Of a stretch of 64,000 nucleotides of DNA, positions 1 to 64,000 are shown piece after piece. Both the position numbers and the translations under genes were made by a program. Position 1 is the stretch's first letter, and each line of letters begins with the position of its first letter. The notes beneath the pieces are model-generated. The model was not told the DNA's origin and made no database searches. It was given only the letters and a program-made list of their open reading frames with translations. Source of the DNA: Larkinella rosea (GTDB taxonomy: Bacteria; Bacteroidota; Bacteroidia; Cytophagales; Spirosomataceae); the NCBI RefSeq assembly GCF_003858635.1, contig NZ_RQJO01000015.1, positions 558,001 to 622,000 of the forward strand. The letters run 5' to 3'.

Positions 1-115
1 AAATCGTTCCTGAAGACGTTATGGATAAACACAAAATCAGGGGCATGTTGACTGTAATTGGTTCATGCAGAATAAAATAATGTCGGGACTCTCCGGTTTT
101 GTTTCAAAAAATGTC

Positions 116-757
116 ATGAAAAAAGGACTAATTTTTGTAACTTTGCTCTCCTTTTCGGCTTTTGGGTCGGTTCAGGCGCAGAAATTGGGGTACGTTGACT
201 CGGAGTATATCACCAGCAAAATGCCCGCGTATCAGAAAGCCCTGACGGAGATCGATAAGTTCGCCGAAAAATGGTCGAAGGATATTCAGGATAAATATTC
301 GGAGATCGACAAATTGCAGAAGACCTATCAGGCCGAAGAAATCCTGCTGACGGAAGACATGAAGCGGGACCGGTTGCGGATTATCAGTGACAAGGAGCGC
401 GAGGCACGGGAGTATAATAACAAAGTGTTTGGTTACGAAGGGCTGTTATTTTCGAAGAAAAAAGAGTTGATGAAACCCGTGACCGAAACCGTCATGCGGG
501 CCATCGACAAAGTAGCGGCTCAGAAACGATTGGACATGGTGCTGGATAAAGCCAGCGAAGGCGTGGTGATGCTGTATACCAATCCGAAGCACGATTATAC
601 GGATTATGTCATGGAAGAGTTGGGGTTGACGGCCGATCAAAAAGTCAAAACGACCGCTGCTCCCGAGCCCGCCAGTATTAATCCGACGGACAGGGAGTTA
701 AACCCAGGGAGCAATTCTAAATCAAATACAAGTAAACCTACAAAACAACCAAAATAA
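116..757 (+). CDS. OmpH/Skp-family periplasmic chaperone (first of tandem pair)
   Basis: A 213-residue secreted protein of the OmpH/Skp family, periplasmic chaperones that hold unfolded outer-membrane proteins on their way to the BAM complex. It starts with a lysine pair and a hydrophobic signal peptide ending near SVQAQ. The mature N-terminus (KLGYVDSEYI) is the usual OmpH opening. A long charged helical stretch at about residues 45-130 would form the coiled-coil tentacles. The C-terminus is a low-complexity N/S/K/P tail. An in-frame ATG lies 51 bases upstream at 65, but the codon at 116 begins the signal peptide directly, so I chose it. A second OmpH gene starts 9 bases after the stop, so the two are probably co-transcribed. 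Family assignment is firm; the individual client is unknown. Confidence 0.85.
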   Translation: MKKGLIFVTLLSFSAFGSVQAQKLGYVDSEYITSKMPAYQKALTEIDKFAEKWSKDIQDKYSEIDKLQKTYQAEEILLTEDMKRDRLRIISDKEREAREYNNKVFGYEGLLFSKKKELMKPVTETVMRAIDKVAAQKRLDMVLDKASEGVVMLYTNPKHDYTDYVMEELGLTADQKVKTTAAPEPASINPTDRELNPGSNSKSNTSKPTKQPK

Positions 758-766
758 CAAGTTAGA

Positions 767-1414
767 ATGAAAAACAAACTCATTGCACTGGCAGTAACTC
801 TGCTGTTAGGAGGTAGCCAGGTGTGGGCACAGGCGCAACAACCGGCCACGACAGCGGCCCCAGTGGCTTCTGTGAAGATTGGTTATACGAATATGGAATA
901 TATCCTGCAGAACATGCCGGAAAGCAAAGATATTCAGAACCAGATTACCATTCAGCGGACGCAGCTGGAGAAAAATTACCAGGAAATGTCCAAAGAGTTT
1001 CAGGACAAACTGGCGGCTTACGAAAAAGGCCAGGCTCAGATGTCTGATCTGATCAAAGCGGATAAAGAGAAAGAATTGCAGGGGTTGCAACAACGCATCC
1101 AGGAGTTCCAAAGTAACTCTTCGACGCAATTGCAGACGAAATACAATCAGCTGGTGAATCCGGTGATGCAGAAAATCCAGAAGAACATTGACGCGGTTGC
1201 CAAAGAGAGCGGTTTTACGTTCATCTTTAACCTCGACGCTGGTTCAGGCACCATTCCCGTACTGCTGTACGCACCCGAAGAGAACGATGTAACCGAACTG
1301 GTGTTTAAAAAGATGGGTGTACCACTGCCATCAAAACAACCGGTTGCACAACCAGCCGCTACGACGCCGGCGAAACCAACCACTACGGCTCCGGCTCCGA
1401 AAAAAAATAAGTAA
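767..1414 (+). CDS. OmpH/Skp-family periplasmic chaperone (second of tandem pair)
   Basis: A 215-residue OmpH/Skp paralogue directly downstream of the first. The signal peptide is residues 1-22 (cleavage near VWAQA). The mature start (IGYTNMEYIL) parallels the first copy, followed by a Q/K/E-rich coiled coil at about residues 60-135 and a short Pro/Thr/Ala tail ending in lysines. Tandem OmpH genes near bamA are common in Bacteroidota; bamA itself is not visible because the window begins just upstream. A strong intrinsic terminator follows 18 bases after the stop, so this gene ends the transcription unit. Confidence 0.87.
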   Translation: MKNKLIALAVTLLLGGSQVWAQAQQPATTAAPVASVKIGYTNMEYILQNMPESKDIQNQITIQRTQLEKNYQEMSKEFQDKLAAYEKGQAQMSDLIKADKEKELQGLQQRIQEFQSNSSTQLQTKYNQLVNPVMQKIQKNIDAVAKESGFTFIFNLDAGSGTIPVLLYAPEENDVTELVFKKMGVPLPSKQPVAQPAATTPAKPTTTAPAPKKNK

Positions 1415-1432
1415 GATTTACCCAATTGACGG

Positions 1433-1463
1433 AAAGCCGCCCCGAAATGGGCGGCTTTTTGTT
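1433..1463 (+). terminator. Intrinsic terminator after the OmpH pair
   Basis: A perfect 10-bp stem (AAAGCCGCCC with GGGCGGCTTT) closes a 6-base loop and runs into a T-rich tail. It lies 18 bases past the second OmpH stop codon. Confidence 0.85.
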
Positions 1464-1641
1464 TATCCGGTGCCCGAAACTTGCAATAAAAAGAGAATTG
1501 TGTCGAAGTTTTTCTTAAATAAATACAAAACGAATAGATGCAAAAAAAGCGTTGAATCAATTATACGTTCAGTTTACGGATTGCATGAAATCTATCTATT
1601 ATTTTTACGTTACACTAATAAACCATCGGTGACGATTTCTC

Positions 1642-3276
1642 ATGTTTCAAAAAATTGGGAGTTTAGTTACTTTATTCGTAATCTTAACCAAACTGACAGG
1701 TTTAGCACAAGATGCTAAGCCTCTTCAAATAATCCTACCTAACCAGTCGGATCGACAAAACGCGAATTGGAATGTCGTAGCGGAAGGCCAAACGATCCAT
1801 GTCCAGATCAGGGCTGCAGGTAGTAAATCGGATTCATTGACGTATTCGATCAAGCAGGGCCAAATGGAGGGAATGACGCTCGATTCGTTGGGCCATTTCC
1901 GCTGGACTCCGGGTTTTGATATTGCCGATCGGATCAATACCACTAAAAGCATTCCCCTCGTTTTCGAAATTCGGAATAAACAGGGCGAAACTGCCAGCCA
2001 GTCTGTCGATTTGAAAGTGCAACACGTGAATCGGCCACCCATCATTGGCGATTTGCGACCTTTTTACGTTCGCAATAAAACGCAGAATGTTTATAAAATT
2101 GATGCCACCGCCGTTCGTGACGAAGACAACGACCCGGTGGTTTTTATTCCGATTCCCGACCAGATGCCGGAAGGGTCGAAGTTGACGGCACAGGGCGAAC
2201 TGACGTGGCATCTGTCCCTCAATCAGTTCAATCAGTTACGAGCGAATAAAGCGCAGTATATCGAGTTCTGGGTGGAAGACCAACCCGCCAAATCACGCAC
2301 CAAGGGACGTTTGAAGGTGGAAGTGACCCAGATGGACGTGCCGCCGGAGATTACGTTAATACCAGAAGATCCGCGCGTACGGATCAAGGAAAATGCGACG
2401 GTCAACCTGAAGTTCTATCTGGGCGATCCCAATGGCGATGACGACATTACAACTTTCGATTTTCTGTCGGAAAGCCAGGATGTGCCGAAGAGTGCACTGC
2501 GGAAAAATACCGAAACCAATTACGAATTCATCTGGAAACCGGGTTACGAATTTGTCAAAGATCCGTATGATTCGCTAACGTTTCAAATTGTCTTTTTTGC
2601 GCTGGATAAAGGCCAGAACCGGGCCGAACGCAAGATCAACTTTACCGTGTATAATGCGATCAATGAAGACGAAAAAGATCGTTATTACTACGCGCAATAC
2701 CGGCAGGCGCTGGTAACGGCCTGGAACATTCTGGAACAGCTGGGCGAAAAAGAAGAAGAACTCAAGCGGAGTTACCGAAGAGCGAAAACCGGTAAGCGAA
2801 ACCGCTCGGTGGCCAATGCCGGTCTGGGGGCTGTTACGGGCGTAACGCCAGCCGTGGTAGCGAATAACCAAAATACCAAGGTTCAGACCAATATGCGGTA
2901 TGTATCGGCAGTAGGTGGAACGGCGGTATTGACAATGGGAACACTGGAAGCAACAGAAGTAATCGGGAAATCGATGAAGGACCTGCTCGACCGTTTCAAC
3001 TACGTCATGAGTAAAAAGAGCGAATTGCAGAACAAAGGTGAGGTCTTTGCGCGTGAATTTGCCCTGAAAGCCACTCGCCGGAATCAGGATTTTGTCAGGA
3101 AACTGGATGATTTCCGGGCCGCCATGAGCCTCTCGGGACTGGTGGCGCTCGAACTGGACGCTGCCTGGCAGAGCAAAACCGAAGCGACCGATAAAGCTTT
3201 GAAACGTATGTTTAAGGACTTTACGCCCATGGAAGAAGGGCAGACGAGCAGCCGCCAATCAAACAGCCGTCAATAA
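1642..3276 (+). CDS. Secreted protein with Ig/cadherin-like repeats and helical C-terminus
   Basis: A 544-residue protein I cannot name. Residues 1-22 look like a signal peptide (cleavage after GLAQ). Residues about 25-350 are beta-rich and contain repeated signatures of cadherin/He_PIG-type domains: LTYSIKQG...FRWTPGFD, the linker HVNRPP, the paired ELTWHLSL and FIWKPGYE strands, and VTQMDVPPEI. Each unit resembles the domain in which a long-chain Asp/Asn/Gly turn precedes a W-x-P strand. After about residue 355 the protein becomes helical and charged, with an unusual Gly/Ala/Val/Thr-rich hydrophobic stretch at about 395-440 and an amphipathic helical end. It probably acts at the cell surface or in the periplasm. 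It converges on lspA with 31 bases between stops. Confidence 0.6.
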   Translation: MFQKIGSLVTLFVILTKLTGLAQDAKPLQIILPNQSDRQNANWNVVAEGQTIHVQIRAAGSKSDSLTYSIKQGQMEGMTLDSLGHFRWTPGFDIADRINTTKSIPLVFEIRNKQGETASQSVDLKVQHVNRPPIIGDLRPFYVRNKTQNVYKIDATAVRDEDNDPVVFIPIPDQMPEGSKLTAQGELTWHLSLNQFNQLRANKAQYIEFWVEDQPAKSRTKGRLKVEVTQMDVPPEITLIPEDPRVRIKENATVNLKFYLGDPNGDDDITTFDFLSESQDVPKSALRKNTETNYEFIWKPGYEFVKDPYDSLTFQIVFFALDKGQNRAERKINFTVYNAINEDEKDRYYYAQYRQALVTAWNILEQLGEKEEELKRSYRRAKTGKRNRSVANAGLGAVTGVTPAVVANNQNTKVQTNMRYVSAVGGTAVLTMGTLEATEVIGKSMKDLLDRFNYVMSKKSELQNKGEVFAREFALKATRRNQDFVRKLDDFRAAMSLSGLVALELDAAWQSKTEATDKALKRMFKDFTPMEEGQTSSRQSNSRQ

Positions 3277-3307
3277 TCAATAACCACACGGGCGATCTAC
3301 TTCTTTG

Positions 3308-4066
3308 TTATTCTTCCGGCGAATTCCGGGGGCGCTGCAAGTCGGCTTGTGGCTCATCGGACGAAACCGCATCCGTTTCCGGCGAGTCAGTATCCGTTGA
3401 GGTTGTATCTTCAAATTCGCTGGCGGGCAAAACCGCAGCGGTATCGGGAGAGAGATCATCGGGCAGCAAACCGTCTTCCTCATGCTGCTCGCGGAAAAAC
3501 CGGCGCTGAAAAAACAGGATAATACAGACGCCGACGAAGATGCAGGAATCGGCAATGTTAAAGATAGGCGTCGAATAATACTGTCCACCCCAGATCGGTA
3601 CCCAATCGGGCAGGAACCCTTCCCAGACATCCACAAAAACCATATCGATTACCTGCCCGTGAAACCACGGAGTCGTTGAACCGTAAGGTGCATTGTCGAG
3701 AAATACGCCGTAAAAGGTGCTGTCGATTACGTTGCCCACAGCTCCGGCCAGAATCATAGCCATTGCCCATAAAAGTCCGTTGGGTGCCCCCCGGTGCGCC
3801 AGATGCACCAAATACCATCCGATACCGGCCATTGCCACCAGCCGAAACAAACTCAATAACAATTTGCCGTATTCATGACCAAGCTGCATGCCAAATGCCA
3901 TGCCCGGATTTAACACATAATGCAGTTTAAGCCAGTCGCCAATGACCCGGATCTGCCCTGCAAACCCCGGTTCCATATTGAAATGAACCAGCAATTTAAC
4001 ACCCTGATCCAGCGCAATCAGCAACAGACTTAAAACAAAAAACTTCAGTGGACTTTTCTTTACCAT
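3308..4066 (-). CDS. lspA: Lipoprotein signal peptidase (signal peptidase II) with acidic C-terminal tail
   Basis: Inner-membrane aspartyl protease that removes signal peptides from prolipoproteins after lipidation. Hydrophobic segments lie near residues 8-25, 68-90, 95-115 and 168-187. The catalytic aspartates are D115 in GNVID and D173 in FNIAD; D20 in LDQGVK and the LNPGMAFGM loop (52-60) also match the family. The loop between the two catalytic motifs is longer than in E. coli, as is usual in Bacteroidota. The protein is 252 residues against about 160 in the classical enzyme, because residues 193-252 form an acidic, Ser/Thr/Asp/Glu/Pro-rich tail predicted to be cytoplasmic. The start at 4066 gives a proper positively charged N-terminus (MVKKSPLK). 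Confidence 0.95.
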   Translation of the reverse strand: MVKKSPLKFFVLSLLLIALDQGVKLLVHFNMEPGFAGQIRVIGDWLKLHYVLNPGMAFGMQLGHEYGKLLLSLFRLVAMAGIGWYLVHLAHRGAPNGLLWAMAMILAGAVGNVIDSTFYGVFLDNAPYGSTTPWFHGQVIDMVFVDVWEGFLPDWVPIWGGQYYSTPIFNIADSCIFVGVCIILFFQRRFFREQHEEDGLLPDDLSPDTAAVLPASEFEDTTSTDTDSPETDAVSSDEPQADLQRPRNSPEE

Positions 4067-4158
4067 GACTTATAATATAAATCACCCGGTTGGGCAGACT
4101 TGGTCAGCGGCCAGCCGGGTGACGGTTTTGGAGTGTAAAGCTCCTAAAATTGGTCAAT

Positions 4159-5394
4159 CTACTTATTTTGACAGCTTTTTCGGCGCTGTAGCTCGTTTTT
4201 CACGAGCAGGTATTCCCGACTGCTTTGTCCGGCAATCGACTTGTTTTCGGCCGCCCGACGGAACAAATACGGCATCACGGCTTCAACGGGACCATACGGT
4301 ACGTACTTTGCTACATTGTAGCCCGCATCCGCCAGGTTATACGAGATATTATCACTCATCCCGAGCAGCTGGGCGAACCAGATGTGCCGGTCATCCGGTG
4401 CAATGCCTAACTCCTGCATGCGACTGATGCAGTTGTGGCAGCTGTATTCATTGTGCGTACCCAGACATATTGAAACCGTATCCCGGTTTACCAGGCAAAA
4501 TTCAACCGCTTCGTTGAAGTCACGGTCGGTTTCTTCTTTGGTATGATGAATGGGATCGAGGTACTCACCTTCGTGAGCCTGAATGCGTTCTTTTTCGATA
4601 TAAGCCCCCCGAACCAGTTTCGCACCCAGAAAATACCCTTTTGAGCGGGCGGTTTCGGTACTTTTACGCAGGTTTTCGAAACTATCGGAGCGGTATAACT
4701 GGTATGTATTGTAAACGATGCATTGCTGGTGGTTGTAGCGATCCATCATTTCGTAGGCCAGTTTATCGATCGTATCCTGAATCCAGGTTTCTTCGGCGTC
4801 GATAAAAATCCGGATGTTAAGCTCACTGGCCCGCTTGCAAAGCAAATCGACTCGCTGGTGGACGCGCTCATAGGAATCCAGCTCTGCGTCGGTCAGGGGG
4901 TCACCGGCCTGTACTTTTTCCAGCAGATAAGTAGAGCCAATCCCGGTCACTTTAAACACGGAGAACGGGATGGCATCCGATTCACTGGCCCGTTCAATGG
5001 TTCGTAAAATTTCAAGAGTCGTTTCGTCGAAAGATGCTTCATTGCCCTCGCCTTCAACGGAATAATCCAAAATTGTTCCTACGTGGCCGTCATGCAGTTT
5101 CTGGATGGTTTTTTCGCAATCCTGGATGGTTTCGCCCCCGCAAAACTGCTCGAAAATCGTACTCTTTATGAGTTTTTTTACGGGAAGTTGGAGTTTGAAT
5201 GCCAGTTTGATAAAAAAAGTGCCTAAATTTACCAGCCATCCTTGATTCATCAACGCAAATAACCAATACGTTTTAAGAAGTTTCCCATTAGACTGGGAAG
5301 AGAAGGCAATCGATGTGTCTTCAAACGAGACGGATTTGGTTGTATTGATCCGTTGAACCATCGTTGGCATAGAAGATGAACTTCGGTTTGACAT
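4159..5394 (-). CDS. Proline dehydrogenase
   Basis: FAD-dependent enzyme that oxidises proline to pyrroline-5-carboxylate and passes electrons to quinone; the first step of proline catabolism. The TIM barrel runs from about residue 95 to the end. Diagnostic stretches, counted from an alternative start at 5415, are KLVRGAYIEKER (266-277) and YVPYGPVEAV with RRAAEN (371-391), whose paired arginines bind the substrate carboxylate. This is the stand-alone form without the P5C dehydrogenase domain of PutA. I placed the start at 5394 (MSNRSS); the ATG at 5415 adds seven residues and an internal ATG (MVQRIN) is also possible. Divergent from the DAHP synthase gene across a 209-base spacer. Confidence 0.92.
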   Translation of the reverse strand: MSNRSSSSMPTMVQRINTTKSVSFEDTSIAFSSQSNGKLLKTYWLFALMNQGWLVNLGTFFIKLAFKLQLPVKKLIKSTIFEQFCGGETIQDCEKTIQKLHDGHVGTILDYSVEGEGNEASFDETTLEILRTIERASESDAIPFSVFKVTGIGSTYLLEKVQAGDPLTDAELDSYERVHQRVDLLCKRASELNIRIFIDAEETWIQDTIDKLAYEMMDRYNHQQCIVYNTYQLYRSDSFENLRKSTETARSKGYFLGAKLVRGAYIEKERIQAHEGEYLDPIHHTKEETDRDFNEAVEFCLVNRDTVSICLGTHNEYSCHNCISRMQELGIAPDDRHIWFAQLLGMSDNISYNLADAGYNVAKYVPYGPVEAVMPYLFRRAAENKSIAGQSSREYLLVKNELQRRKSCQNK

Positions 5395-5531
5395 AATCAC
5401 TGTCTGATGCACCAACTTGTGAGCCGAAAGTTAAAACTTGTTTTCGGTTTTCCTAACACTGAACTGTAAACTTGTTTTACCGTCGTTTTGTTGTCAGCGC
5501 AAAAGGGATGTAAAGTTAGTTGAAAAATAGG

Positions 5532-5560
5532 TTGTATCTACAGCTAATATACTAAATTTT
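5532..5560 (+). promoter_or_regulatory. Candidate promoter of the DAHP synthase gene
   Basis: TTG at 5532-5534, an 18-base spacer, then TAAATTTT at 5553-5560, one mismatch from the Bacteroidota TAnnTTTG element. It lies about 45 bases before the start codon. Confidence 0.4.
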
Positions 5561-5603
5561 TTTAATAAAAGTTTCCGATAGAGTAATAGGAGTAATTAAA
5601 CGA

Positions 5604-6719
5604 TTGAGTACGAGAATGAAGCCAAGTTTAGAAGTCCTGCCGCTCAGTAGCTGGGTAGAGACGAACGGAAAACCGCTCATTATTTCGGGGCCCTGCAGCG
5701 CCGAAACCGAAGAGCAATTAGTGGAAACTGCACGCCAGTTGGCACAATTGGGAGCAGTTCATGTCATCCGTGCCGGTGTATGGAAACCCCGTACGCGCCC
5801 CGGTAGCTTTGAAGGCATGGGAAAAGAGGCTTTGCCCTGGATTCAGCGCGCCAAAGCCGAAACCGGCTTGCCGTTTGCCGTGGAAGTGGCCACGCCCGAG
5901 CACATCGAATTGGCATTGAAATACGGCGTTGACGTTCTGTGGGTTGGGGCCCGCACCACGGTAAACCCTTTTAATGTTCAGGAAATTGCGGATGCCCTGC
6001 GGGGTGTTGACGTACCGGTTTTGATCAAAAATCCGATTAACCCGGATCTGGCCCTCTGGATTGGTGCTTTTGAGCGGATTGCCGGAGCTGGCATTACCAA
6101 ACTGGGTGCTATCCACCGTGGATTTTCAACGGGTGAGGCTTCAAAATACCGCAATATTCCCCTGTGGCAAATTGCCATCGAACTGAAGTCGACGTTCCCA
6201 AACCTGCCGATCATTGGCGATCCGAGCCACATGGCGGGCAAACGGGCGTACCTGCAGGAATTGGCGCAAATGCAGATGGATCTGAACTACGACGGTTTAA
6301 TCGTCGAGTCGCACATCGATCCGGACAAAGCCTGGAGCGATGCCGCTCAGCAGTTGACTCCGGCGGCTTTCGGCGAAATGCTGGAACACCTGCACATCCG
6401 GAAAGTGGATTCGCAGAACATTGAGTTCCAGAGCGCCATGGAGCAAATCCGGAGCAAAATTGACAATGTTGACCGGCAATTGGTGGAGATACTGGCCGCC
6501 CGGATGACGTTGGTCGAGAAACTGGCCGAGTACAAACGCGAAAATGACGTAACCATTTTCCAGCCCGATCGCTGGAAAGAAGTGCACGAGACGCGCGCAA
6601 AACAAGGTCAGAAAATGGGGCTTTATCCGGAACTGGTGGAAGAAATTTTCAAGATCATTCACGTGGAATCCATCCGGAAGCAAACCGAAGTGATGAACAG
6701 CAACGAGCAGAGCGCCTAA
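5604..6719 (+). CDS. Bifunctional 3-deoxy-7-phosphoheptulonate synthase / chorismate mutase
   Basis: Catalyses the first committed step of aromatic amino-acid synthesis (phosphoenolpyruvate + erythrose-4-phosphate to DAHP) and, through a fused C-terminal domain, chorismate to prephenate. The DAHP synthase barrel covers about residues 15-265 (GPCSAET at 29-35, KPRTRPGSFEG, GDPSHMAGKR). The AroQ-type chorismate mutase helices cover about 275-360 (IRSKIDNVDRQLVEILAARM). This order, synthase first and mutase last, is typical of Bacteroidota, where the mutase domain can mediate feedback control. The coordinate given begins at a TTG codon 11 bases after a GGAG; an ATG at 5616 would remove four residues and is equally plausible. 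Confidence 0.93.
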   Translation: MSTRMKPSLEVLPLSSWVETNGKPLIISGPCSAETEEQLVETARQLAQLGAVHVIRAGVWKPRTRPGSFEGMGKEALPWIQRAKAETGLPFAVEVATPEHIELALKYGVDVLWVGARTTVNPFNVQEIADALRGVDVPVLIKNPINPDLALWIGAFERIAGAGITKLGAIHRGFSTGEASKYRNIPLWQIAIELKSTFPNLPIIGDPSHMAGKRAYLQELAQMQMDLNYDGLIVESHIDPDKAWSDAAQQLTPAAFGEMLEHLHIRKVDSQNIEFQSAMEQIRSKIDNVDRQLVEILAARMTLVEKLAEYKRENDVTIFQPDRWKEVHETRAKQGQKMGLYPELVEEIFKIIHVESIRKQTEVMNSNEQSA

Positions 6720-6774
6720 GCGTTTGATCGTCATAATAGGATGCGAGTCATCCTGCATGGGTGATTTTCAACCT

Positions 6775-6839
6775 AAAAACCTTCCGGGCTCAGTGCCGGG
6801 CGGCTGGTGCCGTACCGACAACTAACCGGAAGGTTTTTT
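6775..6839 (+). terminator. Terminator after the DAHP synthase gene
   Basis: AAAAACCTTCCGG (6775-6787) pairs with CCGGAAGGTTTTTT (6826-6839), followed by an A/T-rich sequence. The 38-base loop is long and could hold a further small hairpin. Confidence 0.65.
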
Positions 6840-6867
6840 ATGTTTAATCCGGGCAGAAGCCGGAGAA

Positions 6868-7293
6868 TTACTTCTTTTCACTAAACGAATCAACGGTAAC
6901 CAGAATCTTCCGATCCGCCATTTCCTGCACTTCCATCAGAAAGGTTACTTTGCCTTCTTTCCCTTCAATCGTCAGGGTCACATGACGTTCTTCGCCGGAG
7001 GGTTCTTTAAATAGTGCTTTCAGAACGGTTTTACCATCCTTGTAGGGCACGCTCCAGTTGCAGGTCGTGGATTGGATCGTCCCATTCATTTTACGATCCG
7101 CATTCCCCGGCCGAATCAGGATCTCAGTTTTTCCAATTTCAATGGTACTTTGTTCATCAACGGTTCGCTGAACCGTCCCGGTTCCGTCCAGGTATTCGGT
7201 TTTTGTGGTCGTTAGCTGAACGTCCTTATCGCATTGCGCGAACGTAATTACTGCGCTGAAAATCAATAGGAAAGCTGTCAGGAGTGTTTTCAT
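6868..7293 (-). CDS. Small secreted protein of unknown function
   Basis: A 141-residue protein not recognised as a named family. Residues 1-20 are a clear signal peptide (MKTLLTAFLLIFSAVITFAQ). The mature part is beta-rich with alternating charged and hydrophobic residues, and has two cysteines (next to the predicted cleavage site and in STTCNWS) that could form a disulphide. The reading frame extends upstream to 7434, but the codon at 7293 begins the signal peptide, and a good promoter lies at 7323-7355, inside the longer frame, which excludes the longer version. Probably periplasmic or secreted. Confidence 0.65.
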   Translation of the reverse strand: MKTLLTAFLLIFSAVITFAQCDKDVQLTTTKTEYLDGTGTVQRTVDEQSTIEIGKTEILIRPGNADRKMNGTIQSTTCNWSVPYKDGKTVLKALFKEPSGEERHVTLTIEGKEGKVTFLMEVQEMADRKILVTVDSFSEKK

Positions 7294-7322
7294 AGCAAGT
7301 TGTTGGTTTAGTAAGTACCTAC

Positions 7323-7355
7323 CAAAGATACACGCGTTATTTATTACTGTGCAAA
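7323..7355 (-). promoter_or_regulatory. Promoter of the small secreted protein gene, with an inverted repeat over the -33 region
   Basis: On the minus strand TTTG (7352-7355), a 21-base gap and TATCTTTG (7323-7330) fit the Bacteroidota consensus. The heptamers TGTGCAA (7348-7354) and TTGCACA (7371-7377) form an inverted repeat across the -33 element and could be an operator. The operator is inference. Confidence 0.55.
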
Positions 7356-7440
7356 ACATAGTACCTTTTATTGCACAATATTCGATAAAAGGTTGGATGA
7401 TGGGATAAACGGACTTTATGAATCTGGAAATCATTCAGAT

Positions 7441-7471
7441 TTTGACTTTCCCGGTTTGACTGGTATCTTTC
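7441..7471 (+). promoter_or_regulatory. Candidate promoter of the Gfo/Idh/MocA gene
   Basis: TTTG (7441-7444), exactly 19 bases, then TATCTTTC (7464-7471), one base off TAnnTTTG. The start codon is 49 bases downstream. Confidence 0.5.
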
Positions 7472-7520
7472 AGATTGAATCTTTACCGGTTTTTATTTGC
7501 ATCCTAAATCACCCTGAGTT

Positions 7521-8810
7521 ATGAGTACTTCCCGTCGAGACATTTTGAAAATGACCGGCATGGCCCTCGCCAGCAGCGTTTTACCCGCCGTAACCATTTT
7601 GCATCCCCAACGTTCATTTGCCGGAATCAACAGCGACACCCTGAAAGTGGGGCTGATCGGCTGTGGTGGCCGGGGATCGGGGGCAGCCGCCCAGGCCCTG
7701 AAAGCCGATCCAAACGTGGTGCTTCATGCGGTTGGCGACATTTTCAAGGACAAAATGGATGATTCGCTGGCTAACCTGACGAAAGTCCACGGCGACAAAG
7801 TGAAAGTCGACGAAGAACATAAATTCCTGGGATTTGATGCCTACAAAAAAGTGCTGGATTCTGGTGTTGATGTAGTTATTCTGGCAACACCACCCCATTT
7901 CCGGCCCGAACATCTGATGGCGGCTGTTCAGGCGGGGAAACATATTTTCTGCGAAAAACCGATGGCTGTCGATGCTCCCGGTGTCCGAAAAGTGCTGGAA
8001 GCCGCCAAACTGGCAAAGGAAAAGAAAATCTCGCTGCTGTCGGGCTTCTGCTGGCGGTTTCACGAACCGAAACGAGCCACGTTTGAGAAAATTCAGGACG
8101 GCGCAATTGGCGACGTGCTGACGGTTTATAATACCTACAACACGGGTACGGTTTGGTCGCATCCCCGCAAACCGGGCTGGACGGATGCCGAATACGTGTT
8201 CCGCAACTGGTATTATTACACCTGGTTGTCGGGCGACCACCTGGTCGAACAAGCCATTCACAGCGTTGATATGATGTCGTGGGCGTTTGGCGACAAATTG
8301 CCGCTGTCGGCAGCCGGAACCGGTGGCCGGCAAGTGCGGGTCGAACCGATTTACGGGAATATTTACGACCATTTTGCCATTACCTACGAATACGAAGACG
8401 GCGCTAAAGGATTCCATTTCAGCCGTCAGCAAGTCAACTGCGAAGGGAGCTATATGTGCGAAGCGCTGGGAACCAAGGGCCGGGCGGTCGCCAACGTATC
8501 CCGAAACGTGCACGAAATCACGGGACGAAAAAAATGGAAGTACAACGGCGTTGCCAACGACATGTACCAGACCGAACACGATGAACTGTTTGCGGCCATT
8601 CGGAAAGGAGAGCCGATCAACCAGGGCGAGTACATGGCCAACAGCACGCTGTTAGGGATTATGGGACGCATGGCGGCCTATACCGGACGCCGGATTACCT
8701 GGGATGAAGCCATGAACTCGACCGAAAAGTTGGGCCCGGACACCTATAGTTTTGACATGACGCCCCCGGTTGTGGAAGTCGCCCGACCCGGTTTTACCCT
8801 CTTTTCCTGA
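7521..8810 (+). CDS. Gfo/Idh/MocA-family oxidoreductase with Tat-type leader
   Basis: NAD(P)-dependent sugar or cyclitol oxidoreductase, 429 residues; substrate not deducible. The leader has a twin arginine (STSRRDILK) followed by a hydrophobic segment to about residue 35, so it is probably exported folded with its cofactor by the Tat system. The Rossmann fold begins with VGLIGCGGRGSG (43-54). The family hallmark EKP is at 145-147 in CEKPMAVD. A putative catalytic region with DHLVEQAIHSVDMM follows in the C-terminal half. It lies 5 bases upstream of a TIM-barrel sugar isomerase that also has a twin-arginine leader. Such pairs in Bacteroidota are often linked to keto-sugar chemistry; that link is inference here. 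Confidence 0.9.
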   Translation: MSTSRRDILKMTGMALASSVLPAVTILHPQRSFAGINSDTLKVGLIGCGGRGSGAAAQALKADPNVVLHAVGDIFKDKMDDSLANLTKVHGDKVKVDEEHKFLGFDAYKKVLDSGVDVVILATPPHFRPEHLMAAVQAGKHIFCEKPMAVDAPGVRKVLEAAKLAKEKKISLLSGFCWRFHEPKRATFEKIQDGAIGDVLTVYNTYNTGTVWSHPRKPGWTDAEYVFRNWYYYTWLSGDHLVEQAIHSVDMMSWAFGDKLPLSAAGTGGRQVRVEPIYGNIYDHFAITYEYEDGAKGFHFSRQQVNCEGSYMCEALGTKGRAVANVSRNVHEITGRKKWKYNGVANDMYQTEHDELFAAIRKGEPINQGEYMANSTLLGIMGRMAAYTGRRITWDEAMNSTEKLGPDTYSFDMTPPVVEVARPGFTLFS

Positions 8811-8815
8811 AAACC

Positions 8816-9754
8816 ATGCAACGTAGAGAATTTCTGAAAAACGGCTCGCTGGCCGCAGTAAGCGGTTTTGCGGTTACCGAAAACCTGCCGAAAGTCATTG
8901 AATCGGTTTCTGGCACGTTTGTAAATCCGGCGAAAAAACCGGTCGCTGCCCAGCCGATGGTGAAGAAAAGCCTCAAATGGGGCATGGTAAAAGAAGACTT
9001 GTCGATACTCGATAAATTCAAATTGCTGAAAGACCTGGGTTTCGACGGGGTGGAACTGGATACGCCGAACGATCTCGACATGAAAGAGGTGTTGAACGCC
9101 CGCGACAAAACCGGCCTGGAATTACCCGGCACGGTGAACTCGGTGCACTGGAAATCGCCCCTGTCAGATCCGGACCCGAAAGTTCGGGCGGTTTGCGTGG
9201 AAGCCATGAAAAAATCGCTGCAAGACACCAAACAGTATGGCGGTACCACGGTTTTGCTGGTTCCGGGTGTGGTGAAAGCGGATATTGGGTACGAAGATGC
9301 CTACAAGCGCTGCCGGGAAGAAATCAAAAAGCTGCTGCCGGTGGCCGAAAAAACCGGGGTTAAAATCGCTTTTGAAAACGTCTGGAACAGCTTTTTGATC
9401 AGCCCGCTGGAAGCCGCCCGGTTTGTCGATGAATTCAAACACCCGATGGTGGGGTGGTATTTCGACATCGGCAATATTCTGCGTTATGGCTGGCCGGTGC
9501 ATTGGATCGAAACCCTCGGCAAGCGGATCCTGAAACTGGATATCAAGGAATTCAGCCTGAAAAAACAGCAGGATGAAGGACTTTGGAAAGGCTTCGATGT
9601 GGAGTTGCTGGAAGGCGACTGCAATTGGCCGGCGGTGAACAGCGCCCTCCAGAAAATCGGTTATTCGGGCTGGGCCTCGGCCGAAGTTAACGGGGGCGAC
9701 CGCACGCGATTGCTGACGATTCGGGAAAAAATGGATGCTATTTACAAGGCCTAA
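8816..9754 (+). CDS. Sugar phosphate isomerase/epimerase-like TIM barrel with Tat-type leader
   Basis: A 312-residue xylose-isomerase-like TIM barrel (AP endonuclease 2 superfamily). The leader begins MQRREFLKNGS, a twin-arginine signal. Metal-ligand candidates are the Glu in IAFENVWN, the Asp in GWYFDIGNI, the Asp/Glu in LKLDIKEF and the Glu in ASAEVNGG, the Glu-Asp-His/Glu pattern of the superfamily. It starts 5 bases after the Gfo/Idh/MocA gene and ends at a strong hairpin, so the two form a closed operon. Substrate and exact reaction are unknown. Confidence 0.85.
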   Translation: MQRREFLKNGSLAAVSGFAVTENLPKVIESVSGTFVNPAKKPVAAQPMVKKSLKWGMVKEDLSILDKFKLLKDLGFDGVELDTPNDLDMKEVLNARDKTGLELPGTVNSVHWKSPLSDPDPKVRAVCVEAMKKSLQDTKQYGGTTVLLVPGVVKADIGYEDAYKRCREEIKKLLPVAEKTGVKIAFENVWNSFLISPLEAARFVDEFKHPMVGWYFDIGNILRYGWPVHWIETLGKRILKLDIKEFSLKKQQDEGLWKGFDVELLEGDCNWPAVNSALQKIGYSGWASAEVNGGDRTRLLTIREKMDAIYKA

Positions 9755-9789
9755 CGGTAGCAAGAAATCGCGTTTATGGTTGTAAAAGT

Positions 9790-9822
9790 AGCCCAGCCCG
9801 ATATGTCCGGGCTGGGCTATTT
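9790..9822. terminator. Terminator hairpin between convergent genes
   Basis: AGCCCAGCCCG (9790-9800) pairs perfectly with CGGGCTGGGCT (9808-9818), with T-rich tails on both sides. It separates the isomerase gene from the convergent histidine kinase gene and may work in both directions. Confidence 0.75.
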
Positions 9823-9858
9823 TGATGAAGAAGGTTCTGAATTTTGAGAGAATAAGTT

Positions 9859-11811
9859 TTAAACCGCCACTTCCACTACGGTTCCGCGGTCGGAGTAAAT
9901 CCGGAAATGGCCGCCGAGTTCTTCGGCCCGTTTCTTCATATTTTGCAAACCGTAGTGGTTTTCCAGCGATTCGTCCTGATTCCAGGATAAACCGTTGCCG
10001 TTATCGCTGACGCTCAACTGGAATGAGCCGTCGTCTTTGGCGCTGAGCAAAACCGTTACTTCCGTGGCCTGAGCGTGTTTAACCACGTTGTGCAGGGCTT
10101 CCTGCATAATCCGGAACATATTCAGCGCCTGAACGGAGGTGAGGGGCTGGGTGAGCGTGCCTTCCGTGTGGATGTTCACCTGAAGCGGTTCCATCTGCTG
10201 AAAATACCGACCGACGTAATGATTAATTCGTTCCTCAAACTCTTCGAGCGTAAAACTTTCCTGATTAATAGCCCAGATGGTATCGCGGAGCATCTTGATG
10301 GCTTCACGCGTGTAATCGACAACCGACCGTAACTGCGACGACAGATGGTGGGTATTGGCAACCACCTGTTTCTCGGCCTGACGCCCGATTTGCTGTAAAC
10401 TGTTGACAATGAACGACAATTGCGCTCCTACGTTGTCGTGTAGATCACGGGCGATGCGTTCTTTTTCGTGAAACGATTCATTTTTGAGTTGCAATCCCTG
10501 AACGTGCGCTTCGTAAACCAGCCGTAACTGGTGATTTCGTTCTTCATTGAGCTGTTCGTTGCGGTCGCGGATGAGTTTATAACGATACGCCAGCCCAAAT
10601 GTCAAAACCACCACTTCGAACAAAGCCGCCAGCGCATAATTCTCGTAACTTTCCAGAAAAGCGTAGGTGGGCAAAACCCGGAAATTGCAGAGAATGATCA
10701 GGAAATTCAGGGTATAAAACGGACTAACCGCCACCAGATACAGCCAGGCTTCCTGCGTGCGATACCGCTGAATTAAATTGATGACGATAAAGACCCAGAT
10801 CAGCGGCATGGGCAGCCAGTAAAAAACGATAAACAGCCGCATCAAAATCAACTCAACGGTGGGAGAGACGTAGAGCACCCACTCGGCCATGAGCGAAACC
10901 AGACAGAAAATGCCGCCCACCAGCGCGACCGTCGCAATGCGGTGCCACAGGCGGCTGGGCGTTTTTTCCAGCGACAGAAATGACCGGACAAACAGCAGTT
11001 GGAAGAAAAAAAGCAACAGTGGAAACACGAAATAGATGTTTCGGTTTGGCAACCGAAACTGACTGTCGAAGAAAAACTGATACAGGAAACCGTCGTTGAT
11101 GAAAAAATAACCGGCCAGGCCGATAACGCACAGAACGTATTTCGCGTAAATCCGGTCGAAAGTGGTGAGGTAAAAGAAAAGGCTAATGACGATCACAAAC
11201 AGAAAGATGGCGAAAATACCACCCCAGAACGCATAATCGCTCAACACAAACGTATCGAGCGCACTCTGCGGCCGGATGGTGATCGGGATAACCTGCACCC
11301 CTCGGCTTTTGAACGCCCGAACGTAACAGGTGACTTCCCTACCGGCGGGGAGTGTAAACGGAAACCAGTAATTACGGTGATACACCATCTTGTTGGTTAA
11401 GGGCGTTTTCCAGCCGTATACGGGCGAGTTGTAGAGCGTTTGCTGGCCGTCGGTGATAAACAGTTGCAATTCGTCGAAAGCCCAGAAATCAACTTCGCAG
11501 AACAGCGCCTGAACCTGAGTTGTGGTATTTTTTAACTTGAAACGCAGCCAGACCGGATGCGCATGCTGACTGCTGCTGATGTATCCAAAATTGGGAATGG
11601 GCGATAAATTGGGCTGGAATTGGACGGCCATTTCCGGACGCTGCACCTGGTCGATGGTCAGCCGATTGGAAGTATCCTGCGCAAACCAGAGGTCGTGATC
11701 GATCAGGACCGTAGAGTTGCCAGACGAAAGGGGTATAACCGGTTGATCTGCCCGGGCAAAAACCGGGGACAGGAGCCACAGAAAAGCAATAAACCGGTAA
11801 AGAGGAGCCAT
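9859..11811 (-). CDS. Sensor histidine kinase with 7TMR-DISM input domain
   Basis: Membrane sensor kinase of 650 residues. After a signal peptide there is a periplasmic 7TMR-DISMED2-like jelly-roll domain (about 30-180), seven hydrophobic segments (about 190-410, the 7TMR-DISM module), a short coiled coil, and a HisKA_3-type dimerisation domain in which ERIARDLHDNVGAQLSF holds the phosphorylated histidine (H458). The HATPase follows, with an N-box (NVVKHAQA), VSDNGNGL and a GLQNMKKRA segment. Such kinases pair with LuxR/NarL-type regulators, but none is adjacent: rimO is next upstream. The start at 11811 begins the signal peptide; an ATG at 11844 would add 11 residues. Confidence 0.9.
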   Translation of the reverse strand: MAPLYRFIAFLWLLSPVFARADQPVIPLSSGNSTVLIDHDLWFAQDTSNRLTIDQVQRPEMAVQFQPNLSPIPNFGYISSSQHAHPVWLRFKLKNTTTQVQALFCEVDFWAFDELQLFITDGQQTLYNSPVYGWKTPLTNKMVYHRNYWFPFTLPAGREVTCYVRAFKSRGVQVIPITIRPQSALDTFVLSDYAFWGGIFAIFLFVIVISLFFYLTTFDRIYAKYVLCVIGLAGYFFINDGFLYQFFFDSQFRLPNRNIYFVFPLLLFFFQLLFVRSFLSLEKTPSRLWHRIATVALVGGIFCLVSLMAEWVLYVSPTVELILMRLFIVFYWLPMPLIWVFIVINLIQRYRTQEAWLYLVAVSPFYTLNFLIILCNFRVLPTYAFLESYENYALAALFEVVVLTFGLAYRYKLIRDRNEQLNEERNHQLRLVYEAHVQGLQLKNESFHEKERIARDLHDNVGAQLSFIVNSLQQIGRQAEKQVVANTHHLSSQLRSVVDYTREAIKMLRDTIWAINQESFTLEEFEERINHYVGRYFQQMEPLQVNIHTEGTLTQPLTSVQALNMFRIMQEALHNVVKHAQATEVTVLLSAKDDGSFQLSVSDNGNGLSWNQDESLENHYGLQNMKKRAEELGGHFRIYSDRGTVVEVAV

Positions 11812-11871
11812 ACCGACGGTGGGTTCGGTTCCAAATATACTCAAAAACCGGCTTGGGTGCGAGATAGTTAG

Positions 11872-13188
11872 CTATTTTTGTTCGGAAACTACGCCGTACA
11901 GGTCGAACTCGTGAGCCTCGGTGATGCGGACGTTGGCAAAATCGCCCTGCCGCACGTACTGGCTAGCCGGAACCAGCACTTCATTATCGACTTCAGGAGA
12001 ATCAAATTCGGTTCGGCCAATGAAAAAACCGCCTTCTTTCCGGTCGAACAAAACCTTGTATGTATTGCCTAGTTTTTCCTGATTCAGTTCCGAAGAAATG
12101 CCCTGCTGAAGATCCATGATGGCGTCGGCGCGTTCCTGCTTGATCTCGGCCGGAATATCGTCGGGCATGGTGTACGAATGCGTATTGTCTTCGTGGGAGT
12201 ACGTGAACGCACCCAGCCGGTCAAACCGCATTTTTTCCACAAAATTGTACGTTTCGTCGAACATCGCTTCCGTTTCGCCGGGGTGTCCCACGATGAGCGT
12301 GGTCCGGAGCGCAATGCCCGGCACTTTCTCGCGAATGGTATCGATCAGGGCTTCGGTTTTCTCGCGGGTAATACCCCGACGCATGGTTTTGAGCAGTTCG
12401 GTCGAGCCGGTTTGCAGCGGCATGTCCAGGTATTTACACACGTTCGACCGTTCGCGCATGACGTCCAGCACGTCCATCGGAAAACCGGACGGGTAGGCAT
12501 ACTGCAACCGGATCCAGTCGATGCCTTCGACGTCGGCCAGTCGGTTGATCAGGTCGGCCAGCGTGCGTTTTTTGTAAATGTCCAACCCGTAATAGGTCAA
12601 ATCCTGCGCAATCAGAATCAGTTCTTTGGTGCCGCGTCGGGCCAGCGACTGCGCTTCTTTCACCAGTTCTTCCGCCGGGCGCGAAACGTGATGACCCCGC
12701 ATCAACGGAATGGCGCAGAACGAACACGGACGGTCGCAGCCTTCGGCAATTTTCAGGTACGCAAAATGGGCGGGCGTCGTCAAAAGCCGTTCGCCCACGA
12801 GTTCGTGTTTGTAGTCGGCTTTCAGCGTTTTGAGCAGTCGTGGGAGTTCATTGGTACCAAACCACGCATCGACGGTCGGGATTTCAACTTCCAGCTCGTC
12901 CTTGTAGCGGTGTGACAAACAACCAGTTACGTACACTTTATCGACCACACCGGCGTCTTTAGCGTCGACATAGCGCAGAATGGTGTTGATCGATTCTTCT
13001 TTGGCATTATCGATAAAACCGCAGGTATTGATTACTACAATATTGGCATCGTCTTTCTTTGATTCGTGCGAAACGTTATACCCGTTGCCCTTCAGTTGCG
13101 TATATAAGACTTCCGAATCCACCAGGTTTTTGGAACAACCCAGCGTAACGATATTGATTTTATTCGTGCGTACTCCTTTTGTTTTCAA
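11872..13188 (-). CDS. rimO: Ribosomal protein S12 methylthiotransferase RimO
   Basis: Radical-SAM enzyme that adds a methylthio group to the conserved aspartate of ribosomal protein S12. Residues 1-120 are the UPF0004 domain with cluster cysteines C18 (GCSKN), C56 (NTCGFI) and C90 (VTGC). The radical-SAM core carries GCDRPCSFCAIP, so C151, C155 and C158 hold the SAM-binding cluster. The last 65 residues are a TRAM domain. The 438-residue length is normal. The only sensible start in the frame is a TTG at 13188 (an in-frame stop lies a few codons upstream and no ATG occurs before the first cysteine), preceded by no clear Shine-Dalgarno. Confidence 0.95.
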   Translation of the reverse strand: MKTKGVRTNKINIVTLGCSKNLVDSEVLYTQLKGNGYNVSHESKKDDANIVVINTCGFIDNAKEESINTILRYVDAKDAGVVDKVYVTGCLSHRYKDELEVEIPTVDAWFGTNELPRLLKTLKADYKHELVGERLLTTPAHFAYLKIAEGCDRPCSFCAIPLMRGHHVSRPAEELVKEAQSLARRGTKELILIAQDLTYYGLDIYKKRTLADLINRLADVEGIDWIRLQYAYPSGFPMDVLDVMRERSNVCKYLDMPLQTGSTELLKTMRRGITREKTEALIDTIREKVPGIALRTTLIVGHPGETEAMFDETYNFVEKMRFDRLGAFTYSHEDNTHSYTMPDDIPAEIKQERADAIMDLQQGISSELNQEKLGNTYKVLFDRKEGGFFIGRTEFDSPEVDNEVLVPASQYVRQGDFANVRITEAHEFDLYGVVSEQK

Positions 13189-13353
13189 AACAGACCAGGA
13201 TTAAAAAGATTTTTCCTGATTAACAGGATTATCCGGATTCTAAAGACGGTTTTGCAGCCAGACCGGATTAAATGATAAAGCTAACGTGGTAAGCGTGTTG
13301 GCAGAACACCGGTATTTTGGGCAAAGTTCGGAAAAGTACAATTCTGATGAAAG

Positions 13354-13995
13354 TCAAACCGCTTTTATCCAGGGAATTTTATGCGGGACGTAGCGAATCG
13401 GGACGGTTTTGAAATAGTCTTCCAGCGCGAAATCGAGGTAACTTTTATTAAAATTGAGGCAGAAAGACCGTCCGGTTTTTAATTTGAAAACCAGATAACT
13501 ATAACCTGCGACCATTCTACTTGACTTCAGGCCTGGCCCATGTTTTTCAATTTCCTGCAAGTCGGTGGCTGTAAACCGGATGGTTTCTTGCCAAGTCGCA
13601 ATTTCCAGGCTTTTGTCGGTGGGGTCGAGCGTAACGGTTTTATTTCGGGTGATGAGCCAGTATTGCCAGTCCAGTCGGAAAACGAGGGTCATAAACCACA
13701 AGGAGTAGAGCGTTGTCGCTAATAAACTTAAACCGATGATCCAATGCCAATATGCTTTAGCAGCAGGTATAGCGAAAAATACGGTTATGTAAAGAAGCAA
13801 TACTGAAATCAATGTGAAGAATACATTCAAAAGATAATTAAACTGGGTGAAATATTCCCATTCGTCGATTTCGTAGCTCACAACAATCGCTAAGGGCGAT
13901 TCATTCCCGACGGTTTTGGCCGTGAACCGGAGCATCTTGTAGATGAACCAGCCGACGGGCAGGAAAACGAAAGCAAAGGTGAGGAAAACGTTCAT
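13354..13995 (-). CDS. Membrane protein of unknown function with PH-like C-terminus
   Basis: 213 residues, not assigned to a named family. Hydrophobic segments lie at about residues 3-22, 53-76 and 83-108. The C-terminal 100 residues (ITRNKTVTLDPTDKSLEI...FSATDL-like pattern) are beta-strand-rich and resemble bacterial PH-like domains. It starts 6 bases after the stop of a lipoprotein gene, so both are probably one transcript. No catalytic motif is visible. Confidence 0.6.
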   Translation of the reverse strand: MNVFLTFAFVFLPVGWFIYKMLRFTAKTVGNESPLAIVVSYEIDEWEYFTQFNYLLNVFFTLISVLLLYITVFFAIPAAKAYWHWIIGLSLLATTLYSLWFMTLVFRLDWQYWLITRNKTVTLDPTDKSLEIATWQETIRFTATDLQEIEKHGPGLKSSRMVAGYSYLVFKLKTGRSFCLNFNKSYLDFALEDYFKTVPIRYVPHKIPWIKAV

Positions 13996-14001
13996 AAACG
14001 A

Positions 14002-14475
14002 TTAAAATACCGCCTGATACGTAATGTCGACCGTGATTGTTGACCGGCGGTCTTTCTCCACCGTCACCGGATAAATGTTGTTTTGGCCATCGGACAGGTT
14101 GGCGTAGAACCCCTTTTCTTCCCGGACAAAGACGGAATAACTGCCCGGCGGTAAACTGACGCAAAACTGACCGTCTTTGCCGGATTTGACCTGTTTGACG
14201 AGTTTGGTCTTGATTTTGGAATAAAAACCGTCGTCTGTGGCTTCCGTCTGATCTATTTTGGTCAATTCGTAGATCAGAACATCCCGAACAACCGGCTGGC
14301 CTTTGGGCTGCGGACGACTGGGGCCGGGCATATGATTCCCGGATTTGAAAATAACTGTACCGCAGATTCCCTGAAATGATTTATTCCGCTCACCGGTTTT
14401 GCAGGCGGTGAAAAGGGATAACGCCAGGAGAAGGAAAGCCGGTTTTAGGATGATGGAAAGGCGGTTTTCAGACAT
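14002..14475 (-). CDS. Lipoprotein with carboxypeptidase-regulatory-like fold
   Basis: 157 residues from the start at 14475. The leader ends in a lipobox (LFTAC, lipid-modified C25). The mature part has the pattern of a transthyretin-like/CarboxypepD_reg beta sandwich: GKDGQFCVSLPPGSYSVFV near residues 105-125 is the typical strand-turn-strand of these domains. The frame stays open upstream to 14715, but that stretch crosses a palindromic repeat and reads as non-protein-like, so I reject it. Function unknown; probably on the inner leaflet of the outer membrane or on the cell surface. Confidence 0.65.
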   Translation of the reverse strand: MSENRLSIILKPAFLLLALSLFTACKTGERNKSFQGICGTVIFKSGNHMPGPSRPQPKGQPVVRDVLIYELTKIDQTEATDDGFYSKIKTKLVKQVKSGKDGQFCVSLPPGSYSVFVREEKGFYANLSDGQNNIYPVTVEKDRRSTITVDITYQAVF

Positions 14476-14492
14476 AACGCTAGAAATTACGG

Positions 14493-14638
14493 CCCCGTTG
14501 GGGACAGATGTTTGTAGCAGAACGCTGGCCTGGGCAGATTCGCGTGCCATCGGTACGCAACCCTCAGATTGCGTACCGATGGCACGCTGGAGAATTGCTA
14601 ATTTGGCAGTTTCTACAAATATCGCGTGCCTCTGGCAC
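14493..14638. repeat. Palindromic element with GTAG feet (REP/REPIN-like)
   Basis: The core is a perfect 19-bp inverted repeat, GCGTGCCATCGGTACGCAA (14542-14560) with its complement at 14569-14587 and an 8-base loop. It is bracketed by TTTGTAG (14511-14517) and CTACAAA (14613-14619). Outside these lie small three-base-loop hairpins: CCCC-GTT-GGGG (14493-14503) and GTGCC-TCT-GGCAC (14626-14638). The whole fills the spacer between the lipoprotein start and the ftsY stop. REP elements carry a GTAG or GGAG foot beside a palindrome; the match to that class is inference. Confidence 0.6.
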
Positions 14639-15598
14639 TTATATCTTCTTGAAAAACGAATCCACAAACTCCATCTTGTTGAACGTCTGCAAATCTTCAA
14701 TTTTTTCGCCAACACCGATGTACTTGACCGGAATCTTGAACTGATCCGAAATGCCGATCACGACTCCACCTTTGGCGGTTCCGTCCAGTTTCGTAATGGC
14801 CAGCGCTGTTACATCCGTCGCTTTGGTGAACTCCGTGGCTTGAATAAACGCATTCTGTCCTGTTGATCCGTCCAGCACCAGCAGTACTTCGTGGGGCGCT
14901 TCGGGCAGGAATTTCTGGACCACCCGCTTGATTTTCGACAGTTCGTTCATCAGGTTCACTTTCGTGTGCAGACGGCCCGCGGTATCGATAATCACCACAT
15001 CAGCGTTCATATCCACCGCTTTTTTGACCGCGTCGAAAGCGACCGCCGAGGGGTCGGTGTTCATGCCGTGTTCGATGACCGGAACGCCCACGCGTTGTCC
15101 CCAGAGTTTCAACTGCGTCACGGCGGCCGCCCGGAACGTGTCGCCAGCGCCCAGCACCACTTTGTAGCCCCGATTGTGAAATTGCGCGGCCAGTTTGCCG
15201 ATGGTTGTGGTTTTACCGACGCCATTGACCCCCACGACCATGATCACATACGGTTTTTTGTCGGTAGGTAATGCAAACTCGTTATCAACATCGAGGGATT
15301 TGTTTTCGGCCAGCAGTGCGGCAATTTCTTCCCGCAGAATGTTATCCAGTTCGGTGGTACTGACGTATTTATCACGCGAGACACGGTCTTCAATGCGCCG
15401 GATGATTTTAACGGTTGTTCCCACGCCGACATCCGACGTAATCAATACCTCTTCCAGTTCGTCGAGCACTTCTTCGTCGACGGTCGATTTCCCGACGACG
15501 GCGCGGTTGAGTTTCGAGAAAAAACTTTCTTTGGACTTCTCCAGTCCTTTATCGAGTGATTCTTTTTTTTCCTTCGAGAAAAAATCAAACAGACCCAT
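14639..15598 (-). CDS. ftsY: Signal recognition particle receptor FtsY
   Basis: SRP GTPase that docks ribosome-nascent-chain complexes at the inner membrane for co-translational insertion. 319 residues, the short form without the long acidic A domain of E. coli. The NG domain has the P-loop GVNGVGKT (123-130), DTFRAAAVTQL, the G3 motif DTAGR and the G4 motif TKLDGTAKGG. The N-terminal helix (FFSKEKKESLDKGLEKSK) is basic and amphipathic, suited to membrane binding. It lies downstream of rpmG and DUF4295, the usual Bacteroidota arrangement, but a terminator at 15689-15712 separates them. Confidence 0.96.
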   Translation of the reverse strand: MGLFDFFSKEKKESLDKGLEKSKESFFSKLNRAVVGKSTVDEEVLDELEEVLITSDVGVGTTVKIIRRIEDRVSRDKYVSTTELDNILREEIAALLAENKSLDVDNEFALPTDKKPYVIMVVGVNGVGKTTTIGKLAAQFHNRGYKVVLGAGDTFRAAAVTQLKLWGQRVGVPVIEHGMNTDPSAVAFDAVKKAVDMNADVVIIDTAGRLHTKVNLMNELSKIKRVVQKFLPEAPHEVLLVLDGSTGQNAFIQATEFTKATDVTALAITKLDGTAKGGVVIGISDQFKIPVKYIGVGEKIEDLQTFNKMEFVDSFFKKI

Positions 15599-15688
15599 TT
15601 CCGTAATGTTAGAACTTTTGATGGCAGATAACCGACAAGTACGGCAAAAACCGCGTCCAATCTTTGTTCGAACAAAGATAAAAACAAA

Positions 15689-15712
15689 AAAGTCCCACCG
15701 AGGGGACTTTCC
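15689..15712 (-). terminator. Terminator of the rpmG-DUF4295 unit
   Basis: Reading the minus strand, AAAGTCCC pairs with GGGACTTT across a six-base loop and is followed directly by TTTTTTGTTTTT. It lies 23 bases past the DUF4295 stop. Confidence 0.75.
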
Positions 15713-15734
15713 ATGTACTATACAACCGGAAGAA

Positions 15735-15890
15735 CTAGCCTTTCAACGCGGCTTGTACTTCTTCCAGCGGGACCATTTCTTCTCTGAAGGTGTAAGCGCC
15801 GGTTTTTGGCGACTTTACGGCTTTGATAATTTTTGCGAAGTTTTTACCGCCACCTTCTTTCTTCAGGGTTGCAACAACTTTCTTTGCCAT
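15735..15890 (-). CDS. DUF4295 small basic protein
   Basis: A 51-residue protein starting MAKKVVATLKKEGGGKNFAK and ending EEVQAALKG. It matches the DUF4295 family, a Bacteroidota-specific small basic protein almost always next to rpmG. Its size, charge and position suggest a ribosome-associated protein; that role is inference. It starts 33 bases after the rpmG stop and is followed by a strong terminator. Confidence 0.9.
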   Translation of the reverse strand: MAKKVVATLKKEGGGKNFAKIIKAVKSPKTGAYTFREEMVPLEEVQAALKG

Positions 15891-15923
15891 CTTGGATCGG
15901 CGGGAGCTATCCCGCAGTTACAA

Positions 15924-16106
15924 TTATTTAATTTCTTTGTGTACGGTTACGCGTTTCAAGTTCGGATTGTACTTTTTCAGTTCGATCCGGCTCGGCGTAT
16001 TCTTACGGTTTTTGGTCGTGATGTAGCGTGAGGTGCCCGGTACATTCGTGTCCTTCTGCTCCGTACACTCCAAAATAACCTGAATTCTATTGCCTTTCTT
16101 AGCCAT
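15924..16106 (-). CDS. rpmG: 50S ribosomal protein L33
   Basis: 60 residues starting [17 protein letters not shown] and ending [11 protein letters not shown], a clear L33. Only one cysteine (C14) is present, so it is the C-minus form without the zinc ribbon. The codon at 16106 follows a good promoter (16136-16166) with about a 25-base leader. The frame extends upstream to 16166 but that part overlaps the promoter. In many Bacteroidota rpmB (L28) comes immediately before rpmG; here it does not. Confidence 0.96.
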
Positions 16107-16135
16107 TGCAGTAAATATTTTCTCAAACAGGAACG

Positions 16136-16166
16136 CAAAGGTAAGATAAAGTCTTAAAAACCACAA
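16136..16166 (-). promoter_or_regulatory. Promoter of rpmG-DUF4295
   Basis: On the minus strand TTG (16164-16166), a 20-base gap and TACCTTTG (16136-16143) match the Bacteroidota consensus fully. Confidence 0.65.
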
Positions 16167-16194
16167 CGGTTAATTGCGAAATAATTGCTAAGTA

Positions 16195-16289
16195 GGTATC
16201 CGGTTTTCAGTTTACGGTATTCGGCGGCTGACGCATTCATCCTAAGCTTGCGTCAGCCACCGGATACCGTAAACTGAAAACCGGATACC
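16195..16289. repeat. Long near-perfect palindrome, 41-bp arms
   Basis: Left arm 16195-16235 and right arm 16249-16289 are complementary over 41 bases with two mismatches, around a 13-base loop. The outer part begins GGTATCCGGTTTTCAGTTTA; the inner part (GGCTGACGCA with TGCGTCAGCC) shares the 15-mer GGCTGACGCATTCAT with the element at 19433-19524 (14 of 15 identical). It sits between the divergent rpmG and nuoD genes. I do not recognise it as a named element. Confidence 0.8.
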
Positions 16290-16332
16290 AATTTTTGATT
16301 TTTGAGTGCTGACTGGCGACCTTTGATGCACG

Positions 16333-17568
16333 ATGACCACACAAACCATCCAATACGACTACCAACCCGGCTTGTTTCAGGCTTCGGAACCGAATAAATA
16401 CACACTCGACGACCTCAGTTCCGGTGAGATGATTCTCAATATGGGGCCACAACACCCGTCGACGCACGGCGTTTTGAGGCTGGAAATCGTCACCGATGGC
16501 GAGATTATTGTCGACGTTGTGCCGCATCTGGGCTACCTGCACCGTTGTTTTGAGAAGCATGCCGAATCCATGCCGTTTAACCAGACGCTGCCGTTTGTCG
16601 ATCGGCTGGATTACGTGGCCGCGATGAACAACGAACATGTTTTCTGCATGGGCGTCGAACGGATGCTGGGCATCGACCAGGAACTGCTGAGCCGCCCCGA
16701 CGGTCGCCGGATCGAATACATTCGGGTGCTGGTTGCGGAATTAAACCGCCTGGCGTCCCACTTTGTCGCTATCGGGACGTATGCGCTGGATATTGGTGCT
16801 TATACACCGTTTCTGTGGATGATGCGCGACCGCGAGCACCTGCAGCGGCTTCTGGAATGGATCAGCGGGGCGCGGATGCTCTATAATTACATCTGGATTG
16901 GCGGTTTGTATTACGATCTGCCGGTCGGTTTTGAAGAGCGGTGTCAGGAGTTTCTGACGTATCTGAAACCGAAATTGCTGGAAATGCAGCAATTGGTGAC
17001 CGAAAACAAAATTTTTGTGAAACGAACCACCAACGTGGGCGTGTTGCCATTGCCGGTTGCGATCAATTACGGCTGTACGGGACCGGTTTTGCGCGGATCA
17101 GGTTTGCGGTATGATTTGCGCCGGGTCGATGCGTATTCCGTTTATCCCGAACTGGATTTCGATATTCCGATTGGTGAAGGAAAAATGGGAACGCTGGGCG
17201 ACTGCTGGGACCGAAATTACGTACGCGTGCTGGAGTGCTGGGAATCGGTGAAAATTGCCGAACAGTGCCTGAAGCAACTGACGGGCGACCTGAAACGAAC
17301 CCGCGACTTTGATCCGCAGGCGATGGCACCCAAGAAAATCCGGCCCAAGGCGCAGGAGTTTTATATCCGGGGCGAAATCCCAAAAGGCGAGCTGGGCTTC
17401 TTTTTCCGGGCCGACGGTCGGTCGGACATTCCGTTTCGGTGTCGGGCGCGGTCGTGTTCGTACCACAACCTGTCGATGATCAGCGAAATTTCGAAAGGGG
17501 CGATGATTGCCGATCTGGTGGCTATCATCGGGTCGATCGATGTCGTGATGGGTGAGGTAGACCGTTAG
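16333..17568 (+). CDS. nuoD: NADH-quinone oxidoreductase subunit D (stand-alone)
   Basis: The 49-kDa subunit of respiratory complex I, part of the quinone-binding site in the peripheral arm. 411 residues; [14 protein letters not shown] near residue 38, [14 protein letters not shown], and the C-terminal [17 protein letters not shown] are all diagnostic. No other nuo gene is in the window, so this copy stands apart from its usual nuoA-N operon. The stop codon overlaps that of the convergent hpt gene. Upstream is the 95-bp palindrome, with a weak promoter-like match (TTTG at 16294, GACCTTTG at 16318) too close to the start for a normal leader. Confidence 0.95.
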
Positions 17569-18092
17569 GCCAGGATCAGAATTTCTTTCGCGTTCCGGCC
17601 AAAACCGTCGTAATCCAGCCCAAAGCCAACCACAAACTGGTTTTGAATTTCAAAGCCGACGTATTTAATGGCAACCTCCATTTGCAACGCTTCCGGTTTG
17701 AACAACATCGTCGCGATTTCGAGCGAAGCTGGTTTTTGTTCCCGCAGATGTCGGGAAACATCCTGAATCGTCAAACCGGTGTCGATGATGTCTTCAATCA
17801 GAATCACATCCTGACCTTCCAGCGATTCGGTCAAACCCAGTACCTGTTTCACCACGCCTGTCGAAGCCGTCTGTTGGTACGAGCTGACCCGAATGAACGT
17901 AACCCGGCACGGAATGGTCAGGTGCGTCATCAGTTCGGCCGCGAAAATAAACGCGCCATTCAGTACCACCACGAGCAGAGGCTGCTTTCCCTGATAGTCC
18001 TGATTGATTTGGTCGGCCAGTTGAACAATGCGGTTTTTTAACTTGTTTTGATCAATGAAGGGAACAAAACGTTTGTCTTTGATAGTCAGCAT
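17565..18092 (-). CDS. hpt: Hypoxanthine phosphoribosyltransferase
   Basis: Purine salvage enzyme converting hypoxanthine or guanine plus PRPP to IMP or GMP. 175 residues; the PRPP-binding motif [13 protein letters not shown] (97-109) and the N-terminal [13 protein letters not shown] loop are typical, and KYVGFEI with a C-terminal aromatic Asp-rich end supplies the base pocket. Convergent with nuoD; the two stop codons overlap by two bases. A promoter-like TACCTTTG lies 24 bases upstream of the start on the minus strand (18116-18123). Confidence 0.93.
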
Positions 18093-18115
18093 AGGAAGCC
18101 CGTTGACGCGAACGT

Positions 18116-18123
18116 CAAAGGTA
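18116..18123 (-). promoter_or_regulatory. Candidate -7 element of hpt
   Basis: TACCTTTG on the minus strand matches TAnnTTTG, 24 bases before the hpt start. The upstream element is only TTTT at the expected distance. Confidence 0.35.
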
Positions 18124-18215
18124 AGGCATCCGATGGGTTCGTAAAAACTTTTGGTGGCGTAAACTGGAAATTCAAAAACTTCGTTGATAGAAGACGATAC
18201 CAGTATCCTTTAAAA

Positions 18216-19436
18216 ATGAAAAAATATAGTCTTGTTCTAATTGGCCTGTTACTGACCTTCGCAGCCCACGCCCAGGTGTATTCACTGGCTGATTTTGACA
18301 AAAAATACGATATGCTGCTGAAGCGCCCCGATGTTCAGATCGAGTCGGCGGAGGCTATCAACAACTTGTATAATTACAAATTCTACGAGGCCGACAAAGA
18401 GTTTCGCTGGCTAAAACTGCGGTATCCCGATCATCCGATGCCCTACTTTCTGATGGCGCTGGCCGAGTGGTGGAAGATTGTTCCGAATACCGAAAATACC
18501 GACTTCGACGACAAGTGTATTGCCTACCTGGACACCACCATCACCAAGGCCGAGAAGCTCTACGATGACAAAGAGAACAAGGTCGAACCGTCATTTTTCC
18601 TGGCAGCTGCCTACGGTTTTAAAGGCCGCCTGTATTCCGAACGCAAGAAGTGGGCGAAGGCGACCTGGGCCGGTAAAAATGCCCTGAAATATTTCGACAA
18701 ATGCAAAGGCAACGGCGATCTGACGCCCGAATTGCTCTTTGGCGATGGGTTGTTCAATTACTACGCCCAGTGGATTCCCAAAAACTATCCGGCGCTGAAA
18801 CCGATTCTGATGTTTTTCCCGAAAGGCAACAAAACGGAAGGCATTCGGCAACTGGAGCTAACGGCCAATAACGCTTTTTATACGCGGACCGAAGCCCGGT
18901 ATTTTCTGCTTCAGATCTACAGCATGGAAAATGAATACGGAAAAGCGTATGATCTGGCGAAATACATGTGGCAGCAATACCCGGACAATCCCTATTTCGA
19001 GCGGTATTATGCCCGAACGGCTTTCGTGCGCGGCTATTCCAATGAGGCATCGGCGGCTTCGCTCAATATTCTAAGCAAAATTGAGCGGGGAATGGACGGC
19101 TACGAAGGGGTTGGCGGACGGACAGCGGCTTACATTCTGGCCTATCACAACCAGCACTACACCCACGACCTGGCCAAAGCGAAGGAATATTATCAGAAAA
19201 CCATTGATTTTGCCAAACAGACTAATTCCTACGATGCGGCTTATTACTGGGCGTCGGTGTTGAGCCTGGGGAAAATTGCGGCTTCTGAAAAAAATTACGA
19301 GCAGGCGCAGACTTATTATAAGGAAGTAATCGACAAAGCCGACCGCAAATCCAGCCAGCACAAAGAAGCCAAAGACGGTTTGGATAACCTGAAGAAACTG
19401 CGGAGAGAGGAGCGGAGGAAAGCGAGGAAAAATTAA
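18216..19436 (+). CDS. Secreted TPR-repeat protein
   Basis: 406 residues from the start at 18216. A signal peptide (MKKYSLVLIGLLLTFAAHAQ) is followed by an all-helical body with TPR signatures: YNYKFYEADKEFRWLKLRYP (about 40-60), YGKAYDLAKYMWQQYPDNPY, LAKAKEYYQKTIDFA and YEQAQTYYKEVID near the C-terminus. The tail is basic (RREERRKARK). It is probably a periplasmic or outer-membrane-associated scaffold; partners are unknown. The frame is open upstream to 18048 but that part is antisense to hpt and lacks a leader. The stop codon lies inside the left arm of a palindromic element. Confidence 0.75.
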   Translation: MKKYSLVLIGLLLTFAAHAQVYSLADFDKKYDMLLKRPDVQIESAEAINNLYNYKFYEADKEFRWLKLRYPDHPMPYFLMALAEWWKIVPNTENTDFDDKCIAYLDTTITKAEKLYDDKENKVEPSFFLAAAYGFKGRLYSERKKWAKATWAGKNALKYFDKCKGNGDLTPELLFGDGLFNYYAQWIPKNYPALKPILMFFPKGNKTEGIRQLELTANNAFYTRTEARYFLLQIYSMENEYGKAYDLAKYMWQQYPDNPYFERYYARTAFVRGYSNEASAASLNILSKIERGMDGYEGVGGRTAAYILAYHNQHYTHDLAKAKEYYQKTIDFAKQTNSYDAAYYWASVLSLGKIAASEKNYEQAQTYYKEVIDKADRKSSQHKEAKDGLDNLKKLRREERRKARKN

Positions 19437-19524
19437 GAGTGATGAATTAAGACGGGGCGGCATCGGCCGTCCGGCGGTTGGCTGATGCATTCATGACTCT
19501 TAATTCATCACTCATCACTCTTAA
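19433..19524. repeat. Palindromic element between convergent genes, with tandem duplication in one arm
   Basis: Left arm TTAAGAGTGATGAATTAAGA (19433-19452). The right arm (19498-19524) is its complement with a 7-base tandem duplication (GAGTGAT). A second inner pair, GCATCGGCC (19460-19468) with GGCTGATGC (19480-19488), is present. The 15-mer at 19480-19494 is shared with the 16195 element. The left arm includes the stop codon of the TPR gene; the right arm ends a few bases before the Lrp gene. Confidence 0.7.
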
Positions 19525-19529
19525 CTCCT

Positions 19530-20000
19530 TCAGGGAATCGGAAGCACTTTGCTTTCTTTGAAAGTCGAAAGAATCACCATCGTTTGGGTGCTGGCGACTT
19601 CTTCGATTTCGTTGATTTTCTCCAGCATCAGCACCTGATACGAAGCAATATCTTTGGCAATGACTTTCAGCAGAAAATCGCCGGAACCGGTGATGTGGTG
19701 GCATTCGATAATCTCCGGAATGTTCTTCACGGCATTGACAAACGATTCGGTTACCATCTTCTTGTGACCGACCAGTGAAACCTGCACAAACGTCGTGACG
19801 CCCAGGCCCACCCGATCCCGATTCAATTGAGCGTGGTAGCTCTGAATGATGCCCGAAGTTTCTAATTTTTTGACACGCTCAAGCGTTGGTGCAGGGGATA
19901 AACCGATTTCTTTCGACAACTGAGCATTGGTAATTTTAGCGTTTGTCTGTAGAATTTCTAATACTTTCCGATCAATCTGATCGAGTTTGATTCCTGACAT
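19530..20000 (-). CDS. Lrp/AsnC-family transcriptional regulator
   Basis: 156 residues: an N-terminal winged helix-turn-helix (LDQIDRKVLEILQTNAKITNAQLSKEIGLSPAPTLERVKKL is the pattern, residues 6-46) and a C-terminal RAM/AsnC ligand-binding domain (about 65-145, with HHITGSGDFLLKV). These proteins form octamers that sense amino acids and control metabolism genes. The target is not evident; proline dehydrogenase and aromatic synthesis genes in the same window are only candidates by proximity. It is divergent from the glycosylhydrolase gene across a 415-base spacer. Confidence 0.92.
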   Translation of the reverse strand: MSGIKLDQIDRKVLEILQTNAKITNAQLSKEIGLSPAPTLERVKKLETSGIIQSYHAQLNRDRVGLGVTTFVQVSLVGHKKMVTESFVNAVKNIPEIIECHHITGSGDFLLKVIAKDIASYQVLMLEKINEIEEVASTQTMVILSTFKESKVLPIP

Positions 20001-20415
20001 GATAGTGATTAACTTAAAACTTTATCCAACCAATATGAGATCATACAAAACTAAACACAATCCTTTTATTTTTATAAAAAAATATGGATTTTTTACTAAA
20101 ACGTAAAATAATGATTGGTTTTGCGCCCCAATTTTCCGCTCAAAATTACTGTATACAATAGTTATACCAAATACTGTTCAACATGATTATCGGCCGTTCT
20201 TAATTTTTTTCCAAATATTATTTTGTATGGAAACCGCCGGTTTCCATAAACGGAGTCGCCGGACAAAAAAGTCTTCTTCTTAAAATACAAAATAACCTGC
20301 CCGTTCAGTGCTGACCGTATCTGGCAGCAACGCAATAAACCGGTCGGTAACAAAGTTTGAAAAGGGGATGGAGTCTTCCGTATCTTTGACGATCATTTTT
20401 TGACCAACTTTGTGC
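20001..20415. other. Divergent intergenic region
   Basis: About 415 bases between the Lrp gene and the glycosylhydrolase gene, strikingly A/T-rich at 20033-20110. It holds the promoter of the right-hand gene at 20356-20388. On the minus strand TAGTTTTG about 50 bases before the Lrp start matches the -7 consensus but has no upstream partner. A 63-codon frame at 20162-20353 on the minus strand looks non-protein-like. I see nothing else. Confidence 0.5.
20356..20388 (+). promoter_or_regulatory. Promoter of the glycosylhydrolase gene
   Basis: TTTG (20356-20359), a 21-base spacer and TATCTTTG (20381-20388), a full match to the -7 consensus. The start codon follows 27 bases later. Confidence 0.6.
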
Positions 20416-21957
20416 ATGCGCGTTCAGTACCGGTTTTTCTTCGTCTTGTGTTTATGTCTTCTTGGGGAAACGGAGGTAGTGATGGCACAAAAACCGCCCA
20501 AACGCGAATTTCGCGCCGTTTGGGTGGCAACGGTCGATAACATTGACTGGCCGAGCGTGCGGGGAATGCCCGCCGATAGCCAGCGGGCGGAGTTCATCAA
20601 CCTGCTGGACCACCATCAGCGGGCGGGCATCAACGCGGTAGTGGTTCAGATCCGGGCGGCTGCGGATGCCTTTTACGCCAAAAGTACGGAGCCGTGGTCG
20701 TTCTGGCTGACGGGACAGCAGGGGCGCGCACCGGTGCCGTTCTACGATCCGCTCGAATTCATGATTCGGGAAACCCACGACCGTGGAATGGAGTTTCACG
20801 CCTGGTTTAACCTCGACCGCGCCACGTTCAGCAAATTGTCCCGCGTGACTCCCGATCATATCAGCCTGCGAAAACCGGAATGGATACTGCAATACGGCGG
20901 CCGGAAACTATTCAACCTGGGCTTGCCCGAAGTACGGAATTACGTAACTGGCATTGTGACCAATATTGTTCGGAACTACGATGTGGACGGCATTCACTTC
21001 GACGACTATTTTTATCCGTACGGCGAACCAGGGCAAGTGGTACACGACGAAGTCGCTTACAAAACCTATTTTAACGGGATGAACCTGGCGAATTGGCGCC
21101 GGGAAAACATCAATAGCCTGATTCTGCAACTTCGGGATTCAATTCGCGCCATCAAACCGTATGTAAAATTTGGCGTCAGCCCGTTTGGCGTCTGGAAAAA
21201 CCGCGCTCAGGACCCCGAAGGTTCGCAGACCACGGGCGGTTTGACGTCGTATTTTGATCTGTACGCCGATACGCGCAAGTGGGTTCGTGAAGGCTGGGTT
21301 GATTACATTGCTCCGCAGGTGTATTTCAGCACGGATTTCCAGAAAGTGCCGTATCGCTTATTGGTCGATTGGTGGATCAAAAACGGCTATAACCGGCATC
21401 TGTACATTGGTCAGGGTGCGTTTCGAATCAACCGCTCGACGCCCCGCGACCGCGCCTGGAACGATCCGAACGAGATGACGACCCAACTGAATTACAACCG
21501 CCAGTTTCCGCAGATTCACGGCAGTATTTACTTCAGTTCCAAGTCATTGACTGACAACCTGAATGGCGTTCGGGATACGCTGCTGACGAACTTTTACCGG
21601 TTTCCCGCGCTCATCCCGACCATGCCCTGGAAAGACCCCGAGCCGCCCCTTTCGCCAAAAGACTTAAAGGCGAATCCGACGGCTGAAGGCGTCGAATTGT
21701 TCTGGCAGCAACCCGGCCCGGCTCCCGACGGCGACAAAGCCAGCTATTACGTCGTGTACCGGTTTGACCGGAAGGATAAAATCGATACCGAAGACCCCAC
21801 CCACATTGTAGCGATTTGTGTCGGCGAGCAAACCACGCGCTTCATCGACCGAACCGCAGCCCGAGATAACCGGTATGTATACGTGGTAACGGCGCTGGAT
21901 CGCCTGCACAACGAAAGCGTTCCGGTGCAAGTCAACGTCCGCGTCCCAGAACCGTAG
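20416..21957 (+). CDS. Family 10-like glycosyl hydrolase (GHL10/DUF187), secreted
   Basis: 513 residues. A signal peptide (about 1-25) is followed by the GHL10 hallmark REFRAVWVATVDNIDWPS near residue 32. A TIM barrel continues to about 370, with DGIHFDDYFYPYG (acidic residues typical of the active site) and WVDYIAPQVYFS. The last 100 residues resemble a fibronectin type III domain (LKANPTAEGVELFWQQP). Relatives are periplasmic or outer-membrane proteins proposed to act on peptidoglycan-like or other glycans; substrate unknown. An in-frame TTG at 20410 adds two residues; I prefer the ATG at 20416. Confidence 0.88.
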   Translation: MRVQYRFFFVLCLCLLGETEVVMAQKPPKREFRAVWVATVDNIDWPSVRGMPADSQRAEFINLLDHHQRAGINAVVVQIRAAADAFYAKSTEPWSFWLTGQQGRAPVPFYDPLEFMIRETHDRGMEFHAWFNLDRATFSKLSRVTPDHISLRKPEWILQYGGRKLFNLGLPEVRNYVTGIVTNIVRNYDVDGIHFDDYFYPYGEPGQVVHDEVAYKTYFNGMNLANWRRENINSLILQLRDSIRAIKPYVKFGVSPFGVWKNRAQDPEGSQTTGGLTSYFDLYADTRKWVREGWVDYIAPQVYFSTDFQKVPYRLLVDWWIKNGYNRHLYIGQGAFRINRSTPRDRAWNDPNEMTTQLNYNRQFPQIHGSIYFSSKSLTDNLNGVRDTLLTNFYRFPALIPTMPWKDPEPPLSPKDLKANPTAEGVELFWQQPGPAPDGDKASYYVVYRFDRKDKIDTEDPTHIVAICVGEQTTRFIDRTAARDNRYVYVVTALDRLHNESVPVQVNVRVPEP

Positions 21958-22031
21958 AGACGCGATTCATCGCGTCTCATAATCCTGTATTGATCGAAAG
22001 AAAAAAAGACGCGATTCATCGCGTCTCTACA
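21953..22031. repeat. REPIN-like pair of GTAG palindromes
   Basis: Two inverted copies of the palindrome AGACGCGATTCATCGCGTCT (21958-21977 and 22008-22027). The left is preceded by GTAG (21953-21956) and the right followed by CTAC, with about 30 bases between. This is the layout of a REPIN: two REP units, each with a GTAG foot, in opposite orientation. It lies between the convergent glycosylhydrolase and epimerase genes, starting inside the last codons of the first, and may also act as a bidirectional terminator. Confidence 0.75.
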
Positions 22032-22039
22032 AATCGTTT

Positions 22040-22882
22040 TTAAACCGTTTTCAAAAACGCCAACCCTTTGACGGCAATGTCTTCGCCGGAGGGTTCGATG
22101 TCGCGCCAGATGGCAGCTGCTTTGGCGATCGCTTTCACTTCGGGCGTGAACGATTCGATGACCAGTTGCCCTTTGAAATCAATGTCTTTCAGCGCCTGAC
22201 GGATCGAATTCCAGTCGATGTGATCGTTGCCGGGAATCCCGCGGTCGCAGCCGCAGCTGTGGAGCAGTTCCAGCCGCGATCCGGCTTTGCGAATGGCGTC
22301 GGCCTGGAATTTTTCCTCAATGTTCATGTGGAAGGTGTCGAGGTGCAGCCGCACGGCGTCGTTGCCCACCAGATCGGCGAGTTCAATAGCCTGATCGGCC
22401 GTGTTGATAAAGTCGGTTTCGAAGCGGTTTAACGGTTCGAGCGCGATTTTCAGGCCTTTACTTTGGGCATATCCAGCCAGTTCTTTCAGGTTTTTAACAA
22501 CGGCTTTTTGCTGCTCGGCGTATACGTCTTTGGGCGTAGCTTCGGCCCGGCCCACGCTCGAGTACAGCGGTCCTACCAGCATTTCGGCGCCGATGATTTC
22601 CATGACATCCAGCAGCCCTTTCAAATACGTCATCGCATTTTGCTGCTGTTCTTCATCCCCGCGAAAATCCCGCTCGGGACCCATCGCTGCGCAAACCGTC
22701 TTGCAACCCAGCTTGGCATCGATAAGGGCTTGTTTAACCAGTTGCGGATCGACGTTGGCGGGATCTTCCAGTCCGATTTCGACGGTATCGAAACCCCATT
22801 CAGCAAATTGTGCAAACCACTTCAAGCTCTCATTCGTGAAGGGTGACGTAAATAAAAACGTGTTGATACCAATGGTGTACAT
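22040..22882 (-). CDS. Ketose 3-epimerase (D-tagatose/D-psicose 3-epimerase family)
   Basis: 280-residue TIM-barrel epimerase of ketohexoses. The metal quartet is E149 (ALEPLNRFET), D182 (HLDTFHMNIEE), H208 (LLHSCGCDRG) and E243 (VIESFTPEV). The spacings 33, 26 and 35 are identical to those in characterised D-tagatose 3-epimerase (E152, D185, H211, E246, from memory), and LDTFHMNIEE is a signature of the family. No signal peptide, so cytoplasmic. Which ketose it prefers cannot be told from sequence. Confidence 0.88.
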   Translation of the reverse strand: MYTIGINTFLFTSPFTNESLKWFAQFAEWGFDTVEIGLEDPANVDPQLVKQALIDAKLGCKTVCAAMGPERDFRGDEEQQQNAMTYLKGLLDVMEIIGAEMLVGPLYSSVGRAEATPKDVYAEQQKAVVKNLKELAGYAQSKGLKIALEPLNRFETDFINTADQAIELADLVGNDAVRLHLDTFHMNIEEKFQADAIRKAGSRLELLHSCGCDRGIPGNDHIDWNSIRQALKDIDFKGQLVIESFTPEVKAIAKAAAIWRDIEPSGEDIAVKGLAFLKTV

Positions 22883-23031
22883 GCGATTGATTTGTTAGGA
22901 TTCGGTTTTTTATAGCGGTTTCTCAGGTTTAGAAACTGCGCCGTAAGCTGCTTGTGGCCGTTGTTTTTCTTAGAAAGCAAAGGAATGCCAGCCCGGTTTT
23001 TACTGTATTTATATCGATTAGCCGACGAATT

Positions 23032-24273
23032 TCAGAAGGCAAACTGGCGATTAACCTCCGCCATGACGTCGTCTACCGGACGAGCATCGGCAAAAAAAGA
23101 AACGATTTTCAGAAGGATACCTTCCACAACGGCGTCGGGGCAGGACGCTCCGCAGGTCAGCAGAACCGTGACTGGTTTTTGATCCGTAAGAAAATTCTCC
23201 GTGACCACCTCCTGTTTCGTATGGAGATCAAAATGCCGGATTAAGTCCCGCGACAGTATTTTTTGTTCCGTTTCAATGAAATAGGTCGGAAGCTTTTCGT
23301 CGCATAACTCGACAATGTGCTGGGTATTGGAGCTGTTGTAACCGCCCGCAACCACAGCAAAATGCGCCGGGTTGGTGAGCAAGTTGTAGGTCGAATCCTG
23401 GTTGTCGTTGGTGGCGTAGCAAAGCGTGTCCCGGGTGTTGGCGAAGCGGTTATCGACGTCCTCCGGCATCAGCCGGTGGTGATGGATCATGACGGTTTTC
23501 AGGAAATCAGCAATGTGTTGCGTGTCCGACGCCAGCATGGTCGTCTGGTTCACGACACCAATGCGCTGCAAATCCCGCTCCGGATCAAAACCGTCGGAAT
23601 ACTGCCCCGCGAATTCACTGTAAAACTGCTCTTTGGGCGATTCGCCGGTGATGTACGTCGCCAGTCGCTGCGCCTGCGTCATGTCTTTGACGACCACTGT
23701 CGGTGCCGATTCCTTGCTGTGGGAAAACGTGGCCCGGGTTTCTTCGTGCGACGGTTTTCCGTGAACCACCACCGTATAATCTTTCTGCCCGATTTGAGTG
23801 GCTTTGTTCCACACTTTCTCGACAAATGGACAGGTTGTATCGTATTGCTCGACGTCCAGGCCAATGTCGGTTAGCTTCTGCTGAATTTCGATCGTTGTTC
23901 CGAAAGCCGGAATCACCACCACGTCGTCGTTATGTAATTCCTCCCAGGGAACGATCTGTTTCCCGGACGTTTCCATGATAAATTGTACCCCACGTTTCTG
24001 CAAATCCCGGTTGACATCCGGATTGTGAATCATTTCACTCAGCAGAAAAATACGTTTACCGGCATTTTCAGCAATGGCTTTGTACGAAATTTCAATCGCA
24101 TTTTCGACGCCGTAACAAAAGCCAAAATGCCGGGCCACCAAAAACCGTACCGGGCCAAAATCCAGCACCGTGGGCGTGAAATCGCGTTTGAGTTTGTCGC
24201 GTTTCCGCCGAAGTTCTTTCAGGGGACTGATGATGTGGCTGCGGTAATATTCCGGGATATTGAAGGCTTTCAT
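23032..24273 (-). CDS. ispH: 4-hydroxy-3-methylbut-2-enyl diphosphate reductase
   Basis: Iron-sulfur enzyme for the last step of the MEP isoprenoid pathway, giving IPP and DMAPP. Cluster cysteines are C53 (GFCYGVENAI), C148 (TTCPFVEKVW) and one of C374/C378 (TCGASCPDAVVEG). HGKPSHEETRATFSH matches the substrate region. At 413 residues it is longer than the E. coli enzyme (about 316), with an N-terminal extension of about 40 residues and inserts, the long form of Bacteroidota. It starts 70 bases downstream of the GH3 gene on the same strand and may be co-transcribed. Confidence 0.95.
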   Translation of the reverse strand: MKAFNIPEYYRSHIISPLKELRRKRDKLKRDFTPTVLDFGPVRFLVARHFGFCYGVENAIEISYKAIAENAGKRIFLLSEMIHNPDVNRDLQKRGVQFIMETSGKQIVPWEELHNDDVVVIPAFGTTIEIQQKLTDIGLDVEQYDTTCPFVEKVWNKATQIGQKDYTVVVHGKPSHEETRATFSHSKESAPTVVVKDMTQAQRLATYITGESPKEQFYSEFAGQYSDGFDPERDLQRIGVVNQTTMLASDTQHIADFLKTVMIHHHRLMPEDVDNRFANTRDTLCYATNDNQDSTYNLLTNPAHFAVVAGGYNSSNTQHIVELCDEKLPTYFIETEQKILSRDLIRHFDLHTKQEVVTENFLTDQKPVTVLLTCGASCPDAVVEGILLKIVSFFADARPVDDVMAEVNRQFAF

Positions 24274-24343
24274 TCACTTAAAATTAGACGGACATCGTCA
24301 GAAGAACACAGGGCGGAAGTGCTTCGTTCGCAAAACCGGTTGA

Positions 24344-25870
24344 TTAGGAAAGGGTGGTCAGGCGGCCCAGAATATCATCCAGGTACTCCCGACTGTTGCT
24401 CAGCCGTGGCACTTTATGCTGACCGCCGAGCTTGCCCCGGGTTTTCATCCAGTCATAAAAAGTCCCCCGCGGAACCGCATGAACAATGGGCGCATGTAAC
24501 ACCATATCGTTGTACCGCTTGGCGTCGTAGTCGGAATTGACCTGCCGAAGCGTTTGGTCAAGAACGTGGCAAAAAACGTCGAAATTGTTCGGTTCGCTCG
24601 AAAACTCGATCACCCATTCGTGCCGACCGTGGGTGCCGCTACTCATGTAAACCGGTCCGGCGGTATAGTCACTCACCGTGGCGCCAGTGGCCGCACAGGC
24701 CCGCGTAATGGCGGTTTCGGCGTTTTCAATGATGACTTCCTCCCCGAACGCATTGATAAAATGCTTGGTTCGTCCGCTGACTTTCAGCCGGAACGGATGG
24801 CGCGACGTAAACCGGACGGTATCGCCGACGCGGTAGCGCCAGAGGCCGCCGTTGGTCGAAATCACCAGTGCGTAATTTTTATTCAGCTCGACTTCTTCAA
24901 TGGTCAGGGCTTTCGGAAAAAGTTTATCGGCTTCTTCCATCGGCACAAACTCATAAAAAATACCGTAATCCAGCATGATCAGCATTTCGCCAACCCGCTT
25001 TAGATCGTCCTGAATGGCAAAAAAGCCTTCCGACGCATTGTAAATTTCAAGATACCGAATCTCGTTGGATGGAAACACTTCGTTGGCAAACAATTCACGG
25101 TACGGCTGGAAAGCGACAGCTCCGTGGATGAACACCTCGAAATTCGGCCAGACTTCCAGAATATTCTGTTTACCGGTTAAGGCCAGGACTCTTTCCAGCA
25201 AAACCAGCGCCCAGGTCGGGACCCCCAGAATACTCGTGACGTTTTCGCGGGCCGTGATTTCGGCCATCCGGTCGATCTTCTCTTCCCAGCGATCCATCAG
25301 CGCCACCTCGATCTGGGGCGTCCGGATGTATTGGGCCCAGGGTGGCAGGTTTTTCATGACGACGGCCGAAACGTCGCCCGCGTAACCGTGTTGGCCGTAT
25401 GGATTTTCGTGTAAGCTACCGCCGATCGACAGTCCTTTGCCTTCAAAGGCTTTGCTTTCGGGATTGTTGGCGACGTAGAGCGCCATCATGTCCTTGCCAC
25501 CTCTGAAATGGCTCTCATCGAGCGATTCCTGCGAAACCGGGATGAATTTGCTACGGGCGTTGGTCGTTCCCGATGATTTGGAAAACCAGTGAATGCGGGA
25601 GGGCCAGAGCAGTTTCTGTTCCCCGCGCATGGTCCGCTCGATGTACGGAAAAAGATCTTCATAGGACGAAACCGGTACGCGTTCCTGAAAATCCCGGACG
25701 GTTCGAATGGAATCGTACTGGTGTTTCTTGCCCCATTCGGTGTGTCGCCCCTTGCTGATGAGCTGACGAAAAACCGCCTGCTGTACTTCGCCGGGGCGCG
25801 CCATCATCGCTTCAATGCGTGGCACACGCCGGAGCAGCAGCCATTTCAAGGTCGTATTCAGCAGGGTCAT
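24344..25870 (-). CDS. GH3-family acyl-adenylate protein
   Basis: 508 residues resembling the GH3 family, named from plant auxin-responsive enzymes that adenylate carboxylic acids and couple them to amino acids. The ATP-binding motif SSGTTNARSKFIP sits near residue 95, and TNGGLWRYRVGDTVRF with GRTKHFINAFGEEVI are typical of the C-terminal half. The ANL-like fold is covered end to end. Bacterial GH3 proteins are common in Bacteroidota but their substrates are undefined. Cytoplasmic; no leader. Confidence 0.88.
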   Translation of the reverse strand: MTLLNTTLKWLLLRRVPRIEAMMARPGEVQQAVFRQLISKGRHTEWGKKHQYDSIRTVRDFQERVPVSSYEDLFPYIERTMRGEQKLLWPSRIHWFSKSSGTTNARSKFIPVSQESLDESHFRGGKDMMALYVANNPESKAFEGKGLSIGGSLHENPYGQHGYAGDVSAVVMKNLPPWAQYIRTPQIEVALMDRWEEKIDRMAEITARENVTSILGVPTWALVLLERVLALTGKQNILEVWPNFEVFIHGAVAFQPYRELFANEVFPSNEIRYLEIYNASEGFFAIQDDLKRVGEMLIMLDYGIFYEFVPMEEADKLFPKALTIEEVELNKNYALVISTNGGLWRYRVGDTVRFTSRHPFRLKVSGRTKHFINAFGEEVIIENAETAITRACAATGATVSDYTAGPVYMSSGTHGRHEWVIEFSSEPNNFDVFCHVLDQTLRQVNSDYDAKRYNDMVLHAPIVHAVPRGTFYDWMKTRGKLGGQHKVPRLSNSREYLDDILGRLTTLS

Positions 25871-26064
25871 ACGCGGAGCGGTAATTCGGAAGTAAACTTA
25901 CTAAAAATGTTGTACTTAGTAGAACTTAGCTTCATAACCTGATTTGGCGGTTTATTGTTCTTTTGAGCTTACATTCGTTAAAACCAGAAGTTACGGTACT
26001 TTTTTTGGTATAAAAGAGAGAATAAATTTCCTTTGTAACAGACGCCGATTCCTATTCCCCTCGT

Positions 26065-28500
26065 ATGAACATCGCAAAAGCCCTTTTTTGTCTGCTTATT
26101 TCGATCAGTTTGACAGTTGCATTCAATCAGCAGTGGGGGACGGTTCCGGCATTCGGCCGATTGCTGAGTCCGTTTGAAGGTTTTTGGCAAAATGCCGAAG
26201 CCGCTGATGCAGCATCCGAAGAAAAATCATCGGTGAAAGGCACACGGGAGGAAGTCACGGTTTTATACGACGACCTGCACGTTCCGCACGTTTTTGCCAA
26301 AAATGACTACGACGCCTATTTTGCGCAGGGCTACATCACCGCCCGCGACCGGCTGTGGCAGATGGAGTTCCAAACCCACGCGGCTGCCGGGCGAATCTCG
26401 GAGCTGATCGGCGACCGCGCTTTGGAACTCGACCGCTACAACCGGCGGCTGGGCATGACCTACGGAGCCGAAAAATCGCTGGAAGGGATGTCGCAGAACC
26501 CGGTTTCGAAATCGGTACTGGAGGCTTATTCCGCCGGAATTAATTCGTACATCGATCAGTTAAAACCGGCCACGTATCCCATCGAATACAAACTGCTGGG
26601 GTATGCGCCCGAACCGTGGACGCCGATTAAAGTCGCGTTTCTCCTCAAACAAATGACGCAGACGCTGGCCGCCGGGGCCGATGATCTGATGATGACCAAC
26701 GTTCGGCGGCACCTGGGCCCGGCTCTGACGGCCAATTTATTTCCGGATTATCCTTTTAAAGAAGATCCGATTATTCCGGCCGGGACGAAGTGGGATTTTA
26801 CACCGCTTAAAGTACCGACTCCGCCTACAAATTCTGAAACTGACAGTAGCGTTGCGCTAAACTGGCAGCCCCACGATCCGGCTATTGGCAGTAATAACTG
26901 GGCCGTTGGCGGGCAGAAAACCGCCAACGGTTATCCGATTCTGGCGAATGATCCGCACCTGAATTTGAGCTTACCGTCGATCTGGTATCAGATTCAGCTG
27001 GTAACACCTACGATGAATGTGTATGGGGTATCGCTTCCTGGTGCGCCGGGTGTCATTATCGGTTTCAATAAGGATGTGGCCTGGGGAGTTACCAATGTCG
27101 GTGCCGATGTGCTGGATTTCTACAAAATTCGGTTCCGCGATAACCGGCGGCTGGAATACTGGCACGATGGCAAATGGAAACCGGTTCGTCGGCGCGTGGA
27201 AATTATTAAAGTGAAAGGAAAACCGGCGCTTTCCGACACTGTATTATATACGCACCACGGCCCGGTTATTTATTTGCCCGACGAAAAACCATTTCGGAAC
27301 AATATTCCCACTGGCTACGCGGTTCGCTGGATTGCGCACGAAGCCGACAATGGCATACAGACATTTTATCTGTTGAATCGGGCTAAAACCTACGATGATT
27401 ACGTCAGGGCGCTGTCGTATTATTCGGCTCCGGCCCAGAATTTCGTGTTCGCTAATGCCGCCAAAGACATTGCCATTTCGCCCAATGGGCGGTTTCCGCT
27501 GAAATGGCACGATCAGGGCAAGTTTTTGCTGGATGGCACCCATCCCGCCAACGACTGGCAGGGCTGGATTCCGGCGGCCCAAAACCCGCGCGTGAAAAAC
27601 CCGCCGAGGGGATTTGTCAGTTCGGCCAATCAATCGTCGACCGACCCGACCTATCCGTATTACATCAATTGGGAGTTTGAAACCACCGACCGGGGCATGC
27701 GGATCAACAACCGGCTTTCGGGCATGCAGAAGGTAACGATAGACAGTATGCGTCGGCTCCAGAACGATGTTTTTAACCATCAGGCATCGAAATTTCTGCC
27801 GGTTTTGCTACCGCGCGTTCAGGAAACCGGTTTGACGGAGCAACAGAAACAGGCGTTAAAAACCGTGCAGCAATGGAATTACCAGCAGGACACAGCGTCG
27901 ATTGCCGGAACGATTTTTATGGACTGGATCAGCCGCCTGGAACACGACATCTGGGCCGACGATTTCCCGGAAAAAGACGACCAGCCCATGCGATTTCCGA
28001 ATTCCGACCGAACCCTGCAACTCGTCACCGAAGAACCCAACGCCCGCTGGTTCGACAACGTCACGACGAAAAACCGCACGGAAACCATCGGAGAAATCGT
28101 CACCGTCAGTTTTCAGGCGACCGTCGATTCGCTGGCCAAACGGCACGGCGCGCTGGGTAAAACCTGGGCGTGGGCGGATCACAAAGGTACCGGCATCCGA
28201 CATTTGATTCCGGGCCTGGATGCGTTCAGTGCGCTGAATGTGCAGATTGGCGGTGGTCCGAGAATCGTCAATGCGGCTGGTCGTAGGGCGGGCCCCTCGT
28301 GGCGGATGGTGGTGCAAACCGGTCCGGAGGTGAGCGCCTTTGGCGTTTTTCCCGGTGGCCAATCCGGCAATCCCGGCAGTCCGTATTACCTGAATATGCT
28401 CGAAACCTGGCGAAAAGGTGACTTGTACGAATTGCTTTATCTGAAGTCGGTAACCGAAAAAAATCCGCGAATCAAATCCATTCTGACCTTAAGCCATTGA
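26065..28500 (+). CDS. Penicillin acylase-family Ntn-hydrolase
   Basis: 811 residues. An N-terminal hydrophobic leader (about 1-22) suggests export. The alpha region has VLYDDLHVPHVFAKNDYDAYFAQGY. After a spacer comes GSNNWAVGG, in which S276 is the predicted nucleophile exposed when the proenzyme cleaves itself. The beta chain continues with NDPHLNLSLPSIWYQ and PGVIIGFNKDVAWG, and near the C-terminus PGGQSGNPGSPYY, all diagnostic. The family cleaves amides of beta-lactams, acyl-homoserine lactones or lipid amides; which one cannot be told. The gene downstream overlaps its stop codon. Confidence 0.92.
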   Translation: MNIAKALFCLLISISLTVAFNQQWGTVPAFGRLLSPFEGFWQNAEAADAASEEKSSVKGTREEVTVLYDDLHVPHVFAKNDYDAYFAQGYITARDRLWQMEFQTHAAAGRISELIGDRALELDRYNRRLGMTYGAEKSLEGMSQNPVSKSVLEAYSAGINSYIDQLKPATYPIEYKLLGYAPEPWTPIKVAFLLKQMTQTLAAGADDLMMTNVRRHLGPALTANLFPDYPFKEDPIIPAGTKWDFTPLKVPTPPTNSETDSSVALNWQPHDPAIGSNNWAVGGQKTANGYPILANDPHLNLSLPSIWYQIQLVTPTMNVYGVSLPGAPGVIIGFNKDVAWGVTNVGADVLDFYKIRFRDNRRLEYWHDGKWKPVRRRVEIIKVKGKPALSDTVLYTHHGPVIYLPDEKPFRNNIPTGYAVRWIAHEADNGIQTFYLLNRAKTYDDYVRALSYYSAPAQNFVFANAAKDIAISPNGRFPLKWHDQGKFLLDGTHPANDWQGWIPAAQNPRVKNPPRGFVSSANQSSTDPTYPYYINWEFETTDRGMRINNRLSGMQKVTIDSMRRLQNDVFNHQASKFLPVLLPRVQETGLTEQQKQALKTVQQWNYQQDTASIAGTIFMDWISRLEHDIWADDFPEKDDQPMRFPNSDRTLQLVTEEPNARWFDNVTTKNRTETIGEIVTVSFQATVDSLAKRHGALGKTWAWADHKGTGIRHLIPGLDAFSALNVQIGGGPRIVNAAGRRAGPSWRMVVQTGPEVSAFGVFPGGQSGNPGSPYYLNMLETWRKGDLYELLYLKSVTEKNPRIKSILTLSH

Positions 28501-28505
28501 AAACC

Positions 28506-28853
28506 ATGCTGCCTTTTTTAGTGATTGCTGTATTGAGCGCGGTCGCGCAGCTCTTTTTGCCGTGGTGGAGCATCGCCGTGGTGACGTTTGGCGTCTGTTT
28601 CTGGCGAAGCCGAACTGGCTGGCGGGCATTTGGCAACGGTTTTTCAGGGATTGCGGTGGTCTGGTTTGTCTACGCCCTGCTTATTCACGTGCAAACCGAC
28701 GGGATTCTGACCGGCCGGATGGCGGATTTGCTTTTCAAGACTAAAATGCCCGTTCTCTTACTTCTGGTTACACCCCTGATGGGCGGTTTGGTGGGCGGTT
28801 TTGCCGGATTGGCGGGGCGGCAGGTCCGGGCGGTTTTTGCCGCAAAACCGTAG
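28506..28853 (+). CDS. Small integral membrane protein
   Basis: About 115 residues with four hydrophobic stretches (from ATG at 28506: about 1-18, 20-33, 40-62, 78-100) and a Gly-rich segment near the end (GGLVGGFAGLAG). No named family recognised. A TTG at 28497 overlapping the preceding TGA would add three residues. Tight coupling to the penicillin acylase gene suggests co-translation, but a functional link is inference. Confidence 0.6.
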   Translation: MLPFLVIAVLSAVAQLFLPWWSIAVVTFGVCFWRSRTGWRAFGNGFSGIAVVWFVYALLIHVQTDGILTGRMADLLFKTKMPVLLLLVTPLMGGLVGGFAGLAGRQVRAVFAAKP

Positions 28854-28880
28854 GCAACCTTTCACGAACCTGTATTCTAA

Positions 28881-28910
28881 TTGCTGCATAACTTGTAAAT
28901 CGTACCTTTG
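28881..28910 (+). promoter_or_regulatory. Promoter of the third OmpH-like gene
   Basis: TTG (28881-28883), exactly 19 bases and TACCTTTG (28903-28910), a full consensus match, 33 bases before the GTG start. Confidence 0.7.
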
Positions 28911-28943
28911 TAAAATCATTAATCCATTAATTAACTGTTTCTT

Positions 28944-29540
28944 GTGAAAAACGCATCTCTTGTTTTAAACGCCGTACTGGCGGCAGCCGTAGCCGTTTTG
29001 TATTACCTGCACTTTTCAGAAAATAAGACCACAGAACCTGTTTCTGCCACGTCAACCCCATCGGCGCCCGTTCGCAAGACGGTTTATGTCAATGTCGATT
29101 CGCTGCTGACGAATTACGAATATTTTAAAGACACCCGGAAAGTTCTGGAAAGCAAACGGTTTCAACTCGACAACGAACTGAACAACAAAGGACGTTCGCT
29201 GCAGAACGAAGTGGCTTTTTTCCAGCAACGCGCCCAAACGATGACGATGGAACAGGGACGGGCAACGGAAGCCGCTTTGCAAAAGAAACAGCAGGATCTG
29301 GTGGCCTACCGCGATCGGATCATTCAGCAATTGAGTCTGGAGGAGCAGAAAAAAAACGAAGAGCTGTACAACCAGATTTACGATTACCTGAAAAAAGTGA
29401 ACAAACAGAATCAGTATGATTTTGTGATGGGGTACTCAAGAGGGGGCGGAATTCTCTATGCGGATAACTCACTGGATGCGACCAAAACCATTATTGCTGG
29501 TTTGAACAAAGAATACCAGGAAAAACAGACCAAGAAATAA
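28944..29540 (+). CDS. OmpH/Skp-family protein (third copy)
   Basis: 198 residues. The start codon is GTG. An N-terminal hydrophobic segment (about 4-22) lacks a clear cleavage site, so the protein may be membrane-anchored rather than free. VYVNVDSLLTNYEYFKDT is the OmpH opening, then a long coiled coil (about 70-150), and the C-terminal YDFVMGYSRGGGILYADN motif typical of the family. Unlike the pair at the window start, it is monocistronic between its own promoter and a terminator. Confidence 0.85.
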   Translation: MKNASLVLNAVLAAAVAVLYYLHFSENKTTEPVSATSTPSAPVRKTVYVNVDSLLTNYEYFKDTRKVLESKRFQLDNELNNKGRSLQNEVAFFQQRAQTMTMEQGRATEAALQKKQQDLVAYRDRIIQQLSLEEQKKNEELYNQIYDYLKKVNKQNQYDFVMGYSRGGGILYADNSLDATKTIIAGLNKEYQEKQTKK

Positions 29541-29565
29541 CGCACTGATCCTTACTGGAATCAAG

Positions 29566-29597
29566 GCTCCACCGGGAAGACGGGTGGAGCTTTTTTT
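29566..29597 (+). terminator. Terminator after the third OmpH-like gene
   Basis: GCTCCACC (29566-29573) pairs with GGTGGAGC (29583-29590), followed by a run of seven T. Confidence 0.8.
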
Positions 29598-29739
29598 ATA
29601 CCGTTAAAAAAATAAAAAGGAATCAAACCGGTTTTTTAGAATGCCAACTGGAATACGGCATAAAATTTGTAAAGCCAAGGGTAAGATTGTATGTATTGAC
29701 AATCATTGCAATGATAAAGTCCGTTAGACTTTGAAATGG

Positions 29740-29963
29740 AAACGTGTGTGGTAACCCGTATATGTTATTCAATTCTTACTGACACATGATGTGTAAGAAT
29801 GAAAATATCCTGGGGAATGCCGGTGGGTACAGAAGGGTCTTGAGGCTGTGATTCGGCTGTACGCCTTACCGGTAAGGTTAAACACCGGCTTCACCAGGGA
29901 TTTAGTTGGATTGATAAAATTATCGATCATTTGGTACCCCGAAGGACACTTCGGGGTATTTTT
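29740..29963 (+). ncRNA. Candidate structured non-coding RNA upstream of smpB
   Basis: In the 550-base gap between the OmpH-like gene and smpB, a stretch shows dense nested pairing. There is a hairpin ATTCTTAC/GTAAGAAT (29772-29800). A multibranch domain is closed by ATCCTGG (29807-29813) with CCAGGGAT (29894-29901) and GCCGGTG (29819-29825) with CACCGGC (29883-29889). It encloses GTACAG/CTGTAC (29827-29832 with 29857-29862) and CCTTACCGGTAAGG (29864-29877). A perfect intrinsic terminator follows. A near-consensus TAGACTTTG precedes the assumed 5' end (about 29740, approximate). It is not tmRNA (no tRNA-like end or tag frame), RNase P RNA or SRP RNA by their signature sequences. 6S RNA is possible but unproven. 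Confidence 0.5.
29935..29963 (+). terminator. Terminator of the candidate RNA
   Basis: TACCCCGAAG (29935-29944) pairs perfectly with CTTCGGGGTA (29949-29958) over a 4-base loop, then TTTTTA. No protein-coding gene lies between it and the previous terminator. Confidence 0.85.
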
Positions 29964-29976
29964 ATTTACAAAAAGG

Positions 29977-29984
29977 TAATTTTG
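29977..29984 (+). promoter_or_regulatory. Candidate -7 element of smpB
   Basis: TAATTTTG matches TAnnTTTG; the upstream position falls in the T-tract of the preceding terminator rather than a clear TTG. The rest of the gap to 30090 shows nothing else I can support. Confidence 0.3.
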
Positions 29985-30090
29985 GACTAAAATTTAAAAG
30001 CAGATCGTTCATTCATTGGTCAGCGGCCAATTATCCATTCGGTAGATGAGTAAACCGCTTACTGATCGTGCGACACACCATTAAATAATC

Positions 30091-30552
30091 ATGTCTGATA
30101 AAACACTCGCTAAACACATTGAAATCCGGAATCGCCGGGCTTCGTTCGAATACTTCTTTCTGGAAACATTTATCGCCGGAATCATGCTGACGGGCACGGA
30201 AATCAAATCCGTGCGGCAGGGAAAAGTGAATCTGGGTGATGCGTATTGCCTGTTTCTGAACGAAGAATTATATGTCCGGCAAATGCACATTTCGCAGTAT
30301 ACGGAAGGAACGTACAACAACCACGAACCCCTCCGCGACCGGAAACTGCTGTTGCAAAAGAAAGAACTGAAACGCCTGGTCAATAAACTGACGGATCAGG
30401 GGTTGACCATCATTCCAACCCGGTTTTTTATCAACGACCGGGGGTTTGCCAAACTGGAAATTGCACTGGCCAAAGGGAAGAAGTTGTACGACAAACGGGA
30501 TACGATTAAAGACCGGGATATTTCGCGCGAAATGAGCCGGGAGCAGTTTTAG
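30091..30552 (+). CDS. smpB: SsrA-binding protein
   Basis: Binds tmRNA and brings it to stalled ribosomes for trans-translation. 153 residues: the N-terminal oligonucleotide-binding core (NRRASFEYFFLETFIAGIML, GTEIKSVRQGKVNLGDAYC), LLLQKKEL, and the basic C-terminal tail (KGKKLYDKRDTIKDRD) that inserts in the decoding centre. The tmRNA gene itself is not found in the window. Confidence 0.96.
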   Translation: MSDKTLAKHIEIRNRRASFEYFFLETFIAGIMLTGTEIKSVRQGKVNLGDAYCLFLNEELYVRQMHISQYTEGTYNNHEPLRDRKLLLQKKELKRLVNKLTDQGLTIIPTRFFINDRGFAKLEIALAKGKKLYDKRDTIKDRDISREMSREQF

Positions 30553-30683
30553 ACGCTATTTAGCTGGTTATCACGCCAATCGGAGGCTTTTAAAAAAATA
30601 CGTATGAATCAGTGGCGAACCTGTTATTTATAATGAAATATCATTAACTTGCTTGAAAAAATAAGGAGCCAGATACATTGTTT

Positions 30684-31196
30684 ATGGGTAGGAAAGTCCT
30701 GGTACTTAATCAAGACTATAGCGCATTAGGCATCTGTTCTGTACCGAAAGCGTTCTTGTTGGTCTACCTGAACAAAGCGGAACTGGTTGCCAAATCTCAG
30801 GGGTTTGTCCTGCGAACGGTCGACGACGAATACCCGTCTCCTACCGTCATCCGCCTTCACCGCTACATTCACCTGCCCTACAAAGGCGTCATGCTCAATC
30901 GTCAGAATATCTTCAAACGGGATGGAAACCGCTGCCAGTATTGCGGCAAACACGAAGACCTGACACTCGACCACGTAATGCCCAAATCGCGGGGTGGCAA
31001 AACCAACTGGGATAATCTCATTACGGCCTGTAAACGCTGCAATTCCCAAAAAGGCGACCTGACGCCCGAGGAAGCCGGAATGAAACTCTATCAAAGGCCC
31101 TTTAAACCTTCTTTTCTCGTATTCCTGCGCGATTTTTCCGGTTCGGTCGAAGAAACGTGGATGCCTTTTCTGGCGAAGCGTGAAAAAATGTACTGA
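30684..31196 (+). CDS. HNH endonuclease-domain protein
   Basis: 170 residues. The N-terminal 70 residues (MGRKVLVLNQDYSALGICSV) are typical of a short HNH protein conserved in Bacteroidota and Cyanobacteria. The HNH core carries zinc cysteines C84/C87 (CQYCG), LDHVMPKSRGG with the catalytic H97, N111 and a second cysteine pair C116/C119 (CKRCN). A nuclease is predicted; the DNA or RNA substrate is unknown. An in-frame TTG at 30678 adds two residues. GGAG lies about 17 bases before the ATG. Confidence 0.88.
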   Translation: MGRKVLVLNQDYSALGICSVPKAFLLVYLNKAELVAKSQGFVLRTVDDEYPSPTVIRLHRYIHLPYKGVMLNRQNIFKRDGNRCQYCGKHEDLTLDHVMPKSRGGKTNWDNLITACKRCNSQKGDLTPEEAGMKLYQRPFKPSFLVFLRDFSGSVEETWMPFLAKREKMY

Positions 31197-31277
31197 CCAA
31201 TCTCCGGTTATTGACACCTGTTTGACACAAAAAGACATTTTTTTGTGCGTAACTGGTATTTTTCCAGAAAATCTTCC

Positions 31278-31285
31278 TATTTTTG
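31278..31285 (+). promoter_or_regulatory. Candidate -7 element of rpsA
   Basis: TATTTTTG matches TAnnTTTG about 95 bases before the start; the upstream TTG is not at the usual spacing. Confidence 0.35.
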
Positions 31286-31379
31286 CACCTCATTTTTGGG
31301 GCAGTGTCTCCTCGATCAACTAAAAGTCAGCCAGGAAGGCCCGGGGGCTGATGTATAAATGGGCTACAACCAAACTTTT

Positions 31380-33167
31380 ATGAGCAAAACGCAAACACTG
31401 CCTGATTTTGATTGGGATAAGGCAGACAACCGGGGTTTTGGCAGCGGCTATTCGACAGAAGAACGTAATCGTCTGTCTGAGCTGTACGATAACACCCTGG
31501 CGCAAGTAAATGAGAAAGAAGTAGTGATCGGAACCGTTGTCGGTATTACCGACCGGGAAGTTATTCTAAACATTGGTTTCAAATCGGATGGTCTGGTTCC
31601 GGCGTCGGAATTCCGCGATCTGCCCGATATGAAAATCGGTGACGAAGTAGAAGTTTACGTAGAAAATCAGGAAGACCCCAACGGTCAACTGGTGTTGTCG
31701 CGCAAGAAAGCGAAAGTCATCACCGCATGGCAGAAAATTCAGCGCGCACTGGACGAAGATTTGGTGATCGAAGGCTTCGTAAAACGCCGGACCAAAGGTG
31801 GTCTGATTGTCGATATTTATAGCATTGAAGCTTTCTTGCCCGGTTCGCAGATCGACGTGAAGCCGATCCGTGACTTCGACGTGTTTGTCGGCAAGAAAAT
31901 GGAAGTGAAAGTGGTGAAAATCAATTACGCTAACGATAACGTAGTTGTTTCGCACAAAGTACTGATCGAGAAAGATCTCGAAGCACAGCGTCAGCAAATC
32001 CTGAACAACCTGCAAAAAGGTCAGGTGCTGGAAGGTGTGATCAAAAACATGACCAACTTCGGGGTGTTTATCGACCTCGGTGGTGTCGATGGTCTGCTGC
32101 ACATCACGGATATTTCGTGGGGCCGCATCAGCCATCCGTCGGAACTGTTGCACCTCGATCAGAAAGTCAACGTGGTTGTACTGGACTTCGACGAAGACAA
32201 AAAACGGATTTCATTGGGTATGAAGCAACTCCAGGCGCATCCGTGGGATTCGCTGCAGGAAGGCATGCAGATTGGCTCGAAGGTGAAAGGCCGGATTGTC
32301 AACGTGGCCGATTACGGCGCGTTCCTGGAAATCATGCCGGGTGTCGAAGGTCTGATCCACGTATCCGAAATGTCGTGGTCGCAACACCTGCGTAACCCAC
32401 AGGACTTCCTGAAAGTGGGCGACGAAGTGGAAGCCGTTGTGTTGACGCTGGATCGGAACGATCGCAAGATGTCACTCGGTATCAAGCAATTGACGGCTGA
32501 CCCCTGGTCACGTCCGGAGCTGGTGGAGAAATACGCCATCGGTACCAAACACAAAGGCGTGGTTCGGAACCTGACCAACTTCGGTTTGTTCCTCGAACTG
32601 GAAGAAGGCATCGACGGTCTGGTACACGTATCGGATCTGTCCTGGACGAAGAAAATCAAACATCCGTCCGACTTCATTAAAGTAGGGGAGGAACTGGAAG
32701 TAATCGTTCTGGAACTCGACGTTGAAAACCGTCGTCTGGCGCTGGGTCACAAACAACTGGAAGAAAATCCGTGGGATACGTTCGAAACCGTATTCACACC
32801 GGGCTCCGTTCACCGTTGTACGATCCTGTCGAAAAACGATAAAGTGGCAACGCTGGAATTGCCGTACGGCATCGAAGGTTTTGCGGCTCTGAAAAACCTG
32901 CAGAAAGAAGACGGTTCATGGGCGGATGTTGGCGAAACGGTCGACTTCAAAGTCATTGAATTCTCGAAGGACGAAAAACGCATTATGCTGTCACACTCGA
33001 AAACGTGGCAGGAAAAAGGCGAAGATCGGAAACCGGAGAAGAGAGCGGCTACGGTTGCCAAAACGCCGACTTCCAGCAAAGAACCTGAGCGTGCAACGCT
33101 GGGCGACCTCGATGCGCTGGCAGCATTGAAGGAACAAATGGAAGGCCGTTCGTCGAAAGGAGAATAA
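31380..33167 (+). CDS. rpsA: 30S ribosomal protein S1
   Basis: 595-residue S1, the mRNA-binding protein of the small subunit, with six S1/OB-fold repeats. GVIKNMTNFGVFIDLGGVDG and GRIVNVADYGAFLEIMPGVEG are typical repeats, each ending in VHVSDLSW-like strands. The start at 31380 (MSKTQTLPDFDWD) is the conserved N-terminus; the frame opens seven codons earlier. Because Bacteroidota mRNAs seldom use Shine-Dalgarno pairing, S1 is expected to be important for initiation here; that is established for the phylum in general terms. Confidence 0.96.
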   Translation: MSKTQTLPDFDWDKADNRGFGSGYSTEERNRLSELYDNTLAQVNEKEVVIGTVVGITDREVILNIGFKSDGLVPASEFRDLPDMKIGDEVEVYVENQEDPNGQLVLSRKKAKVITAWQKIQRALDEDLVIEGFVKRRTKGGLIVDIYSIEAFLPGSQIDVKPIRDFDVFVGKKMEVKVVKINYANDNVVVSHKVLIEKDLEAQRQQILNNLQKGQVLEGVIKNMTNFGVFIDLGGVDGLLHITDISWGRISHPSELLHLDQKVNVVVLDFDEDKKRISLGMKQLQAHPWDSLQEGMQIGSKVKGRIVNVADYGAFLEIMPGVEGLIHVSEMSWSQHLRNPQDFLKVGDEVEAVVLTLDRNDRKMSLGIKQLTADPWSRPELVEKYAIGTKHKGVVRNLTNFGLFLELEEGIDGLVHVSDLSWTKKIKHPSDFIKVGEELEVIVLELDVENRRLALGHKQLEENPWDTFETVFTPGSVHRCTILSKNDKVATLELPYGIEGFAALKNLQKEDGSWADVGETVDFKVIEFSKDEKRIMLSHSKTWQEKGEDRKPEKRAATVAKTPTSSKEPERATLGDLDALAALKEQMEGRSSKGE

Positions 33168-33319
33168 GTTAGATTTTTTTGAAATGCCGCGCGGACTGGA
33201 ATGAATATTGTAGTAAGTTTGCGGCAGAATAAGTAGTCGAGGAGTTAGGGAAGTTAAGGATTCGGGCACGGTTTTAAGTAAATCTCACCACCTCTTAATT
33301 TCCCTGATTCCGAAACCAG

Positions 33320-33390
33320 GGTCCTGTGGCCGAGTGGCTAGGCAGAGGTCTGCAAAACCTTTTACAGCGGTTCGAATCCGCTCGGGACCT
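33320..33390 (+). tRNA. tRNA-Cys (GCA)
   Basis: 71 bases. The acceptor GGTCCTG pairs with CGGGACC (one G-U); the anticodon loop contains GCA; the T loop is GTTCGAATC. No CCA is encoded. A TAAGTTTG -7-like sequence lies at 33214-33221. Confidence 0.92.
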
Positions 33391-33431
33391 CTTCCAAAGT
33401 ATCGATTTCCTATTCGTACTTTTTAAATACG

Positions 33432-33478
33432 AAATACCATCTGAAAAGCAGAAATGTCGATCAGATGGTATTTTTTTT
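33432..33478 (+). terminator. Terminator of tRNA-Cys
   Basis: AAATACCATCTG (33432-33443) pairs perfectly with CAGATGGTATTT (33462-33473), and the T run continues to 33478. Confidence 0.8.
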
Positions 33479-33591
33479 AGATTTAATTTTTGTTTGAAAT
33501 GAGTCCGGAACGATGAAAATAGTTCTGAAAAAGCCAGTTACTTAGACAAAGTATAAATAAAATCGTACCGCAAAATATCAAACCGCATATG

Positions 33592-33622
33592 TTTGATTAA
33601 AACCGTTCCTGTGCTACTTTTG
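33592..33622 (+). promoter_or_regulatory. Promoter of the act-cox operon
   Basis: TTTG (33592-33595), exactly 19 bases, then TACTTTTG (33615-33622), a perfect match to the Bacteroidota sigma-A consensus. The actA start is 63 bases downstream. It is the only strong promoter I found before the 17-kb gene run. Confidence 0.75.
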
Positions 33623-33685
33623 TGCGTTAATGGAAAATAATTAGTAGGTATGCATACTGATTTTATCGGTTTCTCATTGATTAAA

Positions 33686-34894
33686 ATGTACTCACGAAGT
33701 GTAATAAAGGCCTTGTTAATTGTACTGATAGCGCTGTTCAGTAGTTATCAGTCTGTCGCCCAGGACGCGGCTAAAGGAAAGGAGTTATTCTCGACTTTGT
33801 GTCAGCAATGTCACTCCGTAACGGACGAAAAAGTGATTGGTCCGGGTCTGAAAGGTATCAAAGGCCGGCGCGACGAAGCCTGGATTATCAAATGGGTGAA
33901 GAACCCGCAGGCAGTTATCTCCAGTGGCGACGCTTACGCCACCGCCCTGTACGCGAAGTTCCAGCCGCTGGTCATGCAGAGCTTTCCGGATTTGTCAGAC
34001 GATGACATCAAAAACATCATTGCGCACGTTGAAGCATCGGCAGCTCCAGCACCCGCTGCTGCTGCAGGACCCGCCGGGGCTCCGGCAGTAGCCGCTCCAG
34101 CCAGCGATAGTCCGTCCGGATTATTCACGGCGGTTTTGGTTGCTTTGCTGATTGTAATGGTGCTGGTTTTGGTAGTGCTGCTGACGCTGGTAACGATTCT
34201 GTCGAAAGCCGTTGGGCCAACGGGTGAAGACGGTGGTCAGACGAAGTCGTTCTCCGACCGACTGAAAACTAGTCTTTCCGCAGCTGCCAGTAATAATATT
34301 GTGCGCTCTATTGTCTTGTGGCTCTTCGTTTTCGTCGTAGCCAAGCAAACCTTCGATGGACTGTATAGTGTCGGTGTTTCGCAGGGGTATGCTCCGAAAC
34401 AACCCATCGCGTTTTCCCACAAGCTGCACGCCGGTCAATACCAGGTTAATTGCAACTACTGCCACACCAGTGTTTATAAAGGAAAAATTGCCACCATTCC
34501 TTCGGCAAATATCTGTATGAACTGCCACGGTGAGATCAAACGGGAATCACCGGAAATTCAGAAAATCTACAAAGCGATCGAAACCGATACGCCGATCGAG
34601 TGGGTACGGGTTCACAACCTGCCGGATCTGGCGTATTTCAACCACGCTCAGCATACCAACGTCGGTCAGGTGCAATGCCAGACCTGCCACGGAGAGATCG
34701 AGAAAATGGAAGTGGTTGAACAGCGTTCGTCGCTGACGATGGGTTGGTGTATTGACTGCCACCGGAAAACCGAAGTTGCTACGAAGGACAATGCCTACTA
34801 CGATAAATTAGTTGCCCTCCACAAAAAGGGAAGCAAAGAACCGTTGCGTGTGGCTAATATTGGTGGTCTCGAGTGTTCAAAGTGCCATTATTAA
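33686..34894 (+). CDS. actA: Alternative complex III subunit ActA, multiheme cytochrome c
   Basis: 402 residues. A signal peptide is followed by a monoheme class I cytochrome domain (CQQCH near residue 37) with a Pro/Ala-rich linker, a hydrophobic segment (about 140-170), a second hydrophobic segment (about 212-228), then a cytochrome C7-like domain with CNYCH, CMNCH, CQTCH, CIDCH and CSKCH. That makes six c-type heme sites. It is part of the quinol:cytochrome c oxidoreductase that replaces bc1 in these bacteria; the extra N-terminal heme domain is the fused form described for Bacteroidota. The start at 33686 begins the signal peptide; the frame is open from 33650. Confidence 0.93.
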   Translation: MYSRSVIKALLIVLIALFSSYQSVAQDAAKGKELFSTLCQQCHSVTDEKVIGPGLKGIKGRRDEAWIIKWVKNPQAVISSGDAYATALYAKFQPLVMQSFPDLSDDDIKNIIAHVEASAAPAPAAAAGPAGAPAVAAPASDSPSGLFTAVLVALLIVMVLVLVVLLTLVTILSKAVGPTGEDGGQTKSFSDRLKTSLSAAASNNIVRSIVLWLFVFVVAKQTFDGLYSVGVSQGYAPKQPIAFSHKLHAGQYQVNCNYCHTSVYKGKIATIPSANICMNCHGEIKRESPEIQKIYKAIETDTPIEWVRVHNLPDLAYFNHAQHTNVGQVQCQTCHGEIEKMEVVEQRSSLTMGWCIDCHRKTEVATKDNAYYDKLVALHKKGSKEPLRVANIGGLECSKCHY

Positions 34895-34939
34895 TCACAT
34901 CGAATCCCACGAAACAGTTGAACGAATCATAAGGACTGT

Positions 34940-37900
34940 ATGGAAAGTACAAATAAACGGTATTGGAGGGGACTGGAAGAACTACGGAACGACGAATCAT
35001 TTGTTAAAAATGCGTACAAAGAGTTCTCCGACACCGATATTAATAAATCGACCGAATCAGGTAGCATTGTCGACGGTATTGGCAGTGACCGCCGGGATTT
35101 CTTGAAAGTATTGGGTTTTGGTATGGCGGCCGTTACTCTGGCTGCCTGCGAAACGCCGGTTCATAAGGCGATACCTTATCTTAATAAGCCGGAAAGCACT
35201 TTTCCGGGTATTGCCGATTACTATGCATCGACCTACAGCGAAGGAGGAGATTATATCCCGGTTTTGGTAAAAACCCGCGAAGGTCGGCCCATTAAAATTG
35301 AAGGAAACTCCTCATCGAGTCTGACCAAAGGCGGTACGTCGGCCCGGGTTCAGGCATCGGTTTTGTCATTATACGACAATGATAAGCTGAAAGGCCCGAA
35401 AAAAGGAGAAGCCGACAGCGAATGGGGTACTATCGATCAGGAAATTCAGGCGCAATTGCAGCGCGGTGGTGCCATCCGCATCGTTTCATCCACGCTGTTG
35501 AGCCCATCGACCAAATCGGTTATTGCTGCCTTTATAGCTAAATACCCGACGGCTACGCACATCCAATACGATGCCAATTCGGTATCCGGTTTGGTGCAGG
35601 CCAACCAGACGTCGTTCGGCCAGGCGGTTATTCCTTCTTACGACTTCAGCAAAGCCAAAACAATAGTCAGTATCGGTGCCGATTTCCTGGGTAGCTGGAT
35701 TGCTCCGCTGGAATACACGGACCAATACATCACAACCCGGAAAGTTGGAGCCAACGCCGGGAATAAGAAAGAAATGTCGCGGCATTACCAGTTTGAGACG
35801 GGATTGTCGATGACGGGTTCCAACGCCGATTACCGGACGCCAATCAAACCGTCGCAGGAAGGGTTGGTCGTTGGGGCGCTCTATAATAAGGTTGCCGCTA
35901 AATTGGGTGGATCGCCCATTAGCACCGCTTCCATTGACGTTCCGTATCTGGATAAAGCCGCCAACGAACTGGCTGCTTCACGGGGTGCGGCACTTGTTGT
36001 TTCCGGATCAAACGATCCAAACGTTCAGGTGATTGTCAACGCGCTGAATAACCTGTTGGGTAGCTACGGTGTTACCATCGATTTGACTCGTCCGGTTAAT
36101 TACCGCCAGGGTAGCGATGCTGCCATGAACGAATTCATCAACGACGCCAAGGCGGGACGTGTACAGAGCGTTATTTTCTACGCAGCCAATCCGGTTTATG
36201 ATCATCCGCGTGGTGCCGAACTGAAAGAAGCCTTGCCAAAAGTTGGCCTGTCCGTTTCATTTGCCGACCGTTCTGACGAAACCGCTTCGCTCTGTAAATA
36301 CATCTGCCCGGCTTCTCACTACCTGGAGTCCTGGGATGATGCGTCGCCGAAAGCAGGGTACTACAGCCTGACGCAGCCGACGATTAATACGATTTTCAAA
36401 ACCCGTCAGCCGCAATCTTCCCTGCTGAAGTGGGCCGGTTTGAATCCAAATTACGACGCGTTTATCAAGAGCTACTGGCGGACGACGATTTATCCGCAGG
36501 CCGGAAACGGATTGGCTTTCGATCAGTTCTGGATTCAGTCGCTGCACGACGGTGTTATCGAACTCAAAAATGCACCTGCTGCTGCCGCCGGCACATTCAA
36601 CGCCGGAGCTGTTGCAACGGCAGCCGCGGGTATTGCCCAACGCTATAAACCCAATGCGAGCGGTTTTGAATTAGCTCTTTACGAAAAAATTGGCGTTGGT
36701 ACAGGCGCCATGGCAAATAACCCCTGGTTGCAGGAATTGCCCGATCCGGTTTCCAAAGCCTGCTGGGACAACTACGCCTGTCTGTCGCAGAAAACCGCCA
36801 GCGAGCTGGGTGTTCAGCAATTTGACCTGGTAACGGTTGAAGTGGCTGGAAAACCGGCTGTTGAATTGCCGGTACTGGTTCAACCAGGTCAGGCTGACGG
36901 TACGGTTTCGATCGCCATTGGTTACGGTCGTGAAAAAGCGGGTAAGTCGGCCAACGGCGTTGGTAAAAACGTTTATCCATTGGCTACGGTTTCGGCCAAC
37001 GCGCTGTTGTTCACTGCGATGGACGTGAAAATTACGAAAGCCAGTGGTTCACGGACGATTGCGCAGACGCAGACGCACGATACGGTCATGGGCCGCCGGG
37101 CTGTTATCCAGGAAACGGTTTTAGCGGCTTACAAAAAAGACCCCAAAGCGGGCCGGTACTTCCCGAAAGTCGTTACGTCTGAGGGGCCGGTTGCGCCGAA
37201 CGATATTTCCCTCTGGAAAGGATACGAAAAACCGAACCATTCGTGGGGAATGATCATCGATCTGAACTCCTGTACGGGTTGTGCTGCCTGTGTGATTGGT
37301 TGCCAGGCTGAAAACAACATCCCGGTGGTTGGTCGTCAGGAAGTAATCAATCGCCGGGAAATGCACTGGATTCGGATCGACCGCTATTACAGCAGCGACG
37401 CCGAACCGGAAGATCGCAAAGGACTCGAAATTGCTTCTTCCAATCCGGAAGTTGTGTTCCAGCCGATGTTATGCCAGCACTGTTCAAATGCCCCCTGCGA
37501 AACGGTTTGCCCGGTTTTGGCAACAACGCACAGTACGGAAGGGCTGAATCAGATGGCGTACAACCGTTGCGTGGGAACGCGTTACTGCGCGAATAACTGT
37601 CCGTATAAAGTTCGCCGGTTCAACTGGTTTAAATATTTTGATAACGACAATTTCGATTACCACTACAATAACGACCTCGGTAAGATGGTGATCAACCCGG
37701 ATGTAACGGTTCGTTCACGGGGTGTAATCGAAAAATGCTCATTCTGCGTACAACGGATTCAGGAAGGTAAACTGACAGCCAAAAAAGAACGCAGAAGACC
37801 GAAACCGGATGAGATTCAGGTTGCCTGCGCACAGGCTTGCCCCACCGGTGGTATCATTTTTGGTGACATGAACGATCCGGAAAGCACGATCTCGAAGCTG

Positions 37901-38050
37901 TTGAAAGAAGAAAATGAGGCACGCGCTTTTCAGGTGCTGGAAGAAATCAACGTGAGACCGCAGATTTCGTACCTCACCAAGATCCGGAATAAGGATGAAG
38001 AAGCGAAACCTGTGGCAGCCGCAGCGCATGCTGAACACCACGCCGAGTAA
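34940..38050 (+). CDS. actB: Alternative complex III subunit ActB, iron-sulfur protein
   Basis: 1036 residues. The leader has a twin arginine (SDRRDFLK, R51-R52) and a lipobox (TLAAC, C70), so it is Tat-exported and lipid-anchored on the periplasmic side. Residues about 75-770 form a molybdopterin-oxidoreductase-like fold that in this complex carries no cofactor. The C-terminal ferredoxin domain begins at C778 (CTGCAACVIGC), followed by CQHCSNAPCETVCP, CVGTRYCANNCPYKVRRF and CSFCVQRI with CAQACP: ligands for three [4Fe-4S] clusters and one [3Fe-4S] cluster. It passes electrons between the quinol site and the cytochromes. Confidence 0.93.
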   Translation: MESTNKRYWRGLEELRNDESFVKNAYKEFSDTDINKSTESGSIVDGIGSDRRDFLKVLGFGMAAVTLAACETPVHKAIPYLNKPESTFPGIADYYASTYSEGGDYIPVLVKTREGRPIKIEGNSSSSLTKGGTSARVQASVLSLYDNDKLKGPKKGEADSEWGTIDQEIQAQLQRGGAIRIVSSTLLSPSTKSVIAAFIAKYPTATHIQYDANSVSGLVQANQTSFGQAVIPSYDFSKAKTIVSIGADFLGSWIAPLEYTDQYITTRKVGANAGNKKEMSRHYQFETGLSMTGSNADYRTPIKPSQEGLVVGALYNKVAAKLGGSPISTASIDVPYLDKAANELAASRGAALVVSGSNDPNVQVIVNALNNLLGSYGVTIDLTRPVNYRQGSDAAMNEFINDAKAGRVQSVIFYAANPVYDHPRGAELKEALPKVGLSVSFADRSDETASLCKYICPASHYLESWDDASPKAGYYSLTQPTINTIFKTRQPQSSLLKWAGLNPNYDAFIKSYWRTTIYPQAGNGLAFDQFWIQSLHDGVIELKNAPAAAAGTFNAGAVATAAAGIAQRYKPNASGFELALYEKIGVGTGAMANNPWLQELPDPVSKACWDNYACLSQKTASELGVQQFDLVTVEVAGKPAVELPVLVQPGQADGTVSIAIGYGREKAGKSANGVGKNVYPLATVSANALLFTAMDVKITKASGSRTIAQTQTHDTVMGRRAVIQETVLAAYKKDPKAGRYFPKVVTSEGPVAPNDISLWKGYEKPNHSWGMIIDLNSCTGCAACVIGCQAENNIPVVGRQEVINRREMHWIRIDRYYSSDAEPEDRKGLEIASSNPEVVFQPMLCQHCSNAPCETVCPVLATTHSTEGLNQMAYNRCVGTRYCANNCPYKVRRFNWFKYFDNDNFDYHYNNDLGKMVINPDVTVRSRGVIEKCSFCVQRIQEGKLTAKKERRRPKPDEIQVACAQACPTGGIIFGDMNDPESTISKLLKEENEARAFQVLEEINVRPQISYLTKIRNKDEEAKPVAAAAHAEHHAE

Positions 38051-38107
38051 TTCATTCCCAGTAGTGTATTTCCAGTTCGTTAACTATTAGCATTTAAATA
38101 ACTAACC

Positions 38108-39535
38108 ATGCACGTTACATCACCCGTGAGAACCCCACTGGTAACCGGGGGTAAGACATATGCCGACGTGACGGAAGACATCTGCAAGCAGGTGGAAGGG
38201 AAACCGACCCGCGCGTGGACCATCGCTTTTGTCATTTCTTTCGTCGTCCTGATTTACGGTACCTGCTGCGTCTTCTGGACCTGGTGGGAAGGCCTGGGAG
38301 TCTGGGGTTTGAATAAAACCGTTGGCTGGGCCTGGGATATTACCAACTTCGTTTGGTGGGTTGGTATCGGTCACGCCGGTACGCTGATCTCCGCCATTCT
38401 GTTGTTGTTCCGGATGAAATACCGGACGTCGATCAACCGTGCGGCTGAAGCCATGACAATCTTCGCCGTTATCTGTGCCGCCAGCTTCATTCTGATGCAC
38501 ATGGGCCGTCCCTGGCTGGCCTATTGGGCATTGCCGCTGCCGAACGCCTTTGGTTCGTTGTGGGTAAACTTCAACTCGCCACTGGTTTGGGACGTATTTG
38601 CCATCAGTACCTACTTCACGGTTTCGCTGGTTTTCTGGTACATGGGTCTGGTACCTGACCTGGCCACGATCCGCGACCGCGCTACGAGCAAAGTATCCCG
38701 TTACATCTACGGAGCCTTCTCACTGGGCTGGAATGGCGGTGCCAAAACCTGGGCTCGCTACGAATACATCAGCTTGATTCTGGCCGGTATCTCTACACCA
38801 CTTGTGTTATCGGTTCACACAATTGTAAGTATGGACTTTGCTACTTCGGTGATTCCGGGCTGGCACACGACGATCTTCCCGCCCTACTTCGTGGCTGGTG
38901 CCATTTTCTCCGGTTTTGCGATGGTGCAGAACCTGATGCTGATCACGCGGGTGGTTTTCAAACTGGAAGATTACATCACGTTCGAACACATTGAGTCGAT
39001 GAATAAAATCATCACACTGACGGGTTCGATTGTGGGGGTTGCTTATATCACGGAATTCTTTATTGCCTGGTACTCCGGCGTTGAGTACGAACGGTATGCA
39101 TTCCTGAACCGGATGTTAGGTCCATACTGGTGGGCTTACTGGGCAATGATGACCTGTAACGTAATTTCTCCGCAGTTGTTCTGGTCACGGAAAATCCGCC
39201 GGAGTGTGACGTGGACGTTTGTGCTGTCCGTTGTCGTAAACATCGGGATGTGGTTCGAGCGGTTTGTCATTATCGTGACTTCCCTGCACCGCGATTACCT
39301 GCCTTCGAGCTGGGCGATGTTCACCCCGACTATGTTTGATATTGGTGACTATATTTTCTCATTCGGTTTGTTCTTTACCCTGTTCCTGTTGTTTGCCAAA
39401 TTCCTGCCGGTTATCAACATGTTCGAGGTGAAAGCGATCATCCGGTCGGCGTCCGAAAAATTACCGGCTTCGGTATCGGGTGTTGCCAAAGGAGAGCGTG
39501 TTACCAGTCCATCATTTAATAAAAACGCCGAGTAA
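38108..39535 (+). CDS. actC: Alternative complex III subunit ActC, NrfD-like membrane protein
   Basis: 475 residues with about ten hydrophobic segments starting near residue 37 (WTIAFVISFVVLIYGTCCVFW). NrfD/PsrC family: the membrane subunit with the quinol-binding site that faces ActB. Signature stretches include GWAWDITNFVWWVGIGHAGT and HTIVSMDFATSVIPGWHTTIF. It lies 57 bases after actB in the standard act order. Confidence 0.93.
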   Translation: MHVTSPVRTPLVTGGKTYADVTEDICKQVEGKPTRAWTIAFVISFVVLIYGTCCVFWTWWEGLGVWGLNKTVGWAWDITNFVWWVGIGHAGTLISAILLLFRMKYRTSINRAAEAMTIFAVICAASFILMHMGRPWLAYWALPLPNAFGSLWVNFNSPLVWDVFAISTYFTVSLVFWYMGLVPDLATIRDRATSKVSRYIYGAFSLGWNGGAKTWARYEYISLILAGISTPLVLSVHTIVSMDFATSVIPGWHTTIFPPYFVAGAIFSGFAMVQNLMLITRVVFKLEDYITFEHIESMNKIITLTGSIVGVAYITEFFIAWYSGVEYERYAFLNRMLGPYWWAYWAMMTCNVISPQLFWSRKIRRSVTWTFVLSVVVNIGMWFERFVIIVTSLHRDYLPSSWAMFTPTMFDIGDYIFSFGLFFTLFLLFAKFLPVINMFEVKAIIRSASEKLPASVSGVAKGERVTSPSFNKNAE

Positions 39536-39591
39536 GCGGATCTTCCGGGATTAATTACTCAACAGTAACCGGTTCATAATTTCATTATAGC

Positions 39592-40125
39592 ATGTCTCAT
39601 CATAACGATAGCGCAAAATTTCTGGTAGGCGTTTACGACGACGATGAAGTCGTTCTGAAAGCCGTCACCGAAGTGAAAAGCGCGGGTGTGCGGATTCACG
39701 AAGTATACACCCCTTTTCCTATTCACGGGCTTGATGTTGCCCTGGGTCATCCGCGTACCCGCATCGGTATTGCAGCCTTTCTATTTGGTTTGACCGGTTT
39801 TCTTTGCATGGTCTCCCTGACGTATTACACGATGGGATCGGACTGGCCGATGGTGATCGGTGGCAAAGATAACTACGCTTATCCGGCTTACGTCCCGGTT
39901 ATGTTTGAGTTGACCGTACTTTTTACGGCGCTCGGAATGGTGGGTACTTTTCTGGTATCCAATGGATTAGGCCCCACAACAAAACCGTTGATGTTCGATT
40001 TGCGCAGCACGGATAATAAGTTTGTAATGGCCATCGACTTAGGTAAGAACAAGAAATCAGAAGCAGAGATTGCGACGGTTTTGCGGGCTTCCGGAGCGGC
40101 AGAAGTAAATGTAAAACAATTTTAA
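39592..40125 (+). CDS. actD: Alternative complex III subunit ActD (DUF3341)
   Basis: 177 residues: a cytoplasmic alpha/beta part (FLVGVYDDDEVVLKAVTEVK) and two hydrophobic segments (about 60-82 and 100-125), followed by a short cytoplasmic end. Matches DUF3341, the ActD subunit of the quinol oxidoreductase. The role is structural; no cofactor motif is seen. Confidence 0.92.
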   Translation: MSHHNDSAKFLVGVYDDDEVVLKAVTEVKSAGVRIHEVYTPFPIHGLDVALGHPRTRIGIAAFLFGLTGFLCMVSLTYYTMGSDWPMVIGGKDNYAYPAYVPVMFELTVLFTALGMVGTFLVSNGLGPTTKPLMFDLRSTDNKFVMAIDLGKNKKSEAEIATVLRASGAAEVNVKQF

Positions 40126-40140
40126 TCCGACTGACGACAC

Positions 40141-40752
40141 ATGAAGTTTACGCGACTGAACCGCTCTCTTCTGGTGATGGCAGCCGCCATGCTAACGATA
40201 ACCGCCTGCAAGCGGGGTCACGACAATCCGGGGACAACCTATGCCCCGAATATGTACGAGCCCGTTGGTTACGAGCCATACAAACAGGAAGAAGGGTTCA
40301 AAACCCCTTTTACAGAAAAAGGAACTAAGGGTACGGCTCTATGGCTGCCCGTTAAAGGAACTGTATCCCGTCGGAATTACAATACGAAATTTAGTGATAG
40401 TTCTGCCCGTGATCTAATGATTTACAACATTCCGGCAGATAGCATTGAAATTGCGGAACGCGTTCTGGTAAATCCGATTCCTTTAACCGAAAAAACGCTG
40501 GCTGAAGGAAAAGAATACTATGCCCGTTTTTGCCAGCATTGCCACGGCGAAACCGGTAAAGGCGATGGGTTGGTAGCTGCCCAGTACAAAGGGGTACCAA
40601 ACTATTCCTCGATGTCCGGCATGAAGGAAGGCCATATTTTCCACGTGATCACGAACGGCAGAAACCGCATGTGGCCGCACGGTTCTCAGATTACACCCGA
40701 AGACCGTTGGAAAATTGTGCATTATGTTCGGAAACTGCAAACGGGCGGTTAA
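40141..40752 (+). CDS. actE: Alternative complex III subunit ActE, monoheme cytochrome c lipoprotein
   Basis: 203 residues. A lipobox (LTITAC, C23) anchors it to the membrane. One c-heme site, CQHCH (131-135), with the distal methionine candidate in NRMWPHGSQ. The last step of electron transfer inside the complex, handing electrons to cytochrome oxidase. Confidence 0.92.
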   Translation: MKFTRLNRSLLVMAAAMLTITACKRGHDNPGTTYAPNMYEPVGYEPYKQEEGFKTPFTEKGTKGTALWLPVKGTVSRRNYNTKFSDSSARDLMIYNIPADSIEIAERVLVNPIPLTEKTLAEGKEYYARFCQHCHGETGKGDGLVAAQYKGVPNYSSMSGMKEGHIFHVITNGRNRMWPHGSQITPEDRWKIVHYVRKLQTGG

Positions 40753-40795
40753 TTCCAGGCAAGTCAATTGAAGAATCATTATAGTTCAAAAAAGA

Positions 40796-42148
40796 ATGGC
40801 TCATACACATTCAATCCCGTCGCTTGACGAACAATTTGAATTTACAGCCGAAAGCAAACGTCGATTGACCATCGGTATTGTTGCTGGAGTTGTGTTGGTT
40901 GGCATCGGTGCTTATCTGGCTGCAAAAGGTATTGGTGGACACGAACATGCCGAAGCCGCTCACGGAGCAGCTGCCCATGGCGAGGCCGCTCATGGGGCTG
41001 CAGCTGCCCACGGCGAAGCCGCTCACGCGGCCGGAGGTCATCACGAATACAAATGGACAACCCGCTTATGGGCGAACGTTTGGGTAAATACCATCTATTT
41101 TACCGGGGCGGCCGTAATCGGAATGTTTTTTATTGCCTATAACTACCTGGCTCAGGCTGGCTGGTCGGCGGTTTTCAAACGTATTCCGGAAGCACTGCCT
41201 GCTTTTCTGCCAATCGCTGGCGTGATTGCGCTGATTACCTTTTTTGTGGCCGGACATGATCTGTTTCACTGGACGCACGAGGGTTTATACGAAGTTGGAG
41301 GGCCGGAATATGATCCGATCATTGCCGGAAAAAGCGGATTTTTGAATACGCCTTTTTTCCTGATTCGGGTGGTGTTCTATTTTGCTTCCTGGTACTTATT
41401 ATGGCGGGTCGTTCGCAAATACTCGTTACAGGAAGACCTGGAAGGTGGAACGGAGTACTACGAAAAAAGCATCAAATACTCGACGGCTTTTCTGGTCGTT
41501 TTCGCCGTAACTTCTTCAACATCGGCCTGGGATCTGATTATGTCGATTGATACGCACTGGTTCAGCACCATGTTTGGTTGGTATACACTGGCCAGCTGGC
41601 ACGTAACGGGTCTGGCCATCATTACGCTGATCGTTGTCAGTTTAAAAGAACAAGGGTATCTCAAAGCTGTAAACGACAGCCATCTGCACGATTTAGGCAA
41701 ATTTATGTTTGCGTTCACCATTTTTTGGGCGTACGTCTGGTTTGCGCAGTTCATGCTGATTTACTATGCCAACTTACCGGAAGAAACCATTTACTACCGG
41801 GAGCGTTTTAGCGGGTATGGTGGAATCTATAAGGTGCCTTTTTGGGTTAATTTGTTTTTGTGTTTTGTGTTTCCCTTCCTCGTTCTGATGACCCGGGATG
41901 CAAAACGGACACCAATTATTCTGAAAATAGCCTGTTGGGGAATTCTCATTGGTCACTATTTTGACTTTTACAATAATATCATGCCGGGAACGGTTGGTGA
42001 ACACGGCGGTTGGGGACCCATGGAGTTTGGCATGATTCTGATCTTTGCCTGTGCTTTTATCTGGTCGGTTTCAATCCAGTTAACGAAAGCAAATCTGATT
42101 CCGAAAAATCACCCGATGTTGGAAGAATCGTTGCATCACGATATTTAA
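40796..42148 (+). CDS. actF: Alternative complex III subunit ActF, with His/Ala-rich loop
   Basis: 450 residues, NrfD-like second membrane subunit with about ten hydrophobic segments (first at about 22-44). Between the first segment and the next one at about 100 lies a repetitive Ala/Gly/His/Glu stretch (about 48-87) with nine histidines, encoded by imperfect direct repeats at about 40941-41046. The remainder, such as YYANLPEETIYYRERFSGYGG and PFLVLMTRDAKR, is typical ActF. The loop would be on the outside; metal binding or linker function is inference. Confidence 0.92.
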   Translation: MAHTHSIPSLDEQFEFTAESKRRLTIGIVAGVVLVGIGAYLAAKGIGGHEHAEAAHGAAAHGEAAHGAAAAHGEAAHAAGGHHEYKWTTRLWANVWVNTIYFTGAAVIGMFFIAYNYLAQAGWSAVFKRIPEALPAFLPIAGVIALITFFVAGHDLFHWTHEGLYEVGGPEYDPIIAGKSGFLNTPFFLIRVVFYFASWYLLWRVVRKYSLQEDLEGGTEYYEKSIKYSTAFLVVFAVTSSTSAWDLIMSIDTHWFSTMFGWYTLASWHVTGLAIITLIVVSLKEQGYLKAVNDSHLHDLGKFMFAFTIFWAYVWFAQFMLIYYANLPEETIYYRERFSGYGGIYKVPFWVNLFLCFVFPFLVLMTRDAKRTPIILKIACWGILIGHYFDFYNNIMPGTVGEHGGWGPMEFGMILIFACAFIWSVSIQLTKANLIPKNHPMLEESLHHDI

Positions 42149-42188
42149 GAACCAGTACGTTTTATATTCATATTATTCTCAGCTTGTT

Positions 42189-43316
42189 ATGGTTTACGTT
42201 GTAGGACTTTTGTCGTTGGTATTTCTGGTACTGGCTATTCTGGTACTGACGCGATTGACCTCTGTGTTAAAAGGCGTCAATGGTGGTGATACTACGGAAG
42301 ATATTGAGCAGATCGGATCGGGAAACCGGGTTAATGCGATGCTGTTCATGGTGTTCTTCATAACTGGTGCAATTGCCGCAGCCTGGTCATTTATTCATGC
42401 ATCGAAATTCTTCCTGCCGGAAGCTTCTTCTCCGCATGGACGACATACAGACGGCCTTTTTTGGTTGGTCATGGCAATTATTACCATTGCCTTTGTTGTA
42501 ACGAATGCCCTGTTGTTTTTCTTCGCGTACAAGTATCAATACCGTAAAAACCACAAGGCAACGTACTATCCGGAAAACCACAAACTGGAGCTGATCTGGA
42601 CGGTTATACCGGCGGTAGTAATGGCTGTTCTGGTATTCACGGGTTGGAGAGCCTGGCGGGATATTACAAAAGACGCCCCCGAAAATGCGCTGGCTATCGA
42701 GATCGTCGGAAAGCAGTTTAACTGGGAAATGCGGTATCCGGGTGTGGATAACAATAAACTGGGCAATTACAATTATAAGCTGATCGACGCTAACAATAGC
42801 CTCGGAATTGATCTGGAAGACGAAGCATCGTTCGATGATTTTACGGTTTCATCGGAAATGCACATTCCCGTTAATCGGCCGGTATTGTTGAAAATTCGCG
42901 CGAAAGATGTGTTGCACAGCGTATTCATTCCGCACATGCGGGTGAAAATGGATGCGGTACCTGGCATGCCGACCCGCTTCTGGTTCATTGCCGATAAAAC
43001 AACGAACGATATGCGGAACGAAACGGGCAATCAGAGTTTCAAGTATGAAATTGCCTGTACGGAGGTTTGTGGCAAAGGTCACTTTTCGATGCGGACTACA
43101 CTGGTTGTCGACGATGAAGACTCGTACAAAGAGTGGGTTGCCAAACAGAAACCGTGGTTGACCAATAACCCGGATTATCTGGCCCGCGTACCGGAAAAAC
43201 TGAAAGCGAAAGCCGCAAAGTATATACCGACCGATTCGGCCGCAACACCGGCTGACAGCACGGCGGCACCGGCCCAGGAAGGCGCCGGAGGAGCACCTAG
43301 TGCTTCATTGCGATAA
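42189..43316 (+). CDS. coxB: Cytochrome c oxidase subunit II
   Basis: 375 residues. Three hydrophobic segments (about 1-18, 57-75 and 95-117; the usual subunit II has two plus a leader) are followed by a cupredoxin domain. The CuA centre is fully present: C290, C294, H298 and M301 in CTEVCGKGHFSM, with an upstream His in VLHSVFIPHM. There is no fused cytochrome c domain; the C-terminus is a low-complexity Ala/Pro tail. It accepts electrons from the ActE/ActA cytochromes. Confidence 0.95.
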   Translation: MVYVVGLLSLVFLVLAILVLTRLTSVLKGVNGGDTTEDIEQIGSGNRVNAMLFMVFFITGAIAAAWSFIHASKFFLPEASSPHGRHTDGLFWLVMAIITIAFVVTNALLFFFAYKYQYRKNHKATYYPENHKLELIWTVIPAVVMAVLVFTGWRAWRDITKDAPENALAIEIVGKQFNWEMRYPGVDNNKLGNYNYKLIDANNSLGIDLEDEASFDDFTVSSEMHIPVNRPVLLKIRAKDVLHSVFIPHMRVKMDAVPGMPTRFWFIADKTTNDMRNETGNQSFKYEIACTEVCGKGHFSMRTTLVVDDEDSYKEWVAKQKPWLTNNPDYLARVPEKLKAKAAKYIPTDSAATPADSTAAPAQEGAGGAPSASLR

Positions 43317-43357
43317 CCAATTAACTCAAGTTAAGAGACCTTAATACCTATTAGATT

Positions 43358-45208
43358 ATGGCACATGTTGAAGAACATGATCACCACGAAGAACTCCCTT
43401 TCTGGCGGAAGTATATCTTCTCAGAAGATCACAAGGTAATCGCAAAACAGTACATGTTTTCCGGGATCTTCTGGGCGATTATTGGTGCATCATTGTCTAT
43501 TCTCTTCCGGTTACAACTGGGTTTCCCGGATATGAAACTGGAATGGCTGCGTCCAATTCTGGGCGGCTGGATCGATGAGTCCGGAAGACTCGACCCTGAA
43601 TTCTACCTCGCATTGGTCACCATGCACGGTACTATCATGGTATTCTTCGTGTTGACCGCCGGTTTGAGTGGTACGTTTAGTAACTTCCTGATTCCCTTGC
43701 AGGTAGGTGCCCGCGATATGGCATCCGGTTTCCTGAACATGCTTTCGTACTGGTTCTTCTTCGTGTCCAGCTTGTTGATGTTCTTCTCGCTGTTCATCGA
43801 AACGGGACCAGCTTCCGGTGGCTGGGTTATTTATCCACCATTGAGTGCGCTGCCACAAGCTATGTCGGGCTCGGGGCTGGGGATGACGCTCTGGTTATTG
43901 AGTATGGCTATTTTCATTGTTTCGCAGTTGCTCGGTGGGATTAACTACATCACGACGGTAATCAACCTGCGGACGCGTGGTATGTCCTTTAGTAAATTGC
44001 CACTGACCATCTGGGCGTTCCTGCTGACGGCGATCTTAGGTCTGATTTCTTTCCCGGTTTTGTTGTCGGCGGCTCTGCTACTGATTTTCGACCGGAGCAT
44101 GGGCACCAGCTTCTACCTCTCCGAAATTTACATCGGTGGCGAAGCCCTGCCGAACGTCGGTGGTAGCCCAATTCTGTTCCAGCACTTATTCTGGTTCCTG
44201 GGTCACCCGGAAGTATACATTGTACTTCTCCCGGCTTTGGGGATCACCTCCGAAATTATTGCTACAAACTCGCGTAAACCGATCTTTGGTTACCGGGCCA
44301 TGATTGCTTCTATGATCGGTATTGCCTTCCTGGCCTTTATCGTATGGGCGCACCATATGTTCGTAACAGGTATGAATCCGTTCCTGGGTTCAATCTTTAT
44401 GTTCCTCACGCTGATTATCGCGGTACCGTCTGCGGTAAAAGCGTTCAACTACATCACGACCCTGTGGCGCGGTAATATTGTGTTTACCCCGGCCATGTTG
44501 TTCTCGATTGGTCTGGTATCATTCTTTATCTCCGGCGGTTTGACGGGTATTATCCTTGGAAACAGTGCCCTGGATATTCAGTTGCACGACACCTATTTCG
44601 TTGTTGCTCACTTTCACCTCGTGATGGGGGCAGCTTCGGCTTTTGGTTTTCTGGCGGGGGTATATCACTGGTTCCCGAAATTTTTCGGCCGGATGATGAA
44701 CAAGACCCTGGGTTATATCCACTTCTGGTTCACTTTCGTCGGAATTTATCTGGTGTTCTTCCCAATGCACTACATTGGTATCGCCGGTTTCCCGCGTCGG
44801 TATTATTCTTTTACGACGTATGAAGCATTCCGGACTTTCGGTGACCTGAACATGTTTGTAAGCCTTGCCGCTATCATGACTTTCAGCGCTCAATTCCTCT
44901 TCCTCTGGAACTTCTTCTACAGCATTTTCAAAGGTAAAAAAGCGCCGTTGAATCCGTGGAAATCCAACACACTGGAGTGGACGACTCCGCTGCATCCAGG
45001 ACATGGCAACTGGCCGGGCGAAATTCCGCCGGTCTATCGCTGGGCGTATGATTACAGCAAACCGGGGGCAAACGACGACTTCATCCCGCAGAATGTTCCT
45101 TACTCCCAGACTCCAGAGTCGAATCTGCCGCACGAAAATGCGCTGATTGCCCTCGAGAAAGAGATTGAGGCACAGAACTATAATGACCAGTTCAAACAAC
45201 CTCATTGA
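43358..45208 (+). CDS. coxA: Cytochrome c oxidase subunit I
   Basis: 616 residues, the catalytic heme-copper subunit with about 12 membrane segments. The CuB/Tyr region begins FWFLGHPEVYIVLLPALG (H283, E285; the glutamate marks an A1-type proton channel). WAHHMF supplies the CuB histidines, and HDTYFVVAHFHLVMG (from H410) holds the heme a3 and heme a ligands. A short extended C-terminus follows. The last 26 bases overlap the start of ctaA. Confidence 0.97.
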   Translation: MAHVEEHDHHEELPFWRKYIFSEDHKVIAKQYMFSGIFWAIIGASLSILFRLQLGFPDMKLEWLRPILGGWIDESGRLDPEFYLALVTMHGTIMVFFVLTAGLSGTFSNFLIPLQVGARDMASGFLNMLSYWFFFVSSLLMFFSLFIETGPASGGWVIYPPLSALPQAMSGSGLGMTLWLLSMAIFIVSQLLGGINYITTVINLRTRGMSFSKLPLTIWAFLLTAILGLISFPVLLSAALLLIFDRSMGTSFYLSEIYIGGEALPNVGGSPILFQHLFWFLGHPEVYIVLLPALGITSEIIATNSRKPIFGYRAMIASMIGIAFLAFIVWAHHMFVTGMNPFLGSIFMFLTLIIAVPSAVKAFNYITTLWRGNIVFTPAMLFSIGLVSFFISGGLTGIILGNSALDIQLHDTYFVVAHFHLVMGAASAFGFLAGVYHWFPKFFGRMMNKTLGYIHFWFTFVGIYLVFFPMHYIGIAGFPRRYYSFTTYEAFRTFGDLNMFVSLAAIMTFSAQFLFLWNFFYSIFKGKKAPLNPWKSNTLEWTTPLHPGHGNWPGEIPPVYRWAYDYSKPGANDDFIPQNVPYSQTPESNLPHENALIALEKEIEAQNYNDQFKQPH

Positions 45209-46199
45209 TAAGCGCGAACAACTGTTCCGGCGACTGGCACTACTGACGGTCATCACGATTTATCTGCTGATTGTTGCAGGTGGGATTGTCAGAAGTACGG
45301 GTTCCGGAATGGGTTGTCCGGATTGGCCGCGGTGTTTCGGGCGATGGATTCCCCCCACCGAAGCCTCGCAACTGCCTCCTGGTTACCAGGCAATTTACGG
45401 AGCCAAATTAAAGGGAGAAGTTGAGTTCAATGCGGTTAAAACCTGGATTGAGTATGTCAATCGCTTATTAGGTGCTTTTGCAGGTTTGCTGGTTTTTGCA
45501 CTGCTCGTTGTGTCCATTCCTTATTTACGGAGAGACAAACGGGTTTTTTACGGGAGCTTGCTATCCTTCATACTGATTGGCTTAAACGGCTGGCTGGGCT
45601 CCCGGGTCGTGGCAACGGAATTAGCTCCGTATCTGGTAACGCTACACATGTTGCTGGCCATCCTGGTGGTTTTTGTCCTGCTCTACGTCATGACGGTTTC
45701 GTTTTCGGGGCGGCTACCAATCGAACCGGTTACTGGAAATAAGACCATTGTGAACCGGATTTTGATCTGGACCGTGGTTTTGTCTTCCATTCAGGTTTTA
45801 ATTGGAACCCAGGTTCGTGAGGCAATCGACGAAGTGATTCAGCAAATCGGATATAGTGAACGGTATCGTTGGATCGAGCATCTGGATTACCGGTTTTATA
45901 TCCACCGCACATTCTCTTTGGTCATATTAGCGTTTCATCTGGCGGTTATTTATCAACTGCGGAAACACACAACGACCAAAGGGATTCTTTCTCAATTGAC
46001 TACGGCTCTGGTTGCTTTGGTAGTCATTGAGATTCTGACGGGCCTCATTTTGGCCTACTTTTCAGTTCCGGCGGCAGCCCAACCCATTCATTTGACGCTG
46101 GCTGTTGTTATTCTGGGCGCACAGTTTACGGCGTTACTGATGCTCAATGCCGATCAGTTGTTAAAAAATCGGGCTGTTGAGCAGCTCTATTACTCATAA
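45183..46199 (+). CDS. ctaA: Heme A synthase
   Basis: 338 residues, about eight membrane segments, with conserved His residues in KTWIEYVNRLLGAF, TLHMLLAI, YRFYIHRTFSL-like and HLTLAVVIL. The N-terminal RSTGSGMGCPDWPRCFG is the family signature. It oxidises heme O to heme A for the oxidase encoded upstream. The frame is open from 45147, but I use the ATG at 45183, inside the end of coxA. Confidence 0.92.
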   Translation: MTSSNNLIDKREQLFRRLALLTVITIYLLIVAGGIVRSTGSGMGCPDWPRCFGRWIPPTEASQLPPGYQAIYGAKLKGEVEFNAVKTWIEYVNRLLGAFAGLLVFALLVVSIPYLRRDKRVFYGSLLSFILIGLNGWLGSRVVATELAPYLVTLHMLLAILVVFVLLYVMTVSFSGRLPIEPVTGNKTIVNRILIWTVVLSSIQVLIGTQVREAIDEVIQQIGYSERYRWIEHLDYRFYIHRTFSLVILAFHLAVIYQLRKHTTTKGILSQLTTALVALVVIEILTGLILAYFSVPAAAQPIHLTLAVVILGAQFTALLMLNADQLLKNRAVEQLYYS

Positions 46200-46206
46200 T
46201 TATCGA

Positions 46207-47094
46207 ATGCAACAAACCAAAACCATTGGTGCCAGTACGTTCGCATTAAAAAGTAAAGCGTACTTCGATTTACTGAAATTTCGGTTGTCAGCGTTCGTCG
46301 CCCTATCCGGCATGTTTGGCTTTAGTCTGGCTGTCAGCCGGATTGACTGGCTGAAACTGGGTGTGTTGTTCCTCGCTTCGTTAGCGATGACGGGTGCTGC
46401 GAATATCATCAACCAGATTATTGAAAAAGAGTACGACAAATTGATGAAGCGCACGGCAGGCCGGCCCTTGCCGACTGGCCGGTTGAGCGTTCAGGAAGCC
46501 GCCATCTTTGCGTTCGTTCTCTTCATCATTGCCTGTTATTTATTTATTGTCTTTTTTAACCTGCGGGCGTGTGCACTCTCGGTGCTTTCCCTGTTGCTCT
46601 ACGGTTTTGTTTATACGCCATTAAAACGCGTTGGACCCATTGCGGTTTTTGTGGGCGCCTTACCGGGGGCATTTCCGCCGATGATCGGCTGGGTGGCTGC
46701 TACCAATCACTACGGTCTGGAGCCCGGTATTCTGTTTGCAATTCAGTTTTTCTGGCAGTTTCCGCACTTCTGGGCGATCGCCTGGGTTGCAGATAACGAC
46801 TATACGAAAGCCGGTTTCAAGCTGTTGCCTTCGACCGGCGGCAAGGATGATAAAACGGCTTTGCAAATTATGATTTATACCTTGTTTCTATTGCCGGTTG
46901 GTTGGTTGCCCTACGAGTTGGGCATGACCGGAATCAATTCGGCCATAGTGGCAATGGTTTGTGGAATTCTATTTCTGACTCAGACGTTTTACTTAATGAG
47001 AAAACGGACGGACAAAGCGGCTTTGCAGATTATGTTTGGATCATTTCTGTATTTGCCGATTGTTCAGATTGCCTTCTTATTAGACAAATTGTAA
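46207..47094 (+). CDS. ctaB: Protoheme IX farnesyltransferase (heme O synthase)
   Basis: 295 residues of the UbiA prenyltransferase family with about nine membrane segments. The prenyl-diphosphate-binding region reads NIINQIIEKEYDKLMKRTAG with RPLPTG, diagnostic of CtaB/CyoE. It makes heme O from heme B; CtaA then makes heme A. The start at 46207 lies 7 bases after the ctaA stop; an earlier in-frame ATG at 46177 overlaps ctaA. Confidence 0.92.
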   Translation: MQQTKTIGASTFALKSKAYFDLLKFRLSAFVALSGMFGFSLAVSRIDWLKLGVLFLASLAMTGAANIINQIIEKEYDKLMKRTAGRPLPTGRLSVQEAAIFAFVLFIIACYLFIVFFNLRACALSVLSLLLYGFVYTPLKRVGPIAVFVGALPGAFPPMIGWVAATNHYGLEPGILFAIQFFWQFPHFWAIAWVADNDYTKAGFKLLPSTGGKDDKTALQIMIYTLFLLPVGWLPYELGMTGINSAIVAMVCGILFLTQTFYLMRKRTDKAALQIMFGSFLYLPIVQIAFLLDKL

Positions 47095-47100
47095 CAAAGG

Positions 47101-47691
47101 ATGAGCGAGACAGTTAATTTTTTGCCAGTGGCAGAAGAACCCGAAGAAACCCTATCGATGAACCCTAAAAAGTTCATCTTATGGATGTTCGTGGTTAGTA
47201 TTGTGATGTTGTTTGCGGCAATGACGAGTGCCTATCTGGTTCGTCGGGCCGAGGGAAACTGGCTGGAATTCAAAATGCCGGCTATTTTTATGTACAGCAC
47301 GGTGGTTTTGCTTGTCAGCAGTGCCTCCATGCATTGGGCGTATCGGGCGGCAAAAAAAGATGATTTTGGGGTCTTGCGAACAGCAATTTCCATTACTTTT
47401 GCGTTCGGGCTAGCCTTTTTGGTGATGCAGTTCCTGGGCTGGAAAGATCTGGTCGCGCAAAACGTGTATTTTGTCGGTAATCCATCCGGCTCGTTTATGT
47501 ACGTTTTCACCGGTTTGCACGCGTTCCACCTGATTAGCGGTTTATTGGTGCTGCTATTTGCACTGCGGGCGGCTTTTAAGTTGAAAATCCACGCCAAAAA
47601 CCTGACCCAGATTGAAGTTTGCATGACCTACTGGCATTTTTTAGATATTTTGTGGGTCTATTTGTTTGGCTTTTTATTGTATTTTAATTGA
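47101..47691 (+). CDS. Cytochrome c oxidase subunit III-like protein (short)
   Basis: 196 residues with five hydrophobic segments. TGLHAFHLISGLLVLLFALR and VCMTYWHFLDILWVYLFGFL are subunit III signatures. The family is usually about 260 residues with seven segments; this one is the short form with five. Two adjacent subunit III-type genes occur in several Bacteroidota cox clusters. Starts 6 bases after ctaB. Confidence 0.88.
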   Translation: MSETVNFLPVAEEPEETLSMNPKKFILWMFVVSIVMLFAAMTSAYLVRRAEGNWLEFKMPAIFMYSTVVLLVSSASMHWAYRAAKKDDFGVLRTAISITFAFGLAFLVMQFLGWKDLVAQNVYFVGNPSGSFMYVFTGLHAFHLISGLLVLLFALRAAFKLKIHAKNLTQIEVCMTYWHFLDILWVYLFGFLLYFN

Positions 47692-47708
47692 TTCAATTTC
47701 CGTAAAGT

Positions 47709-48485
47709 ATGTCTGCTACTGCAACAACCGAAGCACCAGTGTTTGACAAGAAAACCTGGATGGGTGGCGTAGAACCAATGAAAGTGAGCTATGGAAAGCT
47801 CATGATGTGGTTTTTCCTCATTTCCGATACCTTCACTTTTTCTGCATTGCTGGTAACCTACGGGTTAATCCGGTTCAGCTTTCAGGCATATGATCCGGCG
47901 ATTCACGGCGAATTCCATTTCTCGAATCTGTATTGGCCGATTCCCGAACGGGTTTACGAAGCCGTACCGTTCCTCCACGGTATTCAGTTGCCGCTGGTGT
48001 TTGTTGGTATCATGACCTTTATCCTCATTTTCTCGTCGGTAACGATGGTACTGGCGGTAGAAGCCGGTCACCGGATGGACAAAGCCGCCGTGGAAAAATA
48101 CATGCTGTGGACCATTCTGGGCGGTCTGACGTTTTTGGGAAGCCAGGCCTGGGAGTGGACGCACTTTATCCACGGAACCGACGAAGGATCTGTAATTCGG
48201 GAAATCGTTAACGGGCAATGGGTAGAGCGGACGATTTTTGGGGCCAACCTGACCGAGAACCAATACGGGCCTCCGGCCTTCGCCGATCTATTCTTTTTCA
48301 TCACCGGTTTCCACGGAACCCACGTTCTTAGCGGGGTAGTCCTGAACATCCTGATATTTTACCGGACTTCATTCGGTTTATACCAGCGCCGGGGCCATTA
48401 CGAAATGGTGGAGAAAGTCGGTCTGTACTGGCACTTTGTCGACCTGGTTTGGGTATTCGTCTTTACGTTCTTTTATCTGGTTTAA
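47709..48485 (+). CDS. Cytochrome c oxidase subunit III
   Basis: 258 residues. Hydrophobic segments about 33-55, 97-120, 135-152, 197-220 and 235-256. GFHGTHVLSGVVLNILIF and GLYWHFVDLVWVFVFTFFYLV are the family hallmarks. Longer than the preceding paralogue, with a soluble insert at about 155-190. Starts 17 bases after it. Confidence 0.92.
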   Translation: MSATATTEAPVFDKKTWMGGVEPMKVSYGKLMMWFFLISDTFTFSALLVTYGLIRFSFQAYDPAIHGEFHFSNLYWPIPERVYEAVPFLHGIQLPLVFVGIMTFILIFSSVTMVLAVEAGHRMDKAAVEKYMLWTILGGLTFLGSQAWEWTHFIHGTDEGSVIREIVNGQWVERTIFGANLTENQYGPPAFADLFFFITGFHGTHVLSGVVLNILIFYRTSFGLYQRRGHYEMVEKVGLYWHFVDLVWVFVFTFFYLV

Positions 48486-48505
48486 TAACTTTCGGAGATA
48501 CCAAT

Positions 48506-48835
48506 ATGTCAGATCATAGCTCACATCACCACGATACTGAACCCGGCGTTATTGCCGAACCGCAAACCAAAGCCATCTGGCGGACGTTCGTCATTCTGTC
48601 GGTTCTAACAGCATTCGAATTTTTGATTGCGTTCACGCTGCACCACGGTTTTCTGAAAACATCAATTTTCGTTTTGATGACCATCGTGAAAGCCTTCTAC
48701 ATTGTCGGCGAATTCATGCACTTAAAACATGAAGTAAAATCATTGATCTGGGCCATTATTCTGCCCTGTATCTTTGTTGTCTGGTTGTTGCTGGCTTTGC
48801 TGATGGAGGGCGGCTTCATCTTCATCGCACGGTAA
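48506..48835 (+). CDS. Cytochrome c oxidase subunit IV (CyoD-like)
   Basis: 109 residues with a His-rich N-terminus (SDHSSHHHD) and three membrane segments (about 25-47, 53-75 and 78-101). The small bacterial subunit IV stabilises the oxidase. The ATG at 48506 is preferred over the upstream codon at 48449, which lies inside the subunit III gene. Confidence 0.87.
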   Translation: MSDHSSHHHDTEPGVIAEPQTKAIWRTFVILSVLTAFEFLIAFTLHHGFLKTSIFVLMTIVKAFYIVGEFMHLKHEVKSLIWAIILPCIFVVWLLLALLMEGGFIFIAR

Positions 48836-48836
48836 C

Positions 48837-49523
48837 ATGGCGCGCTTTTTAAAAGCCGGAATCCTCCTGCTCCTGTTGGTGGTTCCGGCTTTTATTTTTA
48901 TTTTTCTTAAGCTATTCGGCCAAAATCAGTTTCAGCTCCAGACGTTTTTCCCGGTTATCGATGCCAAAACCGGAAAAATTGAAACCGAGTCTGCACGCAA
49001 TCCCGTTTTGGGTGATAATACCCGGGATACGGTTTTCTACACCTTACCCCAAATAGTAGGGACTTTGCCGGATAAAAAACCGTTTTCCACCACCGGACTA
49101 AAAGACCGAATTTATATCGCGTCCTTTTTCGGTTTGAATTGCGATACAACCTGCACTAAAGTAGCCGGGCAACTCAATCGCGTTCAGGATATCTTTACCC
49201 AGAAACCGGAGGTCGTGCTGGTTTCGTACGTGGACAAAGATTCAGTAGCTGCTCAACTTATGAAATCATTCGAGGTGCAGCCCGACCGGTGGCTCATTGC
49301 CAAACCTGATACGCTCGAAACGACCTTTATTGCCGAACAGTACTACCGGGTCAAACAGCGCCCGATGACCGGCCGGAAGAACGAAACTTTTACCTTATAT
49401 GAGGGGTTGGTATTAATAGACCACAATGGCCATATCCGGGGCTTTTACAATGGAACGGATAAAACCGATGTGGATCGTTTGGTACTGGAAGCCCGGGTTT
49501 TGATGGACATTTATGCTAATTAA
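48837..49523 (+). CDS. Sco1/SenC-family copper chaperone
   Basis: 228 residues. An N-terminal anchor (about 4-24) and a thioredoxin-like domain with the copper pair CDTTC (CxxxC) in FFGLNCDTTCTKV, and a candidate third ligand histidine in LVLIDHNGHIRGFY. It delivers copper to the CuA site of CoxB. Starts one base after the subunit IV stop. Confidence 0.9.
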   Translation: MARFLKAGILLLLLVVPAFIFIFLKLFGQNQFQLQTFFPVIDAKTGKIETESARNPVLGDNTRDTVFYTLPQIVGTLPDKKPFSTTGLKDRIYIASFFGLNCDTTCTKVAGQLNRVQDIFTQKPEVVLVSYVDKDSVAAQLMKSFEVQPDRWLIAKPDTLETTFIAEQYYRVKQRPMTGRKNETFTLYEGLVLIDHNGHIRGFYNGTDKTDVDRLVLEARVLMDIYAN

Positions 49524-50073
49524 TAAGCATATGGTAAGCTTACAAATTGACCAGAGTAAGAAATACAGTCGGCTGATTAATATACTGGCGATTGCAATCC
49601 CGGTTGTTGTTGCGGTTTTGTTGGGCATTCGCCAGAAAGTCGATCTAGGCAGCTGGACAACTTTCCTGCCGCATATTAATGCCGTCATCAATTCGGCTAC
49701 GGCGGTTTTACTCGTCGTGGGTTTGTACTTTATTAAGCAGAAGAATATTGCCGCGCACCGGGGAACCATGCTCACGGCCTTTACACTCGGCTTTGTTTTT
49801 CTGGTTAGCTACGTCTTATACCACCTGTCGAACGAATCGACACCGTTTGGCGGACAGGGCCTGATCCGGCCGGTTTATTACTTTCTGCTCATTAGTCACA
49901 TTAGTTTATCGATTGTCGTAGTTTGGTTTGTGCTACGGGCGGTTTACTTTGCCTTAAGTGGCCAGATTGCCAAACATAAAGCCGTTGTGAAGTGGGCGTA
50001 TCCGATCTGGTTATATGTCAGCATCACCGGCGTAATCGTTTATTTCCTGATTGCTCCTTATTATCGTCATTAA
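49513..50073 (+). CDS. DUF420 membrane protein
   Basis: 186 residues, five hydrophobic segments; HINAVINSATAVLLVVGLYF and AAHRGTMLTAF match DUF420 (CtaM/YozB), linked in Bacillus to cytochrome oxidase assembly. Bacteroidota copies sit in cox clusters as here. The ATG at 49513 overlaps the Sco stop by 11 bases; ATG at 49531 is an alternative. Confidence 0.82.
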   Translation: MLINKHMVSLQIDQSKKYSRLINILAIAIPVVVAVLLGIRQKVDLGSWTTFLPHINAVINSATAVLLVVGLYFIKQKNIAAHRGTMLTAFTLGFVFLVSYVLYHLSNESTPFGGQGLIRPVYYFLLISHISLSIVVVWFVLRAVYFALSGQIAKHKAVVKWAYPIWLYVSITGVIVYFLIAPYYRH

Positions 50074-50086
50074 TTCCGCGTTCATC

Positions 50087-50371
50087 ATGAAAATCTGGAA
50101 AACCATTTTAGCACTCGGAGTTCTATATATACTGACCTTAGCGAATACCTTCGCACAATGTGCGATGTGCCGTGGAACGGTGGAAAGTACCATGAGTAAC
50201 GGACGTAACCACGTGGCGGTAGGACTCAATACCGGTATTCTGTATTTGTTGGCAACACCTTATGTGCTGGTAGCGATCGTGATCTTTCTTTGGATAAGAA
50301 CCAGTAAAAAAGAACATGGCAAACGTCTCGCAATTGCAAGCCGTGTCCGCGGGGCTATGTCCCAGATGTAG
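50087..50371 (+). CDS. Small CxxC membrane protein of the cox cluster
   Basis: 94 residues. A signal-like segment (about 1-23) leads to CAMCRGTVES (one CxxC in the mature part), and a second hydrophobic segment (about 48-70) precedes a basic tail. No named family. Its CxxC next to Sco and DUF420 suggests a metal or thiol role in oxidase assembly; this is inference. The 3' end overlaps DUF983 by 56 bases. Start ATG at 50087; an earlier frame opening at 50051 overlaps DUF420. Confidence 0.7.
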   Translation: MKIWKTILALGVLYILTLANTFAQCAMCRGTVESTMSNGRNHVAVGLNTGILYLLATPYVLVAIVIFLWIRTSKKEHGKRLAIASRVRGAMSQM

Positions 50372-50705
50372 ACAGGGAAAGATTTTTAAATACCCGGTTT
50401 ATAACCTTCGGCGGTTTGATGAAATGTATGAGCACTGTCCGCATTGCGGTCTTCGCTACGAAATCGAACCCGGTTATTTCTGGGGTGCCATGTTTGTCAG
50501 TTACGTCCTGTCGGGAGGAGTTGCTTTAATTCTGGGATTTCTGGTTTTCTACGTCCTGAATGATCCCGGTGGCTGGACGTACGTTCTGATCATCTGCCCG
50601 GCGCTGATCCTCATTACGCCCGTCAATTTCCGAATTTCCCGCATTCTCTGGCTTCACTTTGTATCCGGAATTTACTACGAACCCGACAAAAGGTCGGAAT
50701 TCTAA
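50316..50705 (+). CDS. DUF983 protein
   Basis: 129 residues: a zinc-ribbon-like N-terminus (CPRCRQGK and CPHCG, residues 15-45), then two membrane segments (about 58-82 and 85-107). Matches DUF983, found near cox genes in Bacteroidota and Alphaproteobacteria. Overlaps the preceding gene and ends the act-cox run before a strong terminator. Confidence 0.83.
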   Translation: MANVSQLQAVSAGLCPRCRQGKIFKYPVYNLRRFDEMYEHCPHCGLRYEIEPGYFWGAMFVSYVLSGGVALILGFLVFYVLNDPGGWTYVLIICPALILITPVNFRISRILWLHFVSGIYYEPDKRSEF

Positions 50706-50713
50706 AGCTTTTC

Positions 50714-50747
50714 GAGCCCGTTCCTTTGGATCGGGCTTCTTTTTTTT
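50714..50747 (+). terminator. Terminator of the act-cox operon
   Basis: AGCCCG (50715-50720) with CGGGCT (50732-50737), 11-base loop, then a long T run ending at 50747. Confidence 0.75.
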
Positions 50748-50821
50748 AATAATTTCAATCAGGCGTGCAACCTCTGCCAACCCGGTTTGCATCTTGCTAC
50801 TGAAAACGATTCTTAACCTGC

Positions 50822-51409
50822 ATGATTCGACGATTACTCGGATATTCAACGGAAGCGCAACTGATAACTGCACTGCAACGGGCCGACAGCCGGGCGCAGA
50901 AGGCATTATTTGAGCGGTATTCGTCGAAAATGCTGACAATCTGCGTCCGCTACGTCTCCAACCGCTACGAAGCGGAGGAAATTCTGATGGACGGTTTTAT
51001 GCGGGTTTTTGAAAAAATCGGGCAGTACAAAAGTGAAGGGAGTTTTGAAGGCTGGATTCGGCGGATTATGGTCAATGAATCCTTGATGTACCTGCGACGG
51101 AACAAACAATGGAAGGCCGAAATCGCGTTGGAAGATGCGCTGCCGGAAGCCGACACGTCCGTCGCCGATCAGGATCTGATGGCCGAAGATCTCCTGAATC
51201 TGCTCGAACAGTTACCATCCGGTTATAAAACGGTATTTAATCTTTACGCCATCGAAGGGTACAGTCACGCCGAAATAGCCGAATCATTAGGAATCACCGA
51301 AAGTACATCCAAATCGCAACTGCACCGCGCCAGGGCGCTCCTGCAACGGCTGGTGGCGCAATTGGATGTAAAAAAAAAATCGATAAGTTATGAGCCAGCA
51401 TCCTATTGA
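50822..51409 (+). CDS. ECF-type RNA polymerase sigma factor
   Basis: 195 residues. Region 2 (ALFERYSSKMLTICVRYVSN...AEEILMDGFMRVFEKI, about 25-75) and region 4 (LPSGYKTVFNLYAIEGYSHAEIAESLGITESTSKSQLHRAR, about 130-175) are complete, with no extra domain. It is followed, with a 20-base overlap, by a single-pass membrane protein and a beta-barrel-like protein, the layout of a membrane-stress sigma/anti-sigma unit. Target promoters are unknown. Confidence 0.93.
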   Translation: MIRRLLGYSTEAQLITALQRADSRAQKALFERYSSKMLTICVRYVSNRYEAEEILMDGFMRVFEKIGQYKSEGSFEGWIRRIMVNESLMYLRRNKQWKAEIALEDALPEADTSVADQDLMAEDLLNLLEQLPSGYKTVFNLYAIEGYSHAEIAESLGITESTSKSQLHRARALLQRLVAQLDVKKKSISYEPASY

Positions 51410-52235
51410 TGATCTGTTTGCCAGGCAGTTAAGAGATCACGGAGTAAAACCGCAGCGGGCTACGTGGGACGAGCTGCAGCGCCGAATGAATGAAAAAGAA
51501 GAGCGTAAATCGCCCTTCATCTGGTGGTATGCGTCTGCCGCCAGTGTGGCCGTCATTCTGCTGGCTTCGTGGTGGCTGTGGTCGGGTGATGAAACCGGAA
51601 AACCGAATTTGGAAACAAACCGGATTGCGCAGCAAATTCCGAAGAAAACCGCACCGACAAATCCGCAATCGACTGTTCGGCAAACCGAAGAGTTGAAACC
51701 GATTGAAAGTACTGAAGAGACGGTCCTCGCTTTTGAGAAAACCGCTCGTCTGAAACAGGAAAGTAAAACACACGTCGATCGTCAAACCGACATCGCTGCA
51801 CCGGAAACGGTTCAGGAACCGGCGGTTATTGAAAAACCAGCCACGCCGGTTTTGATGGAAGAAGTGCAAAAACCGCAAACGCTCCTTGCCGAAGTGCCTT
51901 CAAAAGAGCCGGAACGGACGCTGGTGGTGCAGATTGCCGCGCCGGAGATCAAATCGGCGTCTTTAATGGCCTCAACCGAAACGGCCCTGTCCGAAGAAAA
52001 TGCGGAAAACACCAACGATCAGCCCAGGAGGAAGCGGTTTCGGCTGGGGCGGGTGTTGCGTCAAATCAATAAGCTAAAAGCCGGAGAATCCGTCGAGTGG
52101 GATGAAGTGGGCGTTCAGCCGGGTGCTTTATTGGCCCGTGCTTCTGAAAAAGTGCATGAAGGTAAAGAGAAACTGGCCGATTCCTACGAAAACCTCCGGT
52201 ACAATGCATTCAAGAAAAATCCAAACAACAAATAG
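51390..52235 (+). CDS. Single-pass membrane protein, probable anti-sigma-like partner
   Basis: 281 residues. Residues 1-42 are cytoplasmic and charged (FARQLRDHGVKPQRATWDEL). One membrane segment at about 46-65 (YASAASVAVILLASWWLW) is followed by a long low-complexity periplasmic part rich in Glu/Lys/Pro/Thr and a basic C-terminal helix. No ZAS zinc motif, so the anti-sigma label rests on position and topology. Starts inside the sigma factor gene. Confidence 0.6.
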   Translation: MSQHPIDDLFARQLRDHGVKPQRATWDELQRRMNEKEERKSPFIWWYASAASVAVILLASWWLWSGDETGKPNLETNRIAQQIPKKTAPTNPQSTVRQTEELKPIESTEETVLAFEKTARLKQESKTHVDRQTDIAAPETVQEPAVIEKPATPVLMEEVQKPQTLLAEVPSKEPERTLVVQIAAPEIKSASLMASTETALSEENAENTNDQPRRKRFRLGRVLRQINKLKAGESVEWDEVGVQPGALLARASEKVHEGKEKLADSYENLRYNAFKKNPNNK

Positions 52236-52242
52236 AACAACC

Positions 52243-53265
52243 ATGAAGTACGTATTCACCACTCTCCTGATGCTGTTCGCTAGCCTGGCATGGGCCGCTC
52301 CCGAACGTTCGAAAGCTGATTCATTAGTTATTTTATTCGGGAACAAAACCCGTCTGGTGATTCACTCCAACGACAAGGCAGGAATCCGACAGCTGTCCAA
52401 TTACGACATCAACAAAATTATCCGCGACATGGGCATGAAACTGGATTCTGCCAAAGCGGGCGAAACGTTCGTTGTCATCGACGAAAATCGGGTGCAGCGG
52501 TATTTGCAGGACACGGTTTTGGTCGTAACCCAACGCGACGGCGAAGTGCAGGTAACCATCAAGGAGTCCGAAGGTCGACGCTATGATAGCTCCGATAATA
52601 ACCACGAGTCGGACTGGTCGAGCCGCAACAAAAACCGCCGTCGGAAAAATGACAATTGGGATATTGGCGCCGATGGGGGCGGTATTGGACTGAACACGCT
52701 GGTAGAGAAAAGTGCAAATCCGAATTATCCCAAGGAGAGCTACCAGTTACGGCCGTTGGGTTCGCGCTACATCAGTCTGGCATTGAGCCAGATGCCAACC
52801 ATTGCCCGTAGCCAGCATGTTGCGTTCAAGCTCTTTTACGGGTTGGAGGTCTCATGGAATAATTATATGTTTCAGAATGATGTGATTGCTCAGAAAAACC
52901 CAAACGGGGTTATCTTCGCGGATGCTGGACGGGATTTGAAAAAGAGCAAGCTGACGGTCTGCTCGGTGAATCTGCCGGTTGTGCCGCGGCTCAGTTTTTA
53001 CAACAACAACGGTCGCAAAGTGGGACATCTGGGCTTTGGCGGCTACGTCGGTTACCGGGTCGACAGTTATACGAAGATCAAGGAAACGGATAGCAACAAG
53101 GAGCGGCAGCACTCGGATTTTCACCTGAATGATTTCCGCTACGGGGTGATTGCGCACATTGGCGTGGCCCGAACCAACTTTTTTATCAAGTATGACCTCA
53201 ACTCCATGTTCAAAACGGATAAGGGTCCGGACGTTCGGGCACTGAGTTTTGGCATCGGTTTATAA
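52243..53265 (+). CDS. Outer-membrane beta-barrel-like protein
   Basis: 340 residues from the start at 52243. A signal peptide (MKYVFTTLLMLFASLAWA) is followed by a soluble part with a basic Asn/Arg/Lys-rich stretch (about 120-140), then alternating amphipathic beta strands to the final aromatic/hydrophobic ending (ALSFGIGL), typical of barrels of the PorT/OmpW type. It lies 7 bases after the anti-sigma-like gene, suggesting it is the envelope part of the sigma unit. The ORF is open upstream to 52102 but lacks a leader there. Confidence 0.65.
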   Translation: MKYVFTTLLMLFASLAWAAPERSKADSLVILFGNKTRLVIHSNDKAGIRQLSNYDINKIIRDMGMKLDSAKAGETFVVIDENRVQRYLQDTVLVVTQRDGEVQVTIKESEGRRYDSSDNNHESDWSSRNKNRRRKNDNWDIGADGGGIGLNTLVEKSANPNYPKESYQLRPLGSRYISLALSQMPTIARSQHVAFKLFYGLEVSWNNYMFQNDVIAQKNPNGVIFADAGRDLKKSKLTVCSVNLPVVPRLSFYNNNGRKVGHLGFGGYVGYRVDSYTKIKETDSNKERQHSDFHLNDFRYGVIAHIGVARTNFFIKYDLNSMFKTDKGPDVRALSFGIGL

Positions 53266-53280
53266 ATAATCTTTCCGTGA

Positions 53281-53316
53281 AAAAACCGCCCTTGATGCAA
53301 TCAGGTGGCGGTTTTT
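53281..53316 (+). terminator. Terminator of the sigma factor operon
   Basis: AAAAACCGCC (53281-53290) pairs with GGCGGTTTTT (53307-53316). An inner TTGAT/ATCAG pair strengthens the hairpin, and a T tract follows. Confidence 0.8.
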
Positions 53317-53361
53317 GTTTGCTGCTAACTGAACCGGCCTAAATTTATTTTAAGTGAATAG

Positions 53362-53391
53362 TTGACTTAGCAAAAAAAGCATGTAATTTTG
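53362..53391 (+). promoter_or_regulatory. Promoter of the tRNA-Tyr/Gly/Thr-tuf unit
   Basis: TTG (53362-53364), exactly 19 bases and TAATTTTG (53384-53391): a full consensus match about 60 bases before tRNA-Tyr. Confidence 0.7.
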
Positions 53392-53452
53392 CAACTCCAT
53401 TGGCAGAAGTGCTGATTGAGAGACGTCAAAAAGTGCTTTTTAAGGGCTGAAA

Positions 53453-53535
53453 GGGGAGTTTCCAGAGTGGCCAAATGGATCAGACTGTAAATCTGCTGGC
53501 GTACGCCTTCGGAGGTTCGAATCCTCCACTCCCCA
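53453..53535 (+). tRNA. tRNA-Tyr (GTA)
   Basis: 83 bases with the long variable arm of class II tRNAs. Acceptor GGGGAGT with ACTCCCC, anticodon GTA, T loop GTTCGAATC. No encoded CCA. Confidence 0.95.
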
Positions 53536-53557
53536 CAAACAGTTAATAAATAGTTTA

Positions 53558-53603
53558 TAGTTTTAAGTTTATCGTTTAATCAGAAATAATAAACTTGAGA
53601 CTA
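53558..53603. repeat. Inverted repeat between tRNA-Tyr and tRNA-Gly
   Basis: TAGTTTTAAGTTTAT (53558-53572) and ATAAACTTGAGACTA (53589-53603) are complementary with two mismatches over 15 bases; the flank is similar A/T-rich phrase repeats. Confidence 0.5.
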
Positions 53604-53609
53604 ACAAAA

Positions 53610-53685
53610 GCGGGAGTAGCTCATTTGGTAGAGCGGTAGCCTTCCAAGCTTCAGGTGGCCGGTTCGAGCCCGGTCTCCCGCTCCA
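53610..53685 (+). tRNA. tRNA-Gly (TCC)
   Basis: Acceptor GCGGGAG with CTCCCGC, anticodon TCC, T loop GTTCGAGCC, discriminator T, and CCA encoded at 53683-53685. Confidence 0.95.
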
Positions 53686-53688
53686 GAT

Positions 53689-53746
53689 AATGAATAGTGT
53701 ACGATGGATATGACGAGTCAATCATTTTCATTTTACATTATTCATT
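53689..53746. repeat. Inverted repeat between tRNA-Gly and tRNA-Thr
   Basis: AATGAATAGTGTACGATG (53689-53706) and CATTTTACATTATTCATT (53729-53746) pair over 18 bases with three mismatches. Confidence 0.55.
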
Positions 53747-53769
53747 TGTCGTAGTAGTCAGTAAAAAAA

Positions 53770-53841
<72 letters not shown>

Positions 53842-53901
53842 CTGAAACGGCTAAATTTTAAACAATAATAATTAACCAGTTCAATTTAAGCTTATCCAAC
53901 A

Positions 53902-55089
53902 ATGGCTAAAGAAAATTTTGACCGTTCCAAGCCGCACGTCAATATTGGTACGATTGGTCACGTTGACCACGGTAAGACGACCCTGACCGCTGCCATCACG
54001 AAAGTGTTGTCAGAAAAAGGTTTGGCCGAAAAACGCGACTTCTCGTCAATTGACAACGCACCGGAAGAAAGAGAGCGTGGTATTACGATCAATACTTCGC
54101 ACGTAGAATATCAGACGACCAACCGTCACTATGCACACGTTGACTGCCCAGGCCACGCTGACTATGTGAAAAACATGGTTACGGGTGCGGCTCAGATGGA
54201 CGGTGCCATTCTGGTTGTAGCTGCTACTGACGGCCCAATGCCCCAGACTCGCGAGCACATCCTGCTGGCCCGTCAGGTAGGTGTACCTCAGCTGGTTGTT
54301 TTCATGAACAAAGTGGATATGGTCGACGATCCGGAACTTCTGGAACTCGTTGAAATGGAAATCCGCGAACTGCTGAGCTTCTATGAATATGATGGTGACA
54401 ACATTCCGGTTATCCAGGGTTCTGCTTTGGGTGGTCTGAACGGCGACGCCAAATGGGTTGCAACCATCGAAGATTTGATGGCCAACGTTGATAGCTACAT
54501 CCCACTGCCTCCACGTCAGACGGAACTTCCGTTCCTGATGCCGGTAGAAGACGTATTCTCGATCACTGGTCGTGGTACGGTTGCTACGGGCCGTATCGAG
54601 CGCGGAATCATCAACTCTGGCGAGCAGGTTGAAATTCTGGGTATGGGTGCAGAAAACCTGAAATCCGTTGTAACGGGTGTTGAAATGTTCCGGAAAATTC
54701 TGGACCGTGGCGAAGCCGGTGACAACGTAGGTCTGCTGTTGCGGGGTATTGAAAAAACCGATATCCGTCGTGGTATGGTTATTTGCAAGCCCGGTTCCGT
54801 AAAACCGCATGCCAAATTCAAAGCTGAAGTTTATGTTCTGTCGAAAGAAGAAGGTGGTCGTCACACGCCATTCTTTAATAAATACCGTCCGCAGTTCTAC
54901 TTCCGTACCACGGACGTAACGGGTGAAATTTCACTGCCCGCCAACGTTGAGATGGTAATGCCCGGTGATAACATCACGATTGAAGTTCAGCTGATCAACA
55001 AGATCGCCATGGAGAAAGGTCTGCGTTTCGCTATTCGCGAAGGTGGCCGGACAGTTGGTGCAGGTCAGGTAACGGAAATCCTCGACTAA
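53902..55089 (+). CDS. tuf: Elongation factor Tu
   Basis: 395 residues, GTPase that brings aminoacyl-tRNA to the ribosome. G1 GHVDHGKTT near residue 19, [13 protein letters not shown]3 [13 protein letters not shown]4 NKVD near 136 and the C-terminal domains II and III. It is 60 bases after tRNA-Thr and followed by a strong terminator. Confidence 0.98.
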
Positions 55090-55105
55090 TACAAGGCAAT
55101 TCTGA

Positions 55106-55141
55106 CAAGTGCATTTCTTTCGGGGAATGCACTTGTTTTTT
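55106..55141 (+). terminator. Terminator of tuf
   Basis: CAAGTGCATT (55106-55115) pairs perfectly with AATGCACTTG (55126-55135), then TTTTTT. The last three bases of the stem (TTG, 55133-55135) are also the -33 element of the next promoter. Confidence 0.88.
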
Positions 55142-55161
55142 CTGAATATTTAGTAACTTTG
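55133..55161 (+). promoter_or_regulatory. Promoter of tRNA-Trp-secE-nusG
   Basis: TTG (55133-55135), an 18-base spacer and TAACTTTG (55154-55161), a consensus -7 element, overlapping the tuf terminator. Confidence 0.65.
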
Positions 55162-55184
55162 CAGTCCGTTTCGGCGGGCAAACC

Positions 55185-55256
55185 AGTAGAAAGAGAAAAG
55201 AGATAAGATAAAAGACCTGTTCTAATCTTTTGTCTTACGTCTTTTCTCTTTCTACT
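55185..55256. repeat. Inverted repeat between tuf and tRNA-Trp
   Basis: AGTAGAAAGAGAAAAGA (55185-55201) and its exact complement (55240-55256) surround a 38-base middle with further partial complementarity. It lies within the predicted leader of tRNA-Trp. Confidence 0.6.
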
Positions 55257-55264
55257 AATTAAAA

Positions 55265-55338
55265 ACGGGTGTAGTTCAAGGGTAGAATAGCGGTCTCCAA
55301 AACCGTTGATGGGAGTTCGAATCTCTCCACCCGTGCCA
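55265..55338 (+). tRNA. tRNA-Trp (CCA)
   Basis: Acceptor ACGGGTG with CACCCGT, anticodon CCA in loop CTCCAAA, T loop GTTCGAATC, discriminator G, CCA encoded at 55336-55338. Confidence 0.94.
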
Positions 55339-55350
55339 ATCACATCACAG

Positions 55351-55542
55351 ATGGACAAGGTTACCTCATTTCTGAAGGACTCCTGGGAGGAGGTTCAGCA
55401 CAATGTTACATGGCCAAAGTTTGGCGATCTGCAATCCAGCTCGTCACTGGTCTTGATTGCATCGCTGATTTTTGCACTACTGGTAGGTGGCATCGATTTT
55501 TTGTTTGAGAACGCGCTGAATCTCTTTTATCAGTCGTTCTGA
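55351..55542 (+). CDS. secE: Preprotein translocase subunit SecE
   Basis: 63 residues, single membrane segment (about 32-52) after a charged cytoplasmic helix with EEVQHNVTWPKF, the SecE signature. Clamps SecY in the translocon. The start is 12 bases after the encoded CCA of tRNA-Trp; the frame is open slightly upstream inside the tRNA gene, which is not coding. Confidence 0.93.
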   Translation: MDKVTSFLKDSWEEVQHNVTWPKFGDLQSSSSLVLIASLIFALLVGGIDFLFENALNLFYQSF

Positions 55543-55620
55543 TGCCTGGTCATAATTGTCGCTGTGTGATTCAATCGTAGTAATCATAGAGTAGCAATTA
55601 CAAATCGTAACGAAATCACG

Positions 55621-56178
55621 ATGGAAAGCGGAATAAAATGGTATGTCGTCCGGGCCATTTCAGGTCAGGAGAAGAAGGTCAAGTCTTATCTGGAAAACGA
55701 AATTACCAGACAAGGGTTGGGTGACTTTGTTCCACAGATTCTGATTCCATCCGAGAAAGTATACGAAATGCGGAATGGCAAAAAGCGGGTTCGTGAGAAA
55801 ACGTTCTTTCCGGGCTACATTTTAATTTCCGCCGATCTCTCCAATGGGGAAGTCTCGCACTTAATTACCAGCATGCCCGGTGTTCTGGGTTTTCTGGGAA
55901 ACGCCAACGGTCCGACCAAAATACCGGTTCCGTTGCGGCAGGCCGAGGTGAACCGGATTTTAGGTAAAGTTGATGAAATTACCCAGGAAGTGGCTGCGCC
56001 CACGGTGTCCTTCCTGAAAGGAGAGTCGGTCAAAGTGGTTGATGGCCCGTTCAGTGGTTTTATCGGAACCGTCGAAGAAGTGTTCGACGAACGGAAGAAA
56101 CTGAATGTGGTAGTCAAAATTTTCGGTAGAAATACCCCTGTAGAGCTGAGTTACGCACAAGTAGAAAAGGAAAATTAA
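55621..56178 (+). CDS. nusG: Transcription termination/antitermination factor NusG
   Basis: 185 residues. The NGN domain (about 4-115; WYVVRAISGQEKKV, FFPGYILI) and the KOW domain (about 130-185; VKVVDGPFSGFIGTVEEV). Binds RNA polymerase to control pausing and couples it to the ribosome. 78 bases after secE. Confidence 0.96.
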   Translation: MESGIKWYVVRAISGQEKKVKSYLENEITRQGLGDFVPQILIPSEKVYEMRNGKKRVREKTFFPGYILISADLSNGEVSHLITSMPGVLGFLGNANGPTKIPVPLRQAEVNRILGKVDEITQEVAAPTVSFLKGESVKVVDGPFSGFIGTVEEVFDERKKLNVVVKIFGRNTPVELSYAQVEKEN

Positions 56179-56266
56179 AAACTGGCTATGCCCGAGACAA
56201 TGCCGTCGTATGCTTCCCACTGGACGGACAGTCATTCGCAGGGCTTAGCGTAACAAACCAGAAGCA

Positions 56267-56710
56267 ATGGCAAAAGAAGTAGTTGGCTACGTAAAATTGC
56301 AGGTGAAGGGTGCTGCGGCCAATCCCTCTCCTCCGATCGGACCAGCGCTGGGTTCCAAAGGTTTAAATATCATGGAATTCTGCAAGCAGTTCAACGGACG
56401 GACGCAGGACAAAGCGGGCATGATTCTGCCGGTACTGATTACGTACTACAAAGACAAATCGTTTGAATTTGTCATCAAAACACCGCCTGCACCCATCCTG
56501 TTGATGGAGGCTGCCAAAGTAAAAACCGCATCGGCTCAGCCGAACCGGAACAAAGTTGGCTCAGTAACCTGGGATCAAGTTCGGCAGATTGCTGAAACGA
56601 AAATGCCGGATCTGAACGCCTTTACCATCGAATCAGCGATGAAGATGATTGCCGGTACCGCCCGGAGTATGGGTATTACGGTATCGGGGAAAGCTCCCTG
56701 GGACAATTAA
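56267..56710 (+). CDS. rplK: 50S ribosomal protein L11
   Basis: 147 residues; [22 protein letters not shown] and the C-terminal RNA-binding domain ending [10 protein letters not shown] are standard. Begins 88 bases after nusG, where an L1-binding leader would be expected in many bacteria; I cannot confirm the structure by eye. Confidence 0.97.
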
Positions 56711-56737
56711 TTTCAGCAGTCAAATTCAGAGAAGATA

Positions 56738-57436
56738 ATGGGAAAATTGACTAAAAAACAAAAGGATGCTCTGAGCAAATACGAAGCTGCGAAAGAGTAC
56801 TCATTGGCGCAGGCTGCCGAGATTTTAAAGACAATCTCGTATACGAAGTTTGATGCTTCAGTGGACATCGACGTTCGGTTGGGCGTTGATCCCCGGAAAG
56901 CAGATCAAATGGTACGGGGTGTAGCTACGTTGCCACACGGTACGGGTAAAACCGTTCGCGTGCTGGTATTGTGCACACCGGATAAAGAAGCCGAAGCGAA
57001 AGAAGCCGGTGCTGATTTCGTTGGTTTGGACGATTACATTACGAAAATCGAACAAGGCTGGACGGACGTCGACGTGATCATCACGATGCCGAACGTGATG
57101 GCCAAAGTTGGTAAACTGGGCCGGGTGCTGGGTCCGCGCGGATTGATGCCAAACCCCAAGTCGGGTACGGTAACGCCGGAAGTGGGCAAGGCGGTTCGTG
57201 AAGTGAAAGCCGGTAAAATTGACTTCAAAGTCGATAAATTCGGAATCATTCACGCCGGTATTGGTAAAGTATCGTTCGACCCGGATAAGCTGGCCGAAAA
57301 TGCACAGGAAATTATTGCAACCCTGCTGCGGTTGAAGCCTTCGTCTTCGAAAGGTACGTATGTAAGAACGATTCATTTGTCAAGCACGATGAGTCCGAGT
57401 GTGGTAATTGATAAAACGACGGTATCAGGACTGTAA
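56738..57436 (+). CDS. rplA: 50S ribosomal protein L1
   Basis: 232 residues; [20 protein letters not shown] and [10 protein letters not shown] are diagnostic. Usually also a translational repressor of its own operon. Stop codon one base before the rplJ start. Confidence 0.97.
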
Positions 57437-57437
57437 C

Positions 57438-57974
57438 ATGACACGGGAAGAAAAAGGAGCAATTATTGAGGAACTGAGCGAGAAGTTCAAGACGGTTCCC
57501 TACTTCTATATCACCGATGCCAGTGGCATGTCGGTTGCCGAAGTAAACAAACTGCGTCGGATGTGCTTTGAACAGGGCATCGAGTACAAGGTTATTAAAA
57601 ACACGCTGATCAGAAAAGCACTGGAAACTCTGGATACTGACTATACCTCCTTCGACGGAACGGTATTGGCGGGATTCTCCGGTGTCATGTTCCACGCTGA
57701 GTCGGGTAAAGTACCGGCGAAACTGATCAAACAATACCGTAAAGAAGCCGGTAACGATAAGCTGAAGCTGAAAGGGGCATCGGTCGACTACAGCCTGTTC
57801 ATTGGTCACGACCAATTGGAGACGCTGTTGACGCTGAAAACCAAGAACGAACTGATCGGTGACGTTATTGGATTGCTGCAATCGCCTGCCAAAAATGTTA
57901 TTTCTGGCTTGCAAAGTGGTGGCAATATTCTGGCCGGTTTACTTAAAACACTCTCGGAGCGCGAAGCAGCTTAA
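57438..57974 (+). CDS. rplJ: 50S ribosomal protein L10
   Basis: 178 residues from the start at 57438 (MTREEKGAIIEELSEKF). The stalk base that carries L7/L12. The longer reading frame from 57408 overlaps rplA and is not needed. No clear separate leader for the usual L10 autoregulation. Confidence 0.95.
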   Translation: MTREEKGAIIEELSEKFKTVPYFYITDASGMSVAEVNKLRRMCFEQGIEYKVIKNTLIRKALETLDTDYTSFDGTVLAGFSGVMFHAESGKVPAKLIKQYRKEAGNDKLKLKGASVDYSLFIGHDQLETLLTLKTKNELIGDVIGLLQSPAKNVISGLQSGGNILAGLLKTLSEREAA

Positions 57975-58057
57975 TGCCCGCGAATTCGAAGAAATGCGGC
58001 TAAAACCGTAAGTATATTTTTAATCAATTTTGTAACAATCTAATCAAGAATACGAAA

Positions 58058-58438
58058 ATGGCAGATTTGAAAGCGTTCGCGGAGCAGCTTGTCAACCTGA
58101 CGGTAAAAGAAGTTAACGAACTGGCTGCTATTCTGAAAGACGAATACGGCATCGAACCAGCAGCAGCAGCACCGGTAATGGTAGCTGGTGGTGGTGGCGG
58201 TGAAGAAGTGGCAGCCGCTCCTGAGAAAACGTCTTTTGACGTGATCCTGAAAGCAGCCGGCGCCAGCAAACTGGCCGTTGTGAAACTGGTAAAAGACCTG
58301 ACGGGTCTGGGCCTGAAAGAAGCCAAAGAATTGGTTGATACAGCTCCGAAACCGGTGAAAGAAGGTGTTGCGAAAGACGAAGCCGAAGCGCTGCGCAAGC
58401 AACTGGAAGAAGCCGGAGCAGAAGTTGAAGTGAAATAA
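58058..58438 (+). CDS. rplL: 50S ribosomal protein L7/L12
   Basis: 126 residues: N-terminal dimer helix ([20 protein letters not shown]), Ala/Gly/Val hinge, and the C-terminal factor-binding domain ([31 protein letters not shown]). Confidence 0.97.
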
Positions 58439-58472
58439 CCCTGCTTAGGGAATCACATTCTCCCCCGGGAAT

Positions 58473-58497
58473 AGGCCTGGCATTAGTCAGGTCTTTT
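58473..58497 (+). terminator. Attenuator-like hairpin between rplL and rpoB
   Basis: AGGCCTG (58473-58479) pairs with CAGGTCT (58488-58494), with a T-rich tail. Partial termination here would set the ratio of ribosomal protein to polymerase; that role is inference. The rest of the 200-base spacer shows no clear promoter. Confidence 0.5.
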
Positions 58498-58638
58498 CCT
58501 GTTTGGGGAGTTTTGCGCTGTACATAAGGAAAAGCAAACTATTTTCCTGTATATTATGTTGTCCGTTTACACCCTTTTATAGATTAGAAGTGTACGGACG
58601 AATTAGTCTCGATCACTACAACTAAACGCAACGAAGTC

Positions 58639-61600
58639 TTGGCTACGAAAACAACCACGCGTATAAGCTTTGCGAAAATCAAACCAGTGATCGAATATCC
58701 GGATTTTTTGGATGTTCAGATACAATCTTTCCAAGATTTTTTTCAGTTAGACACCCCTTCTGATAATCGTTCGAAAGAAGGTTTGTTTAAAGTTTTTCAA
58801 GAAAATTTTCCGATTTCCGACTCCCGCGAAAATTTCGTACTGGAGTTTATCGATTATTCGGTTGATCCTCCGAAATACTCCGTCGATGAGTGTATCGATC
58901 GGGGGTTGACGTATTCGGTGCCGCTGAAAGCGAAGTTGCGGCTTTCGTGTAATGACGCGGACAACGAAGATTTCGAGACCATCGAGCAGGAGGTATTCTT
59001 AGGAAATATTCCGTACATGACGGCGAAAGGTTCGTTTGTCATTAACGGAGCCGAGCGGGTAATTGTTTCGCAATTGCACCGTTCACCGGGCGTGTTCTTC
59101 TCCATGAGCAAGCACACCAACGGGACTAAATTGTATTCAGCACGGATTATTCCGTTCAAAGGATCGTGGATTGAATTCTCGACCGACGTCAATAACGTCA
59201 TGTATGCCTACATCGACCGGAAAAAGAAATTCCCGGTAACGACGTTGCTGCGTGCCATTGGTTTTGGGTCAGATAAAGAAATCCTGGACCTGTTCGGATT
59301 ATCTGAAGAAATACCGGCTACGCCGGCGAACCTGAAAAAAGTAGTGGGCCGTCGGCTGGCTGCGCGGGTTTTGCGGACGTGGACGGAAGATTTTGTGGAT
59401 GAAGATACCGGTGAAGTGGTATCGATCAGCCGGAATGAGGTGTTGATGGAACGTGATTCAGTGATTGCCGCTGATCATATCGATACCATTACCGATTCAG
59501 GACAGAAATCGATCATCCTGCACAAGGAGGATATGAATGTCGCTGATTACAACATCATATACAACACGCTGCAAAAAGATAGCTCCAATTCGGAGAAGGA
59601 AGCCGTTGAGCAAATCTATCGGCAACTCCGGAACACGGAAGCGCCGGATGAGCAAACCGCCCGCGAAATCATTCAGAGTTTGTTCTTCTCGGACAAACGC
59701 TATGACTTGGGCGATGTTGGCCGCTACCGGATCAATAAAAAACTGGGTCTGGATGTGGCGCCTGACACGAAAGTATTGACGACGGAAGATATCGTTTCCA
59801 TCGTAAAATACCTGATTGGTCTGATCAACTCCAAAGCCGTTGTCGATGATATTGACCACCTGAGCAACCGGCGTGTCCGGACGGTTGGGGAGCAATTGTA
59901 CGCGCAGTTTGGTGTCGGTCTGGCGCGGATGGCGCGGACGATCAAAGAACGGATGAACGTTCGGGATAACGAAGATTTCAAACCGGTCGATTTGATTAAC
60001 GCCCGGACGCTGTCTTCGGTGATCAACTCGTTCTTCGGAACCAACCAGTTGTCGCAGTTCATGGACCAGACGAATCCGTTGGCCGAAGTAACGCACAAGC
60101 GTCGGATGTCGGCACTCGGACCCGGTGGTCTGTCGCGCGAGCGGGCCGGTTTTGAGGTTCGTGACGTTCACTACACGCACTACGGTCGTTTGTGTACGAT
60201 TGAAACGCCGGAAGGCCCGAACATCGGTTTGATTTCGTCGCTTTGCGTGTATGCGAAGGTTAATAGCATGGGCTTTATCGAAACGCCTTACCGGATCATT
60301 GATAGCGGTAAAGTGGTACCCGATACCCCGGTAAAATACCTGACGGCGGAAGAAGAAGATACGCATTACATCGCTCAGGCGAATACGCAGGTCGATACGA
60401 AAGGTACATTGACGGGTGATCGGATCAAGTCGCGTTTTGAAGGTGACTTTCCGATGTCAGAACCGTCGAGCGTCACCTACATGGATATTGCACCGAACCA
60501 GATCGTTTCGGTGGCGGCTTCGATGATTCCGTTCCTGGAACACGATGATGCCAACCGGGCGTTGATGGGCTCGAACATGCAACGTCAGGCGGTTCCCCTG
60601 CTTCGTCCACAGGCTCCGATTGTCGGAACCGGTTTGGAAGGGCGTGTGGCGATTGACTCGCGGGCTCTGGTGATTGCCGAAGAAAACGGAGTGATCGATT
60701 TCGTGGATTCCACCAAAATCGTGGTTCGCTACGATCTGGCCGACGATCAGCGGTTGATTAGTTTCGACGACGATCTGAAGACCTATAACCTGATTAAATT
60801 CCGCCGGACCAACCAGGATACCTGTATCAACCTGCGGCCGATGGTCTTGAAAGGTCAGAAAGTGAAAAAAGGCGAGCCGCTTTGCGAAGGATACGCAACG
60901 GAAGGCGGTGAACTGGCGCTGGGACGGAACATGAAGGTTGCTTTCATGCCGTGGCAGGGATATAACTTCGAGGATGCGATTGTGATTTCGGAGCGTGTTG
61001 TTCGCGAAGATATCTTTACGTCGATCCACATCGAAGAATTCGAACTCGAAGTACGGGATACCAAACGCGGTGAAGAGGAGTTAACGGCGGAAATTCCGAA
61101 CGTGTCGGAAGAAACCGTGAAAAACCTCGACGAGAATGGTATTGTTCGCGTCGGTACGGAAGTGAAGGAAGGCGACATTCTGATCGGTAAAATTACACCG
61201 AAAGGAGAGAGCGATCCGACACCGGAAGAAAAACTGCTCCGGGCCATTTTTGGCGACAAAGCCGGTGACGTGAAAGATGCTTCCAAGAAAGCACCGCCAT
61301 CATTGAAAGGTGTCGTGATCGATACGAAGCTGTTTTCCCGTCCGAACAAAGACGAACGGTCGAAACACAAGGATGAGATCAAGGCGTTGATGAAACGGTA
61401 TAGCCGGGAGTTGATCGGTGTACGTGAGCGGATGATTAACAAGATGTCGACCTTGCTGGAAGGCAAAACGTCACAGGGAATCAATCATAAATTCGGCGAT
61501 AACATCACGAGCAAGGGCGTTAAGTTTACCCGCAAGAACATTGTGGATAACCTGTTCCCCGACAAAAACCCGTATCGTGACGAAAGCAGCTATTCGGTTC

Positions 61601-62502
61601 CGGAAGAAGTCAACCTGTTGAGTGACCTCTTGATTGAAGGCTGGACAGACGATCCGCACGCGAACAAGTTGCTGACCCAGATGGTCAAAAACTACAACAA
61701 CCGCCGGAACGAAATCACCGGTCGCTTCAAGCGGGAACGTTTTACGCTGGAAGTGGGTGATGAACTGCCGGCTGGTATCGTGAAACTGGCGAAAGTCTAT
61801 GTGGCCAAAAAGCGCAAGCTGAAAGTGGGTGACAAGATGGCCGGTCGTCACGGTAACAAAGGGGTTGTGGCGCGGATCGTACGGGATGAAGACATGCCGT
61901 TCCTGGCAGACGGAACCCCGGTCGATATCGTACTGAACCCGTTGGGGGTACCTTCGCGGATGAACCTCGGTCAGATTTACGAAACCGTATTGGGCTGGGC
62001 CGGTTTGAAGTTGGGTCGCAAATACGCGACGCCGATTTTCGACGGCGCAACCGAAGACCAGGTGGTAGCGGAATTGAATGATGCCGGTTTGCCATCGTTT
62101 GGTCGGACGTATCTGCACGACGGTCTGTCGGGCGAACGTTTCGATCAGCCGGTTACCGTCGGTGTGATTTACATGCTGAAACTGGGCCACTTGGTGGATG
62201 ATAAAATGCACGCCCGTTCCATTGGGCCCTACTCACTCATTACGCAACAGCCGTTGGGTGGTAAGGCGCAGTTCGGAGGTCAGCGGTTTGGTGAAATGGA
62301 GGTTTGGGCGCTCGAAGCTTTCGGGGCATCGCACATTCTTCAGGAAATCCTGACCGTTAAATCCGATGACGTCGTGGGCCGTGCCAAAGCGTACGAAGCC
62401 ATTGTGAAAGGCGAAAATCTGCCGAAACCCAATATTCCGGAATCGTTTAACGTGTTAGTACACGAGTTACGCGGTCTGGCGCTTGAGGTAACGATGGATT
62501 AA
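58639..62502 (+). CDS. rpoB: RNA polymerase beta subunit
   Basis: 1287 residues. [40 protein letters not shown] is the rifampicin region pattern (about residues 457-497), followed by the active-site elements [15 protein letters not shown] and [21 protein letters not shown]. The start is TTG ([14 protein letters not shown]), which gives the conserved N-terminus; no ATG fits nearby. Nothing abnormal inside the gene. Confidence 0.97.
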
Positions 62503-62606
62503 TAAAATACGGTTTTCCCGACCGGTTCAGCGGAATCGGTCGGGAATAACCAGTTGCTGAACGGATTTCTGCGTGATACTAATTACTCGTACGTTTCTGA
62601 AAGATG

Positions 62607-62648
62607 CAAGTACACGATTGACGCGCTCAATCTACGTGCTTGTTTTTT
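62607..62648 (+). terminator. Terminator-like hairpin before rpoC
   Basis: A seven-pair lower stem (CAAGTAC with GTGCTTG, one G-U, 62607-62613 with 62636-62642), a small internal loop, six upper pairs and a five-base loop, then T6 (62643-62648). Acts at most as an attenuator, because rpoC must be expressed. Confidence 0.5.
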
Positions 62649-62771
62649 ATGCATATGCGCCTTTACAATACCAAAACCGGTTTTCTTTTTCTTCCTGACG
62701 GGCGCATGGTGATTAATGGTCAGCTACAAAAAGTGTTTAGTGCGGTGGGGAATCACACCAGTGAATGTTAG
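62649..62771 (+). CDS. Hypothetical 40-residue ORF in the rpoB-rpoC spacer
   Basis: ATG at 62649, a second in-frame ATG at 62655, and stop TAG at 62769-62771. The product starts MHMRLYNTKTGFLFLPDGRM and ends with a cysteine; it has no membrane segment and no family I recognise. It begins exactly after the T tract of the hairpin above. Could be chance: no ribosome-binding signal and no proof of conservation. Confidence 0.2.
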   Translation: MHMRLYNTKTGFLFLPDGRMVINGQLQKVFSAVGNHTSEC

Positions 62772-62781
62772 GTGCGTCGAA

Positions 62782-62810
62782 TTTGTATAATCTGTTGGTG
62801 GTTAGCTTTT
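62782..62810 (+). promoter_or_regulatory. Possible rpoC promoter
   Basis: TTTG (62782-62785), 17 bases, then TAGCTTTT (62803-62810), one mismatch from TAnnTTTG, 18 bases before the rpoC start. Confidence 0.35.
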
Positions 62811-62828
62811 TAATAAATCCATAAAAGT

Positions 62829-64000
62829 ATGTCCTTTAAGAAGAACAAAAAACTCAACAGCGACTTTTCCAGGGTGCTGATAAGCCTGGCTTCGCCTGAG
62901 TCCATTCTGGAGAGTTCGTACGGGGAAGTGACTCAACCTGAGACGATCAACTACCGGACTTACAAGCCTGAGATGGGCGGTTTGTTCTGTGAGCGGATCT
63001 TCGGGCCGGTCAAAGACTGGGAATGCCATTGCGGTAAGTACAAACGGATTCGCTACAAGGGCATCATTTGCGACCGCTGTGGAGTGGAAGTGACGGAGAA
63101 AAAGGTTCGCCGGGAGCGCATGGGACACATCGAACTGGTAGTTCCGGTGGCGCACATCTGGTATTTCCGGAGCCTTCCGAATAAAATTGGATACCTGCTC
63201 GGGCTTTCGACCAAGAAACTCGATCAGATTATTTATTACGAACGCTATGTTGTCGTTCAAACCGGTATTAAAGGAGAAGATGGTATTCAGGAACTGGATT
63301 TCTTAACGGAAGACGAGTATCTGGACATCGTTGACAAACTGCCGAGCGGCAACCAGCTTTTGCCGGATTCTGATCCGCAGAAGTTTATTGCCAAAATGGG
63401 AGCTGAGGCTCTCGAAATGCTGCTGTCACGGGTGAAGTTGGACGAATTATCGTACAACTTACGCCACGCTGCGGCAACCGATACGTCGCAGCAACGGAAA
63501 GCAGAAGCCTTGAAACGTCTGAAAGTCGTTGAAGCGTTCCGGGATGCCAATACCCGTGTGGAAAACCGCCCCGAGTGGATGGTGATTCGCATGGTGCCGG
63601 TGATTCCGCCGGAACTGCGCCCACTCGTTCCCCTGGACGGTGGCCGGTTTGCAACGTCGGATTTGAACGATTTGTATCGCCGGGTAATCATTCGGAACAA
63701 CCGTCTGAAACGCCTGATCGAAATCAAGGCGCCGGAAGTCATTCTGCGGAACGAAAAACGGATGTTGCAGGAAGCGGTTGACTCGTTATTCGACAACTCG
63801 CGGAAAGTGAACGCTGTTCGTTCGGAAGGAAACCGGGCTCTGAAGTCGCTTTCGGATATGCTGAAAGGGAAACAAGGCCGGTTCCGTCAGAACCTGCTCG
63901 GGAAACGGGTCGACTATTCGGGTCGTTCGGTTATCGTAGTCGGTCCGGAATTGAAACTGCACGAGTGCGGTTTGCCGAAAGACATGGCGGCTGAGTTGTT
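62829..64000 (+). CDS. rpoC: RNA polymerase beta' subunit (5' part, cut by window end)
   Basis: The first 390 codons of rpoC, open to the window end. The zinc-binding [14 protein letters not shown] with CDRCGVEV near residue 60-85, the [11 protein letters not shown] helix, and [20 protein letters not shown] (active-centre switch region) near the edge identify it. The start ATG ([16 protein letters not shown]) fits the conserved N-terminus. It follows rpoB after a 326-base spacer. Confidence 0.97.

Follow-up and report, generated by a model that had tools for sequence, protein, structure and literature searches.

The window analysed here, a stretch of 64,000 nucleotides from Larkinella rosea, contains an intergenic region between two forward-strand genes. 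On its upstream side lies ompH/skp, of the periplasmic chaperone family (28944-29540; Pfam OmpH, E 2e-25), and on its downstream side lies smpB (30091-30552; Pfam SmpB, E 1e-56). The gap between them holds an undescribed small RNA of the Larkinella/Spirosoma group of soil bacteria. A preliminary description of the locus had placed a structured RNA, complete with a terminator of its own, directly upstream of smpB, at 29740-29963, between two intrinsic terminators and without a reading frame. The 3' terminator was recovered in a terminator scan as the strongest terminator-like match nearby, a 12-pair stem at 29933-29960 with a T run (29933-29965, forward strand), and it was kept in 9/9 Larkinella loci. 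In the related genus g5 no clear terminator was visible between the RNA and smpB. The upstream boundary is a terminator-like hairpin of ompH at about 29569-29598 (GCTCCACC...GGTGGAGC plus a T run, forward strand). This hairpin was read in the sequence and is missing from the list produced by the terminator scan; counterparts after ompH could be seen by eye in relatives. A conserved reading frame was not found in the ompH-smpB gap, where relatives differ by indels whose lengths are not divisible by three, in agreement with the description of the region as non-coding.

Folding of 29740-29963 gave -87.5 kcal/mol compared with a mean of -59.2 kcal/mol for shuffled sequences (z -5.7), and 0 of 200 shuffles folded as well. 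The fold contains a three-way-junction core at 29809-29898 (forward strand), for which z values of about -1.5 to -8.6 were obtained in relatives. Stem P1, formed by 29809-29825 with 29883-29898, closes the junction and is interrupted by small mismatches only. It consists of CCTGG (29809-29813) paired with CCAGG (29894-29898) and of GCCGGTG (29819-29825) paired with CACCGGC (29883-29889); both the latter stem and an outer stem had been named in the preliminary description and proved to be real. Arm P2 (29827-29862, forward strand) is built from the pairings 29827-29832/29857-29862 and 29835-29839/29850-29854. Arm P3 (29863-29878, forward strand) is variable in length, and in genus g5 it ends in UUCG, UGCG, GUGA and other short loops. 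The conserved unit is this junction of approximately 90-100 nt, about 29804-29905. The extent given earlier was correct as regards the fold; the conserved unit is shorter, and a promoter-like element at 29656-29671, discussed below, lies further upstream. Retention of a first 5' hairpin at 29741-29766 was not seen by eye in relatives, while a second hairpin, P0, was predicted by single-sequence folds immediately 5' of the core (29772-29801, forward strand). P0 was observed in 8/9 Larkinella (L002-L008 among the loci) and was absent from G008; its stems differ from copy to copy, for example ATTCTTAC/GTAAGAAT and CACTAT/ATAGTG.

At the DNA level, a search for the region retrieved Larkinella genomes and, beyond these, no more than two short and weak matches. 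The G008 copy, which has diverged most within Larkinella, was located by reading its ompH-smpB gap. A covariance model, R1, was built from ten aligned cores, and a genome-wide search of 222 genomes of the family with R1 added two further genera, every new copy being located between ompH and smpB. A second model, R2, was made from 14 sequences, with genus g9 left out. R2 matched 25 of the 222 family genomes in five genera, namely Larkinella (9/9), g5 (8/36), g9 (5/5), g3 (2/4) and g29 (1/1). The copies of g9, although outside R2, showed the same fold and loop and likewise sit before smpB. Genus g5, in which the occurrence of the RNA is patchy, is Spirosoma-like and probably is Spirosoma, since the region around its smpB promoter resembles the one at a named Spirosoma locus. 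Among 395 sampled Bacteroidota genomes, R2 gave no match outside the family. The position between ompH/skp and smpB was found for 25 of the 26 copies. The 26th copy is a second core in G002 (L011:1513-1613, the same as L063; G002:C79:114272-114372), situated away from smpB; its loop is intact, it shows compensatory changes and no -24/-12 element was seen near it by eye.

Covariation was observed in all helices. In the 14-sequence alignment 94.2% of the cells were paired and 24 of 35 pairs changed on both sides, so that the covarying stems across relatives proposed as a check in the preliminary description were indeed found. Arm P2 had 97.2% of its cells paired and double changes in 5 pairs, and arm P3 had double changes in 6 of 8 pairs. 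Double-change cells numbered 73 compared with 24.4 in shuffles, and the covariation score of 0.468, compared with 0.221 in shuffles, was not reached by any of 500 shuffles. When the partners were slid as a control, pairing fell to 33-42%. All counts from this alignment lean towards the structure, since the 14 sequences were fitted to R1. For the same structure, an alignment of ten Larkinella sequences made with MAFFT before any model existed gave 94.6% paired cells and 7 double-change pairs, with 2 of 500 shuffles scoring as high. We regard it as practically certain that a real structured RNA is present at this locus. The earlier claim of such an RNA upstream of smpB was borne out by the fold, the 12-pair terminator, the covariation and the synteny in five genera. 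One part of the RNA does not vary. The segment UGAGGCUGUG (29841-29850, forward strand), comprising the apical loop of P2 (29840-29849) together with its closing G, is identical in 26/26 copies, including copies that R1 or R2 recovered without having been built from them. The adjoining P2 stem changes freely while UGAGGCUGUG stays fixed, and over the RNA as a whole most of the sequence differs between copies with the fold retained.

The RNA was compared with known families. A scan of the whole window with all 4227 models of Rfam 15 at gathering thresholds returned tRNAs only and no match at the RNA locus, and the best weak match in a permissive scan of the locus had an E value of 0.97. The failure of the preliminary description to match a known class therefore held against the full library. 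No earlier description of the RNA was found in the open-access literature, and it constitutes a new family among the structured intergenic RNAs, a kind already known. A function of the 6S type had been suggested earlier, and a lineage-specific 6S RNA sequestering the housekeeping RNA polymerase would be one reading of the locus. The RNA is independent, intergenic and within the 6S length range (100-250 nt), as are 6S RNA (RF00013) and 6S-Flavo RNA (RF01685) in Bacteroidota, and 6S is known from Bacteroides and Flavobacterium (PMC7366714, PMC9723704), which counts for this reading. Neither RF00013 nor RF01685 matched in 59 genomes, that of L. rosea and 58 relatives, which leaves a 6S gene unaccounted for in them; weak sub-threshold matches to 6S-Flavo in three genomes were all away from this locus. 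However, 6S RNA is a long hairpin or rod with a large open central bubble, whereas minimum-energy folds and covarying pairs make the RNA described here a compact three-way junction, and what is invariant in it is a hairpin loop of 10 nt and no promoter mimic. Furthermore, the RNA is patchy in g5, whereas 6S is usually kept. A 6S function is therefore considered highly improbable.

tmRNA is the partner of SmpB, and the position of the RNA next to smpB is reminiscent of tmRNA (RF00023). However, the genome has its own tmRNA elsewhere (G000:C10:2063685-2064056), and the RNA at smpB has neither a tRNA-like domain nor a tag frame. The tmRNA (L144) shares the 8-mer TGAGGCTG with the loop of the RNA, in the same sense and inside the tmRNA P2 helix; this was taken as probably due to chance.

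In Larkinella, the terminator of the RNA is followed by a sigma-A type -7 box, TAATTTTG (29977-29984, forward strand), and then by smpB. The box was assigned from the sequence and from counterparts in relatives, and it conforms to TAnnTTTG, the -7 consensus for the phylum (PMC9723704). TAnnTTTG counterparts precede smpB in g5 and in a Spirosoma locus without the RNA (L066). As the smpB promoter lies after the terminator and is found also where the RNA is missing, the RNA most likely does not serve as an smpB leader. A cis-acting leader or attenuator, in which the RNA senses and the terminator at 29933 decides smpB transcription, is favoured by the constant position of the RNA before smpB in five genera and by the location of the Larkinella terminator between the two. 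It is opposed by the promoter that persists at the RNA-less locus, by the lack of a clear terminator in g5 and by the minimum-energy fold, in which no alternative pairing between core and terminator was seen; we consider it quite unlikely. The RNA very probably forms its own transcription unit. The link to translation stress that had been drawn from the position next to smpB is not supported, since smpB appears to be transcribed separately; a link to protein stress through the sigma-54-like promoter described below is possible. A conserved AAACCTC/AAACCTG motif was observed just upstream of the smpB promoter (L054-L062, L066, L032), with or without the RNA, and is possibly an operator. A pairing of the loop with the downstream AAACCTC of g5 was considered but given up: the motif is part of the smpB promoter region and occurs also at loci that lack the RNA (L066, L032).

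A candidate sigma-A promoter (TTAGACTTTG) immediately preceding 29740 was rejected, as inspection revealed no conservation in other Larkinella. Further upstream, a -24/-12 element resembling a sigma-54 promoter, CGGCATAAAATTTGTA, was found at 29656-29671 (forward strand). It scored 15.6 of 19.5, and 5.5% of shuffles scored as well. Its -12 position reads GT and not GC. Judged from this element, transcription may begin at about 29682 and not at 29740. A counterpart, GG and TTG at sigma-54 spacing, was present upstream of the RNA at every ompH-smpB locus. The element of L. arboricola (G005), CGGCACAGAATTTGCA, is nearer to the consensus and was equalled by 0 of 200 shuffles, and in most relatives shuffles reached the best element score in 0-3% of trials. 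The elements have the spacing GG-N10-G(C), and their invariant columns are the GG, the TTG and T tracts, with noise between; the published sigma-54 consensus is TGGCACN5-7TTGCT (PMC12316311). The gene for sigma-54, rpoN (PF04552), was detected in 38 of 39 genomes searched, including that of L. rosea. A strict -24/-12 site, one of few that are intergenic, was located 93 bp before a Lon-like gene in a g5 genome (G217), the gene being recognised by eye from its translation. In Flavobacterium psychrophilum, sigma-54 controls genes for chaperones, Lon and Skp together with a putative regulatory RNA (PMC9723704). The small RNA Rfp36 is listed there under a -24/-12 promoter, with Skp/OmpH and Lon among the members of that regulon (PMC9723704); R2 gave no match outside the family in the phylum sample. 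From the promoter elements, control of the RNA by sigma-54 appears likely. On the other side, no genome-wide enrichment of the strict sigma-54 consensus over a reversed control was seen in three genomes, and the GT at -12 of the L. rosea element departs from it.

In g5, g9 and g3 (L054, L056-L062, L148-L154) two -24/-12-like elements were found upstream of the RNA. Their separation is exactly 120 bp at 13 of the 15 loci, and the remaining two deviate by one (119 or 121 bp). The 104 bp between them share 20-37% identity between genera, and column information reached its maximum on the two elements and fell almost to noise in between. Between the second element and the loop the distance ranged from 96 to 109. 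Larkinella has a single element, 70-195 nt before the loop. Paired elements were absent, by eye, from Spirosoma loci without the RNA. Fold and length led to the rejection of a second RNA or a gene within the 104-bp spacer: the fold z was mostly near zero (below -2 in 2 of 13), and a fixed frame is incompatible with spacers of 103, 104 and 105. By a rough count the paired pattern was about 2.5 times commoner genome-wide than a reversed control, and no other peak at 120 bp was found among the matches listed. Another conserved stretch, which is not the RNA locus, was noted in three Larkinella genomes (G005:C1:1452931-1453053; G003:C3:1631-1752; G001:C1:3588111-3588233). It has two GGCAY-N5-TTG elements, measures 122-123 bp overall and contains ATGAATAAAAT. 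A tandem array (G007:C20:58013-58781; period 126 bases), which looks like protein-coding repeats, also produced serial matches to the pattern.

The RNA would then be an independent small non-coding RNA with its own promoter, most likely used by sigma-54 RNA polymerase, and in Larkinella it would end at the terminator described above. From a rigid three-way junction one arm would project with the fixed ten-letter UGAGGCUGUG, the loop serving as a working surface that binds one conserved partner, either a protein or another RNA. Action in trans through the loop is slightly favoured. Its role would most likely be in protein or envelope stress, because sigma-54 of Bacteroidota drives chaperone, protease and envelope-stress genes. 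With the partner left open, the reading as a whole, that of an independent small RNA under sigma-54 whose fixed loop meets a partner in trans, is about evenly balanced between right and wrong. The patchy occurrence in g5 (8/36) counts against it. A comparable case is provided by the GlmY-type small RNAs of enterobacteria, which are transcribed by sigma-54, structured and act through a protein partner; in sequence and structure they are unrelated to the RNA described here.

Two forms of this explanation can be distinguished by the partner of the loop. In the first, the RNA would be a trans-acting antisense RNA with the loop as mRNA seed, and an invariant single-stranded loop of 10 nt does fit a seed that serves several targets. 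Perfect matches to the full loop complement, CACAGCCTCA, were no commoner than those to a reversed control in nine genomes. The 60 complement sites were mostly inside or antisense to reading frames; there were only four homologous pairs among them and no recurrent site near a start codon, and no long shared complement was seen in ompH or smpB. As the complement is not enriched and no gene recurs with a start-proximal site, a full-length mRNA seed is unsupported, and the antisense form is considered unlikely. A protein partner, or an RNA partner reached by shorter pairing, remains. In the second form the RNA would be a protein-binding decoy or scaffold with the loop as the protein site. The identity of the loop and its closing pair amid free change elsewhere agrees with this, as does the lack of target enrichment for the loop complement; on the other side, there is no protein candidate. 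The protein-binding form is regarded as speculative. Equally speculative is the fuller picture of a new sigma-54-dependent small-RNA family of the protein-quality-control regulon, in which, in several genera, DNA geometry alone would keep the paired elements 120 bp apart and the invariant ten-nucleotide loop would act on a protein.

To our knowledge, few structured RNAs have been described for Cytophagales. The covariation support is good, and the RNA can therefore enter family libraries at once. If the link to sigma-54 is true, the RNA is tied to the chaperone regulon of the phylum. The paired elements are the stranger observation; two elements 120 bp apart and unconserved between would be an unusual promoter geometry.
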